Shown here piece by piece: positions 1 through 64,000 of a stretch of 64,000 bases of DNA (positions are counted from its first letter, which is position 1; every line of letters starts with the position of its first letter). The notes under the pieces are model-generated. The model ran no database searches and had not been told where the DNA came from. It saw nothing but the letters and a program-made list of their open reading frames with translations. The stretch comes from Alphaproteobacteria bacterium (GTDB lineage Bacteria; Pseudomonadota; Alphaproteobacteria; Rhizobiales; Aestuariivirgaceae), in contig JAHEBA010000265.1 of the NCBI GenBank assembly GCA_024642465.1, forward strand, positions 1 through 64,000. The letters are read 5' to 3'. A program made the translations under genes and the position numbers.

Positions 1-229
1 CAACGACACGAGGATTTCTCCCTCTCAGCACGGGAACTATTGCAGGCCTCGAGGTCGCGCTCAACTCGCCCGTTCGCCCCTGCCAACAATTGCATGAAGG
101 GACGGGGGGCCTAAGGATCAGTCCCCATACTTTGCGCTGTTCTGTTCGGCAAATGCGCCAACAACCATCCCGATTCAAAGTGCTCCAGTCACAAGAAAAC
201 CCGCAAATATCGGGGAACTAATCACCAGA

Positions 230-1816
230 TCATCGCACCAGGCTCCGGCCAGACAACCCGGGTGGAGCTTCCGCTCCCGCCATGGACAGAAGCGTTGGCA
301 CAATGTCGAAGCTGCTTGCCACAGTTCCGGCCTTTCGCGAACGGGTAGTGCCAAGGATGTACGCGTATCCGAAATCGCCGGTATGACCGCCGGTTCGGCG
401 CTGTGGCACCGGGCCGATCCGGCCCATACCTGGTACGTCAAATGCATACACGTTGCGGGCCCAGAGTATCTTGAGATCGCATCTTGTCTCGGTCTGGGAG
501 AAGGGGTTTGCGGCAAGTGGCCGATCGATGCGCCTTGCCACCGGTTCGCCCGACCTAGGGTCACGGACGGACAAAATCAACTTTTCAAGCTCGTCCAGCA
601 ACGCAGGGTAGCGCTCAGCAGGGACGAAGCCATCACGCTCGCGTCCTTTGAGGTTGACCCGGATCTGACCGTCGTAGTAGGCGGGTAAAGCGAACGCTTC
701 CATGCGCGGCCAAAACGGTGCATAGCGCGCTGCTGGCATCCAGTCGAGTTCGATCTTGACGTCAGAGCTTTTTATTCTTCGCGCGAAAGCTTCAGCGCGC
801 TGGTGGAGGCGATGGACGAATCCGTTTTGGGATGCCTGCGGCCCCAGGATGCCGAGGCGAGTGTTAATTGCGTGACTCCACTGCTCATTTCCTTCGAGGA
901 GTGGGGGGTGCTGAAGCCAATCCTTCCTAGGGTGCAGAAAACGATGGCCAAATTTACGGCGATAAAGCAGCTCTGGTAACAAGACCATACTAGGCAAATC
1001 TGCCTGGTTTGGACCCATCCCATGATGCGAGAAGGCTATCAGTTCGGCATCGGGGTGATCCGCGTGAAGCCCGGCGATCAACGCGTCCGTTTGCTCGTAC
1101 ACTCCCTCGATCCCGCGGCGTGCGGCCTCTGTCGAGGGAAGACCGTGTAGCGGGTGAGACTCATCCCAGCCATGCCAAAGCGCTTCGAGCGCCGAATGCA
1201 GTTCGGCGACGACCGTCATGGCAATGCGCCAGTCTGGTAGTCTTTTCCCGGCTAACCAGCGCATTATCTTAGCACGCCGCCGGGTTGCCTCGATTAGCTT
1301 GCAGGCCATGTCCTCGGTTGATTCGGGCGAGGGCCAAACAAAGCCATAGATGTACTCACGTGCTGGGTAGTCTCCGAAGCGTTTTGTGATTTCGGCGTCA
1401 AGTTCGGGCGGTAGCGTCGCACGTTCCACCCCGGGATCGTGGGCCCCCCAGTTCGACATGCCGACCGCCGAAAGAGTGCGCGACAGGTCAAGATAGGGGA
1501 CATCGAAGGCCAGAACCGGGATATCCACGGTGGCCAAGAACGGCTCGGTCCGGGTTTTTACCTGAGTGGCCGAGTAGGTCTCGGGATTGAACTCAACTGC
1601 GCTCCATCGTGCGTAGCTTTCGGGGTGTTTGCCCGTCGAGAAATGCTCCCAGGCAAGACCGGTTTCGCGCGCGTTACCGTGGTCGAGCCGAAATTGCAGA
1701 CCTTTTTCGCGAAGTTTCCGGAAAGCGGGAAGCCGCCCCGACTCAATCAACTTATCTGCAATGGCGGTCTCGAAGCCGTCGAGGCCAACCACGATTAGCC
1801 TTGGTCCGTCTGGCAT
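230..1816 (-). CDS. Alkaline-phosphatase-superfamily hydrolase (type I phosphodiesterase-like)
   Basis: A 528-residue protein with the layout of the type I phosphodiesterase/nucleotide pyrophosphatase branch of the alkaline phosphatase superfamily. The N-terminus has a beta strand ending in VGLDG (Asp13, a probable metal ligand). ETGLAWEHFSTG at 51-62 occupies the usual nucleophile/TG position, SHHGMGPN at 263-270 matches the SDHG-type metal site, and HTGDFG near the C-terminus supplies another His/Asp. There is no signal peptide, so it probably acts in the cytoplasm. The substrate is unknown; such enzymes cleave phosphate or sulfate esters. It overlaps the upstream glycosyltransferase by 22 nt in one operon and is a diverged paralogue of the broken gene at 3238-4671. 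Confidence 0.75.
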   Translation of the reverse strand: MPDGPRLIVVGLDGFETAIADKLIESGRLPAFRKLREKGLQFRLDHGNARETGLAWEHFSTGKHPESYARWSAVEFNPETYSATQVKTRTEPFLATVDIPVLAFDVPYLDLSRTLSAVGMSNWGAHDPGVERATLPPELDAEITKRFGDYPAREYIYGFVWPSPESTEDMACKLIEATRRRAKIMRWLAGKRLPDWRIAMTVVAELHSALEALWHGWDESHPLHGLPSTEAARRGIEGVYEQTDALIAGLHADHPDAELIAFSHHGMGPNQADLPSMVLLPELLYRRKFGHRFLHPRKDWLQHPPLLEGNEQWSHAINTRLGILGPQASQNGFVHRLHQRAEAFARRIKSSDVKIELDWMPAARYAPFWPRMEAFALPAYYDGQIRVNLKGRERDGFVPAERYPALLDELEKLILSVRDPRSGEPVARRIDRPLAANPFSQTETRCDLKILWARNVYAFDVPGMGRIGPVPQRRTGGHTGDFGYAYILGTTRSRKAGTVASSFDIVPTLLSMAGAEAPPGLSGRSLVR

Positions 1817-2772
1817 TTGCGGTCACCCTTCTTCTTTCTGAGCTTGTAGCGCCATAGCCATAACCCTGCCATCTCATTCAGCAGCCGCCAGGTGTCGAGC
1901 CAGCGTTCAGGGTTTCTGAATGTCCGCGTGATTAGAAACGCAAGGCTCATATGAACAATTCTAGCGTTGAGGCGGAGCAGCGAATCCTGATCGCCCAAGA
2001 CACGACCACCCAAGTGAAGGCGCGACATCGCCTGAGCCCTGTGATACCGGCCGATGTAGCCGAGCGTCAGGCGGTTCGATCCTATGCGGTGATTTACGCC
2101 CGCGTCAGCGATCCACCTTCCCCGAGCGCCACCACGCTCCAGTTCGTCGAAGAGGACCGTTTCCTCTCCAGAGCCCAAGCCAGTCTCGCCAGAGCGGCCC
2201 AGATCCGTTCGAAAGCCACCCTTTAGCGCAGTTCGCCGTATCAACATGTTTGCGCCAAACGGGCGTTCACCGGGTTGAAGAGCCCGAGTAAGCTCCCCGA
2301 GATCCCGGATCGACCAGATGCTTGGCATGACCCTACGAGCGGACTCGACCCAGGTCGGTGTGCGGCTGGTGAACTCTGCGCGGATGGGGCCGCCAAAGAA
2401 TTGCGCCTCCGGGCTGTCTTTCAGCGCCTCGGCATAGGACTTCAGGAGCCCAATGTCGGGGGTGACGTCATCGTCCAGAAACAGGATCGCTTCACCGCGT
2501 GTGTGTGCAATCGCGGTGTTTCGCGCGAAACTCAGCCCGATGCGAGGTTCGTCGATGACCCGTGCTCCTGCCGCTTCAGCGATACGCCGGGTTTTGCGCC
2601 GACAATCGTTCGAAACGACCACCAACTCGGTTTCAAGATCCAGTGGCCTTACGCAACGTGACACTGCTGCGAGCGTAATAGCGAGCTCATCTGCTCTCTG
2701 GAAAGTGCAAACTACTATACTCAACACACCAGTTCCGATTCGAGGGGGTTCAATCCCGAGGATTTGTACCAT
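1795..2772 (-). CDS. Family 2 glycosyltransferase
   Basis: A 325-residue GT-A fold glycosyltransferase. SIVVCTFQRADEL at 18-30 begins the nucleotide-sugar-binding Rossmann region, and LFLDDDV (Asp100-Asp102) is the metal-binding DXD element. A GSGEETVLFDEL segment further on fits the catalytic-acid region of GT2 enzymes. It would transfer a sugar from an activated donor to a glycan or lipid acceptor at the cytoplasmic face. It is the first gene of a two-gene minus-strand operon with the AP-superfamily hydrolase and overlaps it. The ATG at 2770-2772 has only a weak GAGAA ribosome binding site. Donor and acceptor cannot be deduced. Confidence 0.85.
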   Translation of the reverse strand: MVQILGIEPPRIGTGVLSIVVCTFQRADELAITLAAVSRCVRPLDLETELVVVSNDCRRKTRRIAEAAGARVIDEPRIGLSFARNTAIAHTRGEAILFLDDDVTPDIGLLKSYAEALKDSPEAQFFGGPIRAEFTSRTPTWVESARRVMPSIWSIRDLGELTRALQPGERPFGANMLIRRTALKGGFRTDLGRSGETGLGSGEETVLFDELERGGARGRWIADAGVNHRIGSNRLTLGYIGRYHRAQAMSRLHLGGRVLGDQDSLLRLNARIVHMSLAFLITRTFRNPERWLDTWRLLNEMAGLWLWRYKLRKKKGDRKCQTDQG

Positions 2773-3237
2773 TTCTCAGAGCGCCATCAAAATCGGGCGC
2801 GGCGCGCTCTATGTGTGATAAATTGAAGTAGGAACAAACGTCACCTATTCACGCATAATGGCAGCGGTCGCAATAACCTGGAGATTGGGAAGGTTGTCAA
2901 AGAGCTGATCATCTTGCTCCATTTCATGATACACAAAAGGTAGACTGGCCTCTGCGAGTGGTGTCGTAATACCATCGAAAGATTCATACTATTATTATAT
3001 AATGATCACAAATGGTCGGGCCGCTGCCCAATCTGCGTCGCGCACGATTGGGTTGAGTTGAGCACCTTTCTCGCAAATCTTCCAACACTTATGACTCCAC
3101 AGAGAGTTTTCTCGCCGTCTAATGTTAGCAATCATTGACGGGCATTCTGAGACTCGAACTGGATTAATGGGACTTTATGGTTTCTAATCAAGCGACTGGA
3201 AACCAAAGGGAGACTGGACATCGCTGCACGCGTCCTA
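2773..3237. other. Long intergenic gap between divergent genes
   Basis: No convincing gene. The segment separates the minus-strand glycosyltransferase from the plus-strand AP-like pseudogene and is strongly AT-rich around 2985-3005, where TATAAT at 2998-3003 could be a -10 element without a good -35 partner. It could hold divergent promoters. Confidence 0.4.
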
Positions 3238-4671
3238 GTGATTGGCCTCGATGGCGCAGACGGGCCTTTTCTGTCTCGATTATTCGCCGACGGTCTTTGC
3301 CCGGCACTCGCGCGGTTGGCAGGTGAATACGGCATCCAGAACCTTTCGCGGCCCGTAGGCTGGAGCGACGACGCAGTTTGGACAGGGTTCACGACGGGCC
3401 TAAACATGGGCGAGCACGGCCGATTTCATGGACCCTATCAGCTTGCGCCGGGTAGCTATCAAGAGCGTCCTTTCGCTGAGCATCCCTAGGCCGATCCGAC
3501 ATTTTGGGGCCGACTCGCAGAGAGCGGGCGGAAATGTGCGATTCTGGACGTCCCAAAATGCCCTATCTCGCCAAATATGGGTGCGGGATTCCAGATATCT
3601 GACTGGCTGGTGCACGCGCCCGACCGTCCATTCCCCGTAAGCACACCCCGTTGGCTAGCACGTGAGTTGGCTGAGCGCTTCGGCACGCCGCCGCCGAGCC
3701 CTTGCAGCACCTATCGGATTGAGGAGGGTATCCCACTTCATGAAGGTTTCTCTGATGAAGAGGCAAAGCGCTGGATCGGGCATATTATGACCTCGATCGA
3801 GTTAAAGGAGGCCGCCGCTTATCATTACCTTGGCGAAGGGGTATGGGATTTGTTTCTTTGTGTTTTTAAAGAGTTGCACTGCTCCAGCCATCTTTTCTGG
3901 GATGATGCAGATCCCCTCCATCCAGACCATGATCCCGAACGAAACGAGCGCCGTGGTCGGCCGGTCGAAAGGGTCTTCCGCCGGATCGATGAAGCGGTGA
4001 GACGTCTGGTCGAGTGCGCTGGCCAAGGCGCTAAAGTCATTGTTTTCAGCCCGCACGGGATGCGTCCGAACCACTCGCTAAGTCCGGTTGCGGTCGATCT
4101 CGTTCGGCAGTTTGCCGCCCGCTTAGCAAGAGAGCGTCGCGGCTGGATGAACCCGCTACTGCATTGGATCGACGCCTACCTAGCCAGGACTCCATCCGGA
4201 GCGGATCGCGAGATGCTTTTTACGGTTCCTTACAACGAGCAGGGCATCGCGATCCGCTTGAACGTCAAAGGACGGGAACATCACGGGAAAGTCCTAGCAA
4301 GCGAGGTGGATGCCATTCGCGAAAAGGTATGCGCCTTTCTGTTGGGTCTAAAGGATGCTGCGACGGGCGAGAATGTCGTGGAACAGGTGGTCGAATTGCA
4401 CAGGCAGGAGCCAGGCCCGAAGTCAGATGTGCTGCCTGATCTTCTGGCGATATGGTCCAACGGATACCCAACGAAATTTGTCTCCTCTTCGTTTGACGGT
4501 TTGAATTCGCAGGCCACTCACAGACTTCGCCCTGGCAACCACACCGCCGAAGGATTCGTACTGATGAGTGGGGAAATGCCTGCGTCGGCCTTTGATCATG
4601 CGCCTTCCATTCTAGCAATGGCGGAACTCATTTCGGATTTCGTCCAGTCGGCGAAAAGCGTAGTACATTGA
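3238..4671 (+). pseudogene. AP-superfamily hydrolase interrupted by an in-frame amber codon
   Basis: Reading from the GTG at 3238, the frame stays open to 4671 except for one TAG at 3487-3489 (codon 84). Sequence on both sides belongs to one protein: VIGLDGADGP and a WTGFTTG nucleophile-type motif precede the stop. After it come residues matching the FDVPYLDLS region of the paralogue at 230-1816, then SPHGMRPN (metal site) and a GNHTAEGF C-terminal site. The change fits CAG to TAG. No good start is visible: the GTG lies inside the first beta strand, and the upstream frame closes at 3148-3150 with only CTG codons between, so the 5' end may also be damaged. An internal start at 3577 would give a 364-residue protein lacking the nucleophile. 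Confidence 0.75.
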
Positions 4672-4744
4672 AGCGCAAGCGGAATGGCTGATTTGCAGAT
4701 TTTCTATAAACTCGGACCTTGTTGAACGATGAGGCGGTGACTTT

Positions 4745-6091
4745 GTGAGTGACGAACATCCGCATGAGCGCACGGATCCATTCCCCACCGAAGACGGCTT
4801 CTGCATCGCCCCTTGGGTCCATCTTCATGTGACGCAGTCCGGAAACGTGACGCCCTGCTGCCGGATCAATGCACCGCTGTCGAATGTGAATCGGGAAGGA
4901 ATTCGCGAGATCTGGGATGGGCGAGCGATGCGCGATCTCAGGTTGAAGTTTCTATCCGGTGAGCGCATTCCGCTTTGCAAAGCATGCCACGATCATGAGG
5001 ATGTTGGTGCCGAAAGCTATCGCAAATGGCTCAACCGGCGATTTGCGGCCTACGTGCCGCTTGCGCTTGACTCTGGAACGGACGGTGCCGCCGGTAATGC
5101 GCGCCCAGTGTACTGGGATATCCGGTTCTCGAATATCTGCAATTTCAGATGCCGAACCTGTTGGCATGGCGCCAGTTCACGTTGGTATGGTGATAGCCAA
5201 AGGCTTGGCATTGCAATCGCGGATCAGCCGGTTATCCAGAACATTGAAAATAGCAGCGCATTCCTCGATTCACTGGAAGAATTTGCGCCGAATGTCGAGG
5301 AGATTGTCTTCGCGGGGGGTGAACCGCTACTTACCGACGAGCACTTCCGCATCCTCGAAGCGTTGTTAACGCGCGGGCTAACTGACTTGAAAATCCGCTG
5401 CGTTACTAACCTTTCCGAACTCCGCTACAAGCAGACAGAGATCACCGATCTTTGGAACAAGTTTTCCAATGTAGAGGTTCGTGCAAGCCTCGACGGGATC
5501 GGGAAACGCGGCGAAATGATTCGGAAGGAACTCTCTTGGCCGCGATTTGTCGACAATATTCGGCGGGTCCGTTCGGAGGCGCCGCATGTCGATCTTTATA
5601 TCGACATGACAGTGTCTGTCTTGAACCTATTTCATGTCCCTGACACACAAACGAACCTCTTAGAGAGAGGTCTGATAGACTTCGGTAAGTTGGAACTTCG
5701 CGCTCTGCACGATCCAGCATATTACAACATTAAACTGTTTCCCGCCGCGATGAAGCGTGACGCGACTCAGCTTCTGCAAGAGCACGCTGACTGGGTCTAT
5801 CGCTTTGGTGCGCGTATCGGCGCGGATCACAAGATTTGCGCGGAGGAAAGGGCCAGAGTTGCTAGCCTTATCGACTTTATGTGGGCCGACAATCTAGCCG
5901 AGCACATTGTTGCCTTTTCTAACATGACTACTAAGCTTGACCGAATTCGCGAAGAGGCTTGCGCTGATCTATGCCCAGAGCTGCGGCCTCTGATTGAGCA
6001 TCCGTATCAGTCTTCGCTTCTAGGGACAGCCCGGCACCTTCGACAGCGTGCAATGTTGGCGGTAAAGAGACTTGCGAAGGTACGAATCTAG
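4745..6091 (+). CDS. Radical SAM protein with extra N-terminal cysteines (twitch/SPASM-like)
   Basis: A 448-residue protein. CNFRCRTC (Cys132, Cys136, Cys139) is the CX3CX2C motif that binds the [4Fe-4S]-SAM cluster, and GGEP at 191-194 is the SAM-amine motif. Cysteines at 20, 38, 39, 78 and 81 (CIAPW...TPCC...CKAC) form a second likely Fe-S site resembling SPASM/twitch auxiliary domains, here placed before the barrel. The GTG start at 4745 follows a GAGGCGG ribosome binding site at 4731-4737. Such proteins do radical chemistry on peptides or on sugars and lipids. With a glycosyltransferase and AP-like hydrolases nearby, modification of a glycan or peptide is plausible but unproven. It is a single plus-strand gene 73 nt downstream of the AP pseudogene. 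Confidence 0.85.
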   Translation: MSDEHPHERTDPFPTEDGFCIAPWVHLHVTQSGNVTPCCRINAPLSNVNREGIREIWDGRAMRDLRLKFLSGERIPLCKACHDHEDVGAESYRKWLNRRFAAYVPLALDSGTDGAAGNARPVYWDIRFSNICNFRCRTCWHGASSRWYGDSQRLGIAIADQPVIQNIENSSAFLDSLEEFAPNVEEIVFAGGEPLLTDEHFRILEALLTRGLTDLKIRCVTNLSELRYKQTEITDLWNKFSNVEVRASLDGIGKRGEMIRKELSWPRFVDNIRRVRSEAPHVDLYIDMTVSVLNLFHVPDTQTNLLERGLIDFGKLELRALHDPAYYNIKLFPAAMKRDATQLLQEHADWVYRFGARIGADHKICAEERARVASLIDFMWADNLAEHIVAFSNMTTKLDRIREEACADLCPELRPLIEHPYQSSLLGTARHLRQRAMLAVKRLAKVRI

Positions 6092-6560
6092 GGGTGCGCC
6101 GCGCATAGTCGCATCTGTTCGCGGGGATCGTCACCGAAGCTCATTATTCGCGTCCACAAAGACACAGTTGCTTCAGCTTGACTGGGATGCTGGCGGATTA
6201 GTTCGAGCCAGTCGCTCCATCAAGCAGGCGTTCTCTGACAGGTTCCGCATTTTTTCGGCTCTTCCAACGAAAACGTTAATCGGAGAGCGCCATGATGACA
6301 ACATTAGAAACGAATAAGGCCGTCGGTGACGGGTTAACTGCGGCCTTCTAGCATGTTCGTTTGCAAAGGGACGAGCTTGCCATCCTCTTCGCTTTCTCTT
6401 TGTCCGGGGGCCATCAGTCATCCCGTAAGCAGTAATGCCGCGCGGGAGACTAGAAGAAGATAATGTTATGGTATAAAGTTACATGAGCGAATGATCCTGC
6501 TGCCATACCATGATGGCAGGCTCAACTTTCCAAACGATTTCGGTAAAAAGGAGGGGCGTG
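6092..6560. other. Intergenic gap with one tiny possible reading frame
   Basis: No established gene. A 19-codon frame at 6292-6351 (MMTTLETNKAVGDGLTAAF) begins 5 nt after a GGAGAG ribosome-binding-like sequence and ends in TAG; the frame continues open behind the TAG for another 27 codons. Inside it, AAGGCCG and CGGCCTT can pair across an 18-nt loop. It could be a leader peptide or a decayed gene start. The rest shows nothing recognisable. Confidence 0.3.
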
Positions 6561-7217
6561 TTGGGCGGTTTTGGATCGGGAAGGCCCACCGGCTCCGGCA
6601 AAGCCACCGTCGAGAGTTGTCGTTCGCTCGATGCCAATCAGCTGCACCGAGAAGGATGCCTTTCACCCGGATGCTATAGTGGGTGGGATTGGAAACGAGA
6701 CGGAGAACGCGTGGCTTCGATATCTATGCGCACTGAAGAGAACAGGATTGTTCTCAGCTACAGGCGCCGCCTGGAGGACGGAGAGTGGCAAAGCATTGAA
6801 GAGCTGGTGTCCATTGTTCGTGTGCCCTGCTCATACGGCGGCAGTCGGCCGTATTTTATATGCCCCGGTGTCGTGAACGGGCGCGTGTGCATTCGTCGTG
6901 TCATCAAACTATACGGCCCCGGAAGGTACTTTCTGTGCAGGCACTGCTATCGCCTCGCCTATGCGAGCCAACGGGAAGATCAAATCGACCGCACTCTCCG
7001 ACGTGCCAACAAGATCAGGCAGAGTCTGGGAGGTGACCCTGGTATGGCGTCCGTCTTCCCTGAACGGCCGAAGGGTATGTGGCGGCGCACTTATCGCCGG
7101 CTTCGCGAGCTGACATTTCGGGCTGAGTTTGCGGCTGACGAGGCCTTTGAGCTTCGCGCGGAACGGCTTCTGTTGCGTTTCAATCAGTCAACCGGCAAGA
7201 GGAGCTTCTGGCCATGA
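6561..7217 (+). CDS. Uncharacterised GGFGSGR-type protein with putative zinc site
   Basis: A protein of about 218 residues of unknown function. It opens with GGFGSGRP, a signature I recognise from an uncharacterised alphaproteobacterial family. CP and CX2C pairs (YFICPG..VCIRR and YFLCRHCYRLAYASQ) suggest a zinc ribbon, and the C-terminal third is basic and helical, which suggests nucleic-acid binding. I chose TTG 6561 because it gives the family-like MGGFGSGR start with 6-nt spacing from AGGAGG (6549-6554); GTG 6558 and an ATG at 6510 are alternatives. It overlaps the next gene by 4 nt. Such genes are often seen near phage or recombinase genes. I assign no molecular function. Confidence 0.65.
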   Translation: MGGFGSGRPTGSGKATVESCRSLDANQLHREGCLSPGCYSGWDWKRDGERVASISMRTEENRIVLSYRRRLEDGEWQSIEELVSIVRVPCSYGGSRPYFICPGVVNGRVCIRRVIKLYGPGRYFLCRHCYRLAYASQREDQIDRTLRRANKIRQSLGGDPGMASVFPERPKGMWRRTYRRLRELTFRAEFAADEAFELRAERLLLRFNQSTGKRSFWP

Positions 7218-8014
7218 ACAAGGCAGTTGTTGAGCCGTCTGGTTATGGCGGCACGGAGATCACCCGCTTCAATGCAATGAAGCACGGCATCCTGTCCCGC
7301 TTCACCGTTCTGCCGTGGGAAGATCGCAACGAGTATCAGGCATTGCTCACATCGTTGCTGGCAGAACACATGCCGGTTGGTCCGACCGAAGAACACCTGA
7401 TTGAGGAACTCGCCGGGATATTGTGGCGCAAGCGGCGTCTGCGCCTGGCAGAAGCAGCTGCCTACAATCACGGCCTGAACAACGCGATCAAGCCATTCCG
7501 CGATACATCGGAGGCAGCGTTGGCACATAAGCATGGTGGCACTGGCGATGCCTCTGCGGCACAGGCCGTCCAGTCCACAGCTGAAAAGACGAACGCGGAT
7601 ATTCGCGACATGCAAGAAGATGAAGCGATGACGCTTCGGGCGCTGGACATACTCAATTCCGGTGGCAAGCACACGTACGAGGCAGCCCTGGCAGAGCTTC
7701 GCGAGGATACACAGCAGTGGTGGAGCGAACTGCTCGAAGGCGATCCTGATGATCCTGACGACGAACCTGTTACACCTGATGCCGAATGTCTTCGCCGTTT
7801 CATTGAAAAGAAGGTGTTGCCTTGGTTTGAGAACCGGAAGCGCGAACTTTCAAATCACCCGCTGATCCGTGATCAGGCCTTCGGTGAAGCCCTTGATCCC
7901 GACAAGCTGGAAAGGCTTGGCCGTTACGAGGTTCATCTCGACCGCAAGCTGGAGCGTACACTGTCGATGCTTCTCAAGCTGAAGGACATGCGCTCAAGTC
8001 AGCCTGATGCATGA
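7214..8014 (+). CDS. Uncharacterised protein of the NAxKHGILS type
   Basis: A 266-residue, mostly helical and acidic protein of unknown function. The N-terminal TRFNAMKHGILSRF segment followed by PVGPTEEHLIEELAGILWRKRRLRLAEA is a pattern I know from uncharacterised proteins in phage-like and mobile regions of many bacteria. The middle holds an Asp/Glu-rich stretch (EGDPDDPDDEP), and the C-terminus has the charged helix DPDKLERLGRYEVHLDRKLERTL, likely a coiled coil. Its ATG overlaps the stop of the preceding gene (ATGA), so the two are translationally coupled and probably work together. It sits just before the 3' end of tRNA-Leu. Confidence 0.65.
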   Translation: MNKAVVEPSGYGGTEITRFNAMKHGILSRFTVLPWEDRNEYQALLTSLLAEHMPVGPTEEHLIEELAGILWRKRRLRLAEAAAYNHGLNNAIKPFRDTSEAALAHKHGGTGDASAAQAVQSTAEKTNADIRDMQEDEAMTLRALDILNSGGKHTYEAALAELREDTQQWWSELLEGDPDDPDDEPVTPDAECLRRFIEKKVLPWFENRKRELSNHPLIRDQAFGEALDPDKLERLGRYEVHLDRKLERTLSMLLKLKDMRSSQPDA

Positions 8015-8185
8015 TCCGTTTCGCAAAATCTATGCGTAGTTCCAGATAGTTTGTCAGACTGCAAACAAGCTTTTCAACCCAACATTCGTGGTGGGCAACG
8101 GCCCTGCTAAGGTGGATTAATAGGTGGATTCGATTTCAGAAATTATAATATTTATTTTATAAATCAATTATTTAACGGATTCTAA

Positions 8186-8272
8186 TGGTGCCCAGGAGAA
8201 GACTCGAACTTCCACTTCCTTTCGGAAACTAGCACCTGAAGCTAGCGCGTCTACCAATTCCGCCACCTGGGC
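8186..8272 (-). tRNA. tRNA-Leu (anticodon CAG)
   Basis: Read on the minus strand, a complete cloverleaf. The acceptor stem GCCCAGG/CCTGGGC is followed by A and an encoded CCA, and the D arm contains GCGGAATTGGTAGACGC. The anticodon stem CTAGC/GCTAG encloses the loop TTCAGGT (anticodon CAG, reading CUG). A long variable arm, typical of a type II tRNA, and the T loop GTTCGAGTC follow. The 3' end points towards the putative island on its left. Confidence 0.95.
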
Positions 8273-8536
8273 CCAAAGCAGCGGGTCCGGAACGCGAACC
8301 GCCGCTGAAGCAGGCGCTGTCATAGTGGCCACGAAGGCTGCTTGTCAACTGGCCTGTTTGCTGTTTGGCACTTTTGTTCCGGGCGGCAAGCCGGACCCGT
8401 TGGCATTTTTGCCGGTGAGACACGAAACCGTCTTTGCAACCGGCTGCTCCGCCCGCTAAAAGCACTGTCAAACAGAGCTGCGCGCATCGGCTTGCGTACA
8501 GCGCTTCAACAAACGACTGACGAGGGATCGGGACGC

Positions 8537-9502
8537 ATGACCGCTTCACCCAAGCTCATCACCATCATTGGCGGTTCCGGCTTTGTGGGCCGCCACGTAA
8601 CCCGCGCCCTGGCCCGTGCCGGTCACCGCATCCGCGTCGCCGTGCGCCGCCCCGACCTTGCCGGCCACGTCCAGCCGCTGGGCTTTCCCGGTCAGATAAT
8701 GCCGGTGCAGTGCAACCTGCGCTATCCCGAATCCGTGGCCGCTGCCTGTGCGGGCGCCGATGTCGTGATAAACCTCGTCGGCGTGCTGTATTCTTCCGGC
8801 GGCCAGACTTTCTCGGCGCTTCACGCCCATGGCGCACGCGTTGCGGCCCGCGCCGCGAAATATGCCGGCGCCGGCCAGTTCATCCAGATTTCAGCCATCG
8901 GTGCCGATTCGGACTCTGGCGCCGAGTACGCCCGCACCAAGGCCGCCGGCGAACAGGCGGCGCGCGATGAATTTCCCGGTGCCATCATCATCCGCCCGTC
9001 CATCGTGTTCGGCCCGGAAGACAACTTCTTCAACCAGTTTGCCGGCATGGCGCGCTTTTCTCCCATGTTGCCGCTGATTGGTGGTGGCGAAACCCTGTTC
9101 CAGCCGGTGTTCGTCGGTGACGTGGCCGAAGCAATTGCCAGGCTGGTGGCGTCCGGCGAGGCAAGCGGCAAGACCTGGGAACTGGGCGGGCCGGAGACGA
9201 TGAGCTTCCGGCAGGTGCTGGAATATGTGTTCAAGGTAACCGGCCGCAAGCGCCTGCTGCTGCCGCTGCCGTTCCCGGTGGCGCGCATCATTGGCGGCAT
9301 CCTCGGGCTGTTGCCTGCACCGTTGCTGACCGCCGATCAGGTCGAGTTGCTGAAGACCGACAACGTGGTGTCCGCTGCCGCCAGGGCGGAAGGCCGCACG
9401 CTGGAGGGGCTGGGCATCGAGCCCGAGACGGTCGAGGCCATCGTGCCGGCCTATCTCTACCGCTACCGCAAGGCGGGGCAGTTCTCTGCCCAGACCGGCT
9501 GA
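8537..9502 (+). CDS. NAD(P)-binding protein of the complex I NDUFA9 subfamily
   Basis: A 321-residue atypical short-chain-dehydrogenase protein. IIGGSGFVGRHV at 9-20 is the GXXGXXG dinucleotide-binding turn, followed by RVAVRRPD as the NADP-type second strand, INLVGVLY, and a YARTKAAGEQ segment with the Tyr-X3-Lys spacing. IIRPSIVFGPEDNFFNQF is the hallmark of this subfamily, related to the mitochondrial complex I accessory subunit NDUFA9. Alphaproteobacterial members probably bind NADPH in a structural or regulatory role; catalysis is not established. The ATG at 8537 is preferred because upstream in-frame sequence is not protein-like. The DUF1194 gene follows closely. Confidence 0.85.
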   Translation: MTASPKLITIIGGSGFVGRHVTRALARAGHRIRVAVRRPDLAGHVQPLGFPGQIMPVQCNLRYPESVAAACAGADVVINLVGVLYSSGGQTFSALHAHGARVAARAAKYAGAGQFIQISAIGADSDSGAEYARTKAAGEQAARDEFPGAIIIRPSIVFGPEDNFFNQFAGMARFSPMLPLIGGGETLFQPVFVGDVAEAIARLVASGEASGKTWELGGPETMSFRQVLEYVFKVTGRKRLLLPLPFPVARIIGGILGLLPAPLLTADQVELLKTDNVVSAAARAEGRTLEGLGIEPETVEAIVPAYLYRYRKAGQFSAQTG

Positions 9503-9512
9503 GGCCCGCGGC

Positions 9513-10244
9513 TTGGCCCGCCCGGTGAGAGCTGCAGGGCTGGCCGCGATTGCATCTTCGGCATGGGCGCTGCTGCTTGCATCGCCCCCCGCCATTGCCC
9601 TTGAGCCTGTCGAACTCCAACTGGTGCTCGCCATCGACACCTCCACCAGCGTGGACGAGCGCGAGTTCGCACTGCAGACTGAGGGCCTCGCCAATGCCTT
9701 CCTGCATCCCGACGTCGTCAACGCCATCCGGCTGGTCGGTCCGCGCGGCATCGCCGTATCGGTGACCCACTGGGCCGGTCAAAACCGGCAGTCGACTGTG
9801 GTCGGCTGGCACCTGCTGCACGACGGGCAGGACGCTGCCGTACTGGCGGCGCGCATTGCCGCCGTGCCGCGCATCATCGAAGGTCTTACCGACATTGCCG
9901 GCGCCATAGATCATGCCGCGGCCAGCATCGGGTCCAATGCCTATGAGGGTGAGCGCCGGGTAATCGATATTTCGGGCGACGGCTCAAGCGATGCAGCCTC
10001 TTCCCGTGCCGCCCGCGACAATGCAAATGCCCGCGGCATCACCGTCAACGGCCTCGTCATCCACCAGCAGGACTACAGTCTCGGCGAACTCGCCAACATC
10101 GACTTGCGCGAGCACTATGCCAACAACGTCATCGGCGGGCCGGGCGCCTTCATGATGACGGCGTCGGACTTCGAGGATTTTCGCGTGGCCATCCGGCGCA
10201 AGCTAGTGCGCGAGATCATCGGCCCCGTATCGGCCAGCCGCTGA
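9513..10244 (+). CDS. DUF1194 protein with von Willebrand A-like fold
   Basis: A 243-residue exported protein of the DUF1194 family. An N-terminal hydrophobic stretch ending near APAIA-type residues 25-29 is a likely signal peptide. IDTSTS (Asp42, Ser44, Ser46) is the DXSXS metal-ion-dependent adhesion motif of VWA domains, and ISGDGSSD supplies the second metal loop. Its cellular role is unknown. The TTG at 9513 lies 11 nt after the preceding stop, and a GTG at 9525 is a possible alternative. It probably forms an operon with the NDUFA9-like gene and converges on uppP, 9 nt away. Confidence 0.8.
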   Translation: MARPVRAAGLAAIASSAWALLLASPPAIALEPVELQLVLAIDTSTSVDEREFALQTEGLANAFLHPDVVNAIRLVGPRGIAVSVTHWAGQNRQSTVVGWHLLHDGQDAAVLAARIAAVPRIIEGLTDIAGAIDHAAASIGSNAYEGERRVIDISGDGSSDAASSRAARDNANARGITVNGLVIHQQDYSLGELANIDLREHYANNVIGGPGAFMMTASDFEDFRVAIRRKLVREIIGPVSASR

Positions 10245-10253
10245 TCCAGCCGG

Positions 10254-11072
10254 TCAGGCCGCAGCAGTGAAGAAGCCGGTATAGACGAGATAGAGCAGGA
10301 CGGTGCCGAGGATGATCCGGTAGATCACGAAGCTCGCCAGCGAATAGCGCTTCACGATGGCCATCAGGAAGGCGATTGCCGCAAGTGCCGTGAAGAAGGT
10401 GAGGGCGCCGGTCAGTATCGCATCGCCAGAGATCTTCGCGCCTTCCGAAATCGCCTCGCCCAGCACCAGCACGCCTGCGCCCGCGATCGCCGGCACGCCC
10501 AGCAGGAACGAGAACCGCGCGGCTTCAGGCCGGGTAAAGCCCAGTGCGCGCGCTGCCGTCATGGTGATGCCCGACCGGCTGGTGCCCGGCATGATCGCCA
10601 CCGCCTGTGCAACGCCGATGATGATCGCCGACACCAGCGTCATGTGCTCCATCGAGCGGATGGTCTGGCCGAACCGGTCCGCCAGGTACAGCAGCACGCC
10701 GAAGATGATGGCATTCCAGGCGACGATTTCCGGCCCGCGCACGCTGTCTATCAGGCCGGTCTGCTTGACGAACAGGCCGAACGCCACTGCTGGAATGGTG
10801 CCGATCAGAATGAGGATCGCCATCCGCCCATCGTCGGTCAGCCGCCCGCGCAGCAGGTTCAGCCCGCCAACGGCAAGCCGCAGGATATCGCGCCAGAAAT
10901 AGGCGATCACCGCCAGGAACGATCCCATGTGGACCATCACGTCGACGATCAGCCCCTGGTCGAGCCAGCCGGTGAGCGCCGGCACGAGGATAAGGTGGCC
11001 GGATGAAGAGATTGGCAGGAATTCGGTGATGCCCTGGATGAGCGCGAGCACGATGATCTGCTCAATCAGCAT
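10254..11072 (-). CDS. uppP: Undecaprenyl-diphosphatase
   Basis: A 272-residue integral membrane enzyme (BacA/UppP family) that dephosphorylates undecaprenyl pyrophosphate to recycle the lipid carrier of peptidoglycan synthesis; excess activity gives bacitracin resistance. ALIQGITEFLPISSSGHL at the N-terminus carries the family's Glu/Ser active-site motif, and PGTSRSGITM is the second conserved motif with its essential Arg. About eight hydrophobic helices are visible. The start ATG (11070-11072) follows AGGGGA at a suitable distance; the open frame further upstream is not protein-like. It stands alone, convergent with the DUF1194 gene. Confidence 0.95.
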   Translation of the reverse strand: MLIEQIIVLALIQGITEFLPISSSGHLILVPALTGWLDQGLIVDVMVHMGSFLAVIAYFWRDILRLAVGGLNLLRGRLTDDGRMAILILIGTIPAVAFGLFVKQTGLIDSVRGPEIVAWNAIIFGVLLYLADRFGQTIRSMEHMTLVSAIIIGVAQAVAIMPGTSRSGITMTAARALGFTRPEAARFSFLLGVPAIAGAGVLVLGEAISEGAKISGDAILTGALTFFTALAAIAFLMAIVKRYSLASFVIYRIILGTVLLYLVYTGFFTAAA

Positions 11073-11208
11073 GAGAAGTCCCCTAGAGGCACTGCCGCCA
11101 CCCAGTTGTGGCCACAAGTCAGCGCTACTGGCATAACAGTTCCGGTTACGAATCACCCTGCCGCCGGTCAGCGCGCAAGGTCTTATCAGACAAGTTGGTG
11201 AATTTGCT

Positions 11209-11895
11209 ATGGTGCGTCTGCTGCATTTTCCGCTCGACCCTTTCTCCCGCCGCATCCGGATGACCCTGTCGGAAATGGGCATTGCCTGCGAACTGCTGGA
11301 AGAACGCCCCTGGGAGGCGCGCGAGGATTTCATCGCGCTCAACCCGGCTGCGACGCTGCCCGTCCTGATCGACGAGGACGGCACGGTGTGCGCGGGCGTG
11401 GAGGCCGCCGGCGCCCATCTCGACGAGACCCGGGCAGGTCAGCATCTGTCCCTGTGGGGAACGGGTCCGGCCCAGCGCGCCGAGGTACGCCGCATGGTGG
11501 CCTGGTTCGACGGCAAGTTCCATCACGAGGTGACGTCGCCGCTGCTGATGGAGAAGATCGTCAAGCGCTTCGTGCCGGCAGCACAAGGCGGCGGCTCGCC
11601 CAACATGAACCGCGTTCGCTCCGCCATTGCCGCGCTGAAGGATCATCTCGGCTATATCGACCACCTGACCAGCCATCACAACCTGCTCGCCGGCAATGAC
11701 ATCACCATCGCCGATCTTGCCGCCGCCTGCCACCTGTCGGTTGCCGACTATACCGGCGACATCGTCTGGGACGGCGTGCCCGATGCCAAGGCCTGGTACC
11801 AGCGCATCAAGTCGCGGCCCTCGTTCCGCCCGCTGCTGGCCGACCATGTGCGCGGCATAACGCCATCTGCCAACTACGCGGAGCTGGATTTCTGA
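11209..11895 (+). CDS. Glutathione S-transferase family protein
   Basis: A 228-residue protein with an N-terminal thioredoxin-like domain ([20 protein letters not shown]) and the cis-proline segment [12 protein letters not shown], followed by an all-helical C-terminal domain ([21 protein letters not shown]). This is standard GST architecture of the type annotated in many alphaproteobacteria. It would conjugate or reduce substrates with glutathione in the cytoplasm; the substrate is unknown. queG follows after 13 nt, suggesting cotranscription. Confidence 0.85.
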
Positions 11896-11908
11896 TAGTC
11901 TGGCCCGG

Positions 11909-13021
11909 ATGACGGCCCGTCTTGAAGACAGATTGCGCGACCGTGCCGCCGCCCTCGGTTTCGACGCGGTGCGCATCGCGCGCGCCCGGCTGCCGGGCAA
12001 CACCGGCGAGCGGCTGGCGCAGGCCGTGGCCGATGGCCATCACGCCGGCATGGACTGGCTGGCGGATACTGCGCCGCGGCGAAGGTCGCCCGATGCCATT
12101 TGGCCGGGTGCGCGAAGTGCAATCATGCTGGCGATGAACTACACGCCCGGCCTCGACCCGATGACCCGGCTCGAACAGCGCGGCACGGGCGTCATCTCGG
12201 TCTACGCGCTCAACCGCGACTATCATGACGTCATCAAGGGCAAGCTGAAGGAACTGGCCGGGTGGCTTGCCGCCGAAACCGGCGACGACGTGAAAGTGTT
12301 CGTGGACACGGCGCCGTTGATGGAAAAGCCGTTGGGCCAGCAAGCTGGTCTCGGCTGGCAGGGCAGGCACACCAATCTCGTGTCGCGGGAGCTGGGGTCG
12401 TGGTTCTTCATTGGCAGCATCCTGAGTGCTGCGGCCCTTGTGGAGGATGAGCCCGAAGGCGATCACTGCGGGTCTTGCCGGGCCTGTCTCGACATTTGCC
12501 CGACCAACGCCTTTCCCGCACCCTACCGGCTGGATGCGCGGCGCTGCATTTCCTATCTCACCATCGAGCACAAGGGTCACATCGCCTGCGAGTTCCGCCA
12601 CGCCATGGGCAACCGCATCTATGGCTGCGACGATTGCCTGGCAGTGTGCCCATGGAACAAATTCGCGCAGAAGGCGAGCGAGGCAAAACTGACGGCGCGC
12701 GAAGACCTGGTCGCCCCGCCGCTGGAAGAGCTTGCCCGGCTTGACGATGCCGCCTTTCGCAAGCTGTTCTCCGGTTCCCCGGTCAAGCGCATCGGGCGCG
12801 ACCGCTTCGTGCGTAACGTACTCGTTGCCATTGGCAACTCGGACGATGCATCACACGTTGAGTGCGCAAGCGAACTCCTGATGGATGCCTCGCCGATTGT
12901 ACGCGCAATGGCGGTGTGGGCGTTGTCGCAATTGCTGCCGCGTGATGAATTCGAAGCGTTGCGTGAGCGTTATCTGGCGCATGAAGCTGATGATGCCGTG
13001 AAAGAGGAATGGAATGCCTGA
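11909..13021 (+). CDS. queG: Epoxyqueuosine reductase
   Basis: A 370-residue cobalamin- and iron-sulfur-dependent reductase that converts epoxyqueuosine to queuosine in t[15 protein letters not shown] (Cys187, 190, 193, 197) and CDDCLAVCP (Cys240, 243, 247) supply two [4Fe-4S] clusters. Asp133 in FVDTAP corresponds to the family's catalytic acid. Two N-terminal cobalamin-binding alpha/beta halves precede the ferredoxin part, and a HEAT-like C-terminus ([22 protein letters not shown]) binds tRNA in known members. It overlaps the next gene by 8 nt. Confidence 0.95.
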
Positions 13022-13880
13022 CGACAAAAAGCACCTGTTCTGCTTCGGCTTCGGCTATTCGGCCGGTGAACTGGCCCGTCAGCTGCCGCGCGATGAGTGG
13101 CGCATCACCGGCACTAGCCGGTCGGAGCAAGGCTGCGCGAAAATCCGCGTGCAAGGGTATGAGGTCGTGCTGTTCGACGGGGAAACGCCGATGGACGCCA
13201 GCGTGCTCGACGGCGTGACCCACGTCGTCCAGTCCATCGCGCCGGGCAAGAACGGCGATCCCGTGTTGCGCCTGCACGGTCATGATCTTGCGGCGCGGGC
13301 GGACCGGATTTCTTGGTTCGCCTACCTGTCCACCACTGGCGTCTATGGCGACCGGGAGGGTGGTTGGGTCGATGAGAGCTCGCCGCTCGAACCGTCGACT
13401 TCACGCGGCGAGGCGCGCCTGGAAGCCGAAGCCGGCTGGCTCGGCATGCGCGAGGCGTTCTCGCTGCCGGTCCACCTGTTCCGTCTCGCCGGCATTTACG
13501 GGCCGGGCCGCAACCAGATCGAGAGCCTGCGCAACGGCACCGCCAGGCGCATCATCAAGCCGGGTCAGGTGTTCAGTCGCATTCACGTCGAGGATATCGC
13601 GGGCATACTGCGCGCCTCGATTGCGCACCCCAACCCGGGCTCGGCCTACAATGTCTGCGATAATGAGCCAGCCCCGCCAAAGGACGTGATTGCGTGGGCG
13701 GCGGAGCTGATCGGCATGGAGCCGCCGCCGGAAGTGGCGTTCGAGGACGCCGACCTGTCACCGATGGCGAAAAGCTTCTATGCCGAATCCAAGCGGGTCT
13801 CGAACGCACGGGTGAAGGATGAACTCGGCTACCGGTTCCGGTATCCCACCTTCCGCGAAGGACTGAAAGCGCTCGCCTAG
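13014..13880 (+). CDS. NAD(P)-dependent epimerase-like SDR protein
   Basis: A 288-residue extended short-chain-dehydrogenase protein resembling YeeZ-type proteins. The N-terminal strand is [13 protein letters not shown], a GXGXXXG-type nucleotide site shifted from the classical motif. [18 protein letters not shown] is the typical sugar-nucleotide epimerase segment, but a clear YXXXK pair is not evident, so catalytic activity is uncertain. [13 protein letters not shown] and the [13 protein letters not shown] segment are further family marks. It overlaps queG, and its stop codon overlaps that of the convergent hydrolase by 4 nt at the palindrome CTAG. Confidence 0.75.
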
Positions 13881-14695
13881 ACGAGGCCGTCCGCCCGGAT
13901 GCACAGCGCCTCGACCGTCTCGTCCAGGCGGGCAAGATCCCGTTCCGTCGACAGCCGGTGGTCGCCTTGCTTGATCAGGTCGAAGCTGATGTCGCCTCCG
14001 CGAAGTGCGCGATAGACCTTCAGCCCGTGTTCCCATGGTACGTCCGGGTCGTCTTCACCTTGCAGCACGCGCACTGGGCAGGGCACATCGAGGCCTTGTT
14101 CTAGCATCAGGTGCTGCTGCCCGTCCTCGATCAGCGCGCGCGTGATGACGTAGGGCTCATCCGAGTATTCGGATGGCCGCTCGTACTTGCCAAGCCGCAC
14201 CACCTCGTCACGGAACTCCTCGCCATACTTGTCCCACATCAGGTATTTCGTCATGTCGGCTGCCGGTGCGATCAGCACCAGTCCGACCAGCCGTTCCGCC
14301 TTGCCCGCTGCAATCAGCCGCCGGGCCAGCAGTAGGGCAATCCAGCCCCCCATGCTGGAGCCGATCAGCACCCGCTTGCCCGCGGCATGGGTGTCGAAGA
14401 TGGCTTCTGCGTTGCCAAGCCAGGATGAGATGGTGCCGTCAACGAATGCGCCGCCGCTTTCGCCGTGGCCCGAATAGTCGAACCGCACGAACGAGCGCCC
14501 GGTTCGCCGGGCATGGTCTGCCAGCACTTCCGCCTTGGTGCCGCGCATGTCCGACTTGAAGCCGCCAAGCCAGAACGTGCCGCTCCGGCTGTCTGCGCCG
14601 GGCGCCGTGCCATCCGCGATCCAGGCAATCCGCGTACCGTCCGGCATGACATGCATCTGCGCGGCAGGAAGGGTGGGGTTGGCGTTGTCCGGCAT
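13877..14695 (-). CDS. Alpha/beta hydrolase, ABHD10-like
   Basis: A 272-residue alpha/beta hydrolase. FDYSGHGES precedes the nucleophile elbow GSSMGG (Ser114). Asp in LQGEDDPDVPW and His in GDHRLS complete the triad. The overall pattern matches the mitochondrial ABHD10 (acyl-glucuronide esterase/depalmitoylase) type found widely in alphaproteobacteria. Substrate unknown, probably an ester or thioester; cytoplasmic. Single minus-strand gene, convergent with the SDR gene and divergent from infC. Confidence 0.85.
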   Translation of the reverse strand: MPDNANPTLPAAQMHVMPDGTRIAWIADGTAPGADSRSGTFWLGGFKSDMRGTKAEVLADHARRTGRSFVRFDYSGHGESGGAFVDGTISSWLGNAEAIFDTHAAGKRVLIGSSMGGWIALLLARRLIAAGKAERLVGLVLIAPAADMTKYLMWDKYGEEFRDEVVRLGKYERPSEYSDEPYVITRALIEDGQQHLMLEQGLDVPCPVRVLQGEDDPDVPWEHGLKVYRALRGGDISFDLIKQGDHRLSTERDLARLDETVEALCIRADGLV

Positions 14696-14810
14696 TGCTT
14701 AGCCCTCTCAACATTGCTTGCAAAATCTGGTAAGGGTGTTTAGGTGCGTTTTTGCAGAAATTGAACCCCCTAGGCGTGAGCGGCATCACAGGCCGTCCGC
14801 CACCATAAAA

Positions 14811-14823
14811 AGGAGACTTGACC

Positions 14824-14826
<3 letters not shown>
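14811..14826 (+). promoter_or_regulatory. infC ribosome binding site and AUU start
   Basis: AGGAGA at 14811-14816 lies 7 nt before ATT at 14824-14826, the first codon of a frame beginning (M)RRP, a common alphaproteobacterial IF3 start. The only alternative, TTG at 14818, lies one base from the Shine-Dalgarno sequence, too close for normal initiation. AUU initiation is the known basis of IF3 autoregulation. Confidence 0.8.
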
Positions 14827-15363
<537 letters not shown>

Positions 15364-15385
15364 TCGCCATTAGGGAATTGGGAAC

Positions 15386-15411
15386 GGCCGGGCCATCAGG
15401 TCCGGCCTTTT
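15386..15411 (+). terminator. Rho-independent terminator of infC
   Basis: GGCCGGGCC at 15386-15394 pairs with GGTCCGGCC at 15399-15407 (nine pairs, one G-U) around an ATCA loop and is followed directly by TTTT. It lies 22 nt after the infC stop and before the SDR gene. Confidence 0.9.
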
Positions 15412-15466
15412 CGTTCGTGACGCCGCCTATCGCGTTCCCCGGCTGAATCGACTACTAATCCGTCCC

Positions 15467-16255
15467 ATGACGGAAACGTTCTCTGGCAAGACCGTCTGGA
15501 TCACCGGGGCCGGAACGGGAATCGGGCGCGAGCTTGCTATCCAGTTGGCTCGATCAGGCGCGCGCGTGGCGGTATCGGGCCGCCAGCAGGACCGGTTGGA
15601 GGCTCTGGCAGCTGCTCACCCCGGCATTCACCCCTATCCGCTGGATGTCACCCGCGAAGCTGACAGCCGGCAGGTGTATGACCGGATCGAACAGGCGTTG
15701 GGGGTGCCCGACCTCGTCGTCATGTCCGCTGGCATCTGGGTGCTGATGGATGCGGTTGAGTATTCCGCCAGCGAGGCTGCGCGCGTCATGACGGTCAACT
15801 ATCAGGGTGCGGTCAATACGGCTGCAGCCGCCTTGCCGGCCATGCGTGCCAGGGGCCGGGGGCAATTGTGCTTCATGGGATCGGTGGCGGGTTATCGCGG
15901 CATTCCGCGCGCTGCGCTTTATTGTGCCAGCAAGGCGGCGTTGATCGCCCATGCGGAAGCCTTGCGAACCGACCTCGCGCACGCCGGTGTCGATGTGAGC
16001 ATCGTCAATTGCGGCTTTGTCCGCACCCCCATGGTTGCGGCCAACGATTTCCCGATGCCCGGCATCATCGAGGCCGATGATGCCGCCCGCCGCATTCTGG
16101 ACAGCCTTGCCACCCGCCGCTTCGAGATCGCCTTCCCATGGCAGGTGGTGATGCAGACCAAGCTCATGCGGCTGTTGCCTTACTGGCTCTACTTTGCGCT
16201 GATCCGCCGCGTCGTGCAGGACGGACCCTTCGGCCTCGGCAAGCCGAAGTACTGA
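15467..16255 (+). CDS. Short-chain dehydrogenase/reductase
   Basis: A 262-residue classical SDR. TGAGTGIG at 13-20 binds NAD(P), Ser139 with Tyr152 and Lys156 (YCASK) forms the catalytic set, and NYQG holds the usual Asn. The C-terminal LMRLLPYWLYFALIRR is hydrophobic and basic, suggesting membrane association as in 3-ketosphinganine reductase-like or other lipid-acting SDRs. The exact substrate is unknown. It follows the infC terminator, so it needs its own promoter, and it precedes the catabolic operon without sharing it. Confidence 0.8.
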   Translation: MTETFSGKTVWITGAGTGIGRELAIQLARSGARVAVSGRQQDRLEALAAAHPGIHPYPLDVTREADSRQVYDRIEQALGVPDLVVMSAGIWVLMDAVEYSASEAARVMTVNYQGAVNTAAAALPAMRARGRGQLCFMGSVAGYRGIPRAALYCASKAALIAHAEALRTDLAHAGVDVSIVNCGFVRTPMVAANDFPMPGIIEADDAARRILDSLATRRFEIAFPWQVVMQTKLMRLLPYWLYFALIRRVVQDGPFGLGKPKY

Positions 16256-16298
16256 GACGTTTGTCGGATTAATTCTGCCGGAACCGCTCCGCTTGCAA

Positions 16299-16328
16299 TT
16301 GACTCCGGCGAAACTCCAACCCTACCAT
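16299..16328 (+). promoter_or_regulatory. Candidate sigma-70 promoter of the molybdoenzyme operon
   Basis: TTGACT at 16299-16304 and TACCAT at 16323-16328 are separated by 18 nt, and the first start codon is 30 nt downstream behind a GGAG ribosome binding site. It is the best match in the 100-nt gap before the operon. Pattern only. Confidence 0.4.
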
Positions 16329-16357
16329 TAGCACACAAACAATTATCCGGAGCAGCG

Positions 16358-17206
16358 ATGGCCGGTTACGCGCAGCCCACTTCACTGGCCGAGGCGGTCA
16401 CGCTACTCGGCGACGGCGGCTGGACCGTGCTGGCCGGCGGTACCGACGTTTACCCTGCGCTGGGCGAGACCCCGCTCACCTCTCCGGTCATGGACATTTC
16501 GCGCCTAGGGGATTTGCGCGGCATCGCGCCCTCGCCGGATGGCGGCATCCGCATCGGCGCGCTGACCACCTGGACCGACATCGTCCGCGCCAGCCTGCCG
16601 CCCGCCTTCAGGGCGCTGCAGCAGGCGGCCAGGGAGGTCGGTTCAGTCCAGATCCAGAACCGCGCCACGATCGCAGGCAACCTGTGCAACGCCTCGCCCG
16701 CAGCCGACGGCGTGCCGCCGCTTCTCGCCCTCGATGCACGCGTGGAGCTTGCCAGCCGGTCCGGATCCCGAACGTTGCCACTGTCGGATTTCATCCAGGG
16801 CAACCGGAAAACCGCCCGTGATTCTGGCGAATTACTTACTTTCATCCACGTTCCAGCAGCCGGATTGCGCGGAAATTCTGCCTTTTTCAAGCTGGGTTCC
16901 AGGCGCTATCTGGTCATTTCGATCGCCATGATTGCAGCAAGGCTGGCGGCGGACGGCAATGGCATCATCACCGATGCGGCGGTTGCGGTTGGCGCCTGCT
17001 CGGCGGTTGCGCAGCGGCTGCCAGCACTAGAATCCGCGCTCATCGGGAAAAATCTGCAAGCCGCTGCCGGAATCGCGGCGCCACAGCATCTCGCCGTGCT
17101 GTCGCCAATCGATGATGTGCGCGCACCAGCCGGTTACCGGATGGAAGCGGCACTGGAAGGCGTGCGCCGGGCGCTGACCATGGCCGGCGAAGGAGCAAGC
17201 GCATGA
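16358..17206 (+). CDS. FAD-binding subunit of a xanthine-dehydrogenase-family molybdoenzyme (CoxM-like)
   Basis: A 282-residue FAD subunit. LAGGTDVYPAL at 25-35 is the first FAD-binding loop and TIAGNLCNASPAADGVPPLLALDA the second, both characteristic of the CO-dehydrogenase flavoprotein/xanthine dehydrogenase medium-subunit family. It passes electrons from the [2Fe-2S] clusters of its partner to an acceptor. It overlaps the fused large subunit gene by 4 nt, so the two make one enzyme. It is first in the catabolic operon and follows a candidate promoter. Confidence 0.9.
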   Translation: MAGYAQPTSLAEAVTLLGDGGWTVLAGGTDVYPALGETPLTSPVMDISRLGDLRGIAPSPDGGIRIGALTTWTDIVRASLPPAFRALQQAAREVGSVQIQNRATIAGNLCNASPAADGVPPLLALDARVELASRSGSRTLPLSDFIQGNRKTARDSGELLTFIHVPAAGLRGNSAFFKLGSRRYLVISIAMIAARLAADGNGIITDAAVAVGACSAVAQRLPALESALIGKNLQAAAGIAAPQHLAVLSPIDDVRAPAGYRMEAALEGVRRALTMAGEGASA

Positions 17207-19962
17207 ACCGTCACGTCCCCCCGCCTGCCATTGCCTGCACCGTCAATGGCCGCAAGACCGAACTCAAGTCCTCGCCGCACGAGCGCCTGTCAGTCGTGCT
17301 GCGATGCGAGCTTGGCCTCACCGGCACCAAGGTCGGCTGCGACGCAGGCGACTGTGGCGCGTGCACCGTACTGGTAGATGGCGCACCGGTCTGCGCCTGT
17401 CTGACCGCAGCGGCGCAGGTGACCGGCTGCAGCGTCACCACCCTTGAAGGACTGTCGCAGGACGGCCGCCTGACCCGGCTGCAGGACGCCTTCCTCGAGT
17501 TCGGCGCGGCCCAGTGCGGCATCTGCACGCCGGGCATGCTGATGAGCGCGGCTGCACTGCTGGATGCAACGCCTGCGCCGTCGAAACGCGACGTCGAGGA
17601 TGCGCTGGGCGGTGTGCTTTGCCGCTGCACCGGCTACGCCAAGATCATCGACGCGGTGCTGTTTGCTGCAGGCTCGAACGCTGTGCGCTCACCTGCCCAG
17701 GCGGGCACCAGCGTCGGCCAGCCGATCCGCCGGGTCGATGGCGAACCCAAGGTCGATGGCCGCGAGCAGTTCGGCGCCGACGGCGTTCCGGCGGATGCCC
17801 TGATGGTGAAGTTGATCCGGTCGCCGCACCATCACGCCCGCTTTGAGATCGGCGACACAGCCACATTCCTGGACGCTCATCCCGGCCTTGTTGCGGTGAT
17901 GACCGCGGCGGATATTCCGGGCACCAACATCCACGGCACCATTCCGCCGTTTGCCGATCAGCCGGTGTTTGCCGAAAGCGTTGCGCGGTTTCGTGGTGAA
18001 GCGATTGCCATGGTGGTGGGCGAGCGCGAGGCGATTGCCGCGCTTGATATGAGCCAGTTTCCTGTGTCGTGGGAACCGCTCACCCACGCGCTCAAGCCTG
18101 CCGAGGCGCTCAACACCGGTTCGCCGCTGCTGCACCAGAACCGGGCCGGCAATGTCATGGTCCGCGGCATGGTGCAGAAGGGCAACGTCGATGACGGGCT
18201 GGCAAAGGCCACGCATGTCATCAAGCGGTCCTATTCGACGCCATTCGTCGAACATGCCTATATCGAACCGGAAGCGGGCTGGGCCGTGCGCGATGGCGAC
18301 ACCATCGTCATTCACGGCTGCACCCAGGCGCCGCACCTGGACCGCGAGTCGACCGCGCCTATCCTCGACCTTGCGGACAGCCAGGTGCGCATCGTGCCGT
18401 CGGCCTGCGGCGGCGGCTTCGGCTCGAAGCTTGACCTGTCGTTCCAGCCCTACATCGCGCTGGCGGCGTGGAAGCTGGGGCGGTCCTGCGGCATCGTCTA
18501 CACGCGGCAGGAGTCGATGCGCTCCACCACCAAGCGCCACCCGAGCGAGATCACGCTGAAGGCCGGCTGTGATGCGACCGGGCGGATAACAGGGTTCGAT
18601 TTCTCCGGTACGTTCAATACCGGCGCCTATGCGAGCTGGGGTCCGACCGTGGCGAACCGCGTGCCGGTTCATGCCTCGGGTCCGTTCCACATTGAAAACT
18701 ACCGGGCGCAGTCCGTTGCCGTGCATACGCATTGTGCGCCATCGGGTGCCTTCCGCGGCTTTGGCGTACCGCAATCGGCGGTGGCGCAGGAAAGCGTGTT
18801 CGACGAACTCGCCGACATTGCAGGCATCGACCGGTTGGAGTTCCGTCTCATCAACGCGCTCGACAACGGCCTGCCCACGGCGACGGGGCAGGTGTTCGAG
18901 TCTGGCGTCGGCATCAAGGCGTGCCTCGAGGCATTGCGCGATCCCTATGCGAAAGCACGCGAAGCAGCTGGCGCTTTCAACAAGAAAGGCGGTCACCTCA
19001 GGAAGGGCGTGGGGCTGGGCACCTGCTGGTATGGCTGCGGCAACACGTCGCTCCCAAATCCATCCACCATGAAGGTGGGCATCGATGCGGCGGGCACGGT
19101 GTGGCTGCACCAGGGCGCCATGGACATCGGCCAGGGCGCGAGCACGGTGATGGTGCAGATCATGGCGGATGCATTGGGCGTGCCGGCAGATGCAATCCGG
19201 CTCAAATCAGGCGACACGGCGATCACGCCCGATGCGGGCAAGACGTCGGCCTCGCGCCAGACGTTCGTGTCGGGCAATGCCACGCGGCTTGCCGGCGAAG
19301 CCTTGCGCGAACAGCTTCTGCGCCATGCCAACGTCGCGGCGGACGCCAGCATCCGGCTGGAGCCGGGCGCGCTGGTGCTGACCGACGGCGACGGCGAGCG
19401 GCGCATCGATCTTTCGGGCCTTGAAGCCGATCCGGAAGGCTACGTGTTCAAGGCAGTCGAAACCTATGACCCGCCCACCACGCCGCTGGATGAGAACGGC
19501 CAGGGTGAGCCCTACGCCGTGTTCGGCTATGGCGCACACATGATGGAGCTGACCGTCGACACCCGTCTCGGTACGGTGAAGCTTGACCGGCTGACGGCGG
19601 TACACGATGTGGGGCGCGCCATCAATCCGCTGCTGGTGGAAGGTCAGATCGAGGGCGGTGCCGCACAGGGCATTGGCCTCGCGCTGATGGAAGACTACAT
19701 CCCGGGCCGCACCGAGAACCTGCACGATTATCTAATTCCCACTTTCGGCGACATGCCGGAGGTGAAATCGATCATCGTCGAGGTGCCCGACCCGCACGGG
19801 CCCTATGGCGCGAAGGGGCTGGGCGAACACGTGCTGATACCAACCGCCCCGGCAATATTGAATGCCATTCGCGACGCTACCGGCGCATGCGTGCGTCATC
19901 TGCCTGCGACGCCGGATAAGGTGCTGGCGGCGATCCGGGCAAAGGAGCAGGGTGATGGCTAG
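17203..19962 (+). CDS. Fused [2Fe-2S]-molybdopterin subunit of a xanthine-dehydrogenase-family hydroxylase
   Basis: A 919-residue fusion of what are usually two subunits. Residues 1-165 form the small subunit: CX4CX2C plus one (Cys46, 51, 54, 64) for the plant-ferredoxin-type cluster, and CGIC...CRC (Cys105, 108, 140, 142) for the second. Residues from about 170 form the molybdopterin large subunit, with GGGFGSK, GAFRGFG and GAKGLGE, whose Glu875 matches the catalytic base that activates Mo-bound water. The enzyme would hydroxylate an N-heterocycle or aldehyde. The next gene resembles 6-hydroxynicotinate reductase, so a nicotinate-like heterocycle is a reasonable guess. It overlaps both neighbours. 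No signal peptide. Confidence 0.9.
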   Translation: MNRHVPPPAIACTVNGRKTELKSSPHERLSVVLRCELGLTGTKVGCDAGDCGACTVLVDGAPVCACLTAAAQVTGCSVTTLEGLSQDGRLTRLQDAFLEFGAAQCGICTPGMLMSAAALLDATPAPSKRDVEDALGGVLCRCTGYAKIIDAVLFAAGSNAVRSPAQAGTSVGQPIRRVDGEPKVDGREQFGADGVPADALMVKLIRSPHHHARFEIGDTATFLDAHPGLVAVMTAADIPGTNIHGTIPPFADQPVFAESVARFRGEAIAMVVGEREAIAALDMSQFPVSWEPLTHALKPAEALNTGSPLLHQNRAGNVMVRGMVQKGNVDDGLAKATHVIKRSYSTPFVEHAYIEPEAGWAVRDGDTIVIHGCTQAPHLDRESTAPILDLADSQVRIVPSACGGGFGSKLDLSFQPYIALAAWKLGRSCGIVYTRQESMRSTTKRHPSEITLKAGCDATGRITGFDFSGTFNTGAYASWGPTVANRVPVHASGPFHIENYRAQSVAVHTHCAPSGAFRGFGVPQSAVAQESVFDELADIAGIDRLEFRLINALDNGLPTATGQVFESGVGIKACLEALRDPYAKAREAAGAFNKKGGHLRKGVGLGTCWYGCGNTSLPNPSTMKVGIDAAGTVWLHQGAMDIGQGASTVMVQIMADALGVPADAIRLKSGDTAITPDAGKTSASRQTFVSGNATRLAGEALREQLLRHANVAADASIRLEPGALVLTDGDGERRIDLSGLEADPEGYVFKAVETYDPPTTPLDENGQGEPYAVFGYGAHMMELTVDTRLGTVKLDRLTAVHDVGRAINPLLVEGQIEGGAAQGIGLALMEDYIPGRTENLHDYLIPTFGDMPEVKSIIVEVPDPHGPYGAKGLGEHVLIPTAPAILNAIRDATGACVRHLPATPDKVLAAIRAKEQGDG

Positions 19963-21487
19963 TCCGGCGCGTGAAGGCGACAAGATCCGCTGCGATGCGT
20001 GTCCCGTGATGTGCTACATCGCGCCGGGCCGCTCCGGCGCCTGCGACCGCTACGCCAACGAGGATGGCAATCTCGTCCGTGTCGACCCGCTGGTGATCAT
20101 CGAGAAGACGAAAGCCATAGGCGGCGAACTGGTGCCGTTCCTGGACCGGGGCGCGGAATGGGACGGCGAGATCATCAACACCGACGACAGCTTCATCACT
20201 GCCATCGGCGCGGGCACCACTTACCCGGACTACAAGCCTGCGCCGTTCATCGTCTCGCGTCAGGTCGACGGCGTCGACATGATCACCGTGGTGACCGAGG
20301 GCATCTTCTCGTATTGCGGCGTCAAGGTGAAGATCGACACCGACCGGCACCTGGGGCCTGAGCGTGCGCTGGTGCGGGTGGACGGCGAGCCCATCGGCCA
20401 CGTCACCACGGCGGAATATGGCTCGCAGATGCTGTCGCTGGGTGGCGTGCATCACCTGACCGGCGGCGGCAAGAAGGAAGGCCGCGTCACTTGCGCCGCG
20501 CTGCTCGACCTGTGCAATGGCAGGCCGGTGGAAGTCGCCATCGACGAAGGCTCCACCGTGGTGATCGAGGCAGGCAAGCCGCCCATCGTCAACGGCGTGA
20601 AGGAAGAGCGCATGCGGGTGGGCTGCGGGTCGGCAACGGTCGGCATGTTCGCCTCGCAGTGGCACGGACTGGTCGATGAGGTGGTGGTGGTCGATGACCA
20701 CATCACCGGCGTCATTTCCGAACACCAGGCCGGCAAGGTGATCGGCTGGGCGCCCACCGGCATCAAGATCAAGGGCAGGCGCTCAACGCCCGGACGCTAT
20801 TTCCAGGTGGCCGAACCCGGCACCGGTTGGGGCGGCACCAATGTCGACGATCCGCTGGTCATTCTGGGCGACTTCGACCCCAAGGTGGCCAAGCCCGGCC
20901 AGTCGCTGCTGATGGTGTCCACGACGGGCGAGCAGTTCGCCTACTACGAACTGGGCGATGACCTGAAGCCGCAGAAGCAGGACATGCCAGACGGGCTGAT
21001 GAAGTCGGTGCGGCTGATCGAGGAGAACTGCGAACCGGCCCTGTGCACGGTGCTGTTCATGGGCGGCGCGGGTGGTTCGCTTCGCGCCGGGGTGACCGAG
21101 AACCCGGTCAAGCTGACCCGCTCGGTGAAGGACACGCTGACCCGCATCACCTGCGGTGGCGCACCGGCCTATGTCTGGCCCGGCGGCGGCATCACCATCA
21201 TGTCGGACGTGACGCTGCTGCCGGAAAACGCCTTCGGCTACGTGCCGACGCCGGCGCTGGTTGCGCCCATCGAGTTTACCATGCGCCGCGAGGACTACGA
21301 GGCGCTGGGCGGCCACATGAAGCACGTCATGCCGCTTGCCGAAGCGCGCGCCGGCAAGAAGGCCATCCAGAACGATCACGTGCTGGCCGGGCAAAAGGGT
21401 GCGGCCTCGAAGCAGGGCGTGCCATGGCCCACCGATGAGCGGCACTTCGGCTGGTCAAAGGCGGCGAAGAAGGAGCCCGGCACATGA
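19955..21487 (+). CDS. 6-hydroxynicotinate-reductase-like iron-sulfur protein
   Basis: A 510-residue protein of the family annotated as 6-hydroxynicotinate reductase. CX2CX3C plus a fourth Cys (Cys13, 16, 20, 30) begins the protein as a ferredoxin-like cluster site, followed by a long glycine-rich region with conserved GAGTTYPDYKPAPFIVSRQ and VTEGIFSYCGVKVKIDTD. In nicotinate fermenters the homologue reduces the hydroxylated pyridine ring to a tetrahydro form using ferredoxin. Here it directly follows a molybdenum hydroxylase (8-nt overlap) and overlaps the UPF0280 gene by 4 nt. The true substrate is not proven; the function is inferred from family and neighbours. The ATG at 19955 is chosen because upstream frame sequence is only the shadow of the previous gene. 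Confidence 0.75.
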   Translation: MASPAREGDKIRCDACPVMCYIAPGRSGACDRYANEDGNLVRVDPLVIIEKTKAIGGELVPFLDRGAEWDGEIINTDDSFITAIGAGTTYPDYKPAPFIVSRQVDGVDMITVVTEGIFSYCGVKVKIDTDRHLGPERALVRVDGEPIGHVTTAEYGSQMLSLGGVHHLTGGGKKEGRVTCAALLDLCNGRPVEVAIDEGSTVVIEAGKPPIVNGVKEERMRVGCGSATVGMFASQWHGLVDEVVVVDDHITGVISEHQAGKVIGWAPTGIKIKGRRSTPGRYFQVAEPGTGWGGTNVDDPLVILGDFDPKVAKPGQSLLMVSTTGEQFAYYELGDDLKPQKQDMPDGLMKSVRLIEENCEPALCTVLFMGGAGGSLRAGVTENPVKLTRSVKDTLTRITCGGAPAYVWPGGGITIMSDVTLLPENAFGYVPTPALVAPIEFTMRREDYEALGGHMKHVMPLAEARAGKKAIQNDHVLAGQKGAASKQGVPWPTDERHFGWSKAAKKEPGT

Positions 21488-22326
21488 GCATCCAGGCTGC
21501 CATGCTGCCTGACGGCAAGCGGCTGCACCTGCAGCACGGCCCCATCGACCTGATCATCGGGGCTGACGGGGAACCTGCGGAGGTGCGCCGTGCGTACATG
21601 GCGGCACGTGCCCGGTTCGAGACGGTGCTGGTGCGACTTTGCGAAGAGCTGGTGCTGCTGCGCACCGAGATGCCTGAACAGGGCCTGCCGCTGGAGGGGC
21701 CGGTGGCCCTGCGCATGGCTTGCGCCGTGCAGCCACACTGGCAGCAGCGGGTAACGCCGATGGCGGCGGTGGCCGGCGCCGTGGCCGACGAGATTCTGCA
21801 GGCCATGCTGCAGGCGGCGAGCTTGCGTCGCGCCTATGTCAACAATGGCGGCGACATTGCCCTTCATCTTGGCGTCCGGGAGCGGTTTTCCATTGCCTCG
21901 GCGAACGGGCTTGTGACGGTCGAGGCGGGTGATGGCGTTGGCGGTATTGCCACCTCCAGCCGGCATGGCCGGTCGCATTCGCTCGGTATTGCCGACAGCG
22001 TCACGGTGCTGGCGCGTACCGGCGCCGCGGCGGACGTGGCGGCGACCCTGATTGCCAACGCGGTCGACCTGCCGGGATCGCAGAAGGTCAACCGTAGGCC
22101 GGCGTGCGAGCTGTCGCCCGACAGCGACCTGCGCGACAGACTGGTCACGGTTGATGTGGCACCGCTCGATGAAGGCGAGACGGCCGTTGCGCTGGCCTGC
22201 GGTGTTGCATTGGCGCAGGAATTCCAGCGGCGGGGCTTGATCATGGCGGCCACTCTGGGCCTCAATAACAGTGTCGAACGGGTTGATCCCGTCACGCTGA
22301 TCGACAGGAAGTCAGCCCATGCCTGA
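21484..22326 (+). CDS. UPF0280 (ApbE-like) protein
   Basis: A 280-residue member of UPF0280, distantly related to ApbE flavin transferases. AYVNNGGDIALHL matches the ApbE-type GGD segment, and GGIATSSRHGRSHSLGIADSVTVLA is the second conserved block. ApbE proteins attach FMN to threonine of partner proteins, but this is not established for UPF0280. Its position between the reductase-like gene and the PF06684 pair, with overlaps at both ends (4 and 8 nt), indicates a role in the same pathway, perhaps maturing or assisting the reductase. Confidence 0.8.
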   Translation: MSIQAAMLPDGKRLHLQHGPIDLIIGADGEPAEVRRAYMAARARFETVLVRLCEELVLLRTEMPEQGLPLEGPVALRMACAVQPHWQQRVTPMAAVAGAVADEILQAMLQAASLRRAYVNNGGDIALHLGVRERFSIASANGLVTVEAGDGVGGIATSSRHGRSHSLGIADSVTVLARTGAAADVAATLIANAVDLPGSQKVNRRPACELSPDSDLRDRLVTVDVAPLDEGETAVALACGVALAQEFQRRGLIMAATLGLNNSVERVDPVTLIDRKSAHA

Positions 22327-22903
22327 GGTAAAGATCAGAAAGTCCCTCGTCGGTATCGAGGACATTTTCCACGAGGGTGGACCGGTGGCTGCCGAGCCGC
22401 ACCGGCGCGGCTTCATTGCCAAGGTGATCGAGAACCCGTTTGCCGGGCGATATGTCCAGGATATCCAGCCGTTCATGGAAGACCTGAAGCCCCTCGGCAT
22501 GGCCATGGCGGGGGAGCTCATCGCGGCAATGGACGTGCCGCCGGAGCGCATCGAAGGCTACGGCAAGGGCGCCATCGTGGGCGAGGCCGGCGAAACGGAG
22601 CATGCCGCCTTGTGGCATGCGCCGGGCGGTTACTCCATGCGCGAGCATGTGCCGGACTCGCTTGCCATCGTGCCGTCGACCAAGAAGGTGGGCGGGCCGG
22701 GCGCCCGGCTCGACGTGCCGGTAACACACGTAACGGCGTCTTACGTGCGTTCGCATTTCGATGCCATCGAGGTCGGCATCAACGACGCTCCGCGCGCCAA
22801 CGAGATGGTGGTGATCCTCGTGATGACCACGGGCCCGCGCGTGCACAACCGCGCGGGTGGCCTTGCGGCCAGGGACATCAAGCTGAGGGACGGTCAGAAA
22901 TGA
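22319..22903 (+). CDS. PF06684 'amino acid synthesis' family protein, copy 1
   Basis: A 194-residue protein of PF06684 (formerly DUF1185), whose known structures have a chorismate-mutase-like fold; no reaction has been firmly assigned. Conserved blocks are AKVIENPFAGRYVQDI, YGKGAIVGEAGETEHAALWH and SYVRSHFDAIEVGINDAPRANEMVV. It is paralogous to the next gene, which it overlaps by 4 nt, so a heteromeric complex is plausible. Within this operon it probably acts on the ring-reduced or ring-opened intermediate, which is inference. Confidence 0.85.
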   Translation: MPEVKIRKSLVGIEDIFHEGGPVAAEPHRRGFIAKVIENPFAGRYVQDIQPFMEDLKPLGMAMAGELIAAMDVPPERIEGYGKGAIVGEAGETEHAALWHAPGGYSMREHVPDSLAIVPSTKKVGGPGARLDVPVTHVTASYVRSHFDAIEVGINDAPRANEMVVILVMTTGPRVHNRAGGLAARDIKLRDGQK

Positions 22904-23487
22904 GCAAGGCCAGGATCAGGAAGATCGCAGTATTCGTCGACGAGATCCACACCGAGATGGGCAAGACGATCGATCCGCCTACGCGCCGCGCCGCCGCCGT
23001 GGCGGTGATCGAAAACCCCTTTGCCGGCAAGTATGTCGAGGATCTTTCGGACCTGATGGAGATCGGCGAGGAACTGGGCGGCCAGCTCGGCGAGCGTTGC
23101 GTGGCAGCGCTTGGCATATCGCCGTCACAGGCCGAGAGCTACGGCAAGGCCGCGCTGGTGGGTGAGAACGGCGAACTGGAACACGCCGCCGCCATTCTTC
23201 ACCCGAAGATGGGCGCCCCGCTCAGGAAGGCGGTGGAGAAGGGGGCGGCCCTGGTGCCGTCATCGAAGAAGCGCGGCGGCATGGGACAGGTGCTCGACAT
23301 TCCGCTTGGCCACAAGGATGCTGCTTACGTACGCTCTCACTTCGACGGCATGGAAGTGCAGATCAACGATGCGCCACGGGGCAACGAGATCATGGTGGCA
23401 GTGGCGGTAACGGATTCAGGCCGCCCGCTGCCGCGCGTTGGCGGACTGACCAAGGACGAGGCGAAGGGTGAAGACGGTCTTCGCTGA
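22900..23487 (+). CDS. PF06684 'amino acid synthesis' family protein, copy 2
   Basis: A 195-residue paralogue of the preceding gene with the same blocks: VAVIENPFAGKYVEDL, YGKAALVGENGELEHAAAILH, AYVRSHFDGMEVQINDAPRGNEIMV. The start ATG overlaps the previous stop as ATGA, indicating coupled translation and roughly equal amounts of both proteins. It differs in lacking the HAPGGYSMREHVPDS segment and having HPKMGAPLRKAVEKG instead, so the two have specialised. It is followed 59 nt later by the importer's binding-protein gene. Confidence 0.85.
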   Translation: MSKARIRKIAVFVDEIHTEMGKTIDPPTRRAAAVAVIENPFAGKYVEDLSDLMEIGEELGGQLGERCVAALGISPSQAESYGKAALVGENGELEHAAAILHPKMGAPLRKAVEKGAALVPSSKKRGGMGQVLDIPLGHKDAAYVRSHFDGMEVQINDAPRGNEIMVAVAVTDSGRPLPRVGGLTKDEAKGEDGLR

Positions 23488-23546
23488 AGAGACGGGGCGG
23501 TTGATAAACAAAAGGGTTCGACCCGGTTGAAGAGAAAGGGAGACGG

Positions 23547-24755
23547 ATGAAACTGTTCAGATTTGTTGCGGGGGCGATAGCTGCCGCCGTGGTTGGACTT
23601 GCGGCGATGGCTGCCCAGGCGGCCGATCCGATCAAGGTCGGCGAGATCAATTCATATACCCGCCTGCCGGCATTTACCGATCCCTACAAGAAGGGCTGGC
23701 AGCTTGCCGTGGACGAGATCAACGCGGCAGGCGGCATCAAGGGCCGCCCGCTCCAGATCATCGACCGCGACGATGCCGGCAAGCCCGGTGACGCGGTGAA
23801 GATCGCCGAGGAAATGGTGTCGAAGGAAAACGTCACCATGCTGGCCGGCACCTTCCTGTCGAACATCGGCCTCGCCGTGGCAGATTTCGCCAAGCAGAAC
23901 AAGACGCTCTTCCTGGCCTCCGAGCCACTGGCCGACGCGATCGTCTGGGAATCGGGCAACCGCTACACCTTCCGCCTGCGCCCCTCGACCACCATGCAGG
24001 CCGCCATGCTGGCCAAGGAAGCCGCCAAGACAGGCGCCAAGAAGTGGGCAACCGTCGCGCCCAACTATGCCTATGGCAAGGAAGCCGTCGCCGCCTTCAA
24101 GAAGGAGCTGACCAAGCTGGTGCCGGACGCCGAATTCGTCGAGGAGCAGTGGCCGCCGGTGTTCAAGATTGACGCTGGTCCCGTGGTCCGCGCGGTCGAG
24201 GCTGCCAAGCCTGAAGCCATCTTCAACGTCACCTTCGGCGGCGACCTTGCCCAGTTCGTGCGCGAAGGCAACCTGCGCGGCCTGTTCGAGGGCCGGACCG
24301 TGGTGTCGCTGCTGTCGGGCGAGCCGGAGTACCTCGAGCCGCTCAAGGACGAGGCGCCCAAGGGCTGGATCGTCACCGGCTATCCGGCGAAGGACATCGA
24401 CACGCCCGAGCACAAGGCGTTCTTCGATGCCTACATGAAGAAGTGGGGCGAGGCGCCCAAGCTCGGTTCGATCGTCGGCTACAACACGGTGAAGTCCATC
24501 GAGGCCCTGCTCAACAAGGCCGACAAGTATGACGCTGAGACGCTGGTCGAAACCATGAAGGGCCTTGAGGTTCCCTCGTCGCCGTCGGGTCCGTTCATGT
24601 ACCGGGCACAGGATCACCAGTCCACCATGGGCGCCTGGGTCGGCAAGACCGATGTCAAGGACGGCATGGGCGTGATGGTCGACTGGTTCTATGCCGATGG
24701 CGCTGACTACCAGCCGAGCGACGAGGAAGTCGCCAAGATGCGTCCGGCCGAATAA
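23547..24755 (+). CDS. Periplasmic substrate-binding protein of a Liv-type ABC importer
   Basis: A 402-residue type I periplasmic binding protein. The N-terminal MKLFRFVAGAIAAAVVGLAAMAAQA is a signal peptide cleaved before ADPIKVGEIN. The body has the leucine/amide-binding-protein pattern: FTDPYKKGWQLAVDEINAAGG, LAGTFLSNIGLAVADFA, KKWATVAPNYAYGKEAVAAF. It follows AAAGGGAGACGG, a good ribosome binding site. It would capture the operon's substrate in the periplasm and hand it to the downstream fused permease; Liv-family binding proteins also take aromatic acids, urea and amides. Confidence 0.9.
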   Translation: MKLFRFVAGAIAAAVVGLAAMAAQAADPIKVGEINSYTRLPAFTDPYKKGWQLAVDEINAAGGIKGRPLQIIDRDDAGKPGDAVKIAEEMVSKENVTMLAGTFLSNIGLAVADFAKQNKTLFLASEPLADAIVWESGNRYTFRLRPSTTMQAAMLAKEAAKTGAKKWATVAPNYAYGKEAVAAFKKELTKLVPDAEFVEEQWPPVFKIDAGPVVRAVEAAKPEAIFNVTFGGDLAQFVREGNLRGLFEGRTVVSLLSGEPEYLEPLKDEAPKGWIVTGYPAKDIDTPEHKAFFDAYMKKWGEAPKLGSIVGYNTVKSIEALLNKADKYDAETLVETMKGLEVPSSPSGPFMYRAQDHQSTMGAWVGKTDVKDGMGVMVDWFYADGADYQPSDEEVAKMRPAE

Positions 24756-24782
24756 GCCGGACGATTGACCGGGGCAACAACA

Positions 24783-24813
24783 GGCGCGGTGCAGCGCAGA
24801 AACTGCACCCGCC
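24783..24813 (+). repeat. Hairpin between binding-protein and permease genes
   Basis: GGCG plus GGTGCAG (24783-24794) pairs with CTGCACC plus CGCC (24803-24813), with one bulged C. There is no T-run. Such hairpins after binding-protein genes often stabilise the upstream mRNA and lower downstream expression. Confidence 0.5.
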
Positions 24814-24878
24814 TCATCCGGTTTGCCGCTTCCGGCGGCTGCCGGCCATGCACTGAGTGATCGCCGCGAGGGGCATTG

Positions 24879-26738
24879 ATGAGCTTCTATTTTGCCCAGT
24901 TCCTGACGGGCCTGGCCAGCGCCTCGTCGCTGTTCCTGGTGGCGTGCGGCCTGTCGCTGATCTTCGGCGTCACCCGCATCGTGAACTTCGCCCACGGCTC
25001 GTTCTACATGCTGGGTGCCTACCTGGCCTACACGCTGGTTCAGTACGTGCCCGGTTCGATCGTGGGCTTCTGGGGCTCAGTGATCGCCGCTGCACTGGTC
25101 GTGGGGCTGATCGGCGCGATCATCGAAGTGGTGATGCTGCGTCGCATCTACAACGCGCCGGAACTGTACCAGCTGGTCGCCACCTTCGGCATCGTGCTGA
25201 TCGTGCAGGACGCGGTACTGTGGATCTTTGGTGCCGAGGACAAGCTTGGTCCCCGCGCGCCCGGCCTTGATGGCATTGTGCGCATTTTCGGTGAACCAAT
25301 CCCGCAATACGACCTGCTGCTCGTCGCTCTCGGACCTGCCGTGCTGGGCGCCCTGTGGTTGCTGCTCAACCGGACCCGCTGGGGCGTGCTGGTGCGGGCC
25401 GCCACGCTGGACCGGGAAATGGTGGCCAGCCTCGGCGTCAATCAGTCGTGGCTGTTCACAACCGTTTTCTTTCTCGGCTCGTTCCTTGCCGGCCTGGGCG
25501 GAGCGCTGCAGGTGCCGCGCGTGTCGATCAACCTGCTGATGGACCTGTCAATCATCGCCGAAGCCTTCGTCGTCGTGGTCATCGGCGGCATGGGGTCGAT
25601 CCCCGGCGCCTTCGTGGCCGCCCTGCTGATCGGCGAACTCAATGCCTTCGGCGTATTGGTGCTGCCGCAGGCCACCATCGTGCTGGCCTTCGTGGTGATG
25701 GCCGTCGTTTTGGTGATCCGGCCCTATGGCCTGTTCGGCAAGCAGGAGACCGCCGCCCATGCCGCAGGTCAGGTGGAAGCCCCCATCCGTCCGGCGAGCC
25801 CGCTCAAGCGCACCATCGCACTGGCGCTGCTTGCCCTTCTGCTGGTGCTGCCTTTCCTGATGGGCGAGTTCGCGCTGGTGCTGGCCACGGACATTCTTAT
25901 CTTCGCCCTGTTCGCCGCCAGCCTGCACTTCATCATGGGCAATAGCGGCATGGTGTCGTTCGGCCACGCCGCCTATTTCGCGCTCGGTTGTTACGGCGCG
26001 GCTTTCCTCGTCAAGTATTTCGGCGGCTCGATGGAGATGGCGCTGGTGGCGGGCCCCCTGTTTGCGGGCCTTGGCGCGCTCGTCTTCGGCTGGTTCTGCG
26101 TACGCCTGTCCGGTGTCTACATGGCCATGCTGACGCTGGCGGCCGCCCAGATCGTGTGGTCCACCGCCTTCCAGTGGCAGGAACTGACCGGCGGCGACGA
26201 TGGCCTGCTGGGCATCTGGCCATCCGACTGGGCACGGTCCAAGACCGCCTTCTACTATCTCTCGCTGGCCCTGTGCGGCGGCGGCATCCTGCTGCTGCGC
26301 CGGATGATCTTCTCGCCCTTCGGCTATGCGCTGCGCGGCGGGCGCGACAACCCCAACCGCACCGAGTCCATAGGCATCGACCTTCGCGCCCAGCAATGGG
26401 CGGCGTTCGTCATCGCAGGCGTCTTTGCCGGTATCGCCGGCGGCGTCTACGTGTTCTCGAAGGGCTCCATCTTCCCGGACGAGGCGGCGATACCGCGCTC
26501 GGTCGATGCACTGGTGATGGTGCTGCTGGGGGGCGTGCAGACCTTGTCCGGTCCGATCGTGGGCGCCGGCGTCTTCCGGCTGCTCGAGGACGAGATCTCG
26601 CGGCTCGACTATTGGCGCGCCATCCTCGGCGGCATCATCGTGGGTATCGTGATCATCGCGCCTGAGGGCATCGCCGGGTTCATCAAGCGCATCGCCGTCA
26701 AGGCCGGGCTGGAGCGCGAGGGGGAGACGGCAGCATGA
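24879..26738 (+). CDS. Fused LivH-LivM ABC permease
   Basis: A 619-residue membrane protein joining the two permease subunits that are usually separate. Residues 1 to about 290 match LivH (GLSLIFGVTRIVNFAHGSFYMLGAY near the start, GGMGSIPGAFVAALLIGELNAF near its end). The rest from about 310 matches LivM (MGNSGMVSFGHAAYFALGCYGAAF, LRGGRDNPNRTESIGID, LLGGVQTLSGPIVGAGVF). The linker contains HAAGQVEAPIRPASPLK. It forms the channel in the inner membrane for the substrate held by the binding protein. ATG 24879 is preferred to the adjacent TTG. It overlaps livG by 4 nt. Confidence 0.9.
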   Translation: MSFYFAQFLTGLASASSLFLVACGLSLIFGVTRIVNFAHGSFYMLGAYLAYTLVQYVPGSIVGFWGSVIAAALVVGLIGAIIEVVMLRRIYNAPELYQLVATFGIVLIVQDAVLWIFGAEDKLGPRAPGLDGIVRIFGEPIPQYDLLLVALGPAVLGALWLLLNRTRWGVLVRAATLDREMVASLGVNQSWLFTTVFFLGSFLAGLGGALQVPRVSINLLMDLSIIAEAFVVVVIGGMGSIPGAFVAALLIGELNAFGVLVLPQATIVLAFVVMAVVLVIRPYGLFGKQETAAHAAGQVEAPIRPASPLKRTIALALLALLLVLPFLMGEFALVLATDILIFALFAASLHFIMGNSGMVSFGHAAYFALGCYGAAFLVKYFGGSMEMALVAGPLFAGLGALVFGWFCVRLSGVYMAMLTLAAAQIVWSTAFQWQELTGGDDGLLGIWPSDWARSKTAFYYLSLALCGGGILLLRRMIFSPFGYALRGGRDNPNRTESIGIDLRAQQWAAFVIAGVFAGIAGGVYVFSKGSIFPDEAAIPRSVDALVMVLLGGVQTLSGPIVGAGVFRLLEDEISRLDYWRAILGGIIVGIVIIAPEGIAGFIKRIAVKAGLEREGETAA

Positions 26739-27514
26739 CCACGCCGGTCCTTTCCGTCCGCCACCTGTCCAAGTCGTTCGGCGGCCTGCAGGCCGTCTCC
26801 GATGTCTCGTTTGACCTGGCCGCGGGTGAACTGCTCGCCCTGATCGGACCGAACGGTGCCGGCAAGACCACCTGCTTCAACATGCTCAACGGCCAGCTCA
26901 AGGCCGACAGTGGCGAGGTGAAGCTGAACGGCGAAAGCATCCTCGGCCTGTCTCCACGGCGCATCTGGCGCAAGGGCGTGGGCCGAACCTTCCAGATTAC
27001 CGCCACCTATGCCTCGATGACCGTGCGCGAGAACGTGCAGATGGCGCTGATCTCGAATGCGCGCCAGACCTGGAACCTGTGGTCGAGGGCGTCGGCATTG
27101 CACGTCAACAGGGCCAACGATCTGCTTGAACTGGTCGGCATGGCGGACCAGGCCGAGCGCGCCGCCGCCATCCTCGCCTATGGCGACCTGAAGCGGCTTG
27201 AGCTTGCCATTGCGCTGGCCCACGACCCGAAACTGTTGCTGATGGACGAACCTACTGCCGGCATGGCGCCCCGGGAGCGCGTCCGCCTGATGCAGCTCAC
27301 CGCCGGCATCGTCAAGGACCAGGGCATCTCGGTGCTGTTCACCGAACACGACATGGACGTGGTGTTTGCACATGCCCACCGCATCATGGTGCTCAACCGC
27401 GGCGAGCTGATTGCCTCCGGCAGCGTCGACGAGATCCGCAACGATGCCAGGGTGCAGGAAGTCTATCTGGGTGGCGGCCGCCTGTTCGAGGAAAAGGGCA
27501 AGGGCCATGGCTGA
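26735..27514 (+). CDS. Liv-type ABC importer ATPase (LivG-like)
   Basis: A 259-residue ATPase. Walker A is GPNGAGKTT, the Q-loop region follows FQITATYASMTVRENV, the signature is the degenerate AYGDLKRLELA usual for LivG proteins, Walker B is LLLMDEPTAGM, and the switch His lies in FTEHDMDVV. It energises the fused permease together with the LivF-like protein. It overlaps the permease (4 nt) and livF (8 nt), so the importer subunits are translationally coupled. Confidence 0.92.
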   Translation: MTTPVLSVRHLSKSFGGLQAVSDVSFDLAAGELLALIGPNGAGKTTCFNMLNGQLKADSGEVKLNGESILGLSPRRIWRKGVGRTFQITATYASMTVRENVQMALISNARQTWNLWSRASALHVNRANDLLELVGMADQAERAAAILAYGDLKRLELAIALAHDPKLLLMDEPTAGMAPRERVRLMQLTAGIVKDQGISVLFTEHDMDVVFAHAHRIMVLNRGELIASGSVDEIRNDARVQEVYLGGGRLFEEKGKGHG

Positions 27515-28220
27515 CCGGATGCTCGTTCTCGACAATGTAAATGCCTACTATGGCAAGGCCCACATCCTGCACGACCTGTCGTTCTCCATTGGCAAGGGCG
27601 AGGTGGTGGCGCTGCTGGGCCGCAACGGGGCCGGCAAGACCACCACCATGCGTTCGATCATGCAACTGGTGCGCCCGGCCTCCGGAACGGTGAGCTTCGA
27701 GGGCACGGACATCACTCGCTGGCCCACTCACAAGGTGGCGCGCGCCGGGCTTGGATATGTGCCCGAGGAACGCCGCATCTTCGCCGATCTGAGCGTCATG
27801 GAGAACCTCGAAGTGGGCCGCCAACCGCACCGCGACGGCTACCCGGACTGGACGGTGGAGCACATGTTCGAGCTGTTCCCCAATCTGTCCGAGAGGCGCG
27901 GCAATCGAGGCAAGCAGTTATCCGGCGGCGAACAGCAGATGCTCACTATCGCACGTACGCTGATGGGCAATCCGAAGCTGCTGTTGCTGGATGAACCGTC
28001 GGAGGGCATCGCGCCGGTTATCGTCGAGCAGATGGCCGAGACCCTGCTCGAGATCAAGGCCAAAGGGCTGACGGTGCTGCTGTCGGAGCAGAACCTGCAC
28101 TTTGCCCGCATCGTCGCCGACCGGGCGGTGATCATCGAAAGCGGCACGGCGGTGTTCGACGGGTCATTCGAAGAACTGGAAAGCCAGCAGGAGATCCGCG
28201 ACCAGTATTTGTCGGTCTAG
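27507..28220 (+). CDS. Liv-type ABC importer ATPase (LivF-like)
   Basis: A 237-residue ATPase. Walker A is GRNGAGKTTT, the signature is LSGGEQQMLTIAR, Walker B is LLLLDEPSEGI, and the switch segment is LLSEQNLHFA with Gln-Asn in place of His, as is common in LivF. The ATG at 27507 starts MADRMLVLDNVNAYYGKAHIL. It is the last gene of the operon. Its TAG shares the palindrome CTAG with the stop of the convergent creatininase gene, a 4-nt overlap, leaving no room for a private terminator. Confidence 0.92.
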   Translation: MADRMLVLDNVNAYYGKAHILHDLSFSIGKGEVVALLGRNGAGKTTTMRSIMQLVRPASGTVSFEGTDITRWPTHKVARAGLGYVPEERRIFADLSVMENLEVGRQPHRDGYPDWTVEHMFELFPNLSERRGNRGKQLSGGEQQMLTIARTLMGNPKLLLLDEPSEGIAPVIVEQMAETLLEIKAKGLTVLLSEQNLHFARIVADRAVIIESGTAVFDGSFEELESQQEIRDQYLSV

Positions 28221-29032
28221 TTCCCGCTGAACCAATCGGGCTCCAGCCGGTCCACGTCCCTGAGCAGTTCGATGAACCCGCCCGACTGGTGCGCTATCAC
28301 TGCCCGGCCCTTGTCCGCCGTTGCGGCAGCCGCATTGCCGGCAACCCCGGCGGCGTTGAGGTCATGCATCATCCAGCCGAACCGGTGCGGGCCGTAGGCG
28401 CGCAGGTGGGTCATCGAACCGGCAAGCTTCCTTTGAAGGGAACCAAAATCTTCAGCCTTTTCCATGTTCACCGAAGCAGGGCAGTGGGTCAGCATGATCG
28501 ATGTTTCGATGTCGCCGCCATGAATGCCGAAGCGGATTTCCTCGTCGCTGAACAGCCCTGCCGGCGTGCCGAACCGGGACCAGGCCGTCGCAACGCACAG
28601 CATCCCGAGTTCCGCGCGGGCGCGCATGATCACCGTGTCCACCACGGGCGTGTTGCCGCCGTGCGAGCTCACGATCACCAGCTTGCGCAGCCCGTGCGCC
28701 TTGAGGTTTGCGGCGATGGAGAACCACTTGTCGGCAAGGTCCGCAGGATCGGCCGATACGGTGCCGGGGCTGTCTCCATGTTCGGCAGACCAGCCGATTT
28801 CCTCGACCGGCAGGAACGTCACGGAAAGGTTGTCTGGCAGTTGCTCGATGCAGGCCGCAATCATGGCCCGGGCAATATCGGCGTCGGTGGAAGCGGGCAA
28901 ATGGGGCCCGTGCTGCTCGGTTGCGGCAACCGGCAACACCGCGATCCACCCACCGGTGTCCGACGCCGCGATGGCTTCAGCCGTCATGTCTGTCCACTGG
29001 GGGGCCGGTTGCACGGGCGTCTCGTCTTGCAA
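28217..29032 (-). CDS. Creatininase-family amidohydrolase
   Basis: A 271-residue metal hydrolase. Glu39 and His41 in ATEQHGPHLP, the Asp of STDAD (about 50), His of SSHGGN and Glu of HGGDIETS match the two-metal site of creatininase. The family opens cyclic amides or acts on formamides in riboflavin, mycofactocin and heterocycle pathways. Lying convergent with the heterocycle operon, it could hydrolyse a lactam or amide intermediate after ring reduction, which is inference from position. It overlaps livF by 4 nt at its 3' end. Confidence 0.85.
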   Translation of the reverse strand: MQDETPVQPAPQWTDMTAEAIAASDTGGWIAVLPVAATEQHGPHLPASTDADIARAMIAACIEQLPDNLSVTFLPVEEIGWSAEHGDSPGTVSADPADLADKWFSIAANLKAHGLRKLVIVSSHGGNTPVVDTVIMRARAELGMLCVATAWSRFGTPAGLFSDEEIRFGIHGGDIETSIMLTHCPASVNMEKAEDFGSLQRKLAGSMTHLRAYGPHRFGWMMHDLNAAGVAGNAAAATADKGRAVIAHQSGGFIELLRDVDRLEPDWFSGN

Positions 29033-29517
29033 ATGGTTCAGGACCGGCGCTGCCGATCCTGATTTGCAGTTCTAGGCCAGATCGGGCGAAAGCTCAAAGC
29101 ATTGTCGCCCATGCCTGGCGTCATTGCTGGCCGGTCTGGCCGGAAGCACTCACATTCTCGAGCGCCTTGGTCTTGCCGGCCTTGTAGTCGCCAATGCGCT
29201 TGTGCTGCACCAGGTTCAAGCCAATTGCATCTGAAACGAAGAAGAGGCGGCACCCTTGCACCGGTGCCGCCTCTTCGAGATCATCTTGCCGTGTAGCAGA
29301 GCGGCAAGACGGTCCGCGGGCTCCAATTCCCCTTGCAGGGAAGTTCGCCGTCCCGCAGGAACTTGCGATTTGTTCGACGCGGCAAGCTTAGACCGGCAAC
29401 CGTGCTGCAAAACTTAACGCGCTGTCAGCACGTGCCCGAATGCATGAATCTGGTTACGCAGCCCTGCACGCTTCCGGTAAAATCCGAACCAGTTCGCGAG
29501 ATGTTTTTGCGGCCCTC
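29033..29517. other. 485-nt gap with strong hairpin, no recognised gene
   Basis: I see no convincing protein gene. A short minus-strand frame containing GLNLVQHKRIGDYKAGKTKALE lies at about 29130-29225 but has no start or family I recognise. Minus-strand features of note are the perfect 14-bp hairpin at 29241-29276 and a second hairpin at 29288-29310 (CTTGCCG/CGGCAAG). The segment may be the 3' untranslated region of the 587-residue gene or a small RNA. Confidence 0.35.
29241..29276 (-). terminator. Strong hairpin, probable minus-strand terminator
   Basis: GAAGAGGCGGCACC (29241-29254) pairs perfectly with GGTGCCGCCTCTTC (29263-29276) around 8 nt. On the minus strand it is followed by TTCGTTTC, a weak T-run; the plus strand has none. 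It may end the transcript of the 587-residue gene, 240 nt away, or that of a small RNA. Confidence 0.55.
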
Positions 29518-31281
29518 TCAGAAGAACAGGGGTGCCCGGCCCGCATGCAGCAGCGAGCGGCCGGCATCGGCACTGCTGCCGAGTTCGATTTCGACATAGC
29601 GGCCCGGCACAGGATTTCCGAACAGCGGGTGTTCCGCGGTGGCGCTGCCTGCCAGGGTCCTGCCTGCCCGTCCGGCCTGATGACAGTTGGCCACCAGCAG
29701 CTTGCAGGCATAAAGCGGTGTGCCTTCGCTATAGGCGGGCGCGTTGGCATCCGGGACGAACACCACTGTTGTCGGCTTGTCCATGGCCTGCACGGCAGGT
29801 GTCGCGCGCAATGCCTCGATCTGGCCATTCAGCGTTGCCAGCGCCGCGCCCAGGTTGCCTGTTTCGGCGATCCTTTCGGCGATTGCCTTGCCGGCGTCCG
29901 AAAGCCGCGTTTGGGCGGCAGAATATGTCGGCGCCAAGTTGGCGAATTCGGCGTCGCCTGATGCGGCCAGCCGGAAAGCCGAGCGGGTGGTCTGGTCACG
30001 CAGCGAATGCAGATAGGCCACACGGTCGGCAAGCCTGTCGGCATCGATCTGCTTGATCGCCAGTTCGTTGGTGACAACGGCCAGCTGATGAATCGACTCA
30101 AGGCCTGCCACACTGACCGTCCTGGCGTCACCGGAACCGTTCGCGCTGGCGACAATGCTGTCCAGCCGGGCCACGTGGGCACGGGCCTGCTTGAGCAGCT
30201 TGGTCTGCTGCTTCAGCTCGGTCTCGATGCCGTCTTCGGCAACGCTGATCTGTTCTAGCGCCGCCTGCTGGTCCGCGCGGGCCGTTTCGAGGGCAGTTTC
30301 AGCGCGTGCCAGCGCGGCCTGCAGCTCCAAACGCCTGGTCTGAAGCCAGTCGAGCTGCGAAGCTGCGGCCCTGACAACCTCGTGCTGCGGGTTGAGCGTG
30401 ACCGGCACCGACCAGCTCGCCGATGACATGAAGAACGTCACCAGGCCGCCAAAGCAGACGCAGGCTGCCAGCAGCGGCGACATGCCGGCCGCTATCCAGC
30501 GGCTCTGCTGCGGTATAGCCAGTTCCTTGAGCCTGGTGGAAAGCGCCGGCGCCGCCTTTGCCGCGGCAAGCTTCGTCTTCACTTGCGAAACCGGTGCCGG
30601 CAACTTCGGCAACCGCAATACGGCCTTCCAGTTGAAAGAAGCGTCTTGCTCTTCGTCTTCCGGCGGCGCATTGCGCGCATTGCGTAAGACCAGCCGCTTC
30701 ACCTGCGGCAGAACTTCCGGTGCCGTAACCGTGGCGGCATGCATCACGACGGTCTCGACGATGTCGTTTTCCTGCACCGGCGCCTTGAGCACCTCGTGCA
30801 CGCCGTGGATTGCCACAGCCTCGGCACAGCTCTTCGGCTCCGCCAGCACAATCAGATGCTTGATGCGGTTTGCCGCGGCCAGCAGGGCGAGTTTCAACCC
30901 CCGGCTTTCGGTTGGCCGCGACTGGTCAACAACCGCGCAATCGACGTCGTGATCCTCGATGTGCGCAAGCAGGTCGTCGATCGAGCGCATGTGGCGGGTA
31001 CGAACCGGGGCACGATGGCCAGACACAATTTCGCTGGCGTCAAGCAGCGCGGCGCCGACGAATATCACCTCGATGGTGTCCCGGCGGGGCCTCGCGACGG
31101 GCTGTTCCGGCGGATTGAAGGGCTCCGGCTCGGATTTGCGCCTGGATCTGGACGGCTTGGCTTTCGCAGGCTCTTCCTCGTCTGGAGACAGCATGGCCCG
31201 AAGCCTTGCCTCGGCCTTGCGGTCGCGCTTCCACTCAGGTGGGAACTCCCATTCGTCATCGGCGAGTGCAACGGCGCTCAT
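29518..31281 (-). CDS. Membrane protein with degenerate receiver domain and coiled-coil adaptor-like region
   Basis: A 587-residue protein I cannot place in a named family. Residues 1-68 are charged and disordered. Residues about 69-180 look like a response-regulator receiver: CAVVDQSRP places Asp119 at the phosphorylation position and LKAP places Lys166 at the conserved Lys, but the N-terminal acidic pair is missing. Residues about 262-286 form one transmembrane helix. The following 300-500 region is Ala/Gln/Glu-rich heptad-like helix, and the C-terminus (GTPLYACKLLV...GRYVEIEL) resembles the barrel end of HlyD-type secretion adaptors. It may link a cytoplasmic signal to envelope secretion or assembly. 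Single minus-strand gene; no transporter adjacent. Confidence 0.55.
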   Translation of the reverse strand: MSAVALADDEWEFPPEWKRDRKAEARLRAMLSPDEEEPAKAKPSRSRRKSEPEPFNPPEQPVARPRRDTIEVIFVGAALLDASEIVSGHRAPVRTRHMRSIDDLLAHIEDHDVDCAVVDQSRPTESRGLKLALLAAANRIKHLIVLAEPKSCAEAVAIHGVHEVLKAPVQENDIVETVVMHAATVTAPEVLPQVKRLVLRNARNAPPEDEEQDASFNWKAVLRLPKLPAPVSQVKTKLAAAKAAPALSTRLKELAIPQQSRWIAAGMSPLLAACVCFGGLVTFFMSSASWSVPVTLNPQHEVVRAAASQLDWLQTRRLELQAALARAETALETARADQQAALEQISVAEDGIETELKQQTKLLKQARAHVARLDSIVASANGSGDARTVSVAGLESIHQLAVVTNELAIKQIDADRLADRVAYLHSLRDQTTRSAFRLAASGDAEFANLAPTYSAAQTRLSDAGKAIAERIAETGNLGAALATLNGQIEALRATPAVQAMDKPTTVVFVPDANAPAYSEGTPLYACKLLVANCHQAGRAGRTLAGSATAEHPLFGNPVPGRYVEIELGSSADAGRSLLHAGRAPLFF

Positions 31282-31515
31282 GCGGCGCCTCCCGGCAGCA
31301 CAATATGTACGCCGCCAACCTGATACGCAAAAACTGACATGCTGCCATTTCTCCCCGCCGGAGATCCATGGGAACGGATCAGAACCGGCAACAGCGTGAA
31401 CTCATGTGCGTCCAGATTGGGGTTAATCCTTTGCCAACGGGTAAATGCGGATTTGATTCAAACTGGAAAAGCCAGCTTGTTGGAAACGTGGTTAACCCGG
31501 TATGAAATTCAGCAC

Positions 31516-32677
31516 TCAGACGGCCAGGTCGCGGGCGATCACTTCGCGCTGGATCTCGCTGGTTCCCTCGAAAATCCGCATCACCCTGGCATCCCGGTAC
31601 AACCGCTCGATCTCGTATTCGCGCGAGTAGCCGTTGCCGCCATGCAGTTGCAGCATGCGGTCAACCACGCGCCCGCAGGTCTCCGACCCGGCAAGCTTGG
31701 CCATCGAGGCTTCCGAGCGGATCGGCACCCCCTGGTCGAGCAGGTGGGCGGCGCGAAGCATAAGCAGCCACGCCTGGTCCAGTTCGGTCCGGCAGTCGGC
31801 CAGCACGAAGCGGCTGTTCTGGAACTGGGCAATGCTCTGGCCGAATGCCTTGCGCACGCTGGCATACTCAAGGCCAAGCTGGAAGGCACGCTCGGCGATG
31901 CCGATGGACTGGGCGGCAATGGCAACTCGGCTTGGGGCAATTGCGCCAAGTCCAATGCGCAAGCCTTCACCCGGCTTGCCGATCAGGTTCGCATGCGGCA
32001 CCCGGCATCCCTCGAAGAACAGCTGGGCGGTGCCGGATGACCTCAGGCCCATCTTGTCCCCGCCCCAGCGAGAAGCCGGCCGTCCCGGCTTCCACCGCGA
32101 AGCACGACACGGCCTTGTCGTCGCCGCCTTCCCCCGGCGTCTTGGCAAACACGGTGAACACCTTGGCGTGCGAGCCGCCGGTGATCCACTGCTTCGAACC
32201 GTCAAGCACCCAACCGTCGCCATCGCGCACGGCTCGGGTCTTGATGCCTGCGGCATCCGAACCGGCGCCGGGTTCGGTCAGGGCGAATGACACAGCACCT
32301 TTTTCGCCGCGGGCTATTGGCTTCACGAAGCGCTCGCGCTGGTCCGGCGTGGCGTGACGCGCAAGAATTGCGGCTGCGAGATTGCTCGCCACCGCCACCA
32401 CGGCCACCGACGGATCGAACCGCGAGATGGCTTCGATGGACAGTGCGTACCCGACATTGTCGAGCCCCGGTCCGTCATCCTCGGCAGCCGTCTTCATCGA
32501 CATGCCGCCAAGGGCCGCCAGTTCACCGATCAGTTCGGCTGGAAACGCTGCCAAAAGGTCACGTTCGTGTGCGCCGGGCGCCAGCTGCTCCTGCGCAAAC
32601 CGCATTATCATGTCGCGAATGTCGAGGTGCTGCTGCTGAACGAACGGCCCGAACTTGGCCAGATCCGGATATGCCAC
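31516..32677 (-). pseudogene. Acyl-CoA dehydrogenase with a frameshift
   Basis: The N-terminal 60% reads in one frame (ATG at 32677; SFALTEPGAGSDAAGIKTRA, WVLDGSKQWITGGSHA) up to TAGFSLGRG. The rest continues in another frame from DKMGLRSSGTAQLFFEGCRVP to the C-terminal IFEGTSEIQREVIARDLAV, which holds the catalytic Glu. Together they make a complete enzyme of about 386 residues for alpha,beta-oxidation of an acyl-CoA thioester with FAD. The junction lies at about 32056-32066 in GTCCCCGCCCC, where one extra or two missing bases change frame. A homopolymer sequencing error is as likely as a true mutation. Divergent from the HTH regulator. Confidence 0.85.
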
Positions 32678-32831
32678 CTGTATTCCTCCCGTGGTTGGCT
32701 TTATGCCGGCATGACAGCACAGCGTTCAGGCCGCTTCCACCTGACTTATAGTGCAATCGTCACAGGTCCGGCCTTGCGATCCATTGGAAAAGATTGCAGG
32801 TTTCTGCAGGCGAAATCAGAACAGGCAACAC

Positions 32832-33710
32832 ATGCCCGGCGAGACGCATACCTATCTCACCACCAGGGAACTGGCCGACCTGCTGCGCATCAAGGAGCGC
32901 AAGGTCTACGACATGGCGGCTGCCGGAGAGGTGCCGTGTTCGCGCGCCATGGGCAAGCTGCTGTTTCCCCGCGCCGAGGTGGAAGCATGGCTTGCCGCAA
33001 GTTCTTCCGGCCCGCGGGTGGACCCAAGGCCAGCGCGTCCGCCGGTGGTGATGGGCAGCCATGACCCGCTACTCGACTGGGCGGTGCGTGAAAGCCGCTG
33101 CGGCCTTGCCACGGCATTTGACAGTTCGCTCGATGGCCTTGCCCGCTTTGCTGCCGGAGAGTGCATTGCTGCCGGTCTTCATGTGTCTGACCCGGAAGGC
33201 GGCGGCTGGAATGTTGCCAGCGTGAAGCAACAAGCCACTGGCGTTCCGGCGGTGCTGGTGGAATGGGCAAGGCGCGAGCGCGGCCTCGTGGTCGCACCGG
33301 GCTCGGCCATCAAGGGCATTGCCGATCTCGCCGGAAAGCAGTTTGCGCCGCGCCAGCCCGAGGCCGGCAGCCAGATCCTGTTCGCGCGGCTGGCAGTCGA
33401 GGCCGGGCTCGACCCGGCTGCGCTGCAGCTTACGGCTCCTGCGCGCAGCGAAACCGACGCGGTGCTGATGGTGCAAGAAGGCAAGGCCGATGCCTGCTTC
33501 GGCCTTGCGTCCATCGCGGCGCAGTTCCGTCTCGGCTTCGTGCCGCTGGCCAGCGAGCGTTATGACCTGCTGGTCGACAGGAAAGCCTGGTTCGATCCGC
33601 CGTTTCAGGCTCTGCTCGCATTTTGCGGTTCACAGGTCTTTGCCGGACGGGCGGCAGAAATGCAGGGTTACGACGTGAGCGGACGGTTCGACGTTCACTA
33701 CAATGGTTGA
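32832..33710 (+). CDS. HTH regulator with molybdate-binding-like sensor domain
   Basis: A 292-residue protein. Residues 8-57 form an excisionase/MerR-type winged helix (YLTTRELADLLRIKERKVYDMAAAGEVPC...FPRAEVEAWL). Residues from about 75 form a PBP_like domain of the periplasmic-molybdate-binding-protein type (COG1910) but without a signal peptide, so it is a cytoplasmic sensor; GSHDPLLDWAV, GLHVSDPEGGGWNV and EAGSQILFARL are its ligand-lobe elements. It probably senses an oxyanion or molybdenum-related ligand and regulates nearby genes. The TupABC importer about 3 kb away and the molybdoenzyme operon upstream are candidate targets. ATG 32832 is chosen because the preceding frame is not conserved-looking. 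Confidence 0.8.
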   Translation: MPGETHTYLTTRELADLLRIKERKVYDMAAAGEVPCSRAMGKLLFPRAEVEAWLAASSSGPRVDPRPARPPVVMGSHDPLLDWAVRESRCGLATAFDSSLDGLARFAAGECIAAGLHVSDPEGGGWNVASVKQQATGVPAVLVEWARRERGLVVAPGSAIKGIADLAGKQFAPRQPEAGSQILFARLAVEAGLDPAALQLTAPARSETDAVLMVQEGKADACFGLASIAAQFRLGFVPLASERYDLLVDRKAWFDPPFQALLAFCGSQVFAGRAAEMQGYDVSGRFDVHYNG

Positions 33711-33851
33711 GCCTGCAGTCCTCGCCTTGCGTGTTTTGTGCTCGACCTGCACGGCATAGGTGATTTAGCCTACAGGCATGCGCGTGCGGCGCATCAAACA
33801 AGAAACGTGGCCGCGACCAGCGCGAGCTGCCATCTGGGAGGAAACAGATAA

Positions 33852-34826
33852 ATGAGAAAAGTGCTTGGCTTTGCCGCGGCGCTGCTGCTTGCATCCAACA
33901 TTGCCGCCTTTGCGTTCGAACCCGGAAACACCGAGTGCATCGCACCGGCCAACCCCGGCGGTGGCTGGGACTTCACCTGCCGCCAGGTCGGCAAGGCCCT
34001 CCAGGATCTCTCGATTATTCCCGGCACCATGCAGGTCACCAACCTTGCCGGCGGCGGTGGCGGCGTGGCCTATGCCGAAGTGGTCAACAAGCGCAACGAA
34101 GACCTCAACCTGATCGTGGCGGCCTCTTCCGCCACTGCGACCCGGCTGGCCCAGGGGGCCTATCCCGGCAATGACATGACCCAGGTGCGCTGGATCGGGG
34201 CCGTGGGGGCCGACTACGGCGTGATTGCCGTGGCTAAGGATTCCCCGGTTCAGACGCTTCCCGAACTGCTCGACATGATCAAGAAGGATCCGACCTCCGT
34301 TTCGGTGGCCGGCGGATCTGCCGTCGGCGGCTGGGACCACCTGAAGGTCCTTCTGGCGGCGAAGAAGGCAGGCGTTGAAGACGTGCGCAGCATCAAGTAC
34401 GTGGCCTTCGATGGCGGCGGCGAGGCTGTCACGCAGCTGCTGGCCGGGTCGGTCCAGGCCTTCACCGGCGACGCCTCCGAAGCCAAGGGCTTCGTTGACT
34501 CAGGCGACATCCGCGTCATCTCCGTGCTCGCACCCGAGCGGCTCGAAGGTGACTTCTCGTCGTTCCCGACCGCAAAGGAGCAGGGCATTGACGTGATCGG
34601 TGCCAACTGGCGCGGCTTCTATGCGCCCGGCAACATGCCGGACGACGCCTACAACTACTGGGTCGAGTCGATCGGCAAGGTCTATGACTCGAAGGAATGG
34701 AAGGACATCATGGCCGCCAACGGACTTGCCCCGCTTAACCTGCGCGGGACCGAGTTCCAGGCCTTCGTGAAGGACTCCGTCGATTCGATCACCGAACTGT
34801 CAAAACAGATCGGCATCCTGAAGTAA
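33852..34826 (+). CDS. TTT-family transporter substrate-binding protein (TctC-like)
   Basis: A 324-residue periplasmic binding protein of the tripartite tricarboxylate transporter family. The signal peptide is MRKVLGFAAALLLASNIAAFA. The pattern IAPANPGGGWDFTCRQVGKAL and LAGGGGGVAYAEVVNKR is the TctC hallmark; the first block binds a carboxylate. GGAGGAAACAG gives a good ribosome binding site. With the two downstream membrane genes it makes a complete importer for a carboxylic acid of unknown identity. Confidence 0.92.
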   Translation: MRKVLGFAAALLLASNIAAFAFEPGNTECIAPANPGGGWDFTCRQVGKALQDLSIIPGTMQVTNLAGGGGGVAYAEVVNKRNEDLNLIVAASSATATRLAQGAYPGNDMTQVRWIGAVGADYGVIAVAKDSPVQTLPELLDMIKKDPTSVSVAGGSAVGGWDHLKVLLAAKKAGVEDVRSIKYVAFDGGGEAVTQLLAGSVQAFTGDASEAKGFVDSGDIRVISVLAPERLEGDFSSFPTAKEQGIDVIGANWRGFYAPGNMPDDAYNYWVESIGKVYDSKEWKDIMAANGLAPLNLRGTEFQAFVKDSVDSITELSKQIGILK

Positions 34827-34908
34827 CGCCTTTGCGCCTGCTACCGGCTTGCCCGATCAAAGGCAGGCCGGCAGACACCTTTCATTCAAGCGCAAGGAAA
34901 CCCGTGCG

Positions 34909-35340
34909 ATGAGCGACCGGATTCTCGGCATTGCCGCAGTGGCGCTGGCTGCGCTGTACATCTGGCGGGGCACACTGATCGAGCCGAGCTTCATGTCGGA
35001 CCCGCTCGGCCCCAAGGCTTTCCCCTTCATCATCGGTGCCGTCCTCGCGATTGCGGGCATTGCCGTCGCCGTGCGCCCGGACGAGGAGCCCGTATGGCCC
35101 GGCGCTGCCAGGCTGCTTGAGATCGCCATGGCCGTGGCCGTCATGGTGGCCTATGCCTGGGTCCTGCGCGACATCGGCTTCGTCGCTTCCACGTCGGTTG
35201 CAGCAGCCTACCTGTCCTGGCGTCTCGGCTCCCATCCGGTTGCCGCCATCATCGCCGGCATCGTTATCGCGGTCGGCATCTTTGTCGTCTTCAAGCTCAT
35301 CCTCGGCCTGTCGCTCGCGACCGGACCGTGGGGCTTCTGA
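34909..35340 (+). CDS. TTT-family transporter small membrane subunit (TctB-like)
   Basis: A 143-residue protein with four hydrophobic helices (ILGIAAVALAALYIW, AFPFIIGAVLAIAGIAVAV, LLEIAMAVAVMVAYAWVL, AAIIAGIVIAVGIFVVFKLIL). MSDPLGPKAFPFIIG is the conserved TctB segment. It is the small inner-membrane subunit, 12 nt before tctA. ATG 34909 is used; the upstream in-frame sequence lies in the intergenic gap after tctC. Confidence 0.88.
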   Translation: MSDRILGIAAVALAALYIWRGTLIEPSFMSDPLGPKAFPFIIGAVLAIAGIAVAVRPDEEPVWPGAARLLEIAMAVAVMVAYAWVLRDIGFVASTSVAAAYLSWRLGSHPVAAIIAGIVIAVGIFVVFKLILGLSLATGPWGF

Positions 35341-35352
35341 GGGGTCAGCATC

Positions 35353-36888
35353 ATGGAAACACTTCAGTCCCTCGCCGACGGCTTCGCCGTTGCGCTGACC
35401 TTTGAAAACCTGCTGCTGGCGCTGCTCGGCTGCTTTCTCGGCACCATCATCGGTGCGCTGCCGGGCCTCGGGCCATCCAACGGCGTCGCCATCCTCATTC
35501 CGCTGGCATTCTCGCTGGGGCTTCAGCCGACGCCGGCGCTCATCCTGTTGACCAGCGTCTACTACGGCGCCATGTACGGCGGGCGCATCTCGTCGATCCT
35601 GCTCAATATTCCGGGCGACGAGCCGGCCTTGATGACGACGCTTGACGGCTATCCAATGGCGCGCGCCGGCAAGGCCGGAGAGGCGCTGGCGATCTCCGGC
35701 ATTGCCTCTTTCGTGGGCGCATTCTTTGCCACGTGGGGGCTGGTGCTGCTGGCGCCGCAACTGGTCAAGGTCGCGCTTCTGTTCGGCCCGGCCGAATACT
35801 TCGCCCTGTTCGCGCTGGCCTTCGCCACGCTGGGCGGCGTTGCCAGCCGCAACCAGGCCAAGGCCGCCATGGCCGCGGCGCTGGGCCTGGGCATCGCCAC
35901 CATTGGCGTTGACGGCCAGACCGGGGTGCCTCGCTTCACCTTCGGTGAGGTGCACCTGTACGACGGCATCGACTTCCTCGTCGCCATCGTTGGCCTGTTC
36001 GCACTGTCGGAAGTGTTCATATTCCTCGAGCACAGGGCGTCCGGCGATGCATCCACGCAGAAGATGGAAATCGGCCGCATAACGCCGCCGCTATCGATGC
36101 TGCGCGAGACCGCGCCTGCCATGGCCCGCTCGACCATCATAGGCTTCATTGCCGGCGTGCTGCCGGGAGCCGGCGCCTCGCTTGGCTCGTTCGTGTCTTA
36201 CAGTTTTGAAAAGCGACTGTCCGACAAGAAGGGAACGTTCGGCAAGGGCGACCCGCGCGGCGTCGCGGCGCCCGAGGCCGGCAACAACGCAGCGGCCGGT
36301 GGCGCCCTGGTACCGATGCTGGCGCTCGGTGTGCCCGGTTCAGGCACCACGGCGGTGCTGCTTGCCATGCTGCTGGCGCTCAACATCACGCCGGGGCCAC
36401 TGCTGTTCCAGCAGCAGCCGGACGTTGTCTGGGGCCTGATCGCAGCCCTGTTTATCGGCAATTTCATGCTGCTGGCAATGAACCTGCCGCTGGTATCGCT
36501 GTTCGTGCGGGTGCTGCTGGTGCCGACCCGCTACCTGATGCCTGCCGTGGCGATGATCTCGTTCGTCGGCATTTACGGCATCTCGGGCTCGACCTTCGAC
36601 CTGATGGTGATGATCGTGTTCGGCGTGCTGGGCTGGGTCCTGCGCAAGCTCGACGTGCCGCTGGTGCCGGTCATCCTCGGCGTGCTGCTGGGCGACCAGA
36701 TGGAAAAGAACCTGCGCCGCACCATGACCATCCACGACGGCGACTGGACCAAGCTGTTCGACAGCTGGCTGGCGATCGGCCTGTGGACCTTCGCCGTCGT
36801 GGGTTTCATCCTGCCGCTCATCGCCGGCCGCTACTTCCGTCCGAAGCTGGCTGACTCCAACAAGGTGGAGGGAGCAGATCCGGATTAG
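35353..36888 (+). CDS. TTT-family transporter large membrane subunit (TctA-like)
   Basis: A 511-residue polytopic membrane protein. GCFLGTIIGALPGLGPSNGVAILIPLAFSL and YYGAMYGGRISSILLNIPGDEPALMTTLDGYPMARAGKAG are the defining TctA motifs, and GVLPGAGASLGSFVSYSFEKRLS with FGKGDPRGVAAPEAGNNAAAGGALVPMLALGVPGSGTTAVLL is the repeated second half. It forms the channel of the importer. Its TAG overlaps the stop of the convergent tupA-like gene by 4 nt. Confidence 0.93.
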   Translation: METLQSLADGFAVALTFENLLLALLGCFLGTIIGALPGLGPSNGVAILIPLAFSLGLQPTPALILLTSVYYGAMYGGRISSILLNIPGDEPALMTTLDGYPMARAGKAGEALAISGIASFVGAFFATWGLVLLAPQLVKVALLFGPAEYFALFALAFATLGGVASRNQAKAAMAAALGLGIATIGVDGQTGVPRFTFGEVHLYDGIDFLVAIVGLFALSEVFIFLEHRASGDASTQKMEIGRITPPLSMLRETAPAMARSTIIGFIAGVLPGAGASLGSFVSYSFEKRLSDKKGTFGKGDPRGVAAPEAGNNAAAGGALVPMLALGVPGSGTTAVLLAMLLALNITPGPLLFQQQPDVVWGLIAALFIGNFMLLAMNLPLVSLFVRVLLVPTRYLMPAVAMISFVGIYGISGSTFDLMVMIVFGVLGWVLRKLDVPLVPVILGVLLGDQMEKNLRRTMTIHDGDWTKLFDSWLAIGLWTFAVVGFILPLIAGRYFRPKLADSNKVEGADPD

Positions 36889-37736
36889 CCGGCCTGCTTC
36901 ATCTCGCCCGGATCGGCGTTCGGGAAGAACAGCTGCTGACCGTCGATCTTGTACGACTTGATGGCGTTCTGACCCTCGGCGCCCAGGATCCAGTCGATGA
37001 ACGACTGTCCTTCCGCCGCCTTCACGTTCGGGCATTTCTCCGGTTTCACCTGCATGATGCCGTACTGGTTGAACAGTGCCTTGTCGCCCTCGACGGCGAT
37101 CTTGAAGTCGCCCTTGTTCTTGAACGAGATCCAGGTGGCGCGGTCGGTCAGCACATAGGCGCCCATCCCGACGCCGGTATTGAGCGTGGCACCCATGCCG
37201 GAGCCGGTCTCGCGATACCAGTCGACCGATGCAGCCTTGACGTCCACGCCGGCTGCCTTCCACAGGCTGAGTTCTTTCTTGTGGGTGCCGCTATCGTCGC
37301 CGCGCGAGGCAAAGGTGGCCTTGGCGTCTGCGATCTTCTTCAGCGAACCGGCTGCATCGTTGCTGCCTGCAACACCGGGAGCATCAGCCGGCGGACCGAC
37401 GATCACGAAGTCGTTGTACATCACGTCGTACCGCTTCACGCCGTAGCCTTCGGCAACGAACTTTTCTTCGGCTGCCTTGGCGTGCACGAACAGCACGTCG
37501 CCATCGCAGTTCTGTGCGTTCTTGATGGCCTGGCCGGTGCCGACGGCAACCACGTTCACCTTGATGCCGGTCGCCTTCTCGAACATCGGCAGGATGTGGT
37601 CGAACAGCCCTGAGTTCTGTGTCGATGTCGTTGACTGGACGATGATCGATTTGTCCTCAGCCTGCGCCGGGGTGGTAGCAGCGATGGCCACCCCAAGGGT
37701 AAGGGCGGTTGCCAGAAGTTTGACGGTATTGCGCAT
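36885..37736 (-). CDS. tupA: Tungstate/molybdate-type ABC substrate-binding protein (TupA-like)
   Basis: A 283-residue periplasmic oxyanion-binding protein. Signal peptide MRNTVKLLATALTLGVAIAATTPAQA is followed by IIVQSTTSTQNSGLFDHILPMFEKATG, whose TTST...SGL segment is the TupA signature. DGDVLFVHAKAAEEKFVAEGYG and RGDDSGTHKKELSLWK are further ligand-loop segments. TupA proteins favour tungstate over molybdate, but specificity cannot be read from sequence alone. It follows AAAGGAGAT at its start and ends overlapping tctA. It is transcribed with the ATPase and permease from the right. Confidence 0.88.
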   Translation of the reverse strand: MRNTVKLLATALTLGVAIAATTPAQAEDKSIIVQSTTSTQNSGLFDHILPMFEKATGIKVNVVAVGTGQAIKNAQNCDGDVLFVHAKAAEEKFVAEGYGVKRYDVMYNDFVIVGPPADAPGVAGSNDAAGSLKKIADAKATFASRGDDSGTHKKELSLWKAAGVDVKAASVDWYRETGSGMGATLNTGVGMGAYVLTDRATWISFKNKGDFKIAVEGDKALFNQYGIMQVKPEKCPNVKAAEGQSFIDWILGAEGQNAIKSYKIDGQQLFFPNADPGEMKQAG

Positions 37737-37755
37737 CAGCCATCTCCTTTCAGGG

Positions 37756-38520
37756 CTAGAGGACGATTTTTCCGGCCAGGTAATCCCGGGCTGGCGAAGA
37801 AGAGGGATTGTCGAAGAAGCTTGCTGCCGGGGTGTGTTCGGCAACCCGGCCGCGGTGCAGAAAGACCACGTCATGGGCCAACCGCCGGGCCTGCCCTGCA
37901 TCGTGGGTAACCAGCACCACCTTGACGCCTTCCTTGCGCACATCGGCGATCATGGTCTCGATCATGTGAACGGAGGCGGGGTCGAGGCTGGCCGTCGGCT
38001 CGTCCAGGAACAGTACCTGCGGCTTGGATGCCAGGGCCCTCACCATCGCGAGCCGTTGCTGCTCGCCGCCGGACATGGCGCGCGCCGGCTGCCGTGCCTT
38101 GTCGGCAAGCCCGGCCCTTGCCAGCAACTCGTCCCGATAGGTCGGATCGGCGCCGCCCTTGAGCTTGAGCACGAAATCGATGTTCGCCGACACCGACCGG
38201 CGCAGCAGGACGGGTTTCTGGAAAACCATCGCCTGCTGCGCGCGGGTGCCGTCCCCGGCCCGTTCTCCATTCCACGTGATTTCGCCGGTCTCGGGTTCAA
38301 GAAGCCCGTGCAGCAGCCGGATCAGCAGGCTCTTGCCCGCACCGTTCGGCCCCATGATCACCGTAACGCCGCCGTCACCGAGTTGTAGGCTGATAACGTC
38401 GATCAGCCGCTTGCCCCCCGCCTTCCACGTCAGGCCCAAGACGTTGAGCGGCAGCTGGCCCGCGGTGCTGCGGGCGATGGCCTGGCCGGCAGCTGCGTCA
38501 ATGGCGAGGCGGTCAGCCAT
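37756..38520 (-). CDS. tupC: Tungstate-type ABC importer ATPase (TupC-like)
   Basis: A 254-residue ATPase. Walker A is GPNGAGKSLL, the Q-loop lies in MVFQKPVLLRRSV, the signature is MSGGEQQRLAM, Walker B is VLFLDEPTASLD and the switch His is in VTHD. The start overlaps the permease gene by 8 nt and tupA follows 19 nt after, giving the operon order permease-ATPase-binding protein. The lack of a C-terminal MOP domain is usual for TupC and argues against ModC. Confidence 0.88.
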   Translation of the reverse strand: MADRLAIDAAAGQAIARSTAGQLPLNVLGLTWKAGGKRLIDVISLQLGDGGVTVIMGPNGAGKSLLIRLLHGLLEPETGEITWNGERAGDGTRAQQAMVFQKPVLLRRSVSANIDFVLKLKGGADPTYRDELLARAGLADKARQPARAMSGGEQQRLAMVRALASKPQVLFLDEPTASLDPASVHMIETMIADVRKEGVKVVLVTHDAGQARRLAHDVVFLHRGRVAEHTPAASFFDNPSSSPARDYLAGKIVL

Positions 38521-39220
38521 GAGCGGTGCGCTCTGCTGTCAGTCTCAGGCTCATCACCGCTGCATTGACGCTCAACGCGATGGCGAGCAGCACAATGCCC
38601 AGTGCCAGCGCCAGCGCCAGGTCGCCCTTGGACGTCTCCAGCGCAATCGCCGTGGTCATCACCCGGGTCAGGTGGGCAATGTTGCCGCCGACGATGATGA
38701 CCGCGCCGACCTCGGCCACTGCCCGGCCGAAGCCCGCCAGCAGCACCGTCAGCAGCCCGTACCGGGCATCGACGATGAGCGCCCCCACGCGGGTTGCCCA
38801 CGGCACCGAGAGCGAGGCGAACTGCTCGGCGTACTCGGTGTTGAGGTCTTCCAGCACCTGGCGGCTGAGCGCCGTCACGATCGGGGTGATCAGGATGGCC
38901 TGCGCAATGATCATCGCCGTGGGCGTGTACAGCAGCTGCAGGAAGCCCATCGGCCCGGCATTGGACAGCATCATGTAGGCGAGCAGGCCAACCACCACCG
39001 GCGGCAGGCCCATCAGCGCATTGACCAGCACCAGCAGGCCGCCCCGGCCGCGAAACCGCGTCGTTGCCAGCAGCGCGCCCAGCGGCAGGCCGATGAGAGC
39101 GGAAATCGCCACCGCCGTCAGGCTGACACGCAGCGACAGTGCGATAATGGCAGCCAGTTCGTCATCCATTTGCGATACTAGATGGAAGGCCAGCCGGAAT
39201 GCTTCTGCAAAATCCTGCAT
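38513..39220 (-). CDS. tupB: Tungstate-type ABC importer permease (TupB-like)
   Basis: A 235-residue permease with the BPD-type domain. IIALSLRVSLTAVAISALIGLPLGALLA opens it, and GFGRAVAEVGAVIIVGGNI is the EAA-like loop contacting the ATPase. YMMLSNAGPMGFLQLLYTPTAMIIAQAILITPIVTALS is a typical TupB segment. I start at ATG 39220; a TTG at 39286 in the same frame would add 22 residues. The leader shows an interrupted palindrome. First gene of the minus-strand tup operon. Confidence 0.87.
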   Translation of the reverse strand: MQDFAEAFRLAFHLVSQMDDELAAIIALSLRVSLTAVAISALIGLPLGALLATTRFRGRGGLLVLVNALMGLPPVVVGLLAYMMLSNAGPMGFLQLLYTPTAMIIAQAILITPIVTALSRQVLEDLNTEYAEQFASLSVPWATRVGALIVDARYGLLTVLLAGFGRAVAEVGAVIIVGGNIAHLTRVMTTAIALETSKGDLALALALGIVLLAIALSVNAAVMSLRLTAERTAHG

Positions 39221-39257
39221 TAAATGTATTTCTGTGTCTGTTAATTCGAGAATACGC

Positions 39258-39271
39258 AAACTAATGCGTTG
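39258..39271. promoter_or_regulatory. Possible operator in the tup leader
   Basis: CGCA and TGCG are inverted around AACTAA, 40-50 nt upstream of the TupB ATG. It is a short symmetry that could bind a regulator such as the HTH-PBP protein; the arms are only 4 bp, so chance is possible. Confidence 0.2.
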
Positions 39272-39438
39272 AATTGCAGGAATCAATACCGGGCAATGCG
39301 CATTTCGGCTGGTGAGAGCCGGAGCCTGCGTCCATATGCCAGCGCACCGCTTGTTGCCTATCGGCTCGACGGGAAAGCATGGTGGGCAGCGTCAGGTATC
39401 TGTAGGCTAACACCAGCGACAATGCGGGGCCGGTTCCA

Positions 39439-40803
39439 ATGTGGCGAAAACTGCTCATCCTTCCGCCGATCATTGCCGGCATCTTCGTGGTGTGGTGGTT
39501 TGCCAGCCAGCGCCAGCTGCCGCAGACGCTGCCGCCGGCCGAGGAAGTCCGCAACGTTCGCGTCATCGAGGTGGCGCCGGTTGACGTGGTTCCCATGGTG
39601 TCGGGGTACGGTACCGTGCAGCCGGGCAAGACCTGGAAGGCCGTGGTGCAGGCGGCTGGCGAAATCGAATACGTCCACCCTGACCTGAAACGCGGCGCAA
39701 TTCTGCCGGCAGGCACTGAAATCGTGCGAATTTCCACGCGCGATTATGATCTTGCCCTGACCGAGGCCGAAGCCAACATCGAGCGTGCCGAAGCACAGAT
39801 TGCCGAACTGGACGTATCCAGTGACAACCTCGCTTCCAGCCTGGAGCTCGAGCGCCAGGTGCTCGGCATCCGGGAGCGCGAACTGGACCGCCGCCGCAAG
39901 CTGCAGGCCAGCGGAACCGCGTCTTCCACCGCGCTCGACCAGGAAACCCGCGATACGCTTGCCCAGCGCAAGAAGGTGCTCGACCTCGAAAACAATCTGA
40001 AACTGATACCGTCGCAGCGCTCTGCGCTGGAGCAGCAGAAGAAGCTCAACGAACTGCAGCTTGATCAGGCCCGGCTGAACCTCGAGCGCACCCGCATCAC
40101 GCTGCCGTTCGATGCCCGCATTGCCGAAGTGTCGGCTGAAGTGGCGCAGTATGCCCAGGCCGGCTCCACGCTGGCCACCGCCGACGGCATCGAGACGGCG
40201 GAAGTGGAAGCGCAGGTGCCGCTCGCCCAGTTTTCGTCACTGGCGCGCGCCGCCGCCGGCAATGGGCAAACCATCAATGCCGGCGTGTCGCCTGAAACCA
40301 TCAGCCGCATCATCGACAGCCTCGGCTTCAAGGCATCGATCCGGCTGGACGCCGGCGGGCGCAGCATCGTCTGGCCGGCCAGGTTCGCCCGCGTCTCCGA
40401 CACGATCGACCTCAAGACCCGCTCGGTCGGCATCATCGTGACGTCTGAAGGCTCTTGGTCCGAGGCCGTCCCGGGCGAGCGTCCGCCACTGTCCAAGGGC
40501 CTGTTCGTCGAGGTTGAAATCCGCGCCAACGCACTTGCAGGCCAGATCGTGGTGCCGCGTGCGGCCGTGCACGACGGCCGGGTGTACGTGGTGGACAAGG
40601 ATGACCGGCTGGAGATTCGCCCCGTGCGCACCGGTCTGTCGCAGGCCGGTCTCGTGGTCGTCGACGAGGGGCTTTCCGTCGGTGACAGGGTGGTGGTGTC
40701 AGACCTGCTCCCGGCCATTCCCGGCATGAAGCTCAGGCTGACCCGCGATGAGGCGCTGGAGGCCTCGATGGCGTCAAGGCTGGTGCCGGACGATACAAGA
40801 TGA
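39439..40803 (+). CDS. RND efflux periplasmic adaptor (HlyD/AcrA family)
   Basis: A 454-residue membrane fusion protein. One N-terminal anchor helix (LLILPPIIAGIFVVWWFAS) is followed by a lipoyl half (VSGYGTVQPGKTWKAVVQAAGEIEYV). A long alpha-hairpin runs over about 110-220 (EANIERAEAQIAELDV..., LEQQKKLNELQLDQARLNLERTRITLPFDARI), followed by the beta-barrel and C-terminal membrane-proximal domain. It couples the inner-membrane RND pump to an outer-membrane channel not present here. It overlaps the pump gene by 4 nt. Confidence 0.92.
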   Translation: MWRKLLILPPIIAGIFVVWWFASQRQLPQTLPPAEEVRNVRVIEVAPVDVVPMVSGYGTVQPGKTWKAVVQAAGEIEYVHPDLKRGAILPAGTEIVRISTRDYDLALTEAEANIERAEAQIAELDVSSDNLASSLELERQVLGIRERELDRRRKLQASGTASSTALDQETRDTLAQRKKVLDLENNLKLIPSQRSALEQQKKLNELQLDQARLNLERTRITLPFDARIAEVSAEVAQYAQAGSTLATADGIETAEVEAQVPLAQFSSLARAAAGNGQTINAGVSPETISRIIDSLGFKASIRLDAGGRSIVWPARFARVSDTIDLKTRSVGIIVTSEGSWSEAVPGERPPLSKGLFVEVEIRANALAGQIVVPRAAVHDGRVYVVDKDDRLEIRPVRTGLSQAGLVVVDEGLSVGDRVVVSDLLPAIPGMKLRLTRDEALEASMASRLVPDDTR

Positions 40804-43800
40804 TTGCCTATTTCACCCGCCATCCAACAATAGCGTCCCTGCTGATGATCGCCCTGCTGGTCATCGGCATATTCTCGTTTCCCCAGCTCAGGCGCGAGAC
40901 CTTTCCCCAGATCGCGCCACGCCTGGTGCAGGTAAGCGTGGCATGGCCGGGCAGCCGCCCTGAAGAGATCGAGCAGGCGATTTGCCAGCGCATCGAGGAC
41001 GCCATCGATACCGTCAACAATGTCGACGAGATCATCTGTGAGGCACTGGAAGGCGTCGCAACCGCGAAGATCGAGAAGACCGATGCGGTGACGCTCGACC
41101 GCTTCACGGCGGACGTGACCAACGCAATCGACGGCATTTCCGAGTTTCCCGAGAACGTCGAGAAACCCGTCGTCACCCAGCTTGGCCGCACCGACTTCGT
41201 CGCCTCCGTGGCGATCACCGGACCACTGGACCGGGTGCAGCTGAAAGCCTACGCCGAACAGGTCAAGGACCGCATGGGACTATGGGGCGGCATTCCCAAG
41301 GTGGAGGTGCTCGGCTTCTCCGATCTTGAAATCCGCATCGAGCTCAACCGCGAGCAGCTCCGGGCCTTCGGTGTATCGGCCGCCGACGTGGCGCGCGCGG
41401 TTCAACGCCAGTCCCTCGACCTGCCGTCCGGTTCGCTGCAGACGGAGGACCGCGACTTCCTCATCCGCTATGCAGGTGAGCGCCGGCGGGCCGACGAGTT
41501 CCGTTCCATCGTCGTGGTCTCGTCTACCAATGGCGGTCAGATCCTGCTGGGCGACATCGCCACCATCACCGACCGGTTCAAGTTCGACGAGGCCCGCATC
41601 GAGTTCAACGGCAAGCCGGCGGCGGTGCTGTCGATCACCAAGACCTCGGAACAGGACACGCTCAACGTCATCAACCGGGTCAACTCCTTCCTCGAAGATG
41701 CCCGGGCCAAGGCCCCGCCCGGCATTACCATGACCGTGACCAACGACGTCTCGTCGATCGTGTCCGACCGTCTGCGGCTGCTCATCACCAACGCCATCCA
41801 GGGCCTGTCGCTGGTGTTCCTGGTGCTGTGGCTGTTCTTCGGGTTGCGCTATTCGTTCTGGGTCGCGGCCGGCCTGCCGGTGGCCTTTGCCGGCGCGTTC
41901 TTCCTGATGGTGGCGGTGGGCTATTCGGTCAACATGCTGACCATGGTTGGCCTGCTGATCGTCATCGGCCTGCTGATGGACGATGCCATCGTGATCGCCG
42001 AGAACGTCGCCACCCAGCGCGCCGCCGGCAAGAGCCCGATGAATGCCGCCATCGACGGCGCGCAGCAGGTGCTGCCGTCGGTGTTTGCCTCGTTCGCCAC
42101 CACGACCTGCATCTTCGGGTCGCTTGCCTTCCTGAAGGGCGACATCGGCCAGATCTTGCGCGTTGTGCCGGTGGTAATGCTGTTCGTGGTGATCGTGTCG
42201 CTGATCGAGGCGTTCCTTATCCTGCCCAACCATCTCTGCCACTCACTGGAAAAGGCAGGCGTTGGCCAGGGCCGCGTGCAGCAGGCGGTGGACCGGTTCA
42301 TGGACCGAGCGCGCGAGCGCGTCATCGTGCCCGCTGCCCGGTGGGCGGTGAACTGGCGCTACTTCACGTTCGGCGCGGCTATTGGCGTTCTGTTGCTGGC
42401 GGTCGCGGCCATCACCGGGGGTGCCGTGAAGTTCTCGCCGTTCCCCGATCTTGACGGCAACGTGATGGAGGCGCGCATCATGCTGCCCCAGGGCACGCCA
42501 CTGGAGCGTACCGAACAGGTTGTCGCGCGCATTGATGCCGCACTGGAGAAGGTCAACGCGAAGCTGTCGCCCGCCCAGCCCGGCGGCCAGCTGCTGGTGC
42601 GCAATGTCACCCACCGCTTCAACTTCAACGCCGACGCCGGCGAGACCGGGCCGCATGTCGCAACGGTCATCGCCGACCTGCTGGATTCCGAAACCCGCAC
42701 GTCTCGCATCGACGACGTCATCAGGTTGTGGCGTGAGGAAACCGGCGAACTTTCCGACGTCGTCACGCTCAACTTCACCGAGGGAACCTTCGGCCCCGGC
42801 GGCCGCGCCATCGACATCCGTCTGACCGGCCGCAACCTCGACCAGCTGTCGGCGGCCGCACGCGATCTCGGGGACTGGCTGAAACAATATCGCGGCGTTT
42901 ACAACGTCACCGACGACTTGCGCCCCGGCAAGCCGGAGTTGCGCATCACCCTGCGCGACGGGGCTGCCACGCTCGGTATCGACGGGCGCACCATCGCCGA
43001 CCAGATCAGGGCGAGCTTTTATGGCTACAAGGTCGACGAAGTGCAGCTTGGCGCCGAGAGCTACGAGATCAACGTGCGCCTCGACGAGGAAAGCTCGGAC
43101 TCGCTGGCCGATCTCGACAGCTTCACTCTCACCGCCGCCGATGGAAACCAGATCCCCTTGTCCGTGGTGGCGGTGGTGGAGGAAGGCCGCGGCTATTCCC
43201 GCATCCGCCGGGTCGACGGACGGCGCACCGTCAATATCCTCGGCGAGCTGGACTCGCGCATGGCCAACTCTACAGAAGTGCTCAACGATACCCGGAGCCG
43301 CTTCCTGCCGCAGTTGAAGCAGAAGTACCCGTACGTCTCTACCAGTTTCGAGGGGTCGAATGCCGATGCCGGGCGCACCCAGCGCTCGATGCTGTCAGGT
43401 TTCGTGCTCGGTCTGATCGGCGTCTACCTGCTGCTGTCGTTCCAGTTCCGCAGCTACATCGAGCCGGTCATCGTGATGATCATCATCCCGTTTGCCTTCA
43501 TTGGCGCAATCGGCGGTCACATGCTGCTGGGGCTGGACTTCACCATGCCGTCGATGCTCGGCTTCGTGGCGCTGGCCGGCATCGTGGTCAATGACTCGAT
43601 CCTGCTGGTCAACTTCATCAAGCACTATCACGGCGACACCAACTCGGTCGCCGAAGCCGCGCCCCTGGCATCAGGCGCACGCTTCCGGGCGATCCTGCTC
43701 ACCTCGCTCACCACCATCGTCGGCCTGATGCCGCTGCTGCTGGAGACCTCGCTGCAGGCACAGGTGCTGATACCGCTGGTCACCAGCCTCGCCTTCGGCC

Positions 43801-43886
43801 TGCTGGCCACCACGGTGCTGGTGCTGTTCATCGTGCCGGCGGTCTACACAATTCTTGACGACTTCGGCGTTGCCCGCATCGACTGA
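40800..43886 (+). CDS. RND efflux pump, inner-membrane transporter
   Basis: A 1028-residue proton-driven pump of the AcrB/AcrD/AcrF family. A first helix (MIAYFTRHPTIASLLMIALLVIGIFSFPQLRRETFPQIAP) is followed by a large porter loop. GLLIVIGLLMDDAIVIAENVA carries the paired Asp of the proton relay in TM4, and ALAGIVVNDSILLVNFIKH the matching TM10 segment. Twelve helices fit the size. It resembles the 'hydrophobe/amphiphile' branch lacking known substrate. It pairs with the upstream adaptor by translational coupling. No regulator lies next to it. Confidence 0.93.
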   Translation: MIAYFTRHPTIASLLMIALLVIGIFSFPQLRRETFPQIAPRLVQVSVAWPGSRPEEIEQAICQRIEDAIDTVNNVDEIICEALEGVATAKIEKTDAVTLDRFTADVTNAIDGISEFPENVEKPVVTQLGRTDFVASVAITGPLDRVQLKAYAEQVKDRMGLWGGIPKVEVLGFSDLEIRIELNREQLRAFGVSAADVARAVQRQSLDLPSGSLQTEDRDFLIRYAGERRRADEFRSIVVVSSTNGGQILLGDIATITDRFKFDEARIEFNGKPAAVLSITKTSEQDTLNVINRVNSFLEDARAKAPPGITMTVTNDVSSIVSDRLRLLITNAIQGLSLVFLVLWLFFGLRYSFWVAAGLPVAFAGAFFLMVAVGYSVNMLTMVGLLIVIGLLMDDAIVIAENVATQRAAGKSPMNAAIDGAQQVLPSVFASFATTTCIFGSLAFLKGDIGQILRVVPVVMLFVVIVSLIEAFLILPNHLCHSLEKAGVGQGRVQQAVDRFMDRARERVIVPAARWAVNWRYFTFGAAIGVLLLAVAAITGGAVKFSPFPDLDGNVMEARIMLPQGTPLERTEQVVARIDAALEKVNAKLSPAQPGGQLLVRNVTHRFNFNADAGETGPHVATVIADLLDSETRTSRIDDVIRLWREETGELSDVVTLNFTEGTFGPGGRAIDIRLTGRNLDQLSAAARDLGDWLKQYRGVYNVTDDLRPGKPELRITLRDGAATLGIDGRTIADQIRASFYGYKVDEVQLGAESYEINVRLDEESSDSLADLDSFTLTAADGNQIPLSVVAVVEEGRGYSRIRRVDGRRTVNILGELDSRMANSTEVLNDTRSRFLPQLKQKYPYVSTSFEGSNADAGRTQRSMLSGFVLGLIGVYLLLSFQFRSYIEPVIVMIIIPFAFIGAIGGHMLLGLDFTMPSMLGFVALAGIVVNDSILLVNFIKHYHGDTNSVAEAAPLASGARFRAILLTSLTTIVGLMPLLLETSLQAQVLIPLVTSLAFGLLATTVLVLFIVPAVYTILDDFGVARID

Positions 43887-43898
43887 CACCGCCTGGTC

Positions 43899-44774
43899 TC
43901 ACTCGGCAGCGGCAAGCTTGTCCTGCGTCTTCAGGTCGAAGTCACTGGCGTCATGGCGTTCATGCAGCTGCTCCGACGGCTCGCCCCAAGTCTTGTTGAC
44001 CATGCGCCCGCGCCTGACCGGTTCACGCGCGCCGATCTCCTTCGCCCAGCGTGTTACGTGGGCATAGGACTGGACGTCGAGGAACTCGGCTGCGTTGTAC
44101 AGCCGCCCCAGCACCAGACCGCCATACCATGGCCAGATCGCCATGTCGGCGATGGTGTAGTCGCCGCCCGCCATGAAGCGGTTTTCCGCAAGGTGCCTGT
44201 CCAACACGTCTAGCTGGCGCTTGGCCTCCATCGCGAAGCGGTTGATCGGGTACTCCCACTTCTCCGGCGCATAGGCATAGAAGTGGCCGAAGCCGCCGCC
44301 CAGATAAGGTGCCGAGCCCATCTGCCAGAACAGCCAGTTGAGACACTCGGTGCGCTTTGCCGGATCTTCTGGAATGAAGGCGCCAAACTTCTCGGCCAGG
44401 TGCAGCAGGATCGAGGCGGATTCGAACACCCGCACCGGTTTGTCGCCGCTGTAATCCATCAGTGCCGGAATCTTGGAGTTCGGGTTCACGTCCACGAAGC
44501 CGGACGAGAACTGGTCGCCGTCGCTGATCTCGATCAGCCACGCGTCATATTCCGCGCCCTTGTGTCCGGCGGCCAGCAGTTCCTCGAACATCACCGTCAC
44601 CTTCACGCCGTTGGGCGTGGCCAGCGAGTAGAGCTGGAACGGATGCTTGCCCACCGGCAGTGTCTTGTCGTGGGTGGGGCCGGCAATCGGGCGGTTGATG
44701 CTGGCGAACTTGCCGCCACTTTCCTTGTCCCAGGTCCATACCTTCGGCGGTACATAGGCGGGCGTATCGGTCAT
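43899..44774 (-). CDS. yghU: Glutathione-dependent disulfide-bond oxidoreductase (YghU-like)
   Basis: A 291-residue Nu-class glutathione transferase relative. TDTPAYVPPKVWTWDKESGGKFASINRPIAGPTHDKTLPVGKHPFQLYSLATPNGVKVTVMFEELL is the diagnostic N-terminal extension plus thioredoxin fold, VNPNSKIPALMD the cis-Pro region and ESASILLHLAEKFG the glutathione site; C-terminal helices carry YTIADMAIWPWYG. It reduces disulfides using two glutathione molecules in E. coli. Single gene, convergent with the RND pump and divergent from the sugar dehydrogenase. Confidence 0.9.
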   Translation of the reverse strand: MTDTPAYVPPKVWTWDKESGGKFASINRPIAGPTHDKTLPVGKHPFQLYSLATPNGVKVTVMFEELLAAGHKGAEYDAWLIEISDGDQFSSGFVDVNPNSKIPALMDYSGDKPVRVFESASILLHLAEKFGAFIPEDPAKRTECLNWLFWQMGSAPYLGGGFGHFYAYAPEKWEYPINRFAMEAKRQLDVLDRHLAENRFMAGGDYTIADMAIWPWYGGLVLGRLYNAAEFLDVQSYAHVTRWAKEIGAREPVRRGRMVNKTWGEPSEQLHERHDASDFDLKTQDKLAAAE

Positions 44775-44946
44775 CTGCGGCAAATCCGTATTGAATGCAT
44801 GAGCCGCAGATTTAGTGATCCTGTGCCCGTTTGGCCAGAGCGGCGGCTTCACAACATGTTGACGGCGCAGCCGGAACCAATGCTGCGCAATCGCCGTCCT
44901 TGTTGTGAACAATTGACGAATGACGACGCTCGGGAGCTACACCACC

Positions 44947-46077
44947 ATGCGCCGCATCAGTACCGCACTTGCCCTGTTGACCCTCAATGCGATGGCCGCC
45001 GGCACTGCCGTGGCGCAAGAAAAGTTTACCATAACCGGCAGTAGCGGGATGGCGCTCAGCGCTGAGCCGGTTGCGAGTTTCGACCAGCCCTGGGCGATGA
45101 CCTTCCTGCCCGATGGTACCATGCTGGTCACCACCAAGCCGGGCAAGCTGTTCCACGTCACGCAAGATGGCAAGTCCACAGAGGTGGATGACATGTGGGA
45201 CGTCGCCTATGGCGGCCAGGGCGGCCTCGGCGACGTGGTGCTGCACCCGGACTTTGCCAGCAACAGCCTCGTCTACATCTCTCATGCCGAAGCTGACGGC
45301 GGCAAAAACGGCGCAGTCGTCGTGCGCGCCCGGCTTGATGCCAGCGGCGATGCGCCGGCCTTGCGCGACGTCGAGCGTATCTGGGAGCAGAAGCCCAAGG
45401 TCTCCGGTCGCGGCCACTATTCGCACCGCATTGCCTTCGGCCCGGACGGCAAGCTCTTCATCAGCTCCGGCGACCGCCAGAAGATGACGCCGGCGCAGAA
45501 GTTCGACAGTGCGCTTGGCAAGGTCATCCGCCTCAATGACGACGGATCGGTACCGCCAGACAACCCCTGGCAGGACAAGGGCGAACTGGCAAAGACGTTC
45601 TGGTCCATGGGCCACCGCAACCTGCTTGGCCTCGCCTTCGACGCGGAAGGACGCCTGTGGAACCACGAGATGGGACCGCGCCACGGCGATGAACTGAACC
45701 TGGTTGAACCCGGCAACAACTATGGCTGGCCGGTCGTGTCCTATGGCAATCACTATTCCGACGAGAAGATTCCCGATCATGACACCCGGCCGGAGTTTGC
45801 CCATCCGAAGGCCTGGTGGGTGCCGGCGATCTCGCCTGCCGGCCTGACGATCTATTCCGGCGACATGTTCCCTGACTGGAAGGGCGATGCGCTCATCGGC
45901 GGGCTGTCGTCCGAGGCGCTCGTGCGGGTGGACATCGACGGCACGCAGGCGAAGGAAGCAGCCCGCTACGAGTGGGGAAAGCGGGTGCGCGAAACCGAGC
46001 AGGGTCCGGACGGCGCCCTTTGGGTGCTGGAGGATAGCCCCGGTGGCCGCCTGCTCAAGCTGACGCCCGCAAGCTGA
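44947..46077 (+). CDS. PQQ-dependent soluble aldose sugar dehydrogenase
   Basis: A 376-residue exported six-bladed beta-propeller. [23 protein letters not shown] is a signal peptide followed by [48 protein letters not shown], the His in [12 protein letters not shown] and [12 protein letters not shown]-type segments with [20 protein letters not shown] are the family signatures for PQQ and calcium binding. It oxidises aldoses in the periplasm, feeding the electron chain. A GGGAG sequence lies about 10 nt before ATG 44947; an ATG at 44920 is possible but delays the signal peptide. It ends 2 nt before the convergent FAD enzyme's stop. Confidence 0.88.
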
Positions 46078-46079
46078 GG

Positions 46080-47387
46080 CTAGCCGAGCACCGAGAAGCT
46101 CGATTCCTGGTTGATCGGCCGCTTTCGCGAATAGAATCCGACGTCGATGTCGCGGCCGATATAGGGCAGGGTGAACTTGAGCGGACTGGAGTCATGGTTG
46201 TTGCCGGCCTCGCAATACTCCACCAGCGCAGCCATCATCTTGCCCGCGATCGGCGCGTTCTTGTACTGGTTGCCGCTGGTGCCGCAGGCCATGTAGAAGC
46301 CGCCCAGTGCCGACTTGTCGTAGATCGGGATCCAGTCCGTCGAGGCGTCGTAGAGGTCCACCACGCCGCGGGTCTTCGACGGGATGCCGAGGCTCGGCAC
46401 CCGTTGCGCATAGCGCATCGCCTGCGTCGTCCACTGGTCGGAAAAATTGCGGTCGTAGCGGGTGTCGTCGTCCGTCCACTGATGCGTGTCGCACTCCGGA
46501 TCCTCGCTGCCGATCAGGATGTGGTTGCCGTGCTCGGGCCGGCAATAGCAGGCGATGTCGCTGTCCGACACGATGGTGCCGTTGTGCTCGAAGTCAAAAC
46601 CTTCCGGTGCCGGCACGTGCACCACCTCCTGACGCAGCGGTCGGGTCTGGATGGTCATGTCGTCCAGCACGCCCGCCATTGCGTTCACGGTGGACGAGCC
46701 GGGACCGGCCACGTTGATCACCACCGGCGCGTGGATCTCCTCGCCGCCGGCCAGCTTCACGCCCTTCACCTTGCCGCCTGATTGCAGGATCTCTACGACC
46801 TCTGCGCCCATGCGGAACTGGGCCCCGTGCAGGCGCGCTGCATCGGCCAGGTTCTGAGCCGAGAGTGCCGGATCGGTCACATAGCCCGCATTCGGCCAGA
46901 ACACGCCGCCATTCAGGTGGCCACCGTTGGGCTTGCCGAATTCGGGATCGTCCAGCCGCCGTGCAGGGGCATAGCTTTCGAGCGAATAGACCGGCAGCCT
47001 GTCCATGATCTTCGCCGCGTCCCACTCTTCGAACGGGCAGCTCAGGGCAGCGGAGTTTTCCATGTGCCTGACCAGGTGCCCGTTGGCATCCGTCTTCATG
47101 ACCAGGCACCCCACCTCGCGGAACTTCGCCAGGCCGGCGCCGGCAGGCAGGCCCAGATAGTCGGCCCAGTCGCGCCAGTAGTGATAGCCCTCCCAGGCAA
47201 ACGCGGTGCCGTCAAAAGTCGAGTAGTGCATGCGAACGATGGCGCACGAACCGGCCGTCGATCCATGACCGGCCTGCGTGTTGCGGTCGATCGACAGTGT
47301 CTTGCGCCCCGCCTTGGCCATCTCGAACGCGATGGCCGAGCCGATGACGCCGGTGCCGATGATGATGGCGTCGAACGTGTCACTCAT
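46080..47387 (-). CDS. FAD-dependent amine oxidoreductase (sarcosine oxidase beta/DadA-like)
   Basis: A 435-residue DAO-family flavoenzyme. FDAIIIGTGVIGSAIAFEMAKAGRKTLSIDR is the FAD Rossmann motif; QAGHGSTAGSCAIVRMHYS follows, and GGFYMACGTSGNQYKNAPIAGKMMAAL is the C-terminal FAD-contact block. It would oxidise a secondary amine or amino acid such as an N-methylated glycine. It is third in the operon after the dimethylglycine-type enzyme and the TetR regulator, overlapping the latter by 8 nt, so a second demethylation step is likely. ATG 47387 is used. Confidence 0.85.
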   Translation of the reverse strand: MSDTFDAIIIGTGVIGSAIAFEMAKAGRKTLSIDRNTQAGHGSTAGSCAIVRMHYSTFDGTAFAWEGYHYWRDWADYLGLPAGAGLAKFREVGCLVMKTDANGHLVRHMENSAALSCPFEEWDAAKIMDRLPVYSLESYAPARRLDDPEFGKPNGGHLNGGVFWPNAGYVTDPALSAQNLADAARLHGAQFRMGAEVVEILQSGGKVKGVKLAGGEEIHAPVVINVAGPGSSTVNAMAGVLDDMTIQTRPLRQEVVHVPAPEGFDFEHNGTIVSDSDIACYCRPEHGNHILIGSEDPECDTHQWTDDDTRYDRNFSDQWTTQAMRYAQRVPSLGIPSKTRGVVDLYDASTDWIPIYDKSALGGFYMACGTSGNQYKNAPIAGKMMAALVEYCEAGNNHDSSPLKFTLPYIGRDIDVGFYSRKRPINQESSFSVLG

Positions 47388-48078
47388 GGCCGGTATCCTT
47401 CCTGCCGTGCGAAAGCGAATAGGCGATGAGTTCTTCAACTTCCGGGCCGTCCGGCTGGCGTCCGGTGAACGCCACCAGATAGGCTGGCACCAGTTTGAGC
47501 CGGTCCTCCAGCGGTTCGTTCAGTTCCGCGAGGTTGTAGCCGATCTGCATGTAGTAGAGCACCCGCGCCCGGGTGGCCGCTTCTTCCGCCTCGTATCCGT
47601 GACGGGCAAACATCGCGGTAAGCGCCTTCAGCCGTCTCTCGTCCGAGATGTCCAGCACCCGCCGCACCGGCCCCGAGCGCCTTGCCCATTCGCGCACCGC
47701 AAAGTCGAGCCGCGTGTTGAACAGCTGGTCATCGACGAAGCAGCGGAACACGTTGCACACCGCTGCCGTGATGCTGTCGGCTGGCGCCTGCGCCTGTCGC
47801 ACCAGCGCCGCCGTGTTGGTGTGCTCCCAGTGGTCGAGCAGCGCGTCGAGCAGGTCCTGGCGCGACTTGAAATACCAGTAGAAACTTGACCGCGACACAT
47901 CCAGCCGCTCGCCCAGCGTCAACACCTTCACCTGTTCCACGCCGTCGCTCACCAGCACGTCCATGGCCACGTTCAGCCAGTCCTGCCGCGTCACCTTTGT
48001 GTTGCCGGCGAGCGGTTCGCGCTCCGTGTCATCCAGCCGGATTGCCGGGGAGATTGGCGTGACCTTGTCCGTATTCAT
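47380..48078 (-). CDS. TetR-family transcriptional regulator
   Basis: A 232-residue repressor. The HTH lies at about 34-76, where VLTLGERLDVSRSSFYWYFKSRQDLLDALLDHW is the TetR consensus; the helical C-terminal domain binds the inducer. It is embedded between two amine-oxidising enzymes with overlaps on both sides (4 and 8 nt) and so probably represses its own operon and perhaps the divergent GMC gene. TGTCTAGACA in the divergent gap is a candidate operator. The inducer is presumably the amine substrate. Confidence 0.88.
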   Translation of the reverse strand: MNTDKVTPISPAIRLDDTEREPLAGNTKVTRQDWLNVAMDVLVSDGVEQVKVLTLGERLDVSRSSFYWYFKSRQDLLDALLDHWEHTNTAALVRQAQAPADSITAAVCNVFRCFVDDQLFNTRLDFAVREWARRSGPVRRVLDISDERRLKALTAMFARHGYEAEEAATRARVLYYMQIGYNLAELNEPLEDRLKLVPAYLVAFTGRQPDGPEVEELIAYSLSHGRKDTGHE

Positions 48079-50480
48079 CCGCGCATGGCCTTTCCTTGCG
48101 GATCGTAAGGCGAGGGCGCAATGACCTTCGCTGCGCGCTCCACCCCGACGATGTGAGTGGTAAGCGAGGTACCGCCGGCGGCGCAAGCCCGGTCGATCAT
48201 CGCCATGGCGAGCGACTTGCCCAGCGTGTGGCCATAGCCGCCCGAGGTGACGAAGCCCACCCGCTTGCCATTGTGCCAGACCGGCTCGAAGCCGCTGGCA
48301 TCGGCGTCATCGGCATCGATCTCCAGCGTCACTAGCACCTGCGCCGGACCGCCGCCGTCCCGCTCCCTCATGGCGGCTTCGCGACCGATGAAGTCCGGCT
48401 TCTGCCAGTCGATCCACCGGTCCATGCCGGTCATGCCCGGCGTATAGCCTTGTGTGAACTCGCGCGACCAGATGCCGAAACTCTTCTCCAGCCGAAGTGA
48501 CAGAAGCGCGTTGAAACCGTACTCGCGGATGCCGCTTTCAACGCCTGCCTCAAGTAGCGCCCGGCGCAGCGCGATGTGCTCCATCGCGTCGCAATGGATC
48601 TCGTAGCCAAGCTCCCCCGCCACCGACAGCCGCCCCACCTTCGCACAGATCAGGCCGATGTCGAACCTACCGCATCCCATGAACGGCAATGCGCCGACAG
48701 GACCATCGGTCAGCCGCTCGATCACTTCGCGCGACTTCGGCCCCGCCAGCGAGAAGCCCACGGTCTGATCGGCGATGTCGCGCACCGTGACGCCGTCTTC
48801 CATGTGGTCGGCAAACCAGCGCATGTGCCATTCGCGCAGATAGTAGCTGCCCATGATCCACCAGCTGCCGTCGCCCCAGTTGAACACGGAGAGGTCGCCC
48901 TTGAGCTTGCCCTCCAGCGACAGCATGGGCGCAAGCCGCGCGCGGCCCGGCCCCGGCAGTTTTGACGACATCATCCGGTTGAGCCAGCCTTCGGCGTTTG
49001 GTCCCGTTACCTCGAAGCGCGAGAAACCCGAAATGTCCAGCAGGCCGACGCCCTCCCGCACCGCCTTGCATTCTTCGGCAACGATCGGATGAGCGTTGGA
49101 GCGCTTCAGCGACGGCTTCTCGGTAAAGCCTTCCGGCGCGAAATAGAGCGGTACTTCCAGCCCCCAGCTTGAGCCACAGCGGCAACCGGCTGCCGTCATT
49201 TCGGAATGTGCAGGCGCCATCTTCAGCGGCCGGCCTGCGGGCAACTGCTCGTTCGGATAGGTCATCACGAAGCGGCGGGTATAGAACTGCCCGGTCGTCT
49301 CCTTGATGTACTGCTTGTTCTCGGCGAACGGGCCATAGCGCGCTACGTCCATGCCATATACGTCGGCTTCCGGTTCACCGTGGATGATCCATTCCGCCAG
49401 CGACTTGCCGACGCCGCCACCCTGCAGGAAGCCCGCCATCACCGCGCAGGCGCACCAGTAGCCCGGCTTGCCGCGCACCGGTCCCACCAGCGGGTTGCCG
49501 TCCGGCGAGAAGGTGAAGGCGCCGTTGACCCACGTCTTGATGCCGGCCTTCTGCAGCACCGGGTAGCGCTCGAAGCCCAGCGTCAATTCATGTTCGATGC
49601 GGTCCGGGTCTTCCTGCTGCAACTGCATGCCATAGTCCCACGGCGCCCCGTCCATCATCCAGTGCTCGTGGTTGATCTCGTAGATCCCCAGCAGCATGCC
49701 CTTCTGGTCCTGGCGCATGTAGGTGAACCCCTCGAGGTCCACCACCAGCGGCACTTCCTTGTCCAGCGCCTCGATCTCGGGGATGCATTCAGTGATCAGG
49801 TAATGATGGTTGAGCGGCGACACCGGCAGTTCGATGCCGGCCATGCGGCCCAGCTGCTTGGCCCACAGGCCCGCCGCGTTGACCACGTGCTCGCACTTGA
49901 TGGTGCCCTTCTCGGTCACCACCTGCCAGCCGTCCTTGAGCTGGTGAAGTTCCAGCACCCGGTTGTTCTCGATCACCGTGGCGCCACGCTTCTTGGCGGC
50001 GCCCGCATAGGCGTGCACGGTGCCGGTGGTGTCGATATAGCCTTCACGGTCGGCCCACATGCCGCCGATGATGCCGTGGGTGGACATGACGGGGCACAGC
50101 TCGCCCGCTTCTTCCGGCGTGATCAGCCGAACGTCCTCGATGCCGATCGACTGGAAGATGCGATAGGCCGACTGCAGCCACTCCCAGCGGTCAGGCGTAC
50201 CTGCCAGCGTCATCCCGCCGGTCATGTGCATGCCGACCGACTGGCCGCTTTCCTTCTCGATCTCGCTCAGGAGGTCGATGGTGTAGGCCTGCAGCGAGGC
50301 GATGTTCGGGTCCGCATTGAGCGCATGAAAGCCGCCGGCCGCATGCCAGGACGATCCCGCCGTCAGGATGGAACGTTCGATCAGGCACACGTCGGACCAG
50401 CCGAACTTGGCCAGATGGTACAGAACGGATGCGCCGACCACTCCGCCGCCGATGACGACCACGCGATACTCGGATTTCAT
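48075..50480 (-). CDS. Dimethylglycine/sarcosine dehydrogenase-like flavoprotein
   Basis: An 801-residue two-domain enzyme. Residues 5-35 are the FAD site (VVVIGGGVVGASVLYHLAKFGW), and SSWHAAGG places His46 at the residue that binds FAD covalently in DMGDH. After about residue 430 a GcvT-like domain (KSLKR-type linker, EGVGLLDISGFSRFEVTGPNAEGWLNRMMSSKLPGPGRARLAPML, SLRLEKSFGIWSREFTQGYTP) binds tetrahydrofolate and takes up the formaldehyde. It demethylates an N-methylated glycine or betaine-derived compound. ATG 50480 follows a strong GGGGAGGGG ribosome binding site. First gene of the operon. Confidence 0.87.
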   Translation of the reverse strand: MKSEYRVVVIGGGVVGASVLYHLAKFGWSDVCLIERSILTAGSSWHAAGGFHALNADPNIASLQAYTIDLLSEIEKESGQSVGMHMTGGMTLAGTPDRWEWLQSAYRIFQSIGIEDVRLITPEEAGELCPVMSTHGIIGGMWADREGYIDTTGTVHAYAGAAKKRGATVIENNRVLELHQLKDGWQVVTEKGTIKCEHVVNAAGLWAKQLGRMAGIELPVSPLNHHYLITECIPEIEALDKEVPLVVDLEGFTYMRQDQKGMLLGIYEINHEHWMMDGAPWDYGMQLQQEDPDRIEHELTLGFERYPVLQKAGIKTWVNGAFTFSPDGNPLVGPVRGKPGYWCACAVMAGFLQGGGVGKSLAEWIIHGEPEADVYGMDVARYGPFAENKQYIKETTGQFYTRRFVMTYPNEQLPAGRPLKMAPAHSEMTAAGCRCGSSWGLEVPLYFAPEGFTEKPSLKRSNAHPIVAEECKAVREGVGLLDISGFSRFEVTGPNAEGWLNRMMSSKLPGPGRARLAPMLSLEGKLKGDLSVFNWGDGSWWIMGSYYLREWHMRWFADHMEDGVTVRDIADQTVGFSLAGPKSREVIERLTDGPVGALPFMGCGRFDIGLICAKVGRLSVAGELGYEIHCDAMEHIALRRALLEAGVESGIREYGFNALLSLRLEKSFGIWSREFTQGYTPGMTGMDRWIDWQKPDFIGREAAMRERDGGGPAQVLVTLEIDADDADASGFEPVWHNGKRVGFVTSGGYGHTLGKSLAMAMIDRACAAGGTSLTTHIVGVERAAKVIAPSPYDPQGKAMRG

Positions 50481-50535
50481 GGCAAGCCCCTCCCCACGCC
50501 GGGTTTTGTGCAAGTAAATACCGTCAGGAGGAACA

Positions 50536-50545
50536 TGTCTAGACA
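50536..50545. promoter_or_regulatory. TGTCTAGACA palindrome in the divergent promoter
   Basis: A perfect 10-bp palindrome lies in the 176-nt gap between the DMGDH-like gene and the divergent GMC gene, followed 3 nt later by TGTGTACA. It is a good candidate operator for the operon's own TetR repressor. Confidence 0.45.
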
Positions 50546-50656
50546 CTTGTGTACAGTCGTACTCTGGTGCGGTTCGCCACCGTTGCATTCGGGCCCGGCC
50601 GCTCGCTAAGCTGCGAGGCAAAACACAAGGCATTTCATGCGGGGGCTGCAGCAATC

Positions 50657-52270
50657 GTGAGCGACCAGTTCGATTACATCATTGTGGGCGCGGGCTCTGC
50701 CGGCTGTGTGCTCGCCAATCGGCTGTCGGCCAATCCGGCCATCCGCGTCTGCCTGCTCGAAGCGGGCCCGCCTGATTGGAACCCGCTCATCCACATGCCG
50801 GTGGGCTGGATGAAGCTGCTGAAGAGCCCCACCTGGAACTGGCTCTATGAAACCGAGGCCTCGGAATGGACAGGCGGGCGGCGCGTGCCGATCCCGCGCG
50901 GCAAGACGCTGGGCGGCTCATCCTCGATTAATGGCTGCATCTTCAACCGCGGCACGGCGAGCGACTTCGACCACTGGGCCCAACTGGGCAACCGCGGCTG
51001 GGGTTATGCCGATGTGCTGCCGACCTTCCGCAGCCTCGAGACGTTCATGGGCGAGGACCCGGGCGGATATCGCGGCAAGGACGGCCCGCTCAAGGTGACG
51101 CCGACCGATTGGCGCCATCCGCTGGTCGACGCCTTCATGGACGGCGCGGAGACGCTCGGCATTCCGAAGAACCCCGACTATAACGGCGCCACCCAGGAGG
51201 GCTCGTCCTATACCCAGCGCACCATCGTCAATGGACGTCGCCAGAGCGCGGCCAAGGCGTTCCTGACGCCAATCAAGTCACGGCCCAACCTTGATGTGCG
51301 CACCAGCGCCCACGCCACCAGACTCGTCTTCGACGGCCAGCGCTGCACGGGCGTGCGTTATGCAAAGGGCGGGCGCGGCGGGCCGGAAGTCACGGTCACA
51401 GCCGCCCGCGAAGTGATCCTGTCCGGCGGCGTGATCAACTCCCCACAGCTTCTGCAACTGTCCGGCGTCGGCAATCCCGATCACCTCAAGCCGCTTGGTG
51501 TCGAGGTGCATCATGCGCTGCCGGGCGTGGGCGAGAACCTGCGCGACCACTTCACGCCGCGGTTCACCGCCTGGGTGAAGAACACCGATACCTTCAACGA
51601 GAAGGTCCAGGGTCTGAGGCTGTTCGGCGAGGCGATCAAGTGGGCGCTCAAGCAGCCCTCGGTGCTCGGCATCCCGTCCACTGTCTGCTATGCATTCACA
51701 CGCTCCGATCCCGCACTCGACACAAACGACCTGCAGATCACCTTCATGCCGGCAAGCTACAAGGAAGGCTACCAGGGCGTGCTGGACGACCGGCCCGGCA
51801 TGACCATTGCCGCCTGGCAGCAGCGGCCTGAGAGCAAGGGTAGCGTGAAAATCAAGTCGGCTAACCCCTTCGACAAGCCGGCCATCGACGCCAACTATCT
51901 GGGCGAGGAGGTTGACCGGCAGGTCCTGCTGGCCGGGCTGAAGCTTGCCCGCCGCTTGCTGCGCACAGAACCCATGCGACCCTATTTCGACGGCGAGGTC
52001 TACCCCGGCGACAAGGTGACCACCGACGACGAGCTGCTCGGCACGGCACGCGAACGCGGCACCACGGTGTTTCACATGATGGGCACTTGCCGGATGAGCC
52101 CCGCAACCGACAGGCTGGCCGTGGTCGATGACCGGCTGCGGGTGCATGGGCTAGAGGGCTTGCGCGTGGTCGATGCCTCGATCATGCCGACCATGCCGTC
52201 AGCCAACACCAACGCCGCCACGCTGATGATCGCCGAGAAGGCCGCAGGCTACATCCTCAACGGCTCATGA
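50657..52270 (+). CDS. GMC-family oxidoreductase (choline dehydrogenase-like)
   Basis: A 537-residue flavoprotein. FDYIIVGAGSAGCVLANRLSANPAIRVCLLEAGP is the FAD motif, GGRRVPIPRGKTLGGSSSINGCIFNRG is the GMC signature, and HMMGTCRMSP and PSANTNAATLMIAEKAA carry the active-site His/Asn region. It oxidises an alcohol to an aldehyde; choline is a possible but unproven substrate, giving betaine that would feed the divergent N-demethylating operon. GTG 50657 starts the FAD motif at residue 4; an upstream frame gives no better start. Convergent 14-nt overlap with the next hydrolase gene. Confidence 0.87.
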   Translation: MSDQFDYIIVGAGSAGCVLANRLSANPAIRVCLLEAGPPDWNPLIHMPVGWMKLLKSPTWNWLYETEASEWTGGRRVPIPRGKTLGGSSSINGCIFNRGTASDFDHWAQLGNRGWGYADVLPTFRSLETFMGEDPGGYRGKDGPLKVTPTDWRHPLVDAFMDGAETLGIPKNPDYNGATQEGSSYTQRTIVNGRRQSAAKAFLTPIKSRPNLDVRTSAHATRLVFDGQRCTGVRYAKGGRGGPEVTVTAAREVILSGGVINSPQLLQLSGVGNPDHLKPLGVEVHHALPGVGENLRDHFTPRFTAWVKNTDTFNEKVQGLRLFGEAIKWALKQPSVLGIPSTVCYAFTRSDPALDTNDLQITFMPASYKEGYQGVLDDRPGMTIAAWQQRPESKGSVKIKSANPFDKPAIDANYLGEEVDRQVLLAGLKLARRLLRTEPMRPYFDGEVYPGDKVTTDDELLGTARERGTTVFHMMGTCRMSPATDRLAVVDDRLRVHGLEGLRVVDASIMPTMPSANTNAATLMIAEKAAGYILNGS

Positions 52271-53030
52271 ACCGGATCAGGTGATCCGATACCGCGTCTG
52301 CCGCCTCGACCAGGATCGAATGCTTGACGTGGGGCAGGATCACGAGTTCCGAATTGGGCAGCGCCTCGTAGATCAGCTTGTTGAGGCGCGGGTTGCATCC
52401 GCCGTCATTCTCGCCGGTCAGCACCAGCGATGGCGCCGTCACCTCGTGTAGCCACGGCCCCATCTCGACGCCGGCATAGATCCGGAACACGTTCATGAAG
52501 ACTTGCCCGTTCGTGTCGACGACCTGCTTCAGCCGGCGCTGGACCAGGTCCGGGTTGGCGGCGATGAACTCGTCGGTGAACCAGCGCGCGGTGAGGGTTT
52601 CCAGCACTTGGGGGATACCCTTCTCCTCCATCGCCCTGACAACGCCCCAGACCTTGGCGGAATCGTCCTCGGTGCGAAACGCGGCGGCAGACAGAAGCCC
52701 GAGCTTCAGCACCCGGTCGGGATGGACCCGCGCATAGGCCGGCCCGATCTGCCCGCCCAGCGAATGACCGGCCACGTTGACCTTGTCGAACCCGGCGCGC
52801 TCGCGCACCCGTTCGAGGTCAGCCACCAGTTCATCGATGCCGAACTCGCCGACCGGCATGGGCGAGGTACCGTGCCCGCGCAGGTCGTAACTGACGACGG
52901 TGAAATGATCCTTCAGCTTCGGTACCATGAAGCGCCAGGCATCGCGCGCCGCACCAATGCCGTGCACAAGGATCAGCGCAGGGCCCGAGCCCTCCACCGT
53001 CATCTCGCAGTCGATGGGCCTGGCGCTCAT
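52257..53030 (-). CDS. Alpha/beta hydrolase
   Basis: A 257-residue alpha/beta hydrolase. LVHGIGAARDAWRFMVPKL is the oxyanion strand-loop, GHSLGGQ the nucleophile elbow, TGENDGGCNP the Asp and HVKHSIL the catalytic His. It resembles hydrolases of aromatic meta-cleavage or enol-lactone pathways such as PcaD. It overlaps the tautomerase gene by 4 nt (ATGA) and follows an LLM flavin oxidoreductase, forming a three-gene degradation operon with unknown substrate. Confidence 0.87.
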   Translation of the reverse strand: MSARPIDCEMTVEGSGPALILVHGIGAARDAWRFMVPKLKDHFTVVSYDLRGHGTSPMPVGEFGIDELVADLERVRERAGFDKVNVAGHSLGGQIGPAYARVHPDRVLKLGLLSAAAFRTEDDSAKVWGVVRAMEEKGIPQVLETLTARWFTDEFIAANPDLVQRRLKQVVDTNGQVFMNVFRIYAGVEMGPWLHEVTAPSLVLTGENDGGCNPRLNKLIYEALPNSELVILPHVKHSILVEAADAVSDHLIRFMSR

Positions 53031-53218
53031 GGGTACTTGTCGCAGCCCAGTTCGCCGCCGAAGCCCCAGTCTTCCTTTTCGACGTCGGAGATAACGACCC
53101 AGCACGCTTCCGGCTTGGCGCCCGTGGTCTTGACCATGGCGTCGGTCAGCGCCTTGACCAGTTCGCGCTTCTGTTCACGCGACCGGCCCTTGAACATTTC
53201 AACCCTGATGATCGGCAT
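53027..53218 (-). CDS. Tautomerase family protein (4-oxalocrotonate tautomerase-like)
   Basis: A 63-residue protein. After removal of the initiator Met, Pro2 would be the N-terminal catalytic base, as in 4-oxalocrotonate tautomerase. MPIIRVEMFKGRSREQKRELVKALTDAMVKTTGAKPEACWVVISDVEKEDWGFGG matches the family. It would ketonise an enol intermediate between the oxidoreductase and hydrolase steps. Its ATG lies 22 nt after the LLM stop, and its end overlaps the hydrolase start. Confidence 0.9.
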   Translation of the reverse strand: MPIIRVEMFKGRSREQKRELVKALTDAMVKTTGAKPEACWVVISDVEKEDWGFGGELGCDKYP

Positions 53219-53240
53219 TTCGCTTCTGTTTCCCAGTTTG

Positions 53241-54281
53241 TTACTCAGCTGCCATGACCTGCCGCCGGCGGGCGGAGAACAGCGGCATGATGTCTTCTGC
53301 GATGGCGCGCATGTTGTCCATCGTCTCTTCATTCGGCGAGCCGAGATTCTGGCTCAGGATGATCTCATCGACGCCGGCCTCGTCATAGACTGCTAGCTTG
53401 TCGATCAGCTCCTGCTTCGTGCAGATCATCAGGTTGTCCGACAGTTCCTCGATGGTCTGCTTGCGCGGCAGCGGGTGGATCGCTCCACCGGTCACCAGCC
53501 CAGGCCCGGTATAGACATTGTCGAAGCGCGAGTAGTAATCGTGCGCCGCCTCGGTCATCCGGCGCTTCTCTGCGTCGTCCTTCGCCAGCCAGGTAACGCG
53601 CGACAGCGACAGCGTCAGGTGCGCGCCTTCATCGCCCATTTCCGCCTTGGCACGGTGGAAGGCATTGACCTGCTCCAGCATCATCTCCTTCGACCCGGAC
53701 AGCGGCGTGGTCTGGATATGGAAGCCTCGCTTCGTGCAGGCATGAATGCCCTCGGGCACCATCACCGCCATCATCATCTGGATCGGCCTTACGGGGCGCG
53801 GCATGATGGTGAGCGGCTTGAAACTGTAATATTTTCCCTCGAAACTCACATCTTCTTCCGTGAGCAGTTTGTGCAAGACGTCGAGAGATTCATCAAATTT
53901 CTCGCGCGCAGACTCTATCGGACTGCCCAGACGGGCCATCTCCACTGTGAACGCGCCGCGCCCCACGCCCAGCACCAGCCGGCCATTGGTGAGGATGTCG
54001 GCCATCACCACCTCGCCCGCATAGGTGCGCATGTCGTGCAGCGGCAGCACGGCGACCGACGTCATCAGCTTCACGTGCTTGGTCTCGCTTGCCAGCCGCA
54101 CTGCCATCATCAACGGCGCCGGCGTCAGCAGGATGTTGATCAAGTGATGCTCGGGGATCGACACAGCCGCATAGCCCAGATCGTCGGCCAGCTTCGCCTG
54201 CGCGATCATGTCGTCAAACAGCCGGTCGCCGCCATAGCTGGTGTCCGGGTAGTAAGCGGAGATGAAGTGGTTGAAGTCCAT
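53241..54281 (-). CDS. LLM-class flavin-dependent oxidoreductase
   Basis: A 346-residue bacterial-luciferase-like monooxygenase. MDFNHFISAYYPDTSYGGDRLFDDMIAQAKLADDLGYAAVSIPEHHL is the luciferase-alpha-like N-terminus, ILTNGRLVLGVGRGAFTVEMARLGSPIESAREKFDESLDVLHKLL the core, and IQMMMAVMVPEGIHACTKRGFHIQTTPL the FMN region. It uses reduced flavin and O2 to oxidise a carbon substrate. First gene of a three-gene operon with a tautomerase and hydrolase; the LysR gene is divergent with a perfect palindrome between them. Confidence 0.87.
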   Translation of the reverse strand: MDFNHFISAYYPDTSYGGDRLFDDMIAQAKLADDLGYAAVSIPEHHLINILLTPAPLMMAVRLASETKHVKLMTSVAVLPLHDMRTYAGEVVMADILTNGRLVLGVGRGAFTVEMARLGSPIESAREKFDESLDVLHKLLTEEDVSFEGKYYSFKPLTIMPRPVRPIQMMMAVMVPEGIHACTKRGFHIQTTPLSGSKEMMLEQVNAFHRAKAEMGDEGAHLTLSLSRVTWLAKDDAEKRRMTEAAHDYYSRFDNVYTGPGLVTGGAIHPLPRKQTIEELSDNLMICTKQELIDKLAVYDEAGVDEIILSQNLGSPNEETMDNMRAIAEDIMPLFSARRRQVMAAE

Positions 54282-54339
54282 GGACCTGCCCCTGTTGCGT
54301 TGATGGCAGGCTCGCGCAAATCCAAGGTTCTGTAAAACG

Positions 54340-54361
54340 GATTTAATTTGACCATTAAATC
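54340..54361. promoter_or_regulatory. LysR-type operator candidate
   Basis: GATTTAAT (54340-54347) and ATTAAATC (54354-54361) form a perfect inverted repeat around TTGACC, in the 100-nt gap between divergent LLM and LysR genes. The AT-rich T-N11-A form fits a LysR recognition site. Confidence 0.6.
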
Positions 54362-54381
54362 AATAAAATCGAACTTAAGTC

Positions 54382-55209
54382 ATGAACCTCGCTGCTCTGG
54401 AAACCTTCCTTGCGGTGGTTGATGCCGGCAACCTGAACAAGGCGGCCGAACGGCTCAACGTGACCTAGTCCACCGTGACGGCGCGGCTCGATGCGCTGGA
54501 CGAGGCTCTGGGTCAGAAACTGCTGATGCGCTCGCGCAAGGGCGCGCAGCTCAGCAAGGCGGGCTTTGCTTTCCAGCGCCATGCCGAACTGATCGTGCGC
54601 ACCTGGGAACAGGGGCAGAAGGCCGTGGGCCTGCCAAAGGGCTTTTCCGGCATGGTGTCGCTGGCCTGCCAGCCCGAAGTCTGGGAAGGGGCCGGCCAAG
54701 CATGGGTTGCGAGTGTCCAGTCTGCCCGGTCCGAACTGGCGATCGAGGTCTGGCCCGGCGAGATGGGAGAAGTGAACCGCTGGCTGTCGAGCGGATTGGC
54801 CGACGCGGCCATCACGCTGACGCCGGTCGGCGCTGGCGGCGTGGCCTCGCGCGAGCTGATGCGTGACCGGCTGGTGCAGGTGGCGACGGTGGCGCGCGAT
54901 GCGCAAGCCTGGGACGAAGGCTACATCTATGTGGATCTGGGAACGGATTTCCGGCGTTGGCATTCTATCGCCTGGCCCGGTGACGACACCGCGCACATCA
55001 CCTTCGGCTCAAGCGCCTGGGCGCTGGACCATTTGCTGCGAAAGGGCGGCTCGGCCTACCTGCCGTAGCGGCTGGCTAAACCGCATGTGCGGGCCGGACG
55101 GTTGTACCCGGTGCGTGGGGCAGCAGAGTTTTCCCGCGCGATCCATTTCAACTGGCGGCAGGACAGCCTGACCGCTCACCCCTGGCTTGCCGAAGGTGAC
55201 AAGCTGTGA
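54382..55209 (+). pseudogene. LysR-family regulator with two in-frame amber codons
   Basis: ATG 54382 opens a 275-codon frame that continues to TGA 55207-55209 except for TAG at 54466-54468 and TAG at 55066-55068. Before the first stop come LAALETFLAVVDAGNLNKAAERLNVT, and directly after it STVTARLDALDEALGQKLL; the missing residue in this HTH is Gln in most LysR proteins. The second stop lies in YLP*RLAKP, also fitting Gln. Both stops are one C-to-T change from CAG. The C-terminal effector domain is intact in between. It is the divergent partner of the LLM operon. True loss of function or amber readthrough are both possible. Confidence 0.85.
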
Positions 55210-55241
55210 CGCGCAGAAGATTGGCATGGCTCGGAAAAAAG

Positions 55242-55284
55242 TGGTGCCCAGGGCCGGAATCGAACCAGCGACACGCGGATTTTC
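55242..55284 (-). pseudogene. tRNA-Phe 3'-half fragment (attachment-site remnant)
   Basis: On the minus strand this ends in GCCCTGGGCACCA with a T arm CGCTGGTTCGATTCCGGC and a preceding GAAAATCCGCGTGTCG, which is the 3' half of tRNA-Phe from the GAA anticodon on. Upstream of GAA the sequence changes abruptly to unrelated DNA, so no 5' half exists. Displaced tRNA 3' ends of this kind are left by site-specific integration. The neighbouring recombinase stub supports this. Confidence 0.7.
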
Positions 55285-55378
55285 GAATCGCTGCTCAATC
55301 AATAAAAACAGCGGCTTATTAAAAAATGTATAAGGGGTGTGTATAACTTACTCCACAATCTTTGGTGGAGAAAATCCG

Positions 55379-55567
55379 TTGCGCGTGGCCATTTATAGCA
55401 GAGTTTCAACCTCTAAACAGGACCAGTACGCGGCAATGACAAAAGCCGACAAGGTCACTCATACAGCAAAGTCAAAAGCCGATAAGGTTTCACACGTCAC
55501 CAAGACAGGCGAGGAGAACCTAATGGACCTGATAAACACGCCACTATCAAAAGCGGTGGACTGGTGA
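55379..55567 (+). pseudogene. Serine-recombinase N-terminal stub fused to a repeat
   Basis: TTG 55379 after GGTGGAG starts MRVAIYSRVSTSKQDQYA, the catalytic N-terminus of a resolvase/invertase (Ser8 nucleophile). Homology then stops and is replaced by an 11-residue imperfect repeat (KADKVTHTAKS, KADKVSHVTKT) and a short tail ending at 55567. At 62 residues it is far too short to act. It is a remnant of the element that used the nearby tRNA-Phe end. Confidence 0.6.
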
Positions 55568-55966
55568 TTTGTCTTAAGTGACCGCTTTTAGATGGCAAAG
55601 CGGCTACGGTAGTACACGCATTCATCCGGCAAACGATCAACCGCCGGACAGTCGCAGTGCAACTTCGTCCCGTCGACGGACGTTCCACTCTTGTGCTGAA
55701 CCAGGGGAATAGAGGGCGCGGCGACCAAACCGGGGGAGGAATCGGTCCCGCGCCCTCAACCCAACTGCCCTGAGGCAAAGTCGGGACATGGGGACAGTAG
55801 CTGTTGCTGCACTGATAGCAAGCGTTCCCGATTGAAGGTCAAGGGTCAGGAATCGAGATGCAGCTCTCTAGGGCCTTATTTCAAGGCCTGATGTGGGGCT
55901 TTTTGTGGGGTGAAGTTGAGGATAAATCTAATTACCCATATAAATCAGATATTTACACGTTAGGCT
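55568..55966. other. AT-rich spacer without recognised gene
   Basis: About 400 nt with no credible coding frame. A small inverted repeat GGCCTT/AAGGCC lies at 55872-55888, and GTGGGG is repeated at about 55893-55910 around a T5 run. It may be part of the decayed element to its left. Confidence 0.4.
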
Positions 55967-56042
<76 letters not shown>

Positions 56043-56141
56043 GAAACCCAAACGGCGCGCCGGCTTGGGCACCGGCAGGCGGGGTGATACCGGCACCTCA
56101 GCCTAATGTCAATCAGGTGTTCAGGGTGCCGGCATGCAAAA

Positions 56142-56567
56142 TCAGACTTCGTCGTCGCCGGGCTTGGAAGAACCGCCGCCGATCAGGTCCTCAACGCCGG
56201 CGCCGCCTTCTTCCTCGTCTTCTTCGAGGAACACGTCTTCGTCATCACCGTCGTCGTCGCCCAGATCGACGTCTTCGATGCCTGCGGTCTCATCATCGCC
56301 GTCATCGGTGTCCTCGTCGAGATCGTCGAGGCTGACCAGGGTGTCGTTGTCCTCCAGTTCATCCTCGTTCTCGTCCTCGTCGCGCGGGGCCGGCTTGGGA
56401 GCCGCCTTCGGCTTGGCGACCGGACCGTCCGCCTTGGACGGCAGCAGCGGCTCGGCCACAAATGCCTGCGCGCACTTCGGGCAGGTGATCGGATCCTTGT
56501 TCAAGTCGTAGAAGCGGTTGCCGCAGCTGGGGCAAGTGCGCTTCGTGCCAAGTTCGTCGCTGACCAC
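56142..56567 (-). CDS. TIGR02300 family protein, zinc-ribbon with acidic tail
   Basis: A 141-residue protein of the alphaproteobacterial TIGR02300 family. CPSCGNRFYDLNKDPITCPKCAQAF is a CX2C...CX2C zinc ribbon (about residues 12-33) and FYDLNKDP its signature. The remaining 90 residues are extremely rich in Asp/Glu (EDENEDELEDNDTLVSLDD...) and probably disordered. Function unknown; an rRNA- or ribosome-related role is sometimes guessed. GTG 56567 gives the family-like start just before ELGTKRTCPSCG. Gene order next to aroA and tRNA-Ala is conserved. Confidence 0.88.
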   Translation of the reverse strand: MVSDELGTKRTCPSCGNRFYDLNKDPITCPKCAQAFVAEPLLPSKADGPVAKPKAAPKPAPRDEDENEDELEDNDTLVSLDDLDEDTDDGDDETAGIEDVDLGDDDGDDEDVFLEEDEEEGGAGVEDLIGGGSSKPGDDEV

Positions 56568-56608
56568 GGGTTCAACGTCCCTCTTATAGAATTCATGCGG
56601 TTTGGTGA

Positions 56609-58098
<1,490 letters not shown>

Positions 58099-58099
<1 letters not shown>

Positions 58100-58764
58100 T
58101 GGCGGCGGCCACCGCTACGCCACTGGTGATCGCCGTGGACGGACCGGCCGCCTCGGGCAAGGGCACGCTGGCGCGCAGGCTCGCCGCGCACTACGGCCTT
58201 GCCTATCTCGACACCGGCTCACTGTATCGCGCAACGGCGCTTGCGGTGATGCTTGCGGGCGGCGACCCGGCAGACGAGGCCGCGGCAGTGCATGCGGCAC
58301 AGGCGCTTGACCCCGCCCGGTTCACCGACGAACAGCTGCGCACCCCCGGCGCGAGCGAGGCCGCGTCGAAGGTTGCCGCCATTCCGGCAGTACGCACGGC
58401 GTTGCTCGACCTGCAGCGCACGGTGACCTCGAAGCTGCCGGGCGCAGTGCTGGACGGACGCGATATCGGCACCGTCGTTTGCCCCGATGCGGACGCCAAG
58501 CTATTCATCACCGCCGCGCCGGAAACCCGTGCCCAGCGCCGGCATCTCGAACACGCTGGCCGCGGCGAGGACATTTCCTATGAAGAAGTGCTTGCCGACA
58601 TCCGGCGGCGTGACGAGCGCGACAGCGGCCGCGCCGTGGCGCCGCTCGTGCCTGCGGCCGACGCTCACTTGCTCGATACGACGGAATTGGGTATAGAAGC
58701 CGCGTTCCAGGCCGCACTTGACCTTATCGAGGGCGTTTTACGTGAGCGGGGGCGTTCTGCCTGA
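58099..58764 (+). CDS. cmk: Cytidylate kinase
   Basis: A 221-residue P-loop kinase phosphorylating CMP and dCMP. VIAVDGPAASGKGTLARRLAAHYGLAYLDTGSLYRATAL holds the P-loop and the first CMP-binding segment, LDGRDIGTVVCPDADAKLFITAAPETRAQRR holds the NMP-binding and base-recognition arginines, and the LID-type region DERDSGRAVAPL follows. The ATG overlaps the aroA stop in TGATG. It precedes rpsA, the order seen across proteobacteria. Confidence 0.95.
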
Positions 58765-58853
58765 AGGCAGACAAGCCCCTTCATTTGTTTCTGGACATCG
58801 CATTCTTGCACCGCGCCACAAGTGCCTGGAACGACAGGCGCGCTGCCGTTTGC

Positions 58854-58871
58854 CGATGTTCCGGAACATCG
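58854..58871. promoter_or_regulatory. 18-bp perfect palindrome in the rpsA leader
   Basis: CGATGTTCCGGAACATCG is perfectly self-complementary, about 130 nt before the rpsA start. It could be a protein operator or an RNA hairpin with no loop. There is no T-run, so it is not a standard terminator. Confidence 0.55.
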
Positions 58872-58997
58872 AGTGTTTGGTGCCCGCGCTGCCCAACCCA
58901 GCCTGCCATTTCCGGCCAGGCCATAAGTGCAAAGCGGGATGTCCTGCGGGAATTTCCGTGGGCCAAGCATATTTGTTGATCGAGAGAAGGTTTGTAC

Positions 58998-60713
58998 ATG
59001 GCTGAAACCAGCACCCTGAATCCGAGCCGCGACGACTTCGCGGCTATGCTCGATGCGAGCTTCAACGAAGAAACCAATGCTGAAGGCAGCGTCGTAAAAG
59101 GCAAGATCGTTGCCATCGAGAACGACCTCGCCATCATCGACGTGGGCCTGAAGACCGAAGGCCGCGTGGCGCTGCGCGAATTCCGTTCGCCAGGCCAGGA
59201 AAACGACCTTAAGGTCGGCGACGAAGTGGAAGTGTTCCTCGATCGTATCGAGAACGCGATGGGCGAAGCGGTTCTGTCGCGCGACAAGGCTCGCCGCGAA
59301 GAAGCGTGGGTCCGTCTCGAGAAGTCGTTCGAAGACAATGAGCGCGTCGACGGCGTGATCTTCGGCCGCGTCAAGGGCGGCTTCACGGTCGACCTCGGCG
59401 GCGCCGTGGCGTTCCTGCCAGGCTCGCAGGTCGACATCCGTCCGGTGCGCGACGTGACGCCGCTGATGAACATCCCCCAGCAGTTCCAGATCCTGAAGAT
59501 GGACAAGCGCCGCGGCAACATCGTTGTCTCGCGCCGCGCCATCATGGAAGAAACCCGCGCCGAACAGCGTTCGGAACTGGTGCAGAACCTCGCCGAAGGC
59601 CAGGTCGTGGAAGGCGTTGTCAAGAACATCACCGACTACGGCGCATTCGTGGACCTGGGCGGCATCGACGGCCTGCTGCACGTCACCGACATTTCGTGGA
59701 AGCGCGTCAACCATCCGACCGACGTGCTGTCGGTTGGCCAGACCGTCAAGGTGCAAATCGTCAAGATCAACCCGGAAACCCAGCGCATCAGCCTGGGTAT
59801 GAAGCAGCTTGAAAGCGATCCGTGGGACGGCGTGGAAGCGAAGTACCCGCTCGGCATGCGCGTCAAGGGCCGCGTGACCAACATCACCGACTACGGCGCA
59901 TTCGTGGAACTGGAAGAAGGCATCGAAGGCCTCGTCCACGTTTCCGAAATGAGCTGGACCAAGAAGAACGTCCACCCCGGCAAGATCGTGTCGACCTCGG
60001 AAGAGATCGAAGTCGAGGTGCTGGAAGTGGATCCGGCCAAGCGCCGCGTGTCGCTGGGCCTCAAGCAGACCACCGAAAACCCGTGGGCCTCGTTTGCCGA
60101 GCGTTATCCGTCCGGCACGCTGGTCGAGGGCGAGATCAAGAACATCACCGAGTTCGGTCTGTTCATCGGTCTGGAAGGCGATGTCGACGGCATGGTGCAC
60201 CTGTCCGACCTAGACTGGAATCGCCCCGGCGAGGAAGTGATCCAGGAATATTCCAAGGGCGACGTCGTCAAGGCGGTCGTGCTGGACGTGGACCAGGACA
60301 AGGAACGCATCTCCCTCGGCATCAAGCAGCTTGGCGGCTCGCCGGCTGAAAGCGCTTCCGCCGGCGGCGTGCGCAAGAACGCCACCGTCACCTGCGAAGT
60401 TACCGAAGTGCAGGAAAACGGCATCGAGGTGAAGGTTGCAGGCACCGACCTGACGGCCTTCATCCGCCGCTCCGACCTTGCCCGCGACCGCTCCGAACAG
60501 CGGCCCGAGCGCTTTGCGGTCGGCGAGAAGGTGGACGCCCGCGTCACCCAGTTCGACAAGAACTCGGGCAAGATCGGCCTGTCGATCAAGGCGCTGGAAA
60601 TCGCCGAGGAGAAGGCAGCCGTCGAGCAGTACGGTTCGTCCGACTCGGGCGCATCGCTGGGCGACATCCTGGGTGCGGCCCTGAACAAGGCCAAGGAAGA
60701 CGGCGACAAGTAA
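58998..60713 (+). CDS. rpsA: 30S ribosomal protein S1
   Basis: A 571-residue protein with six OB-fold S1 repeats. Each contains the GXVXXXTDYGAFVDLGG-type core; clear ones are VKNITDYGAFVDLGGIDGLLHVTDISW, VTNITDYGAFVELEEGIEGLVHVSEMSW and IKNITEFGLFIGLEGDVDGMVHLSDLDW, while the first two are more divergent and bind the ribosome in known S1. It holds mRNA on the 30S subunit for initiation. ATG 58998 follows AGAAGG. An 18-bp palindrome lies in its leader, and a strong terminator follows the gene. Confidence 0.96.
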   Translation: MAETSTLNPSRDDFAAMLDASFNEETNAEGSVVKGKIVAIENDLAIIDVGLKTEGRVALREFRSPGQENDLKVGDEVEVFLDRIENAMGEAVLSRDKARREEAWVRLEKSFEDNERVDGVIFGRVKGGFTVDLGGAVAFLPGSQVDIRPVRDVTPLMNIPQQFQILKMDKRRGNIVVSRRAIMEETRAEQRSELVQNLAEGQVVEGVVKNITDYGAFVDLGGIDGLLHVTDISWKRVNHPTDVLSVGQTVKVQIVKINPETQRISLGMKQLESDPWDGVEAKYPLGMRVKGRVTNITDYGAFVELEEGIEGLVHVSEMSWTKKNVHPGKIVSTSEEIEVEVLEVDPAKRRVSLGLKQTTENPWASFAERYPSGTLVEGEIKNITEFGLFIGLEGDVDGMVHLSDLDWNRPGEEVIQEYSKGDVVKAVVLDVDQDKERISLGIKQLGGSPAESASAGGVRKNATVTCEVTEVQENGIEVKVAGTDLTAFIRRSDLARDRSEQRPERFAVGEKVDARVTQFDKNSGKIGLSIKALEIAEEKAAVEQYGSSDSGASLGDILGAALNKAKEDGDK

Positions 60714-60742
60714 GCCTGTCTTTCCGATCTCGAATAGACGTC

Positions 60743-60785
60743 ACCGGCCGGCGCCTGTAACAAGGGGCCGGCCGGTTTCATTTTG
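60743..60785 (+). terminator. Rho-independent terminator after rpsA
   Basis: ACCGGCCGGC (60743-60752) pairs perfectly with GCCGGCCGGT (60767-60776) around 14 nt, followed by TTCATTTT. It lies 30 nt after the rpsA stop and separates it from sppA. Confidence 0.88.
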
Positions 60786-60869
60786 CCGCCATGAATTCTA
60801 TCGATATAAAAGCGGCGACATGCGGAATTTCATCAGGTTCCGCCACGATTCCACGCTCAGGAGAGACCA

Positions 60870-61832
60870 ATGCCGCTGGATGCAGACACGCTCATAGCCC
60901 GCCGCAAGATGCGCAGCCGCATCAGCTTCTGGCGCGCCCTGGCGCTGGTTCTCGGCGCCATCGCGCTGATCGCCATCACCTGGGCCGGCGGCTCGGCTGG
61001 TGGCTTCGACCTCGGCAAGCAGTCCGACCACGTGGCGCGCATCCGTGTGGAGGGCATGATCACGGGTGACACCAAGACCCTGAAAATGCTCAAGGAAATC
61101 GAGGAAGCCAAGCACGTCAAGGCGCTGATGGTGCACATCGACAGCCCCGGCGGCACGACCGCCGGGTCCGAGGCGATCTATGAACGCCTGCGCGCCATCG
61201 GCAAGGACAGGCCGGTGGTTGCCGTGATGGACACTGTTGCGGCGTCGGGCGGCTACATCACCGCCATCGGCGCAGACCACATCGTGGCGCGCGGCAACAC
61301 CATCACCGGATCGATCGGCGTGATTTTCCAGTGGGCACAGGTGAAAGAGCTGCTGAACACGCTCGGCATCAAGTTCCAGGAGCGCAAGTCCGGCGAACTC
61401 AAGGCCGAACCCAACATGTTCGACGAGCCGAGCGAAAAGGCCATCGCCGTCACCGACGCGATGATCCGCGACAGCTTCAACTGGTTCACCGGGCTGGTGA
61501 AGGTGCGCCGCGGGCTGAACCCGCAGCAGATGGCGCTGATCTCGGACGGGCGCGTGTTCACCGGCCGCCAGGCGCTCGACGTCAAGCTGGTCGACGCGCT
61601 GGGCGGCGAGGAGCAGGCGCGTGAATGGCTGGAGAAGGAGCACAAGATTCCGGCCGGCATGAAGGCCGTGGACTGGAAGCCCGAGGCAGAGTCCGCAACC
61701 GGCAGCCTCGGGATTTTCGGCCTGCGGACGGTGGCAAATTGGCTCGGATTTCCGGGGCTTGTGGACACGATTTCACGCGAGTCTGTTAGACTTGACGGGC
61801 TATTGGCGCTTTGGCACCCTGATCTCAGGTAA
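60870..61832 (+). CDS. sppA: Signal peptide peptidase SppA
   Basis: A 320-residue ClpP-fold membrane protease that degrades cleaved signal peptides. One N-terminal helix (ALALVLGAIALIAITWAGG, about 23-41) anchors it. HIDSPGGTTAGSEAIYERL is the core, DTVAASGGYITAIGADHIVA contains the nucleophile Ser126, TGSIGVIFQW follows, and the catalytic Lys lies in the KSGELK segment (173-178). The size fits the short half-length type. It starts 93 nt after the rpsA terminator and needs its own promoter. Confidence 0.92.
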   Translation: MPLDADTLIARRKMRSRISFWRALALVLGAIALIAITWAGGSAGGFDLGKQSDHVARIRVEGMITGDTKTLKMLKEIEEAKHVKALMVHIDSPGGTTAGSEAIYERLRAIGKDRPVVAVMDTVAASGGYITAIGADHIVARGNTITGSIGVIFQWAQVKELLNTLGIKFQERKSGELKAEPNMFDEPSEKAIAVTDAMIRDSFNWFTGLVKVRRGLNPQQMALISDGRVFTGRQALDVKLVDALGGEEQAREWLEKEHKIPAGMKAVDWKPEAESATGSLGIFGLRTVANWLGFPGLVDTISRESVRLDGLLALWHPDLR

Positions 61833-61930
61833 AGAGAGGGCGTGGATGCTGGCGAGCTGACTTTTGGCGGGAAGTTTGGTTGCAGGTAATTGCGCGTCGT
61901 TGCAGCCACGCATGAGGGGACAAGACCTAA

Positions 61931-62233
61931 ATGATCAAGTCTGAATTGATCCAGGAAATAGCCATGCGGCACCCGCACCTGTTCCAGCGGGATGTCGAGC
62001 GGATCGTGAATACGATCTTTGACGAGATCATCCAGGCCATGGCCGAAGGCAACAGGGTGGAACTTCGTGGCTTCGGCGCCTTTTCGGTGAAGCAGCGCGA
62101 TGCCCGCATGGGCCGCAACCCGCGCACCGGCGATCCGGTTCCGGTCGACGCCAAGCGGGTGCCGTTCTTCAAGACCGGCAAGGAACTGCGCGAACGGCTG
62201 AACGGCGGCACGGACAGCGGCGACGACGACTAG
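61931..62233 (+). CDS. ihfB: Integration host factor subunit beta
   Basis: A 100-residue DNA-bending protein of the HU/IHF family. [39 protein letters not shown] forms the dimer helices, and [30 protein letters not shown] is the beta-arm with the Pro of RNPRTG that intercalates in DNA. It pairs with an IHF alpha subunit encoded elsewhere. The acidic tail TDSGDDD is typical of alphaproteobacterial IhfB. Gene order between sppA and the lapA-domain gene is conserved. Confidence 0.95.
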
Positions 62234-62296
62234 CCGTGTAACGGATCGGGCAGCCTGCCTGCGTGGTCCTCGAATGTACAGATCAGGGAACGGCGC

Positions 62297-62635
62297 GTGA
62301 GTGCAAAACGCATCATATCGTGGACGATCGGCGCACCGGTTGCGGTACTGCTGATCAGCTTTGCCGTGGCCAACCGCCACTGGATCACCGTGTCGTTCGA
62401 TCCGGTGAGCAAGGACGACCCATGGCTTGCCTTGTCCATGCCGGCATTCATGTTGCTGTTCATCGGCATCTTCATCGGTCTCGTGGTCGGCGGCGCCGTG
62501 GTCTGGCTGCGCCAGGGCAAGTGGCGCAAGCAGGCGCGGCAGGCCCAGGCCCACGCGCCTGAGTCCGGGTCTGCAAAGTCGCAGTCCGGCACCGGTGCAG
62601 GCGGCCTTACCCGGCTGCCCGGCCCCGCCGCCTGA
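62297..62635 (+). CDS. LapA-domain (DUF1049) inner-membrane protein
   Basis: A 112-residue protein with two membrane helices (APVAVLLISFAVAN and LSMPAFMLLFIGIFIGLVVGGAVVWL) separated by HWITVSFDPVSKDDPW, the LapA/PF06305 pattern. In E. coli the related LapA works with LapB in controlling lipopolysaccharide synthesis; in this family branch the role is not established. GTG 62297 begins MSAKRII. It sits between ihfB and pyrF/trpF as in many Rhizobiales. Confidence 0.85.
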   Translation: MSAKRIISWTIGAPVAVLLISFAVANRHWITVSFDPVSKDDPWLALSMPAFMLLFIGIFIGLVVGGAVVWLRQGKWRKQARQAQAHAPESGSAKSQSGTGAGGLTRLPGPAA

Positions 62636-62762
62636 GCAGGTCTTCCAGTTTCATCGCCGGTCTGGTTGCCGCACAAGCGGCAATCCGGTTGCATCGGACA
62701 CCAAGCCGGGCCATATCGTACCCGCCGGTTTGAAACCACCGGCCAAGCCTGACGGAGCAAAC

Positions 62763-63467
62763 ATGTTCACGAACCCGATCTGCGTGGCCCTGGACACGCC
62801 GGATGCGGCCCACGCCGCCCGGCTGGCCCGCACCTTGCGCGGCAAGGTGGGGCTGGTGAAGGTGGGCATGGAGCAGTTCTATGCGCAAGGCCGCGACGGC
62901 TATGCGCAGGTGGCGGCAGAGGGTGTGCCGGTGTTTCTCGACCTCAAGCTGCACGACATTCCCAACACCGTGGCACAGGGGCTCAACTCGCTGCTGAGCC
63001 TCGCCCCGGCGCCCGCCATCGTCAACGTGCATGCCTCCGGCGGCCCGGCGATGCTGGAGGCCGCTGCAAGGGCCGTGGACGGACGGGCGAAGCTGATCGC
63101 GGTCACGGTGCTGACCAGCCTGTCCGATCATGACATTCACGCGGCCGGATTTGATCCCGAAGCCAGCACGGCGGTGACCGTTGTCAAGCTTGCCAGGCTG
63201 GCAAAGTCTTCCGGGCTGGATGGCGTCGTCTGCTCGCCACACGACATCGTCTCGATCAAGCAGGCCTGTGGCGCAGACTTCATGACCGTCGTGCCGGGAG
63301 TTCGGCCTGCGGGCGTAGACGTGCAGGACCAGAAGCGCGTCGCAACGCCAGAAGCGGCGCGGGCGGCGGGCGCGGACATCCTCGTGATCGGCAGACCGAT
63401 CACCCAGGCGGAAGACCCGGCAGCGGCGGCATCCGCCATTGCACAGGCTCTCGGGGTAACAGCGTGA
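62763..63467 (+). CDS. pyrF: Orotidine 5'-phosphate decarboxylase
   Basis: A 234-residue TIM-barrel enzyme making UMP from OMP. CVALDTPDAAHAARLARTL starts the barrel, VFLDLKLHDIPNTVAQG carries the catalytic Asp-Lys-Asp set, TVVPGVRP and VIGRPITQAEDPAAAA bind the phosphate. ATG 62763 follows GGAG. Its TGA overlaps the trpF GTG by 3 nt, coupling pyrimidine and tryptophan genes in this operon. Confidence 0.95.
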   Translation: MFTNPICVALDTPDAAHAARLARTLRGKVGLVKVGMEQFYAQGRDGYAQVAAEGVPVFLDLKLHDIPNTVAQGLNSLLSLAPAPAIVNVHASGGPAMLEAAARAVDGRAKLIAVTVLTSLSDHDIHAAGFDPEASTAVTVVKLARLAKSSGLDGVVCSPHDIVSIKQACGADFMTVVPGVRPAGVDVQDQKRVATPEAARAAGADILVIGRPITQAEDPAAAASAIAQALGVTA

Positions 63468-64000
63468 GCGAACGGGTGCAGGTGAAGATTTGCGGGCTGA
63501 GCGAGCCGGCGCACGTTCGTGCCGCCGTCGAGGCCGGCGCCGACTATGTCGGCTTCGTGTTCTATGTCCCAAGCCCACGCAATGTCTCCATCCCGGTGGC
63601 GCAGGCGCTTGCCACGGAAGCGCGCGGGCGGGCCAAGGTGGTGGCGCTCGTGGTCGATGCCAGCGATAAGCTGATCGACGAGATCAATGCCGGCGTGAAG
63701 CCCGACTTCTTCCAGGCGCACGGTTCGGAGACGCCAGAGCGGATTGCCGAAATTCACCGCCGCACCGCGGTGCCGGTCATCAAGGCCATCAAGGTCAGGG
63801 ACGCATCGGACATCGAAGCGGCACGCGGCTATGCCGGCGTTGCGGCGATGATCCTGTTCGATGCCAAGGCGCCGGAAACGCTTGAAGGTGCGCTGCCCGG
63901 CGGCAACGGCATCGCCTTCGACTGGACGCTGCTGTCGGCTGACGGCACCACGCATGATTTCATGCTGTCCGGCGGCCTGGATCCGGACAACGTTGCCCAG
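63464..64000 (+). CDS. trpF: Phosphoribosylanthranilate isomerase (3' end outside window)
   Basis: The first 179 codons of a TIM-barrel isomerase of tryptophan synthesis, cut by the window end. VQVKICGLSEPAHVRAAVEAGADYVGFVFYVPSPRNVS is the classic TrpF start with the general base Cys10; VVALVVDAS carries the general acid Asp. LLFDAKAPE-type phosphate-loop residues (ILFDAKAP) and SGGLDPDNVAQ near the end are also present. GTG 63464 overlaps the pyrF stop. trpB and trpA would be expected next. Confidence 0.95.
   Translation, partial: MSERVQVKICGLSEPAHVRAAVEAGADYVGFVFYVPSPRNVSIPVAQALATEARGRAKVVALVVDASDKLIDEINAGVKPDFFQAHGSETPERIAEIHRRTAVPVIKAIKVRDASDIEAARGYAGVAAMILFDAKAPETLEGALPGGNGIAFDWTLLSADGTTHDFMLSGGLDPDNVAQ

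Follow-up and report, generated by a model that had tools for sequence, protein, structure and literature searches.

What does the gene cluster at positions 16358–29032 of the stretch of DNA analysed here (the window, 64,000 nucleotides in all) degrade, and what do the UPF0280 protein and the two PF06684 proteins that it encodes contribute to that degradation? A sequence-only reading had assigned the cluster to an unspecified N-heterocycle, with UPF0280 and the PF06684 pair standing in for an enamidase. Comparison with homologous loci leads us to a more specific reading, which we hold with a probability of about 0.8: the cluster would encode the first steps of aerobic nicotinate catabolism as in Eubacterium barkeri and Azorhizobium, with the UPF0280 protein (gene D) proposed as a maturation factor of 6-hydroxynicotinate reductase (HnR, gene C). 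The substrate thereby becomes a direct prediction, nicotinate.

Gene content and homologous loci

Eleven genes lie in the interval; all run on the plus strand except one, which is convergent, and neighbouring genes mostly overlap by a few bases in an operon-like arrangement (Table 1). Every family named in the sequence-only reading was identified there. Gene C was taken to start at the in-frame ATG at 19955 (its longest open reading frame begins at 19862) and gene F at 22900, the listed reading frame for the latter (22612–23487) beginning too early. A consensus scan returned one promoter-like site (16299–16328, 29 bases upstream of gene A) with 1.9 expected by chance, and hence no evidence of a promoter.

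Table 1 Genes of the cluster, with positions in the window and supporting family matches
Gene	Positions	Strand	Assignment	Family matches
A	16358..17206	+	FAD subunit of Mo-hydroxylase, candidate nicotinate 6-hydroxylase	PF00941 1.1e-43, PF03450
B	17203..19962	+	Second subunit of this hydroxylase, [2Fe-2S] and molybdopterin parts fused	PF01799, PF01315, PF02738, PF20256
C	19955..21487	+	6-hydroxynicotinate reductase (HnR) homologue, 510 residues	
D	21484..22326	+	UPF0280/COG2122 protein, ApbE-like fold (model), proposed HnR maturation factor	NF003322
E	22319..22903	+	PF06684 protein, E-type (behind UPF0280)	PF06684 2.4e-69, 232.7 bits, cut-off 27
F	22900..23487	+	PF06684 protein, F-type (with enamidase)	PF06684 251.1 bits, cut-off 27
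G	23547..24755	+	Periplasmic binding protein of importer	PF13458 1.3e-65
H	24876..26738	+	Fused double permease, LivH+LivM / UrtB+UrtC type	PF02653, two stretches
I	26735..27514	+	Importer ATPase 1	PF00005, PF12399
J	27507..28220	+	Importer ATPase 2	PF00005
K	28217..29032	-	Creatininase-family hydrolase, convergent neighbour	PF02633 9.8e-60

To place the cluster among its homologues, genome contigs were scanned with gene C, which matched 200 stretches. The best 80 of these 200, termed related loci, come chiefly from Mesorhizobium and other Alphaproteobacteria, with a few contributed by Gammaproteobacteria (Granulosicoccus) and a single contig that bears the title Acidobacteria; because they are mostly Mesorhizobium, counts of loci are not independent of one another. 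Plasmid records yielded 26 further homologues of C, four loci of which were examined in detail, and two even whole-genome samples covered 190 genomes of the class and 398 of the phylum. The set of 108 HnR loci used below combines the best 80 of 200 related loci with the four plasmid loci and stretches from 24 of the 28 HnR genomes of the class sample (of the other four, G000 is the window genome, and G064, G087, and G071 were left out around HnR, although the enamidase contig of G071 was included). Loci were counted by tblastn, because gene calls held spurious antisense reading frames in this GC-rich DNA, at identity thresholds of our own choice (among them HnR 55%, enamidase 55%, HyuA 50%, and UPF0280 40%, with a minimum query coverage of 15%).

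The sequence-only reading had linked import with hydroxylation and ring reduction in a single unit and had named rare joint occurrence of the homologues as the observation that would speak against it. The core families co-occur strongly, an outcome in favour of that reading, and most related loci (best 80 of 200) have gene A next to B and C. Genes G–J encode an ABC importer of the Liv/Urt type with a fused permease; a G-type binding protein (at least 50% identical) is present in 17 of the 108 HnR loci, which include the best 80 of 200, and another Liv-type binding protein (LivK2) in 40 of them. Among the NCBIfam equivalogs for branched-chain amino acid and urea uptake, G reached neither the UrtA cut-off (77.8 bits, cut-off 492.75) nor that of the LivK type (64.2 bits, cut-off 477). 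The convergent creatininase-type hydrolase, listed with the other genes in the sequence-only reading, has counterparts in just 3 of the best 80 of 200 related loci; K was therefore rejected as a member of the pathway and is probably peripheral to it.

Substrate, hydroxylation, and ring opening

Gene C owes the name HnR to its neighbouring genes and to its homologues in plasmid records, 17 of 26 of which are annotated "6-hydroxynicotinate reductase". Searches of Pfam and NCBIfam at E ≤ 0.001 returned no model for it, and neither C nor its profile gave a credible match in the PDB. For the HnR homologue of strain SG-6C, an identity of 42% to the E. barkeri enzyme is reported in PMC3511419. Eight cysteines are invariant across an alignment of 25 HnR rows (4, 7, 11, 21, 112, 171, 215, and 350, numbered from window position 19982), a pattern that is compatible with Fe-S clusters. 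An AlphaFold model of HnR was too poor (pLDDT 49.7) and was set aside. A ferredoxin-NADP reductase gene, a possible electron source, lies near HnR in three loci (L088, L090, and L091); the window cluster holds none.

Nicotinate is most likely the substrate of the cluster, because HnR modules elsewhere sit with an enamidase, with a NicA/NicB-type dehydrogenase, or with a nicotinamidase, and the heterocycle thus no longer needs to be left unspecified as it had been in the sequence-only reading. An enamidase (at least 55% identical) is encoded in 17 of the 108 HnR loci, the best 80 of 200 included; in the related locus L015, a protein of 389 residues matches the E. barkeri enamidase 2vun at 2.2e-107. 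The window genome encodes its own enamidase on another contig (C85), directly behind a MarR regulator gene; this protein is 74% identical to the L015 enamidase and matches 2vun at 2.5e-104. The earlier statement that enamidase and known downstream nicotinate genes are missing consequently holds for the interval and fails for the genome. Across the class sample, a close enamidase (at least 66%) was found in only 10 of the 28 genomes with HnR, a count that speaks against the nicotinate reading. A nicotinamidase or a homologue of it is found in 55 of the best 80 of 200 related loci, and the nicotinamidase of one HnR-module locus scores 217.6 bits (cut-off 174). MarR regulators also lie with the HnR module in other loci, the one in L089 being annotated NicR. 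As a separate observation, a gene of the aldehyde:ferredoxin oxidoreductase family lies near the enamidase in L012, L015, and L159, and this family is present in 7 of the best 80 of 200 related loci.

Since 17 of the 108 HnR loci (best 80 of 200 included) hold HnR and enamidase together, along with UPF0280 and PF06684, the latter two families accompany the enamidase rather than replace it. The earlier proposal, that UPF0280 and the PF06684 pair open the ring of some other heterocycle in place of an enamidase, is accordingly very improbable, although the three genes do stand directly behind HnR and 61 of the same 108 loci show neither enamidase nor HyuA/HyuB within the stretch fetched, many of these stretches stopping short at a contig end or at the limit of the 10 kb flank. 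The enamidase of the window genome counts against this proposal as well, as does the predicted fold of UPF0280, which is that of ApbE and no known hydrolase fold.

A different substitute for the enamidase is suggested by caprolactamase-like HyuA/HyuB genes, which probably encode another ring opener, possibly an ATP-dependent one. HyuA or HyuB occurs in 30 of the 108 HnR loci (best 80 of 200 included), never together with an enamidase; these loci include L028, L074, L077, L088, L089, L091, L139, L140, and L163. Both proteins are closest to the caprolactamase CapA/CapB, with 482.5 and 309.2 bits, each short of the equivalog cut-off of 1000. The expected product of HnR, 1,4,5,6-tetrahydro-6-oxonicotinate (THON), is a lactam, and ATP-dependent lactam opening in place of the enamidase is therefore a fair prediction for these loci.

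The molybdenum hydroxylase encoded by A and B belongs to the xanthine dehydrogenase family. The best PDB match of B is an aldehyde oxidoreductase (1dgj, 2.3e-122), the nicotinate dehydrogenase 3hrd_A being weaker (2.5e-66), which counts against the nicotinate reading. Whereas the nicotinate dehydrogenase of E. barkeri consists of four subunits with a split Mo subunit (3hrd_A and 3hrd_B), here an FAD subunit is combined with a fused Fe-S/Mo subunit. In two loci (L090 and L091), NicA/NicB-type genes hold the place of the hydroxylase beside HnR, UPF0280, two PF06684 genes, and the transporter; as annotated in L091, NicA/NicB differ from A–B in subunit make-up and include cytochrome c domains. A/B and NicB never co-occur among the 108 HnR loci (best 80 of 200 included), NicB being present in two only. 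The window genome holds no NicB orthologue (best match 29%) and its HyuA homologues are only 34–35% identical, so A–B is the candidate nicotinate hydroxylase and the enamidase the candidate ring opener.

The pathway that we propose would start with import of nicotinate by G–J and its hydroxylation to 6-hydroxynicotinate by A–B, followed by reduction of 6-hydroxynicotinate to THON by HnR and opening of THON to 2-formylglutarate by the C85 enamidase encoded on the other contig. Gene D would serve the maturation of HnR, most simply by fixing its flavin or by loading an activated group on it. The PF06684 proteins may be small accessory enzymes, E acting near the reduction and F near the ring opening, perhaps on lactam, lactol, or enol intermediates.

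It is unlikely that another pyridine or lactam (such as isonicotinate, a nicotinate derivative with substituents, or a pyrimidine) is degraded by nicotinate-like enzymes that have shifted in specificity. Such a shift would fit with a hydroxylase A–B that is not close to known nicotinate dehydrogenases, with the separation of enamidase and HnR on different contigs of the window genome, and with the addition of a Rieske oxygenase in some HnR loci (7 of the best 80 of 200 related loci, one of the four plasmid loci, and 3 of the 24 genome stretches), but the company that the module keeps elsewhere (enamidase, NicA/NicB, and nicotinamidase) and the retention of a close enamidase by the window genome both favour nicotinate. 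Where its position was recorded (L088, L140, L141, and L165), the gene for the Rieske-type ring-hydroxylating oxygenase is part of the HnR module itself and separates UPF0280/PF06684 from the transporter.

UPF0280 as a proposed partner of HnR

Gene D scores 346.4 bits on NF003322 (cut-off 290), and UPF0280 is adjacent to HnR in 107 of the 108 HnR loci (best 80 of 200 included), the one miss (L035) being a contig that stops at the end of HnR. Within the class sample, HnR is present in 28 of 190 genomes and UPF0280 (NF003322) in 32 at E ≤ 0.001, in 26 of them above the cut-off; these 32 are the same 28 genomes and four more with weak matches (4.6e-7 to 6.5e-4), and in G064 and G087 the UPF0280 gene is truncated by contig ends and scores lower. 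In the phylum sample, HnR is present in 32 of 398 genomes; exactly these 32 have a UPF0280 match above the cut-off, and the two matches outside them are weak. Altogether, 56 distinct genomes carry both genes (four being common to both samples) and none carries one alone at cut-off strength, counts that come from species of related groups and hence from events that are not independent. The UPF0280 gene, or a fragment of it, always lies downstream of HnR on the same strand, at 6 to 192 bases in the class sample and at −30 to 570 in the phylum sample. A limited literature search (UPF0280, COG2122, and hydroxynicotinate with ApbE) found no paper that links UPF0280 to HnR. We favour with moderate confidence a role for UPF0280 as a maturation factor of HnR.

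By its AlphaFold model (built on 28 rows, mean pLDDT 93.3), D is predicted to have the two-T-fold architecture of ApbE. The model matches the flavin transferases ApbE, Ftp, and FmnB at Z-scores of 13.9–16.2 over 201–212 residues, the score falling to 7.8 for the other T-fold proteins that come after them, and the D profile matches 16 ApbE sequences with 92.5% probability (E 4.9e-7 over 95 columns). DVU1097 (2o34), a UPF0280 structure of homocysteine synthesis and a member of the same family as D, gives a Z-score of 20.2 at 21% identity.

The conserved catalytic residues of ApbE are Ser241, His257, and Asp285 (V. cholerae numbering), as given in a review (PMC12052999). Beyond the fold, D has in common with ApbE, Ftp, and FmnB the Ser and Asp positions and the GGD/GGE and ADxxAT motifs: S158 (in ATS) and D184 (in ADxxAT) are invariant in 28 of 28 UPF0280 rows and align to the ApbE Ser and Asp positions. 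The HxIDPxTG loop with the general-base histidine is absent from D, where the alignment shows a gap (a histidine at D165 occurs in 10 of the 28 rows only), and the ApbE target motif D-x-x-[ST]-G-A-[ST] was found in none of the 25 HnR rows, nor were two looser patterns. Ordinary ApbE chemistry is doubtful because D lacks the histidine loop and HnR lacks the target motif, and UPF0280 as a simple ApbE was ruled out on the same two grounds.

Our tentative suggestion is that UPF0280/COG2122 is a dedicated, non-canonical ApbE-type enzyme that would install a covalent flavin, or an activated group, on HnR in the cytosol. The HnR of E. barkeri is reported to contain a covalently bound flavin and Fe-S clusters (Alhapel 2006). 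If the suggestion is true, DUF39 would be modified in the same way by the COG2122 proteins linked to it in sulfate reducers and methanogens, and a single function would cover the whole family. Possibly, UPF0280 is instead no flavin transferase and acts on HnR as a sulfur, persulfide, or Fe-S loading factor, a role with which the missing catalytic histidine of D and the eight invariant cysteines of HnR would agree, and with which a fold and Ser and Asp positions like those of flavin transferases, and the flavin that HnR reportedly carries, would agree less well. The homocysteine synthesis of D. vulgaris is relevant here: according to PMC5764234, COG2122 is needed for it together with DUF39 and NIL/ferredoxin, and the fitness of COG2122 tracks that of DUF39 (r = 0.98). 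According to the same source, the ApbE homology of COG2122 seems not to extend to the flavin-binding region, persulfide formation is an alternative proposal (made by others for COG2122 and DUF39 in methanogens), and the choice between ApbE-like and persulfide chemistry is disputed. The partner of COG2122 in homocysteine synthesis is DUF39 with NIL/ferredoxin, whereas here it is HnR; none of the 299 Pseudomonadota genomes that were searched holds PF01837 (DUF39), and three HnR proteins run through hmmscan (E ≤ 10) gave no hit to it. A simple two-gene test of UPF0280/COG2122, outside methionine synthesis, is offered by its exact co-occurrence with HnR, an enzyme that reportedly carries a covalent flavin.

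PF06684 proteins and comparison with known systems

The PF06684 proteins split by identity into an E-type, behind UPF0280, and an F-type. The nearest PDB entry is 3byq for E (6.7e-52) and 2qtp (SPO0826) for F, the latter match (1.8e-99) being orthologue-like. The F-type travels with the enamidase: among the 108 HnR loci (best 80 of 200 included), all 17 loci that combine HnR with an enamidase hold it, compared to 3 of the 30 with HnR and HyuA/HyuB; the E-type is present in 24 of these 30. Counting all enamidase loci, 19 of 21 hold an F-type gene, and the genomes of the other two (the window's own, L086, and G082, L145) have it on another contig. PF06684 is not strictly needed, because 2 of the 28 genomes in which the class sample has HnR lack any PF06684 protein; in the same sample, eleven genomes have PF06684 without HnR.

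Further PF06684 genes occur in other surroundings, of which a few were scanned for neighbours. The window genome has a third, distant one (G000:C52:10362-10886; L087:8363), which is 35% identical to F and follows a gene for an aldehyde dehydrogenase at a distance of about 1 kb downstream. At another place in an HnR genome (L156:5190-10268), PF06684 is found with an aldehyde dehydrogenase, a luciferase-like monooxygenase, a flavin reductase, and an alpha/beta hydrolase, a cluster that we take to resemble the trigonelline (Tgn) genes. PF06684 also stands beside a luciferase-like monooxygenase in L151 and adjoins a 38% enamidase homologue in L146. We know of no proven reaction for the PF06684 proteins BB2672, SPO0826, HcdD, and TgnF. 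According to PMC7913881, HcdD of 7-hydroxycoumarin breakdown belongs to the PF06684 family and to an operon that reduces and then opens a lactone ring, an effect of HcdD was sought and none shown, and TgnF is said to stimulate semialdehyde oxidation. The reduce-then-open order of the HcdD operon, on a lactone ring, is like the order proposed for our cluster, and the thread common to these contexts may be ring-opened aldehyde acids or their cyclic forms.

SPO0826, like F, lies beside a Liv-type ABC transporter. PMC2954203 treats BB2672 and SPO0826 as PF06684 proteins and takes the neighbours of SPO0826 to serve the transport of branched-chain amino acids; Pfam calls PF06684 (AA_synth, DUF1185) "Amino acid synthesis", partly on the basis of such neighbouring "branched-chain amino acid" transporters (PMC2954203). 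Because a transporter of this kind belongs to a probable nicotinate cluster here, the name may mislead annotation.

The nicotinate fermentation of E. barkeri reportedly follows a route from Mo-hydroxylase through HnR and enamidase to 2-formylglutarate (Alhapel 2006). That route is anaerobic, whereas the pathway of the window is proposed to be aerobic with the same order of Mo-hydroxylase, HnR, and enamidase. The comparable published cluster is that for nicotinate degradation in Azorhizobium caulinodans and Bradyrhizobiaceae SG-6C, which, according to PMC3511419, also contains uncharacterised genes. In comparison with that cluster, the enamidase is here on another contig and two PF06684 genes are present. 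The kind of cluster is already known (PMC3511419), with the enamidase displaced in the window genome, and the UPF0280–HnR pair is its unexplained, testable part.
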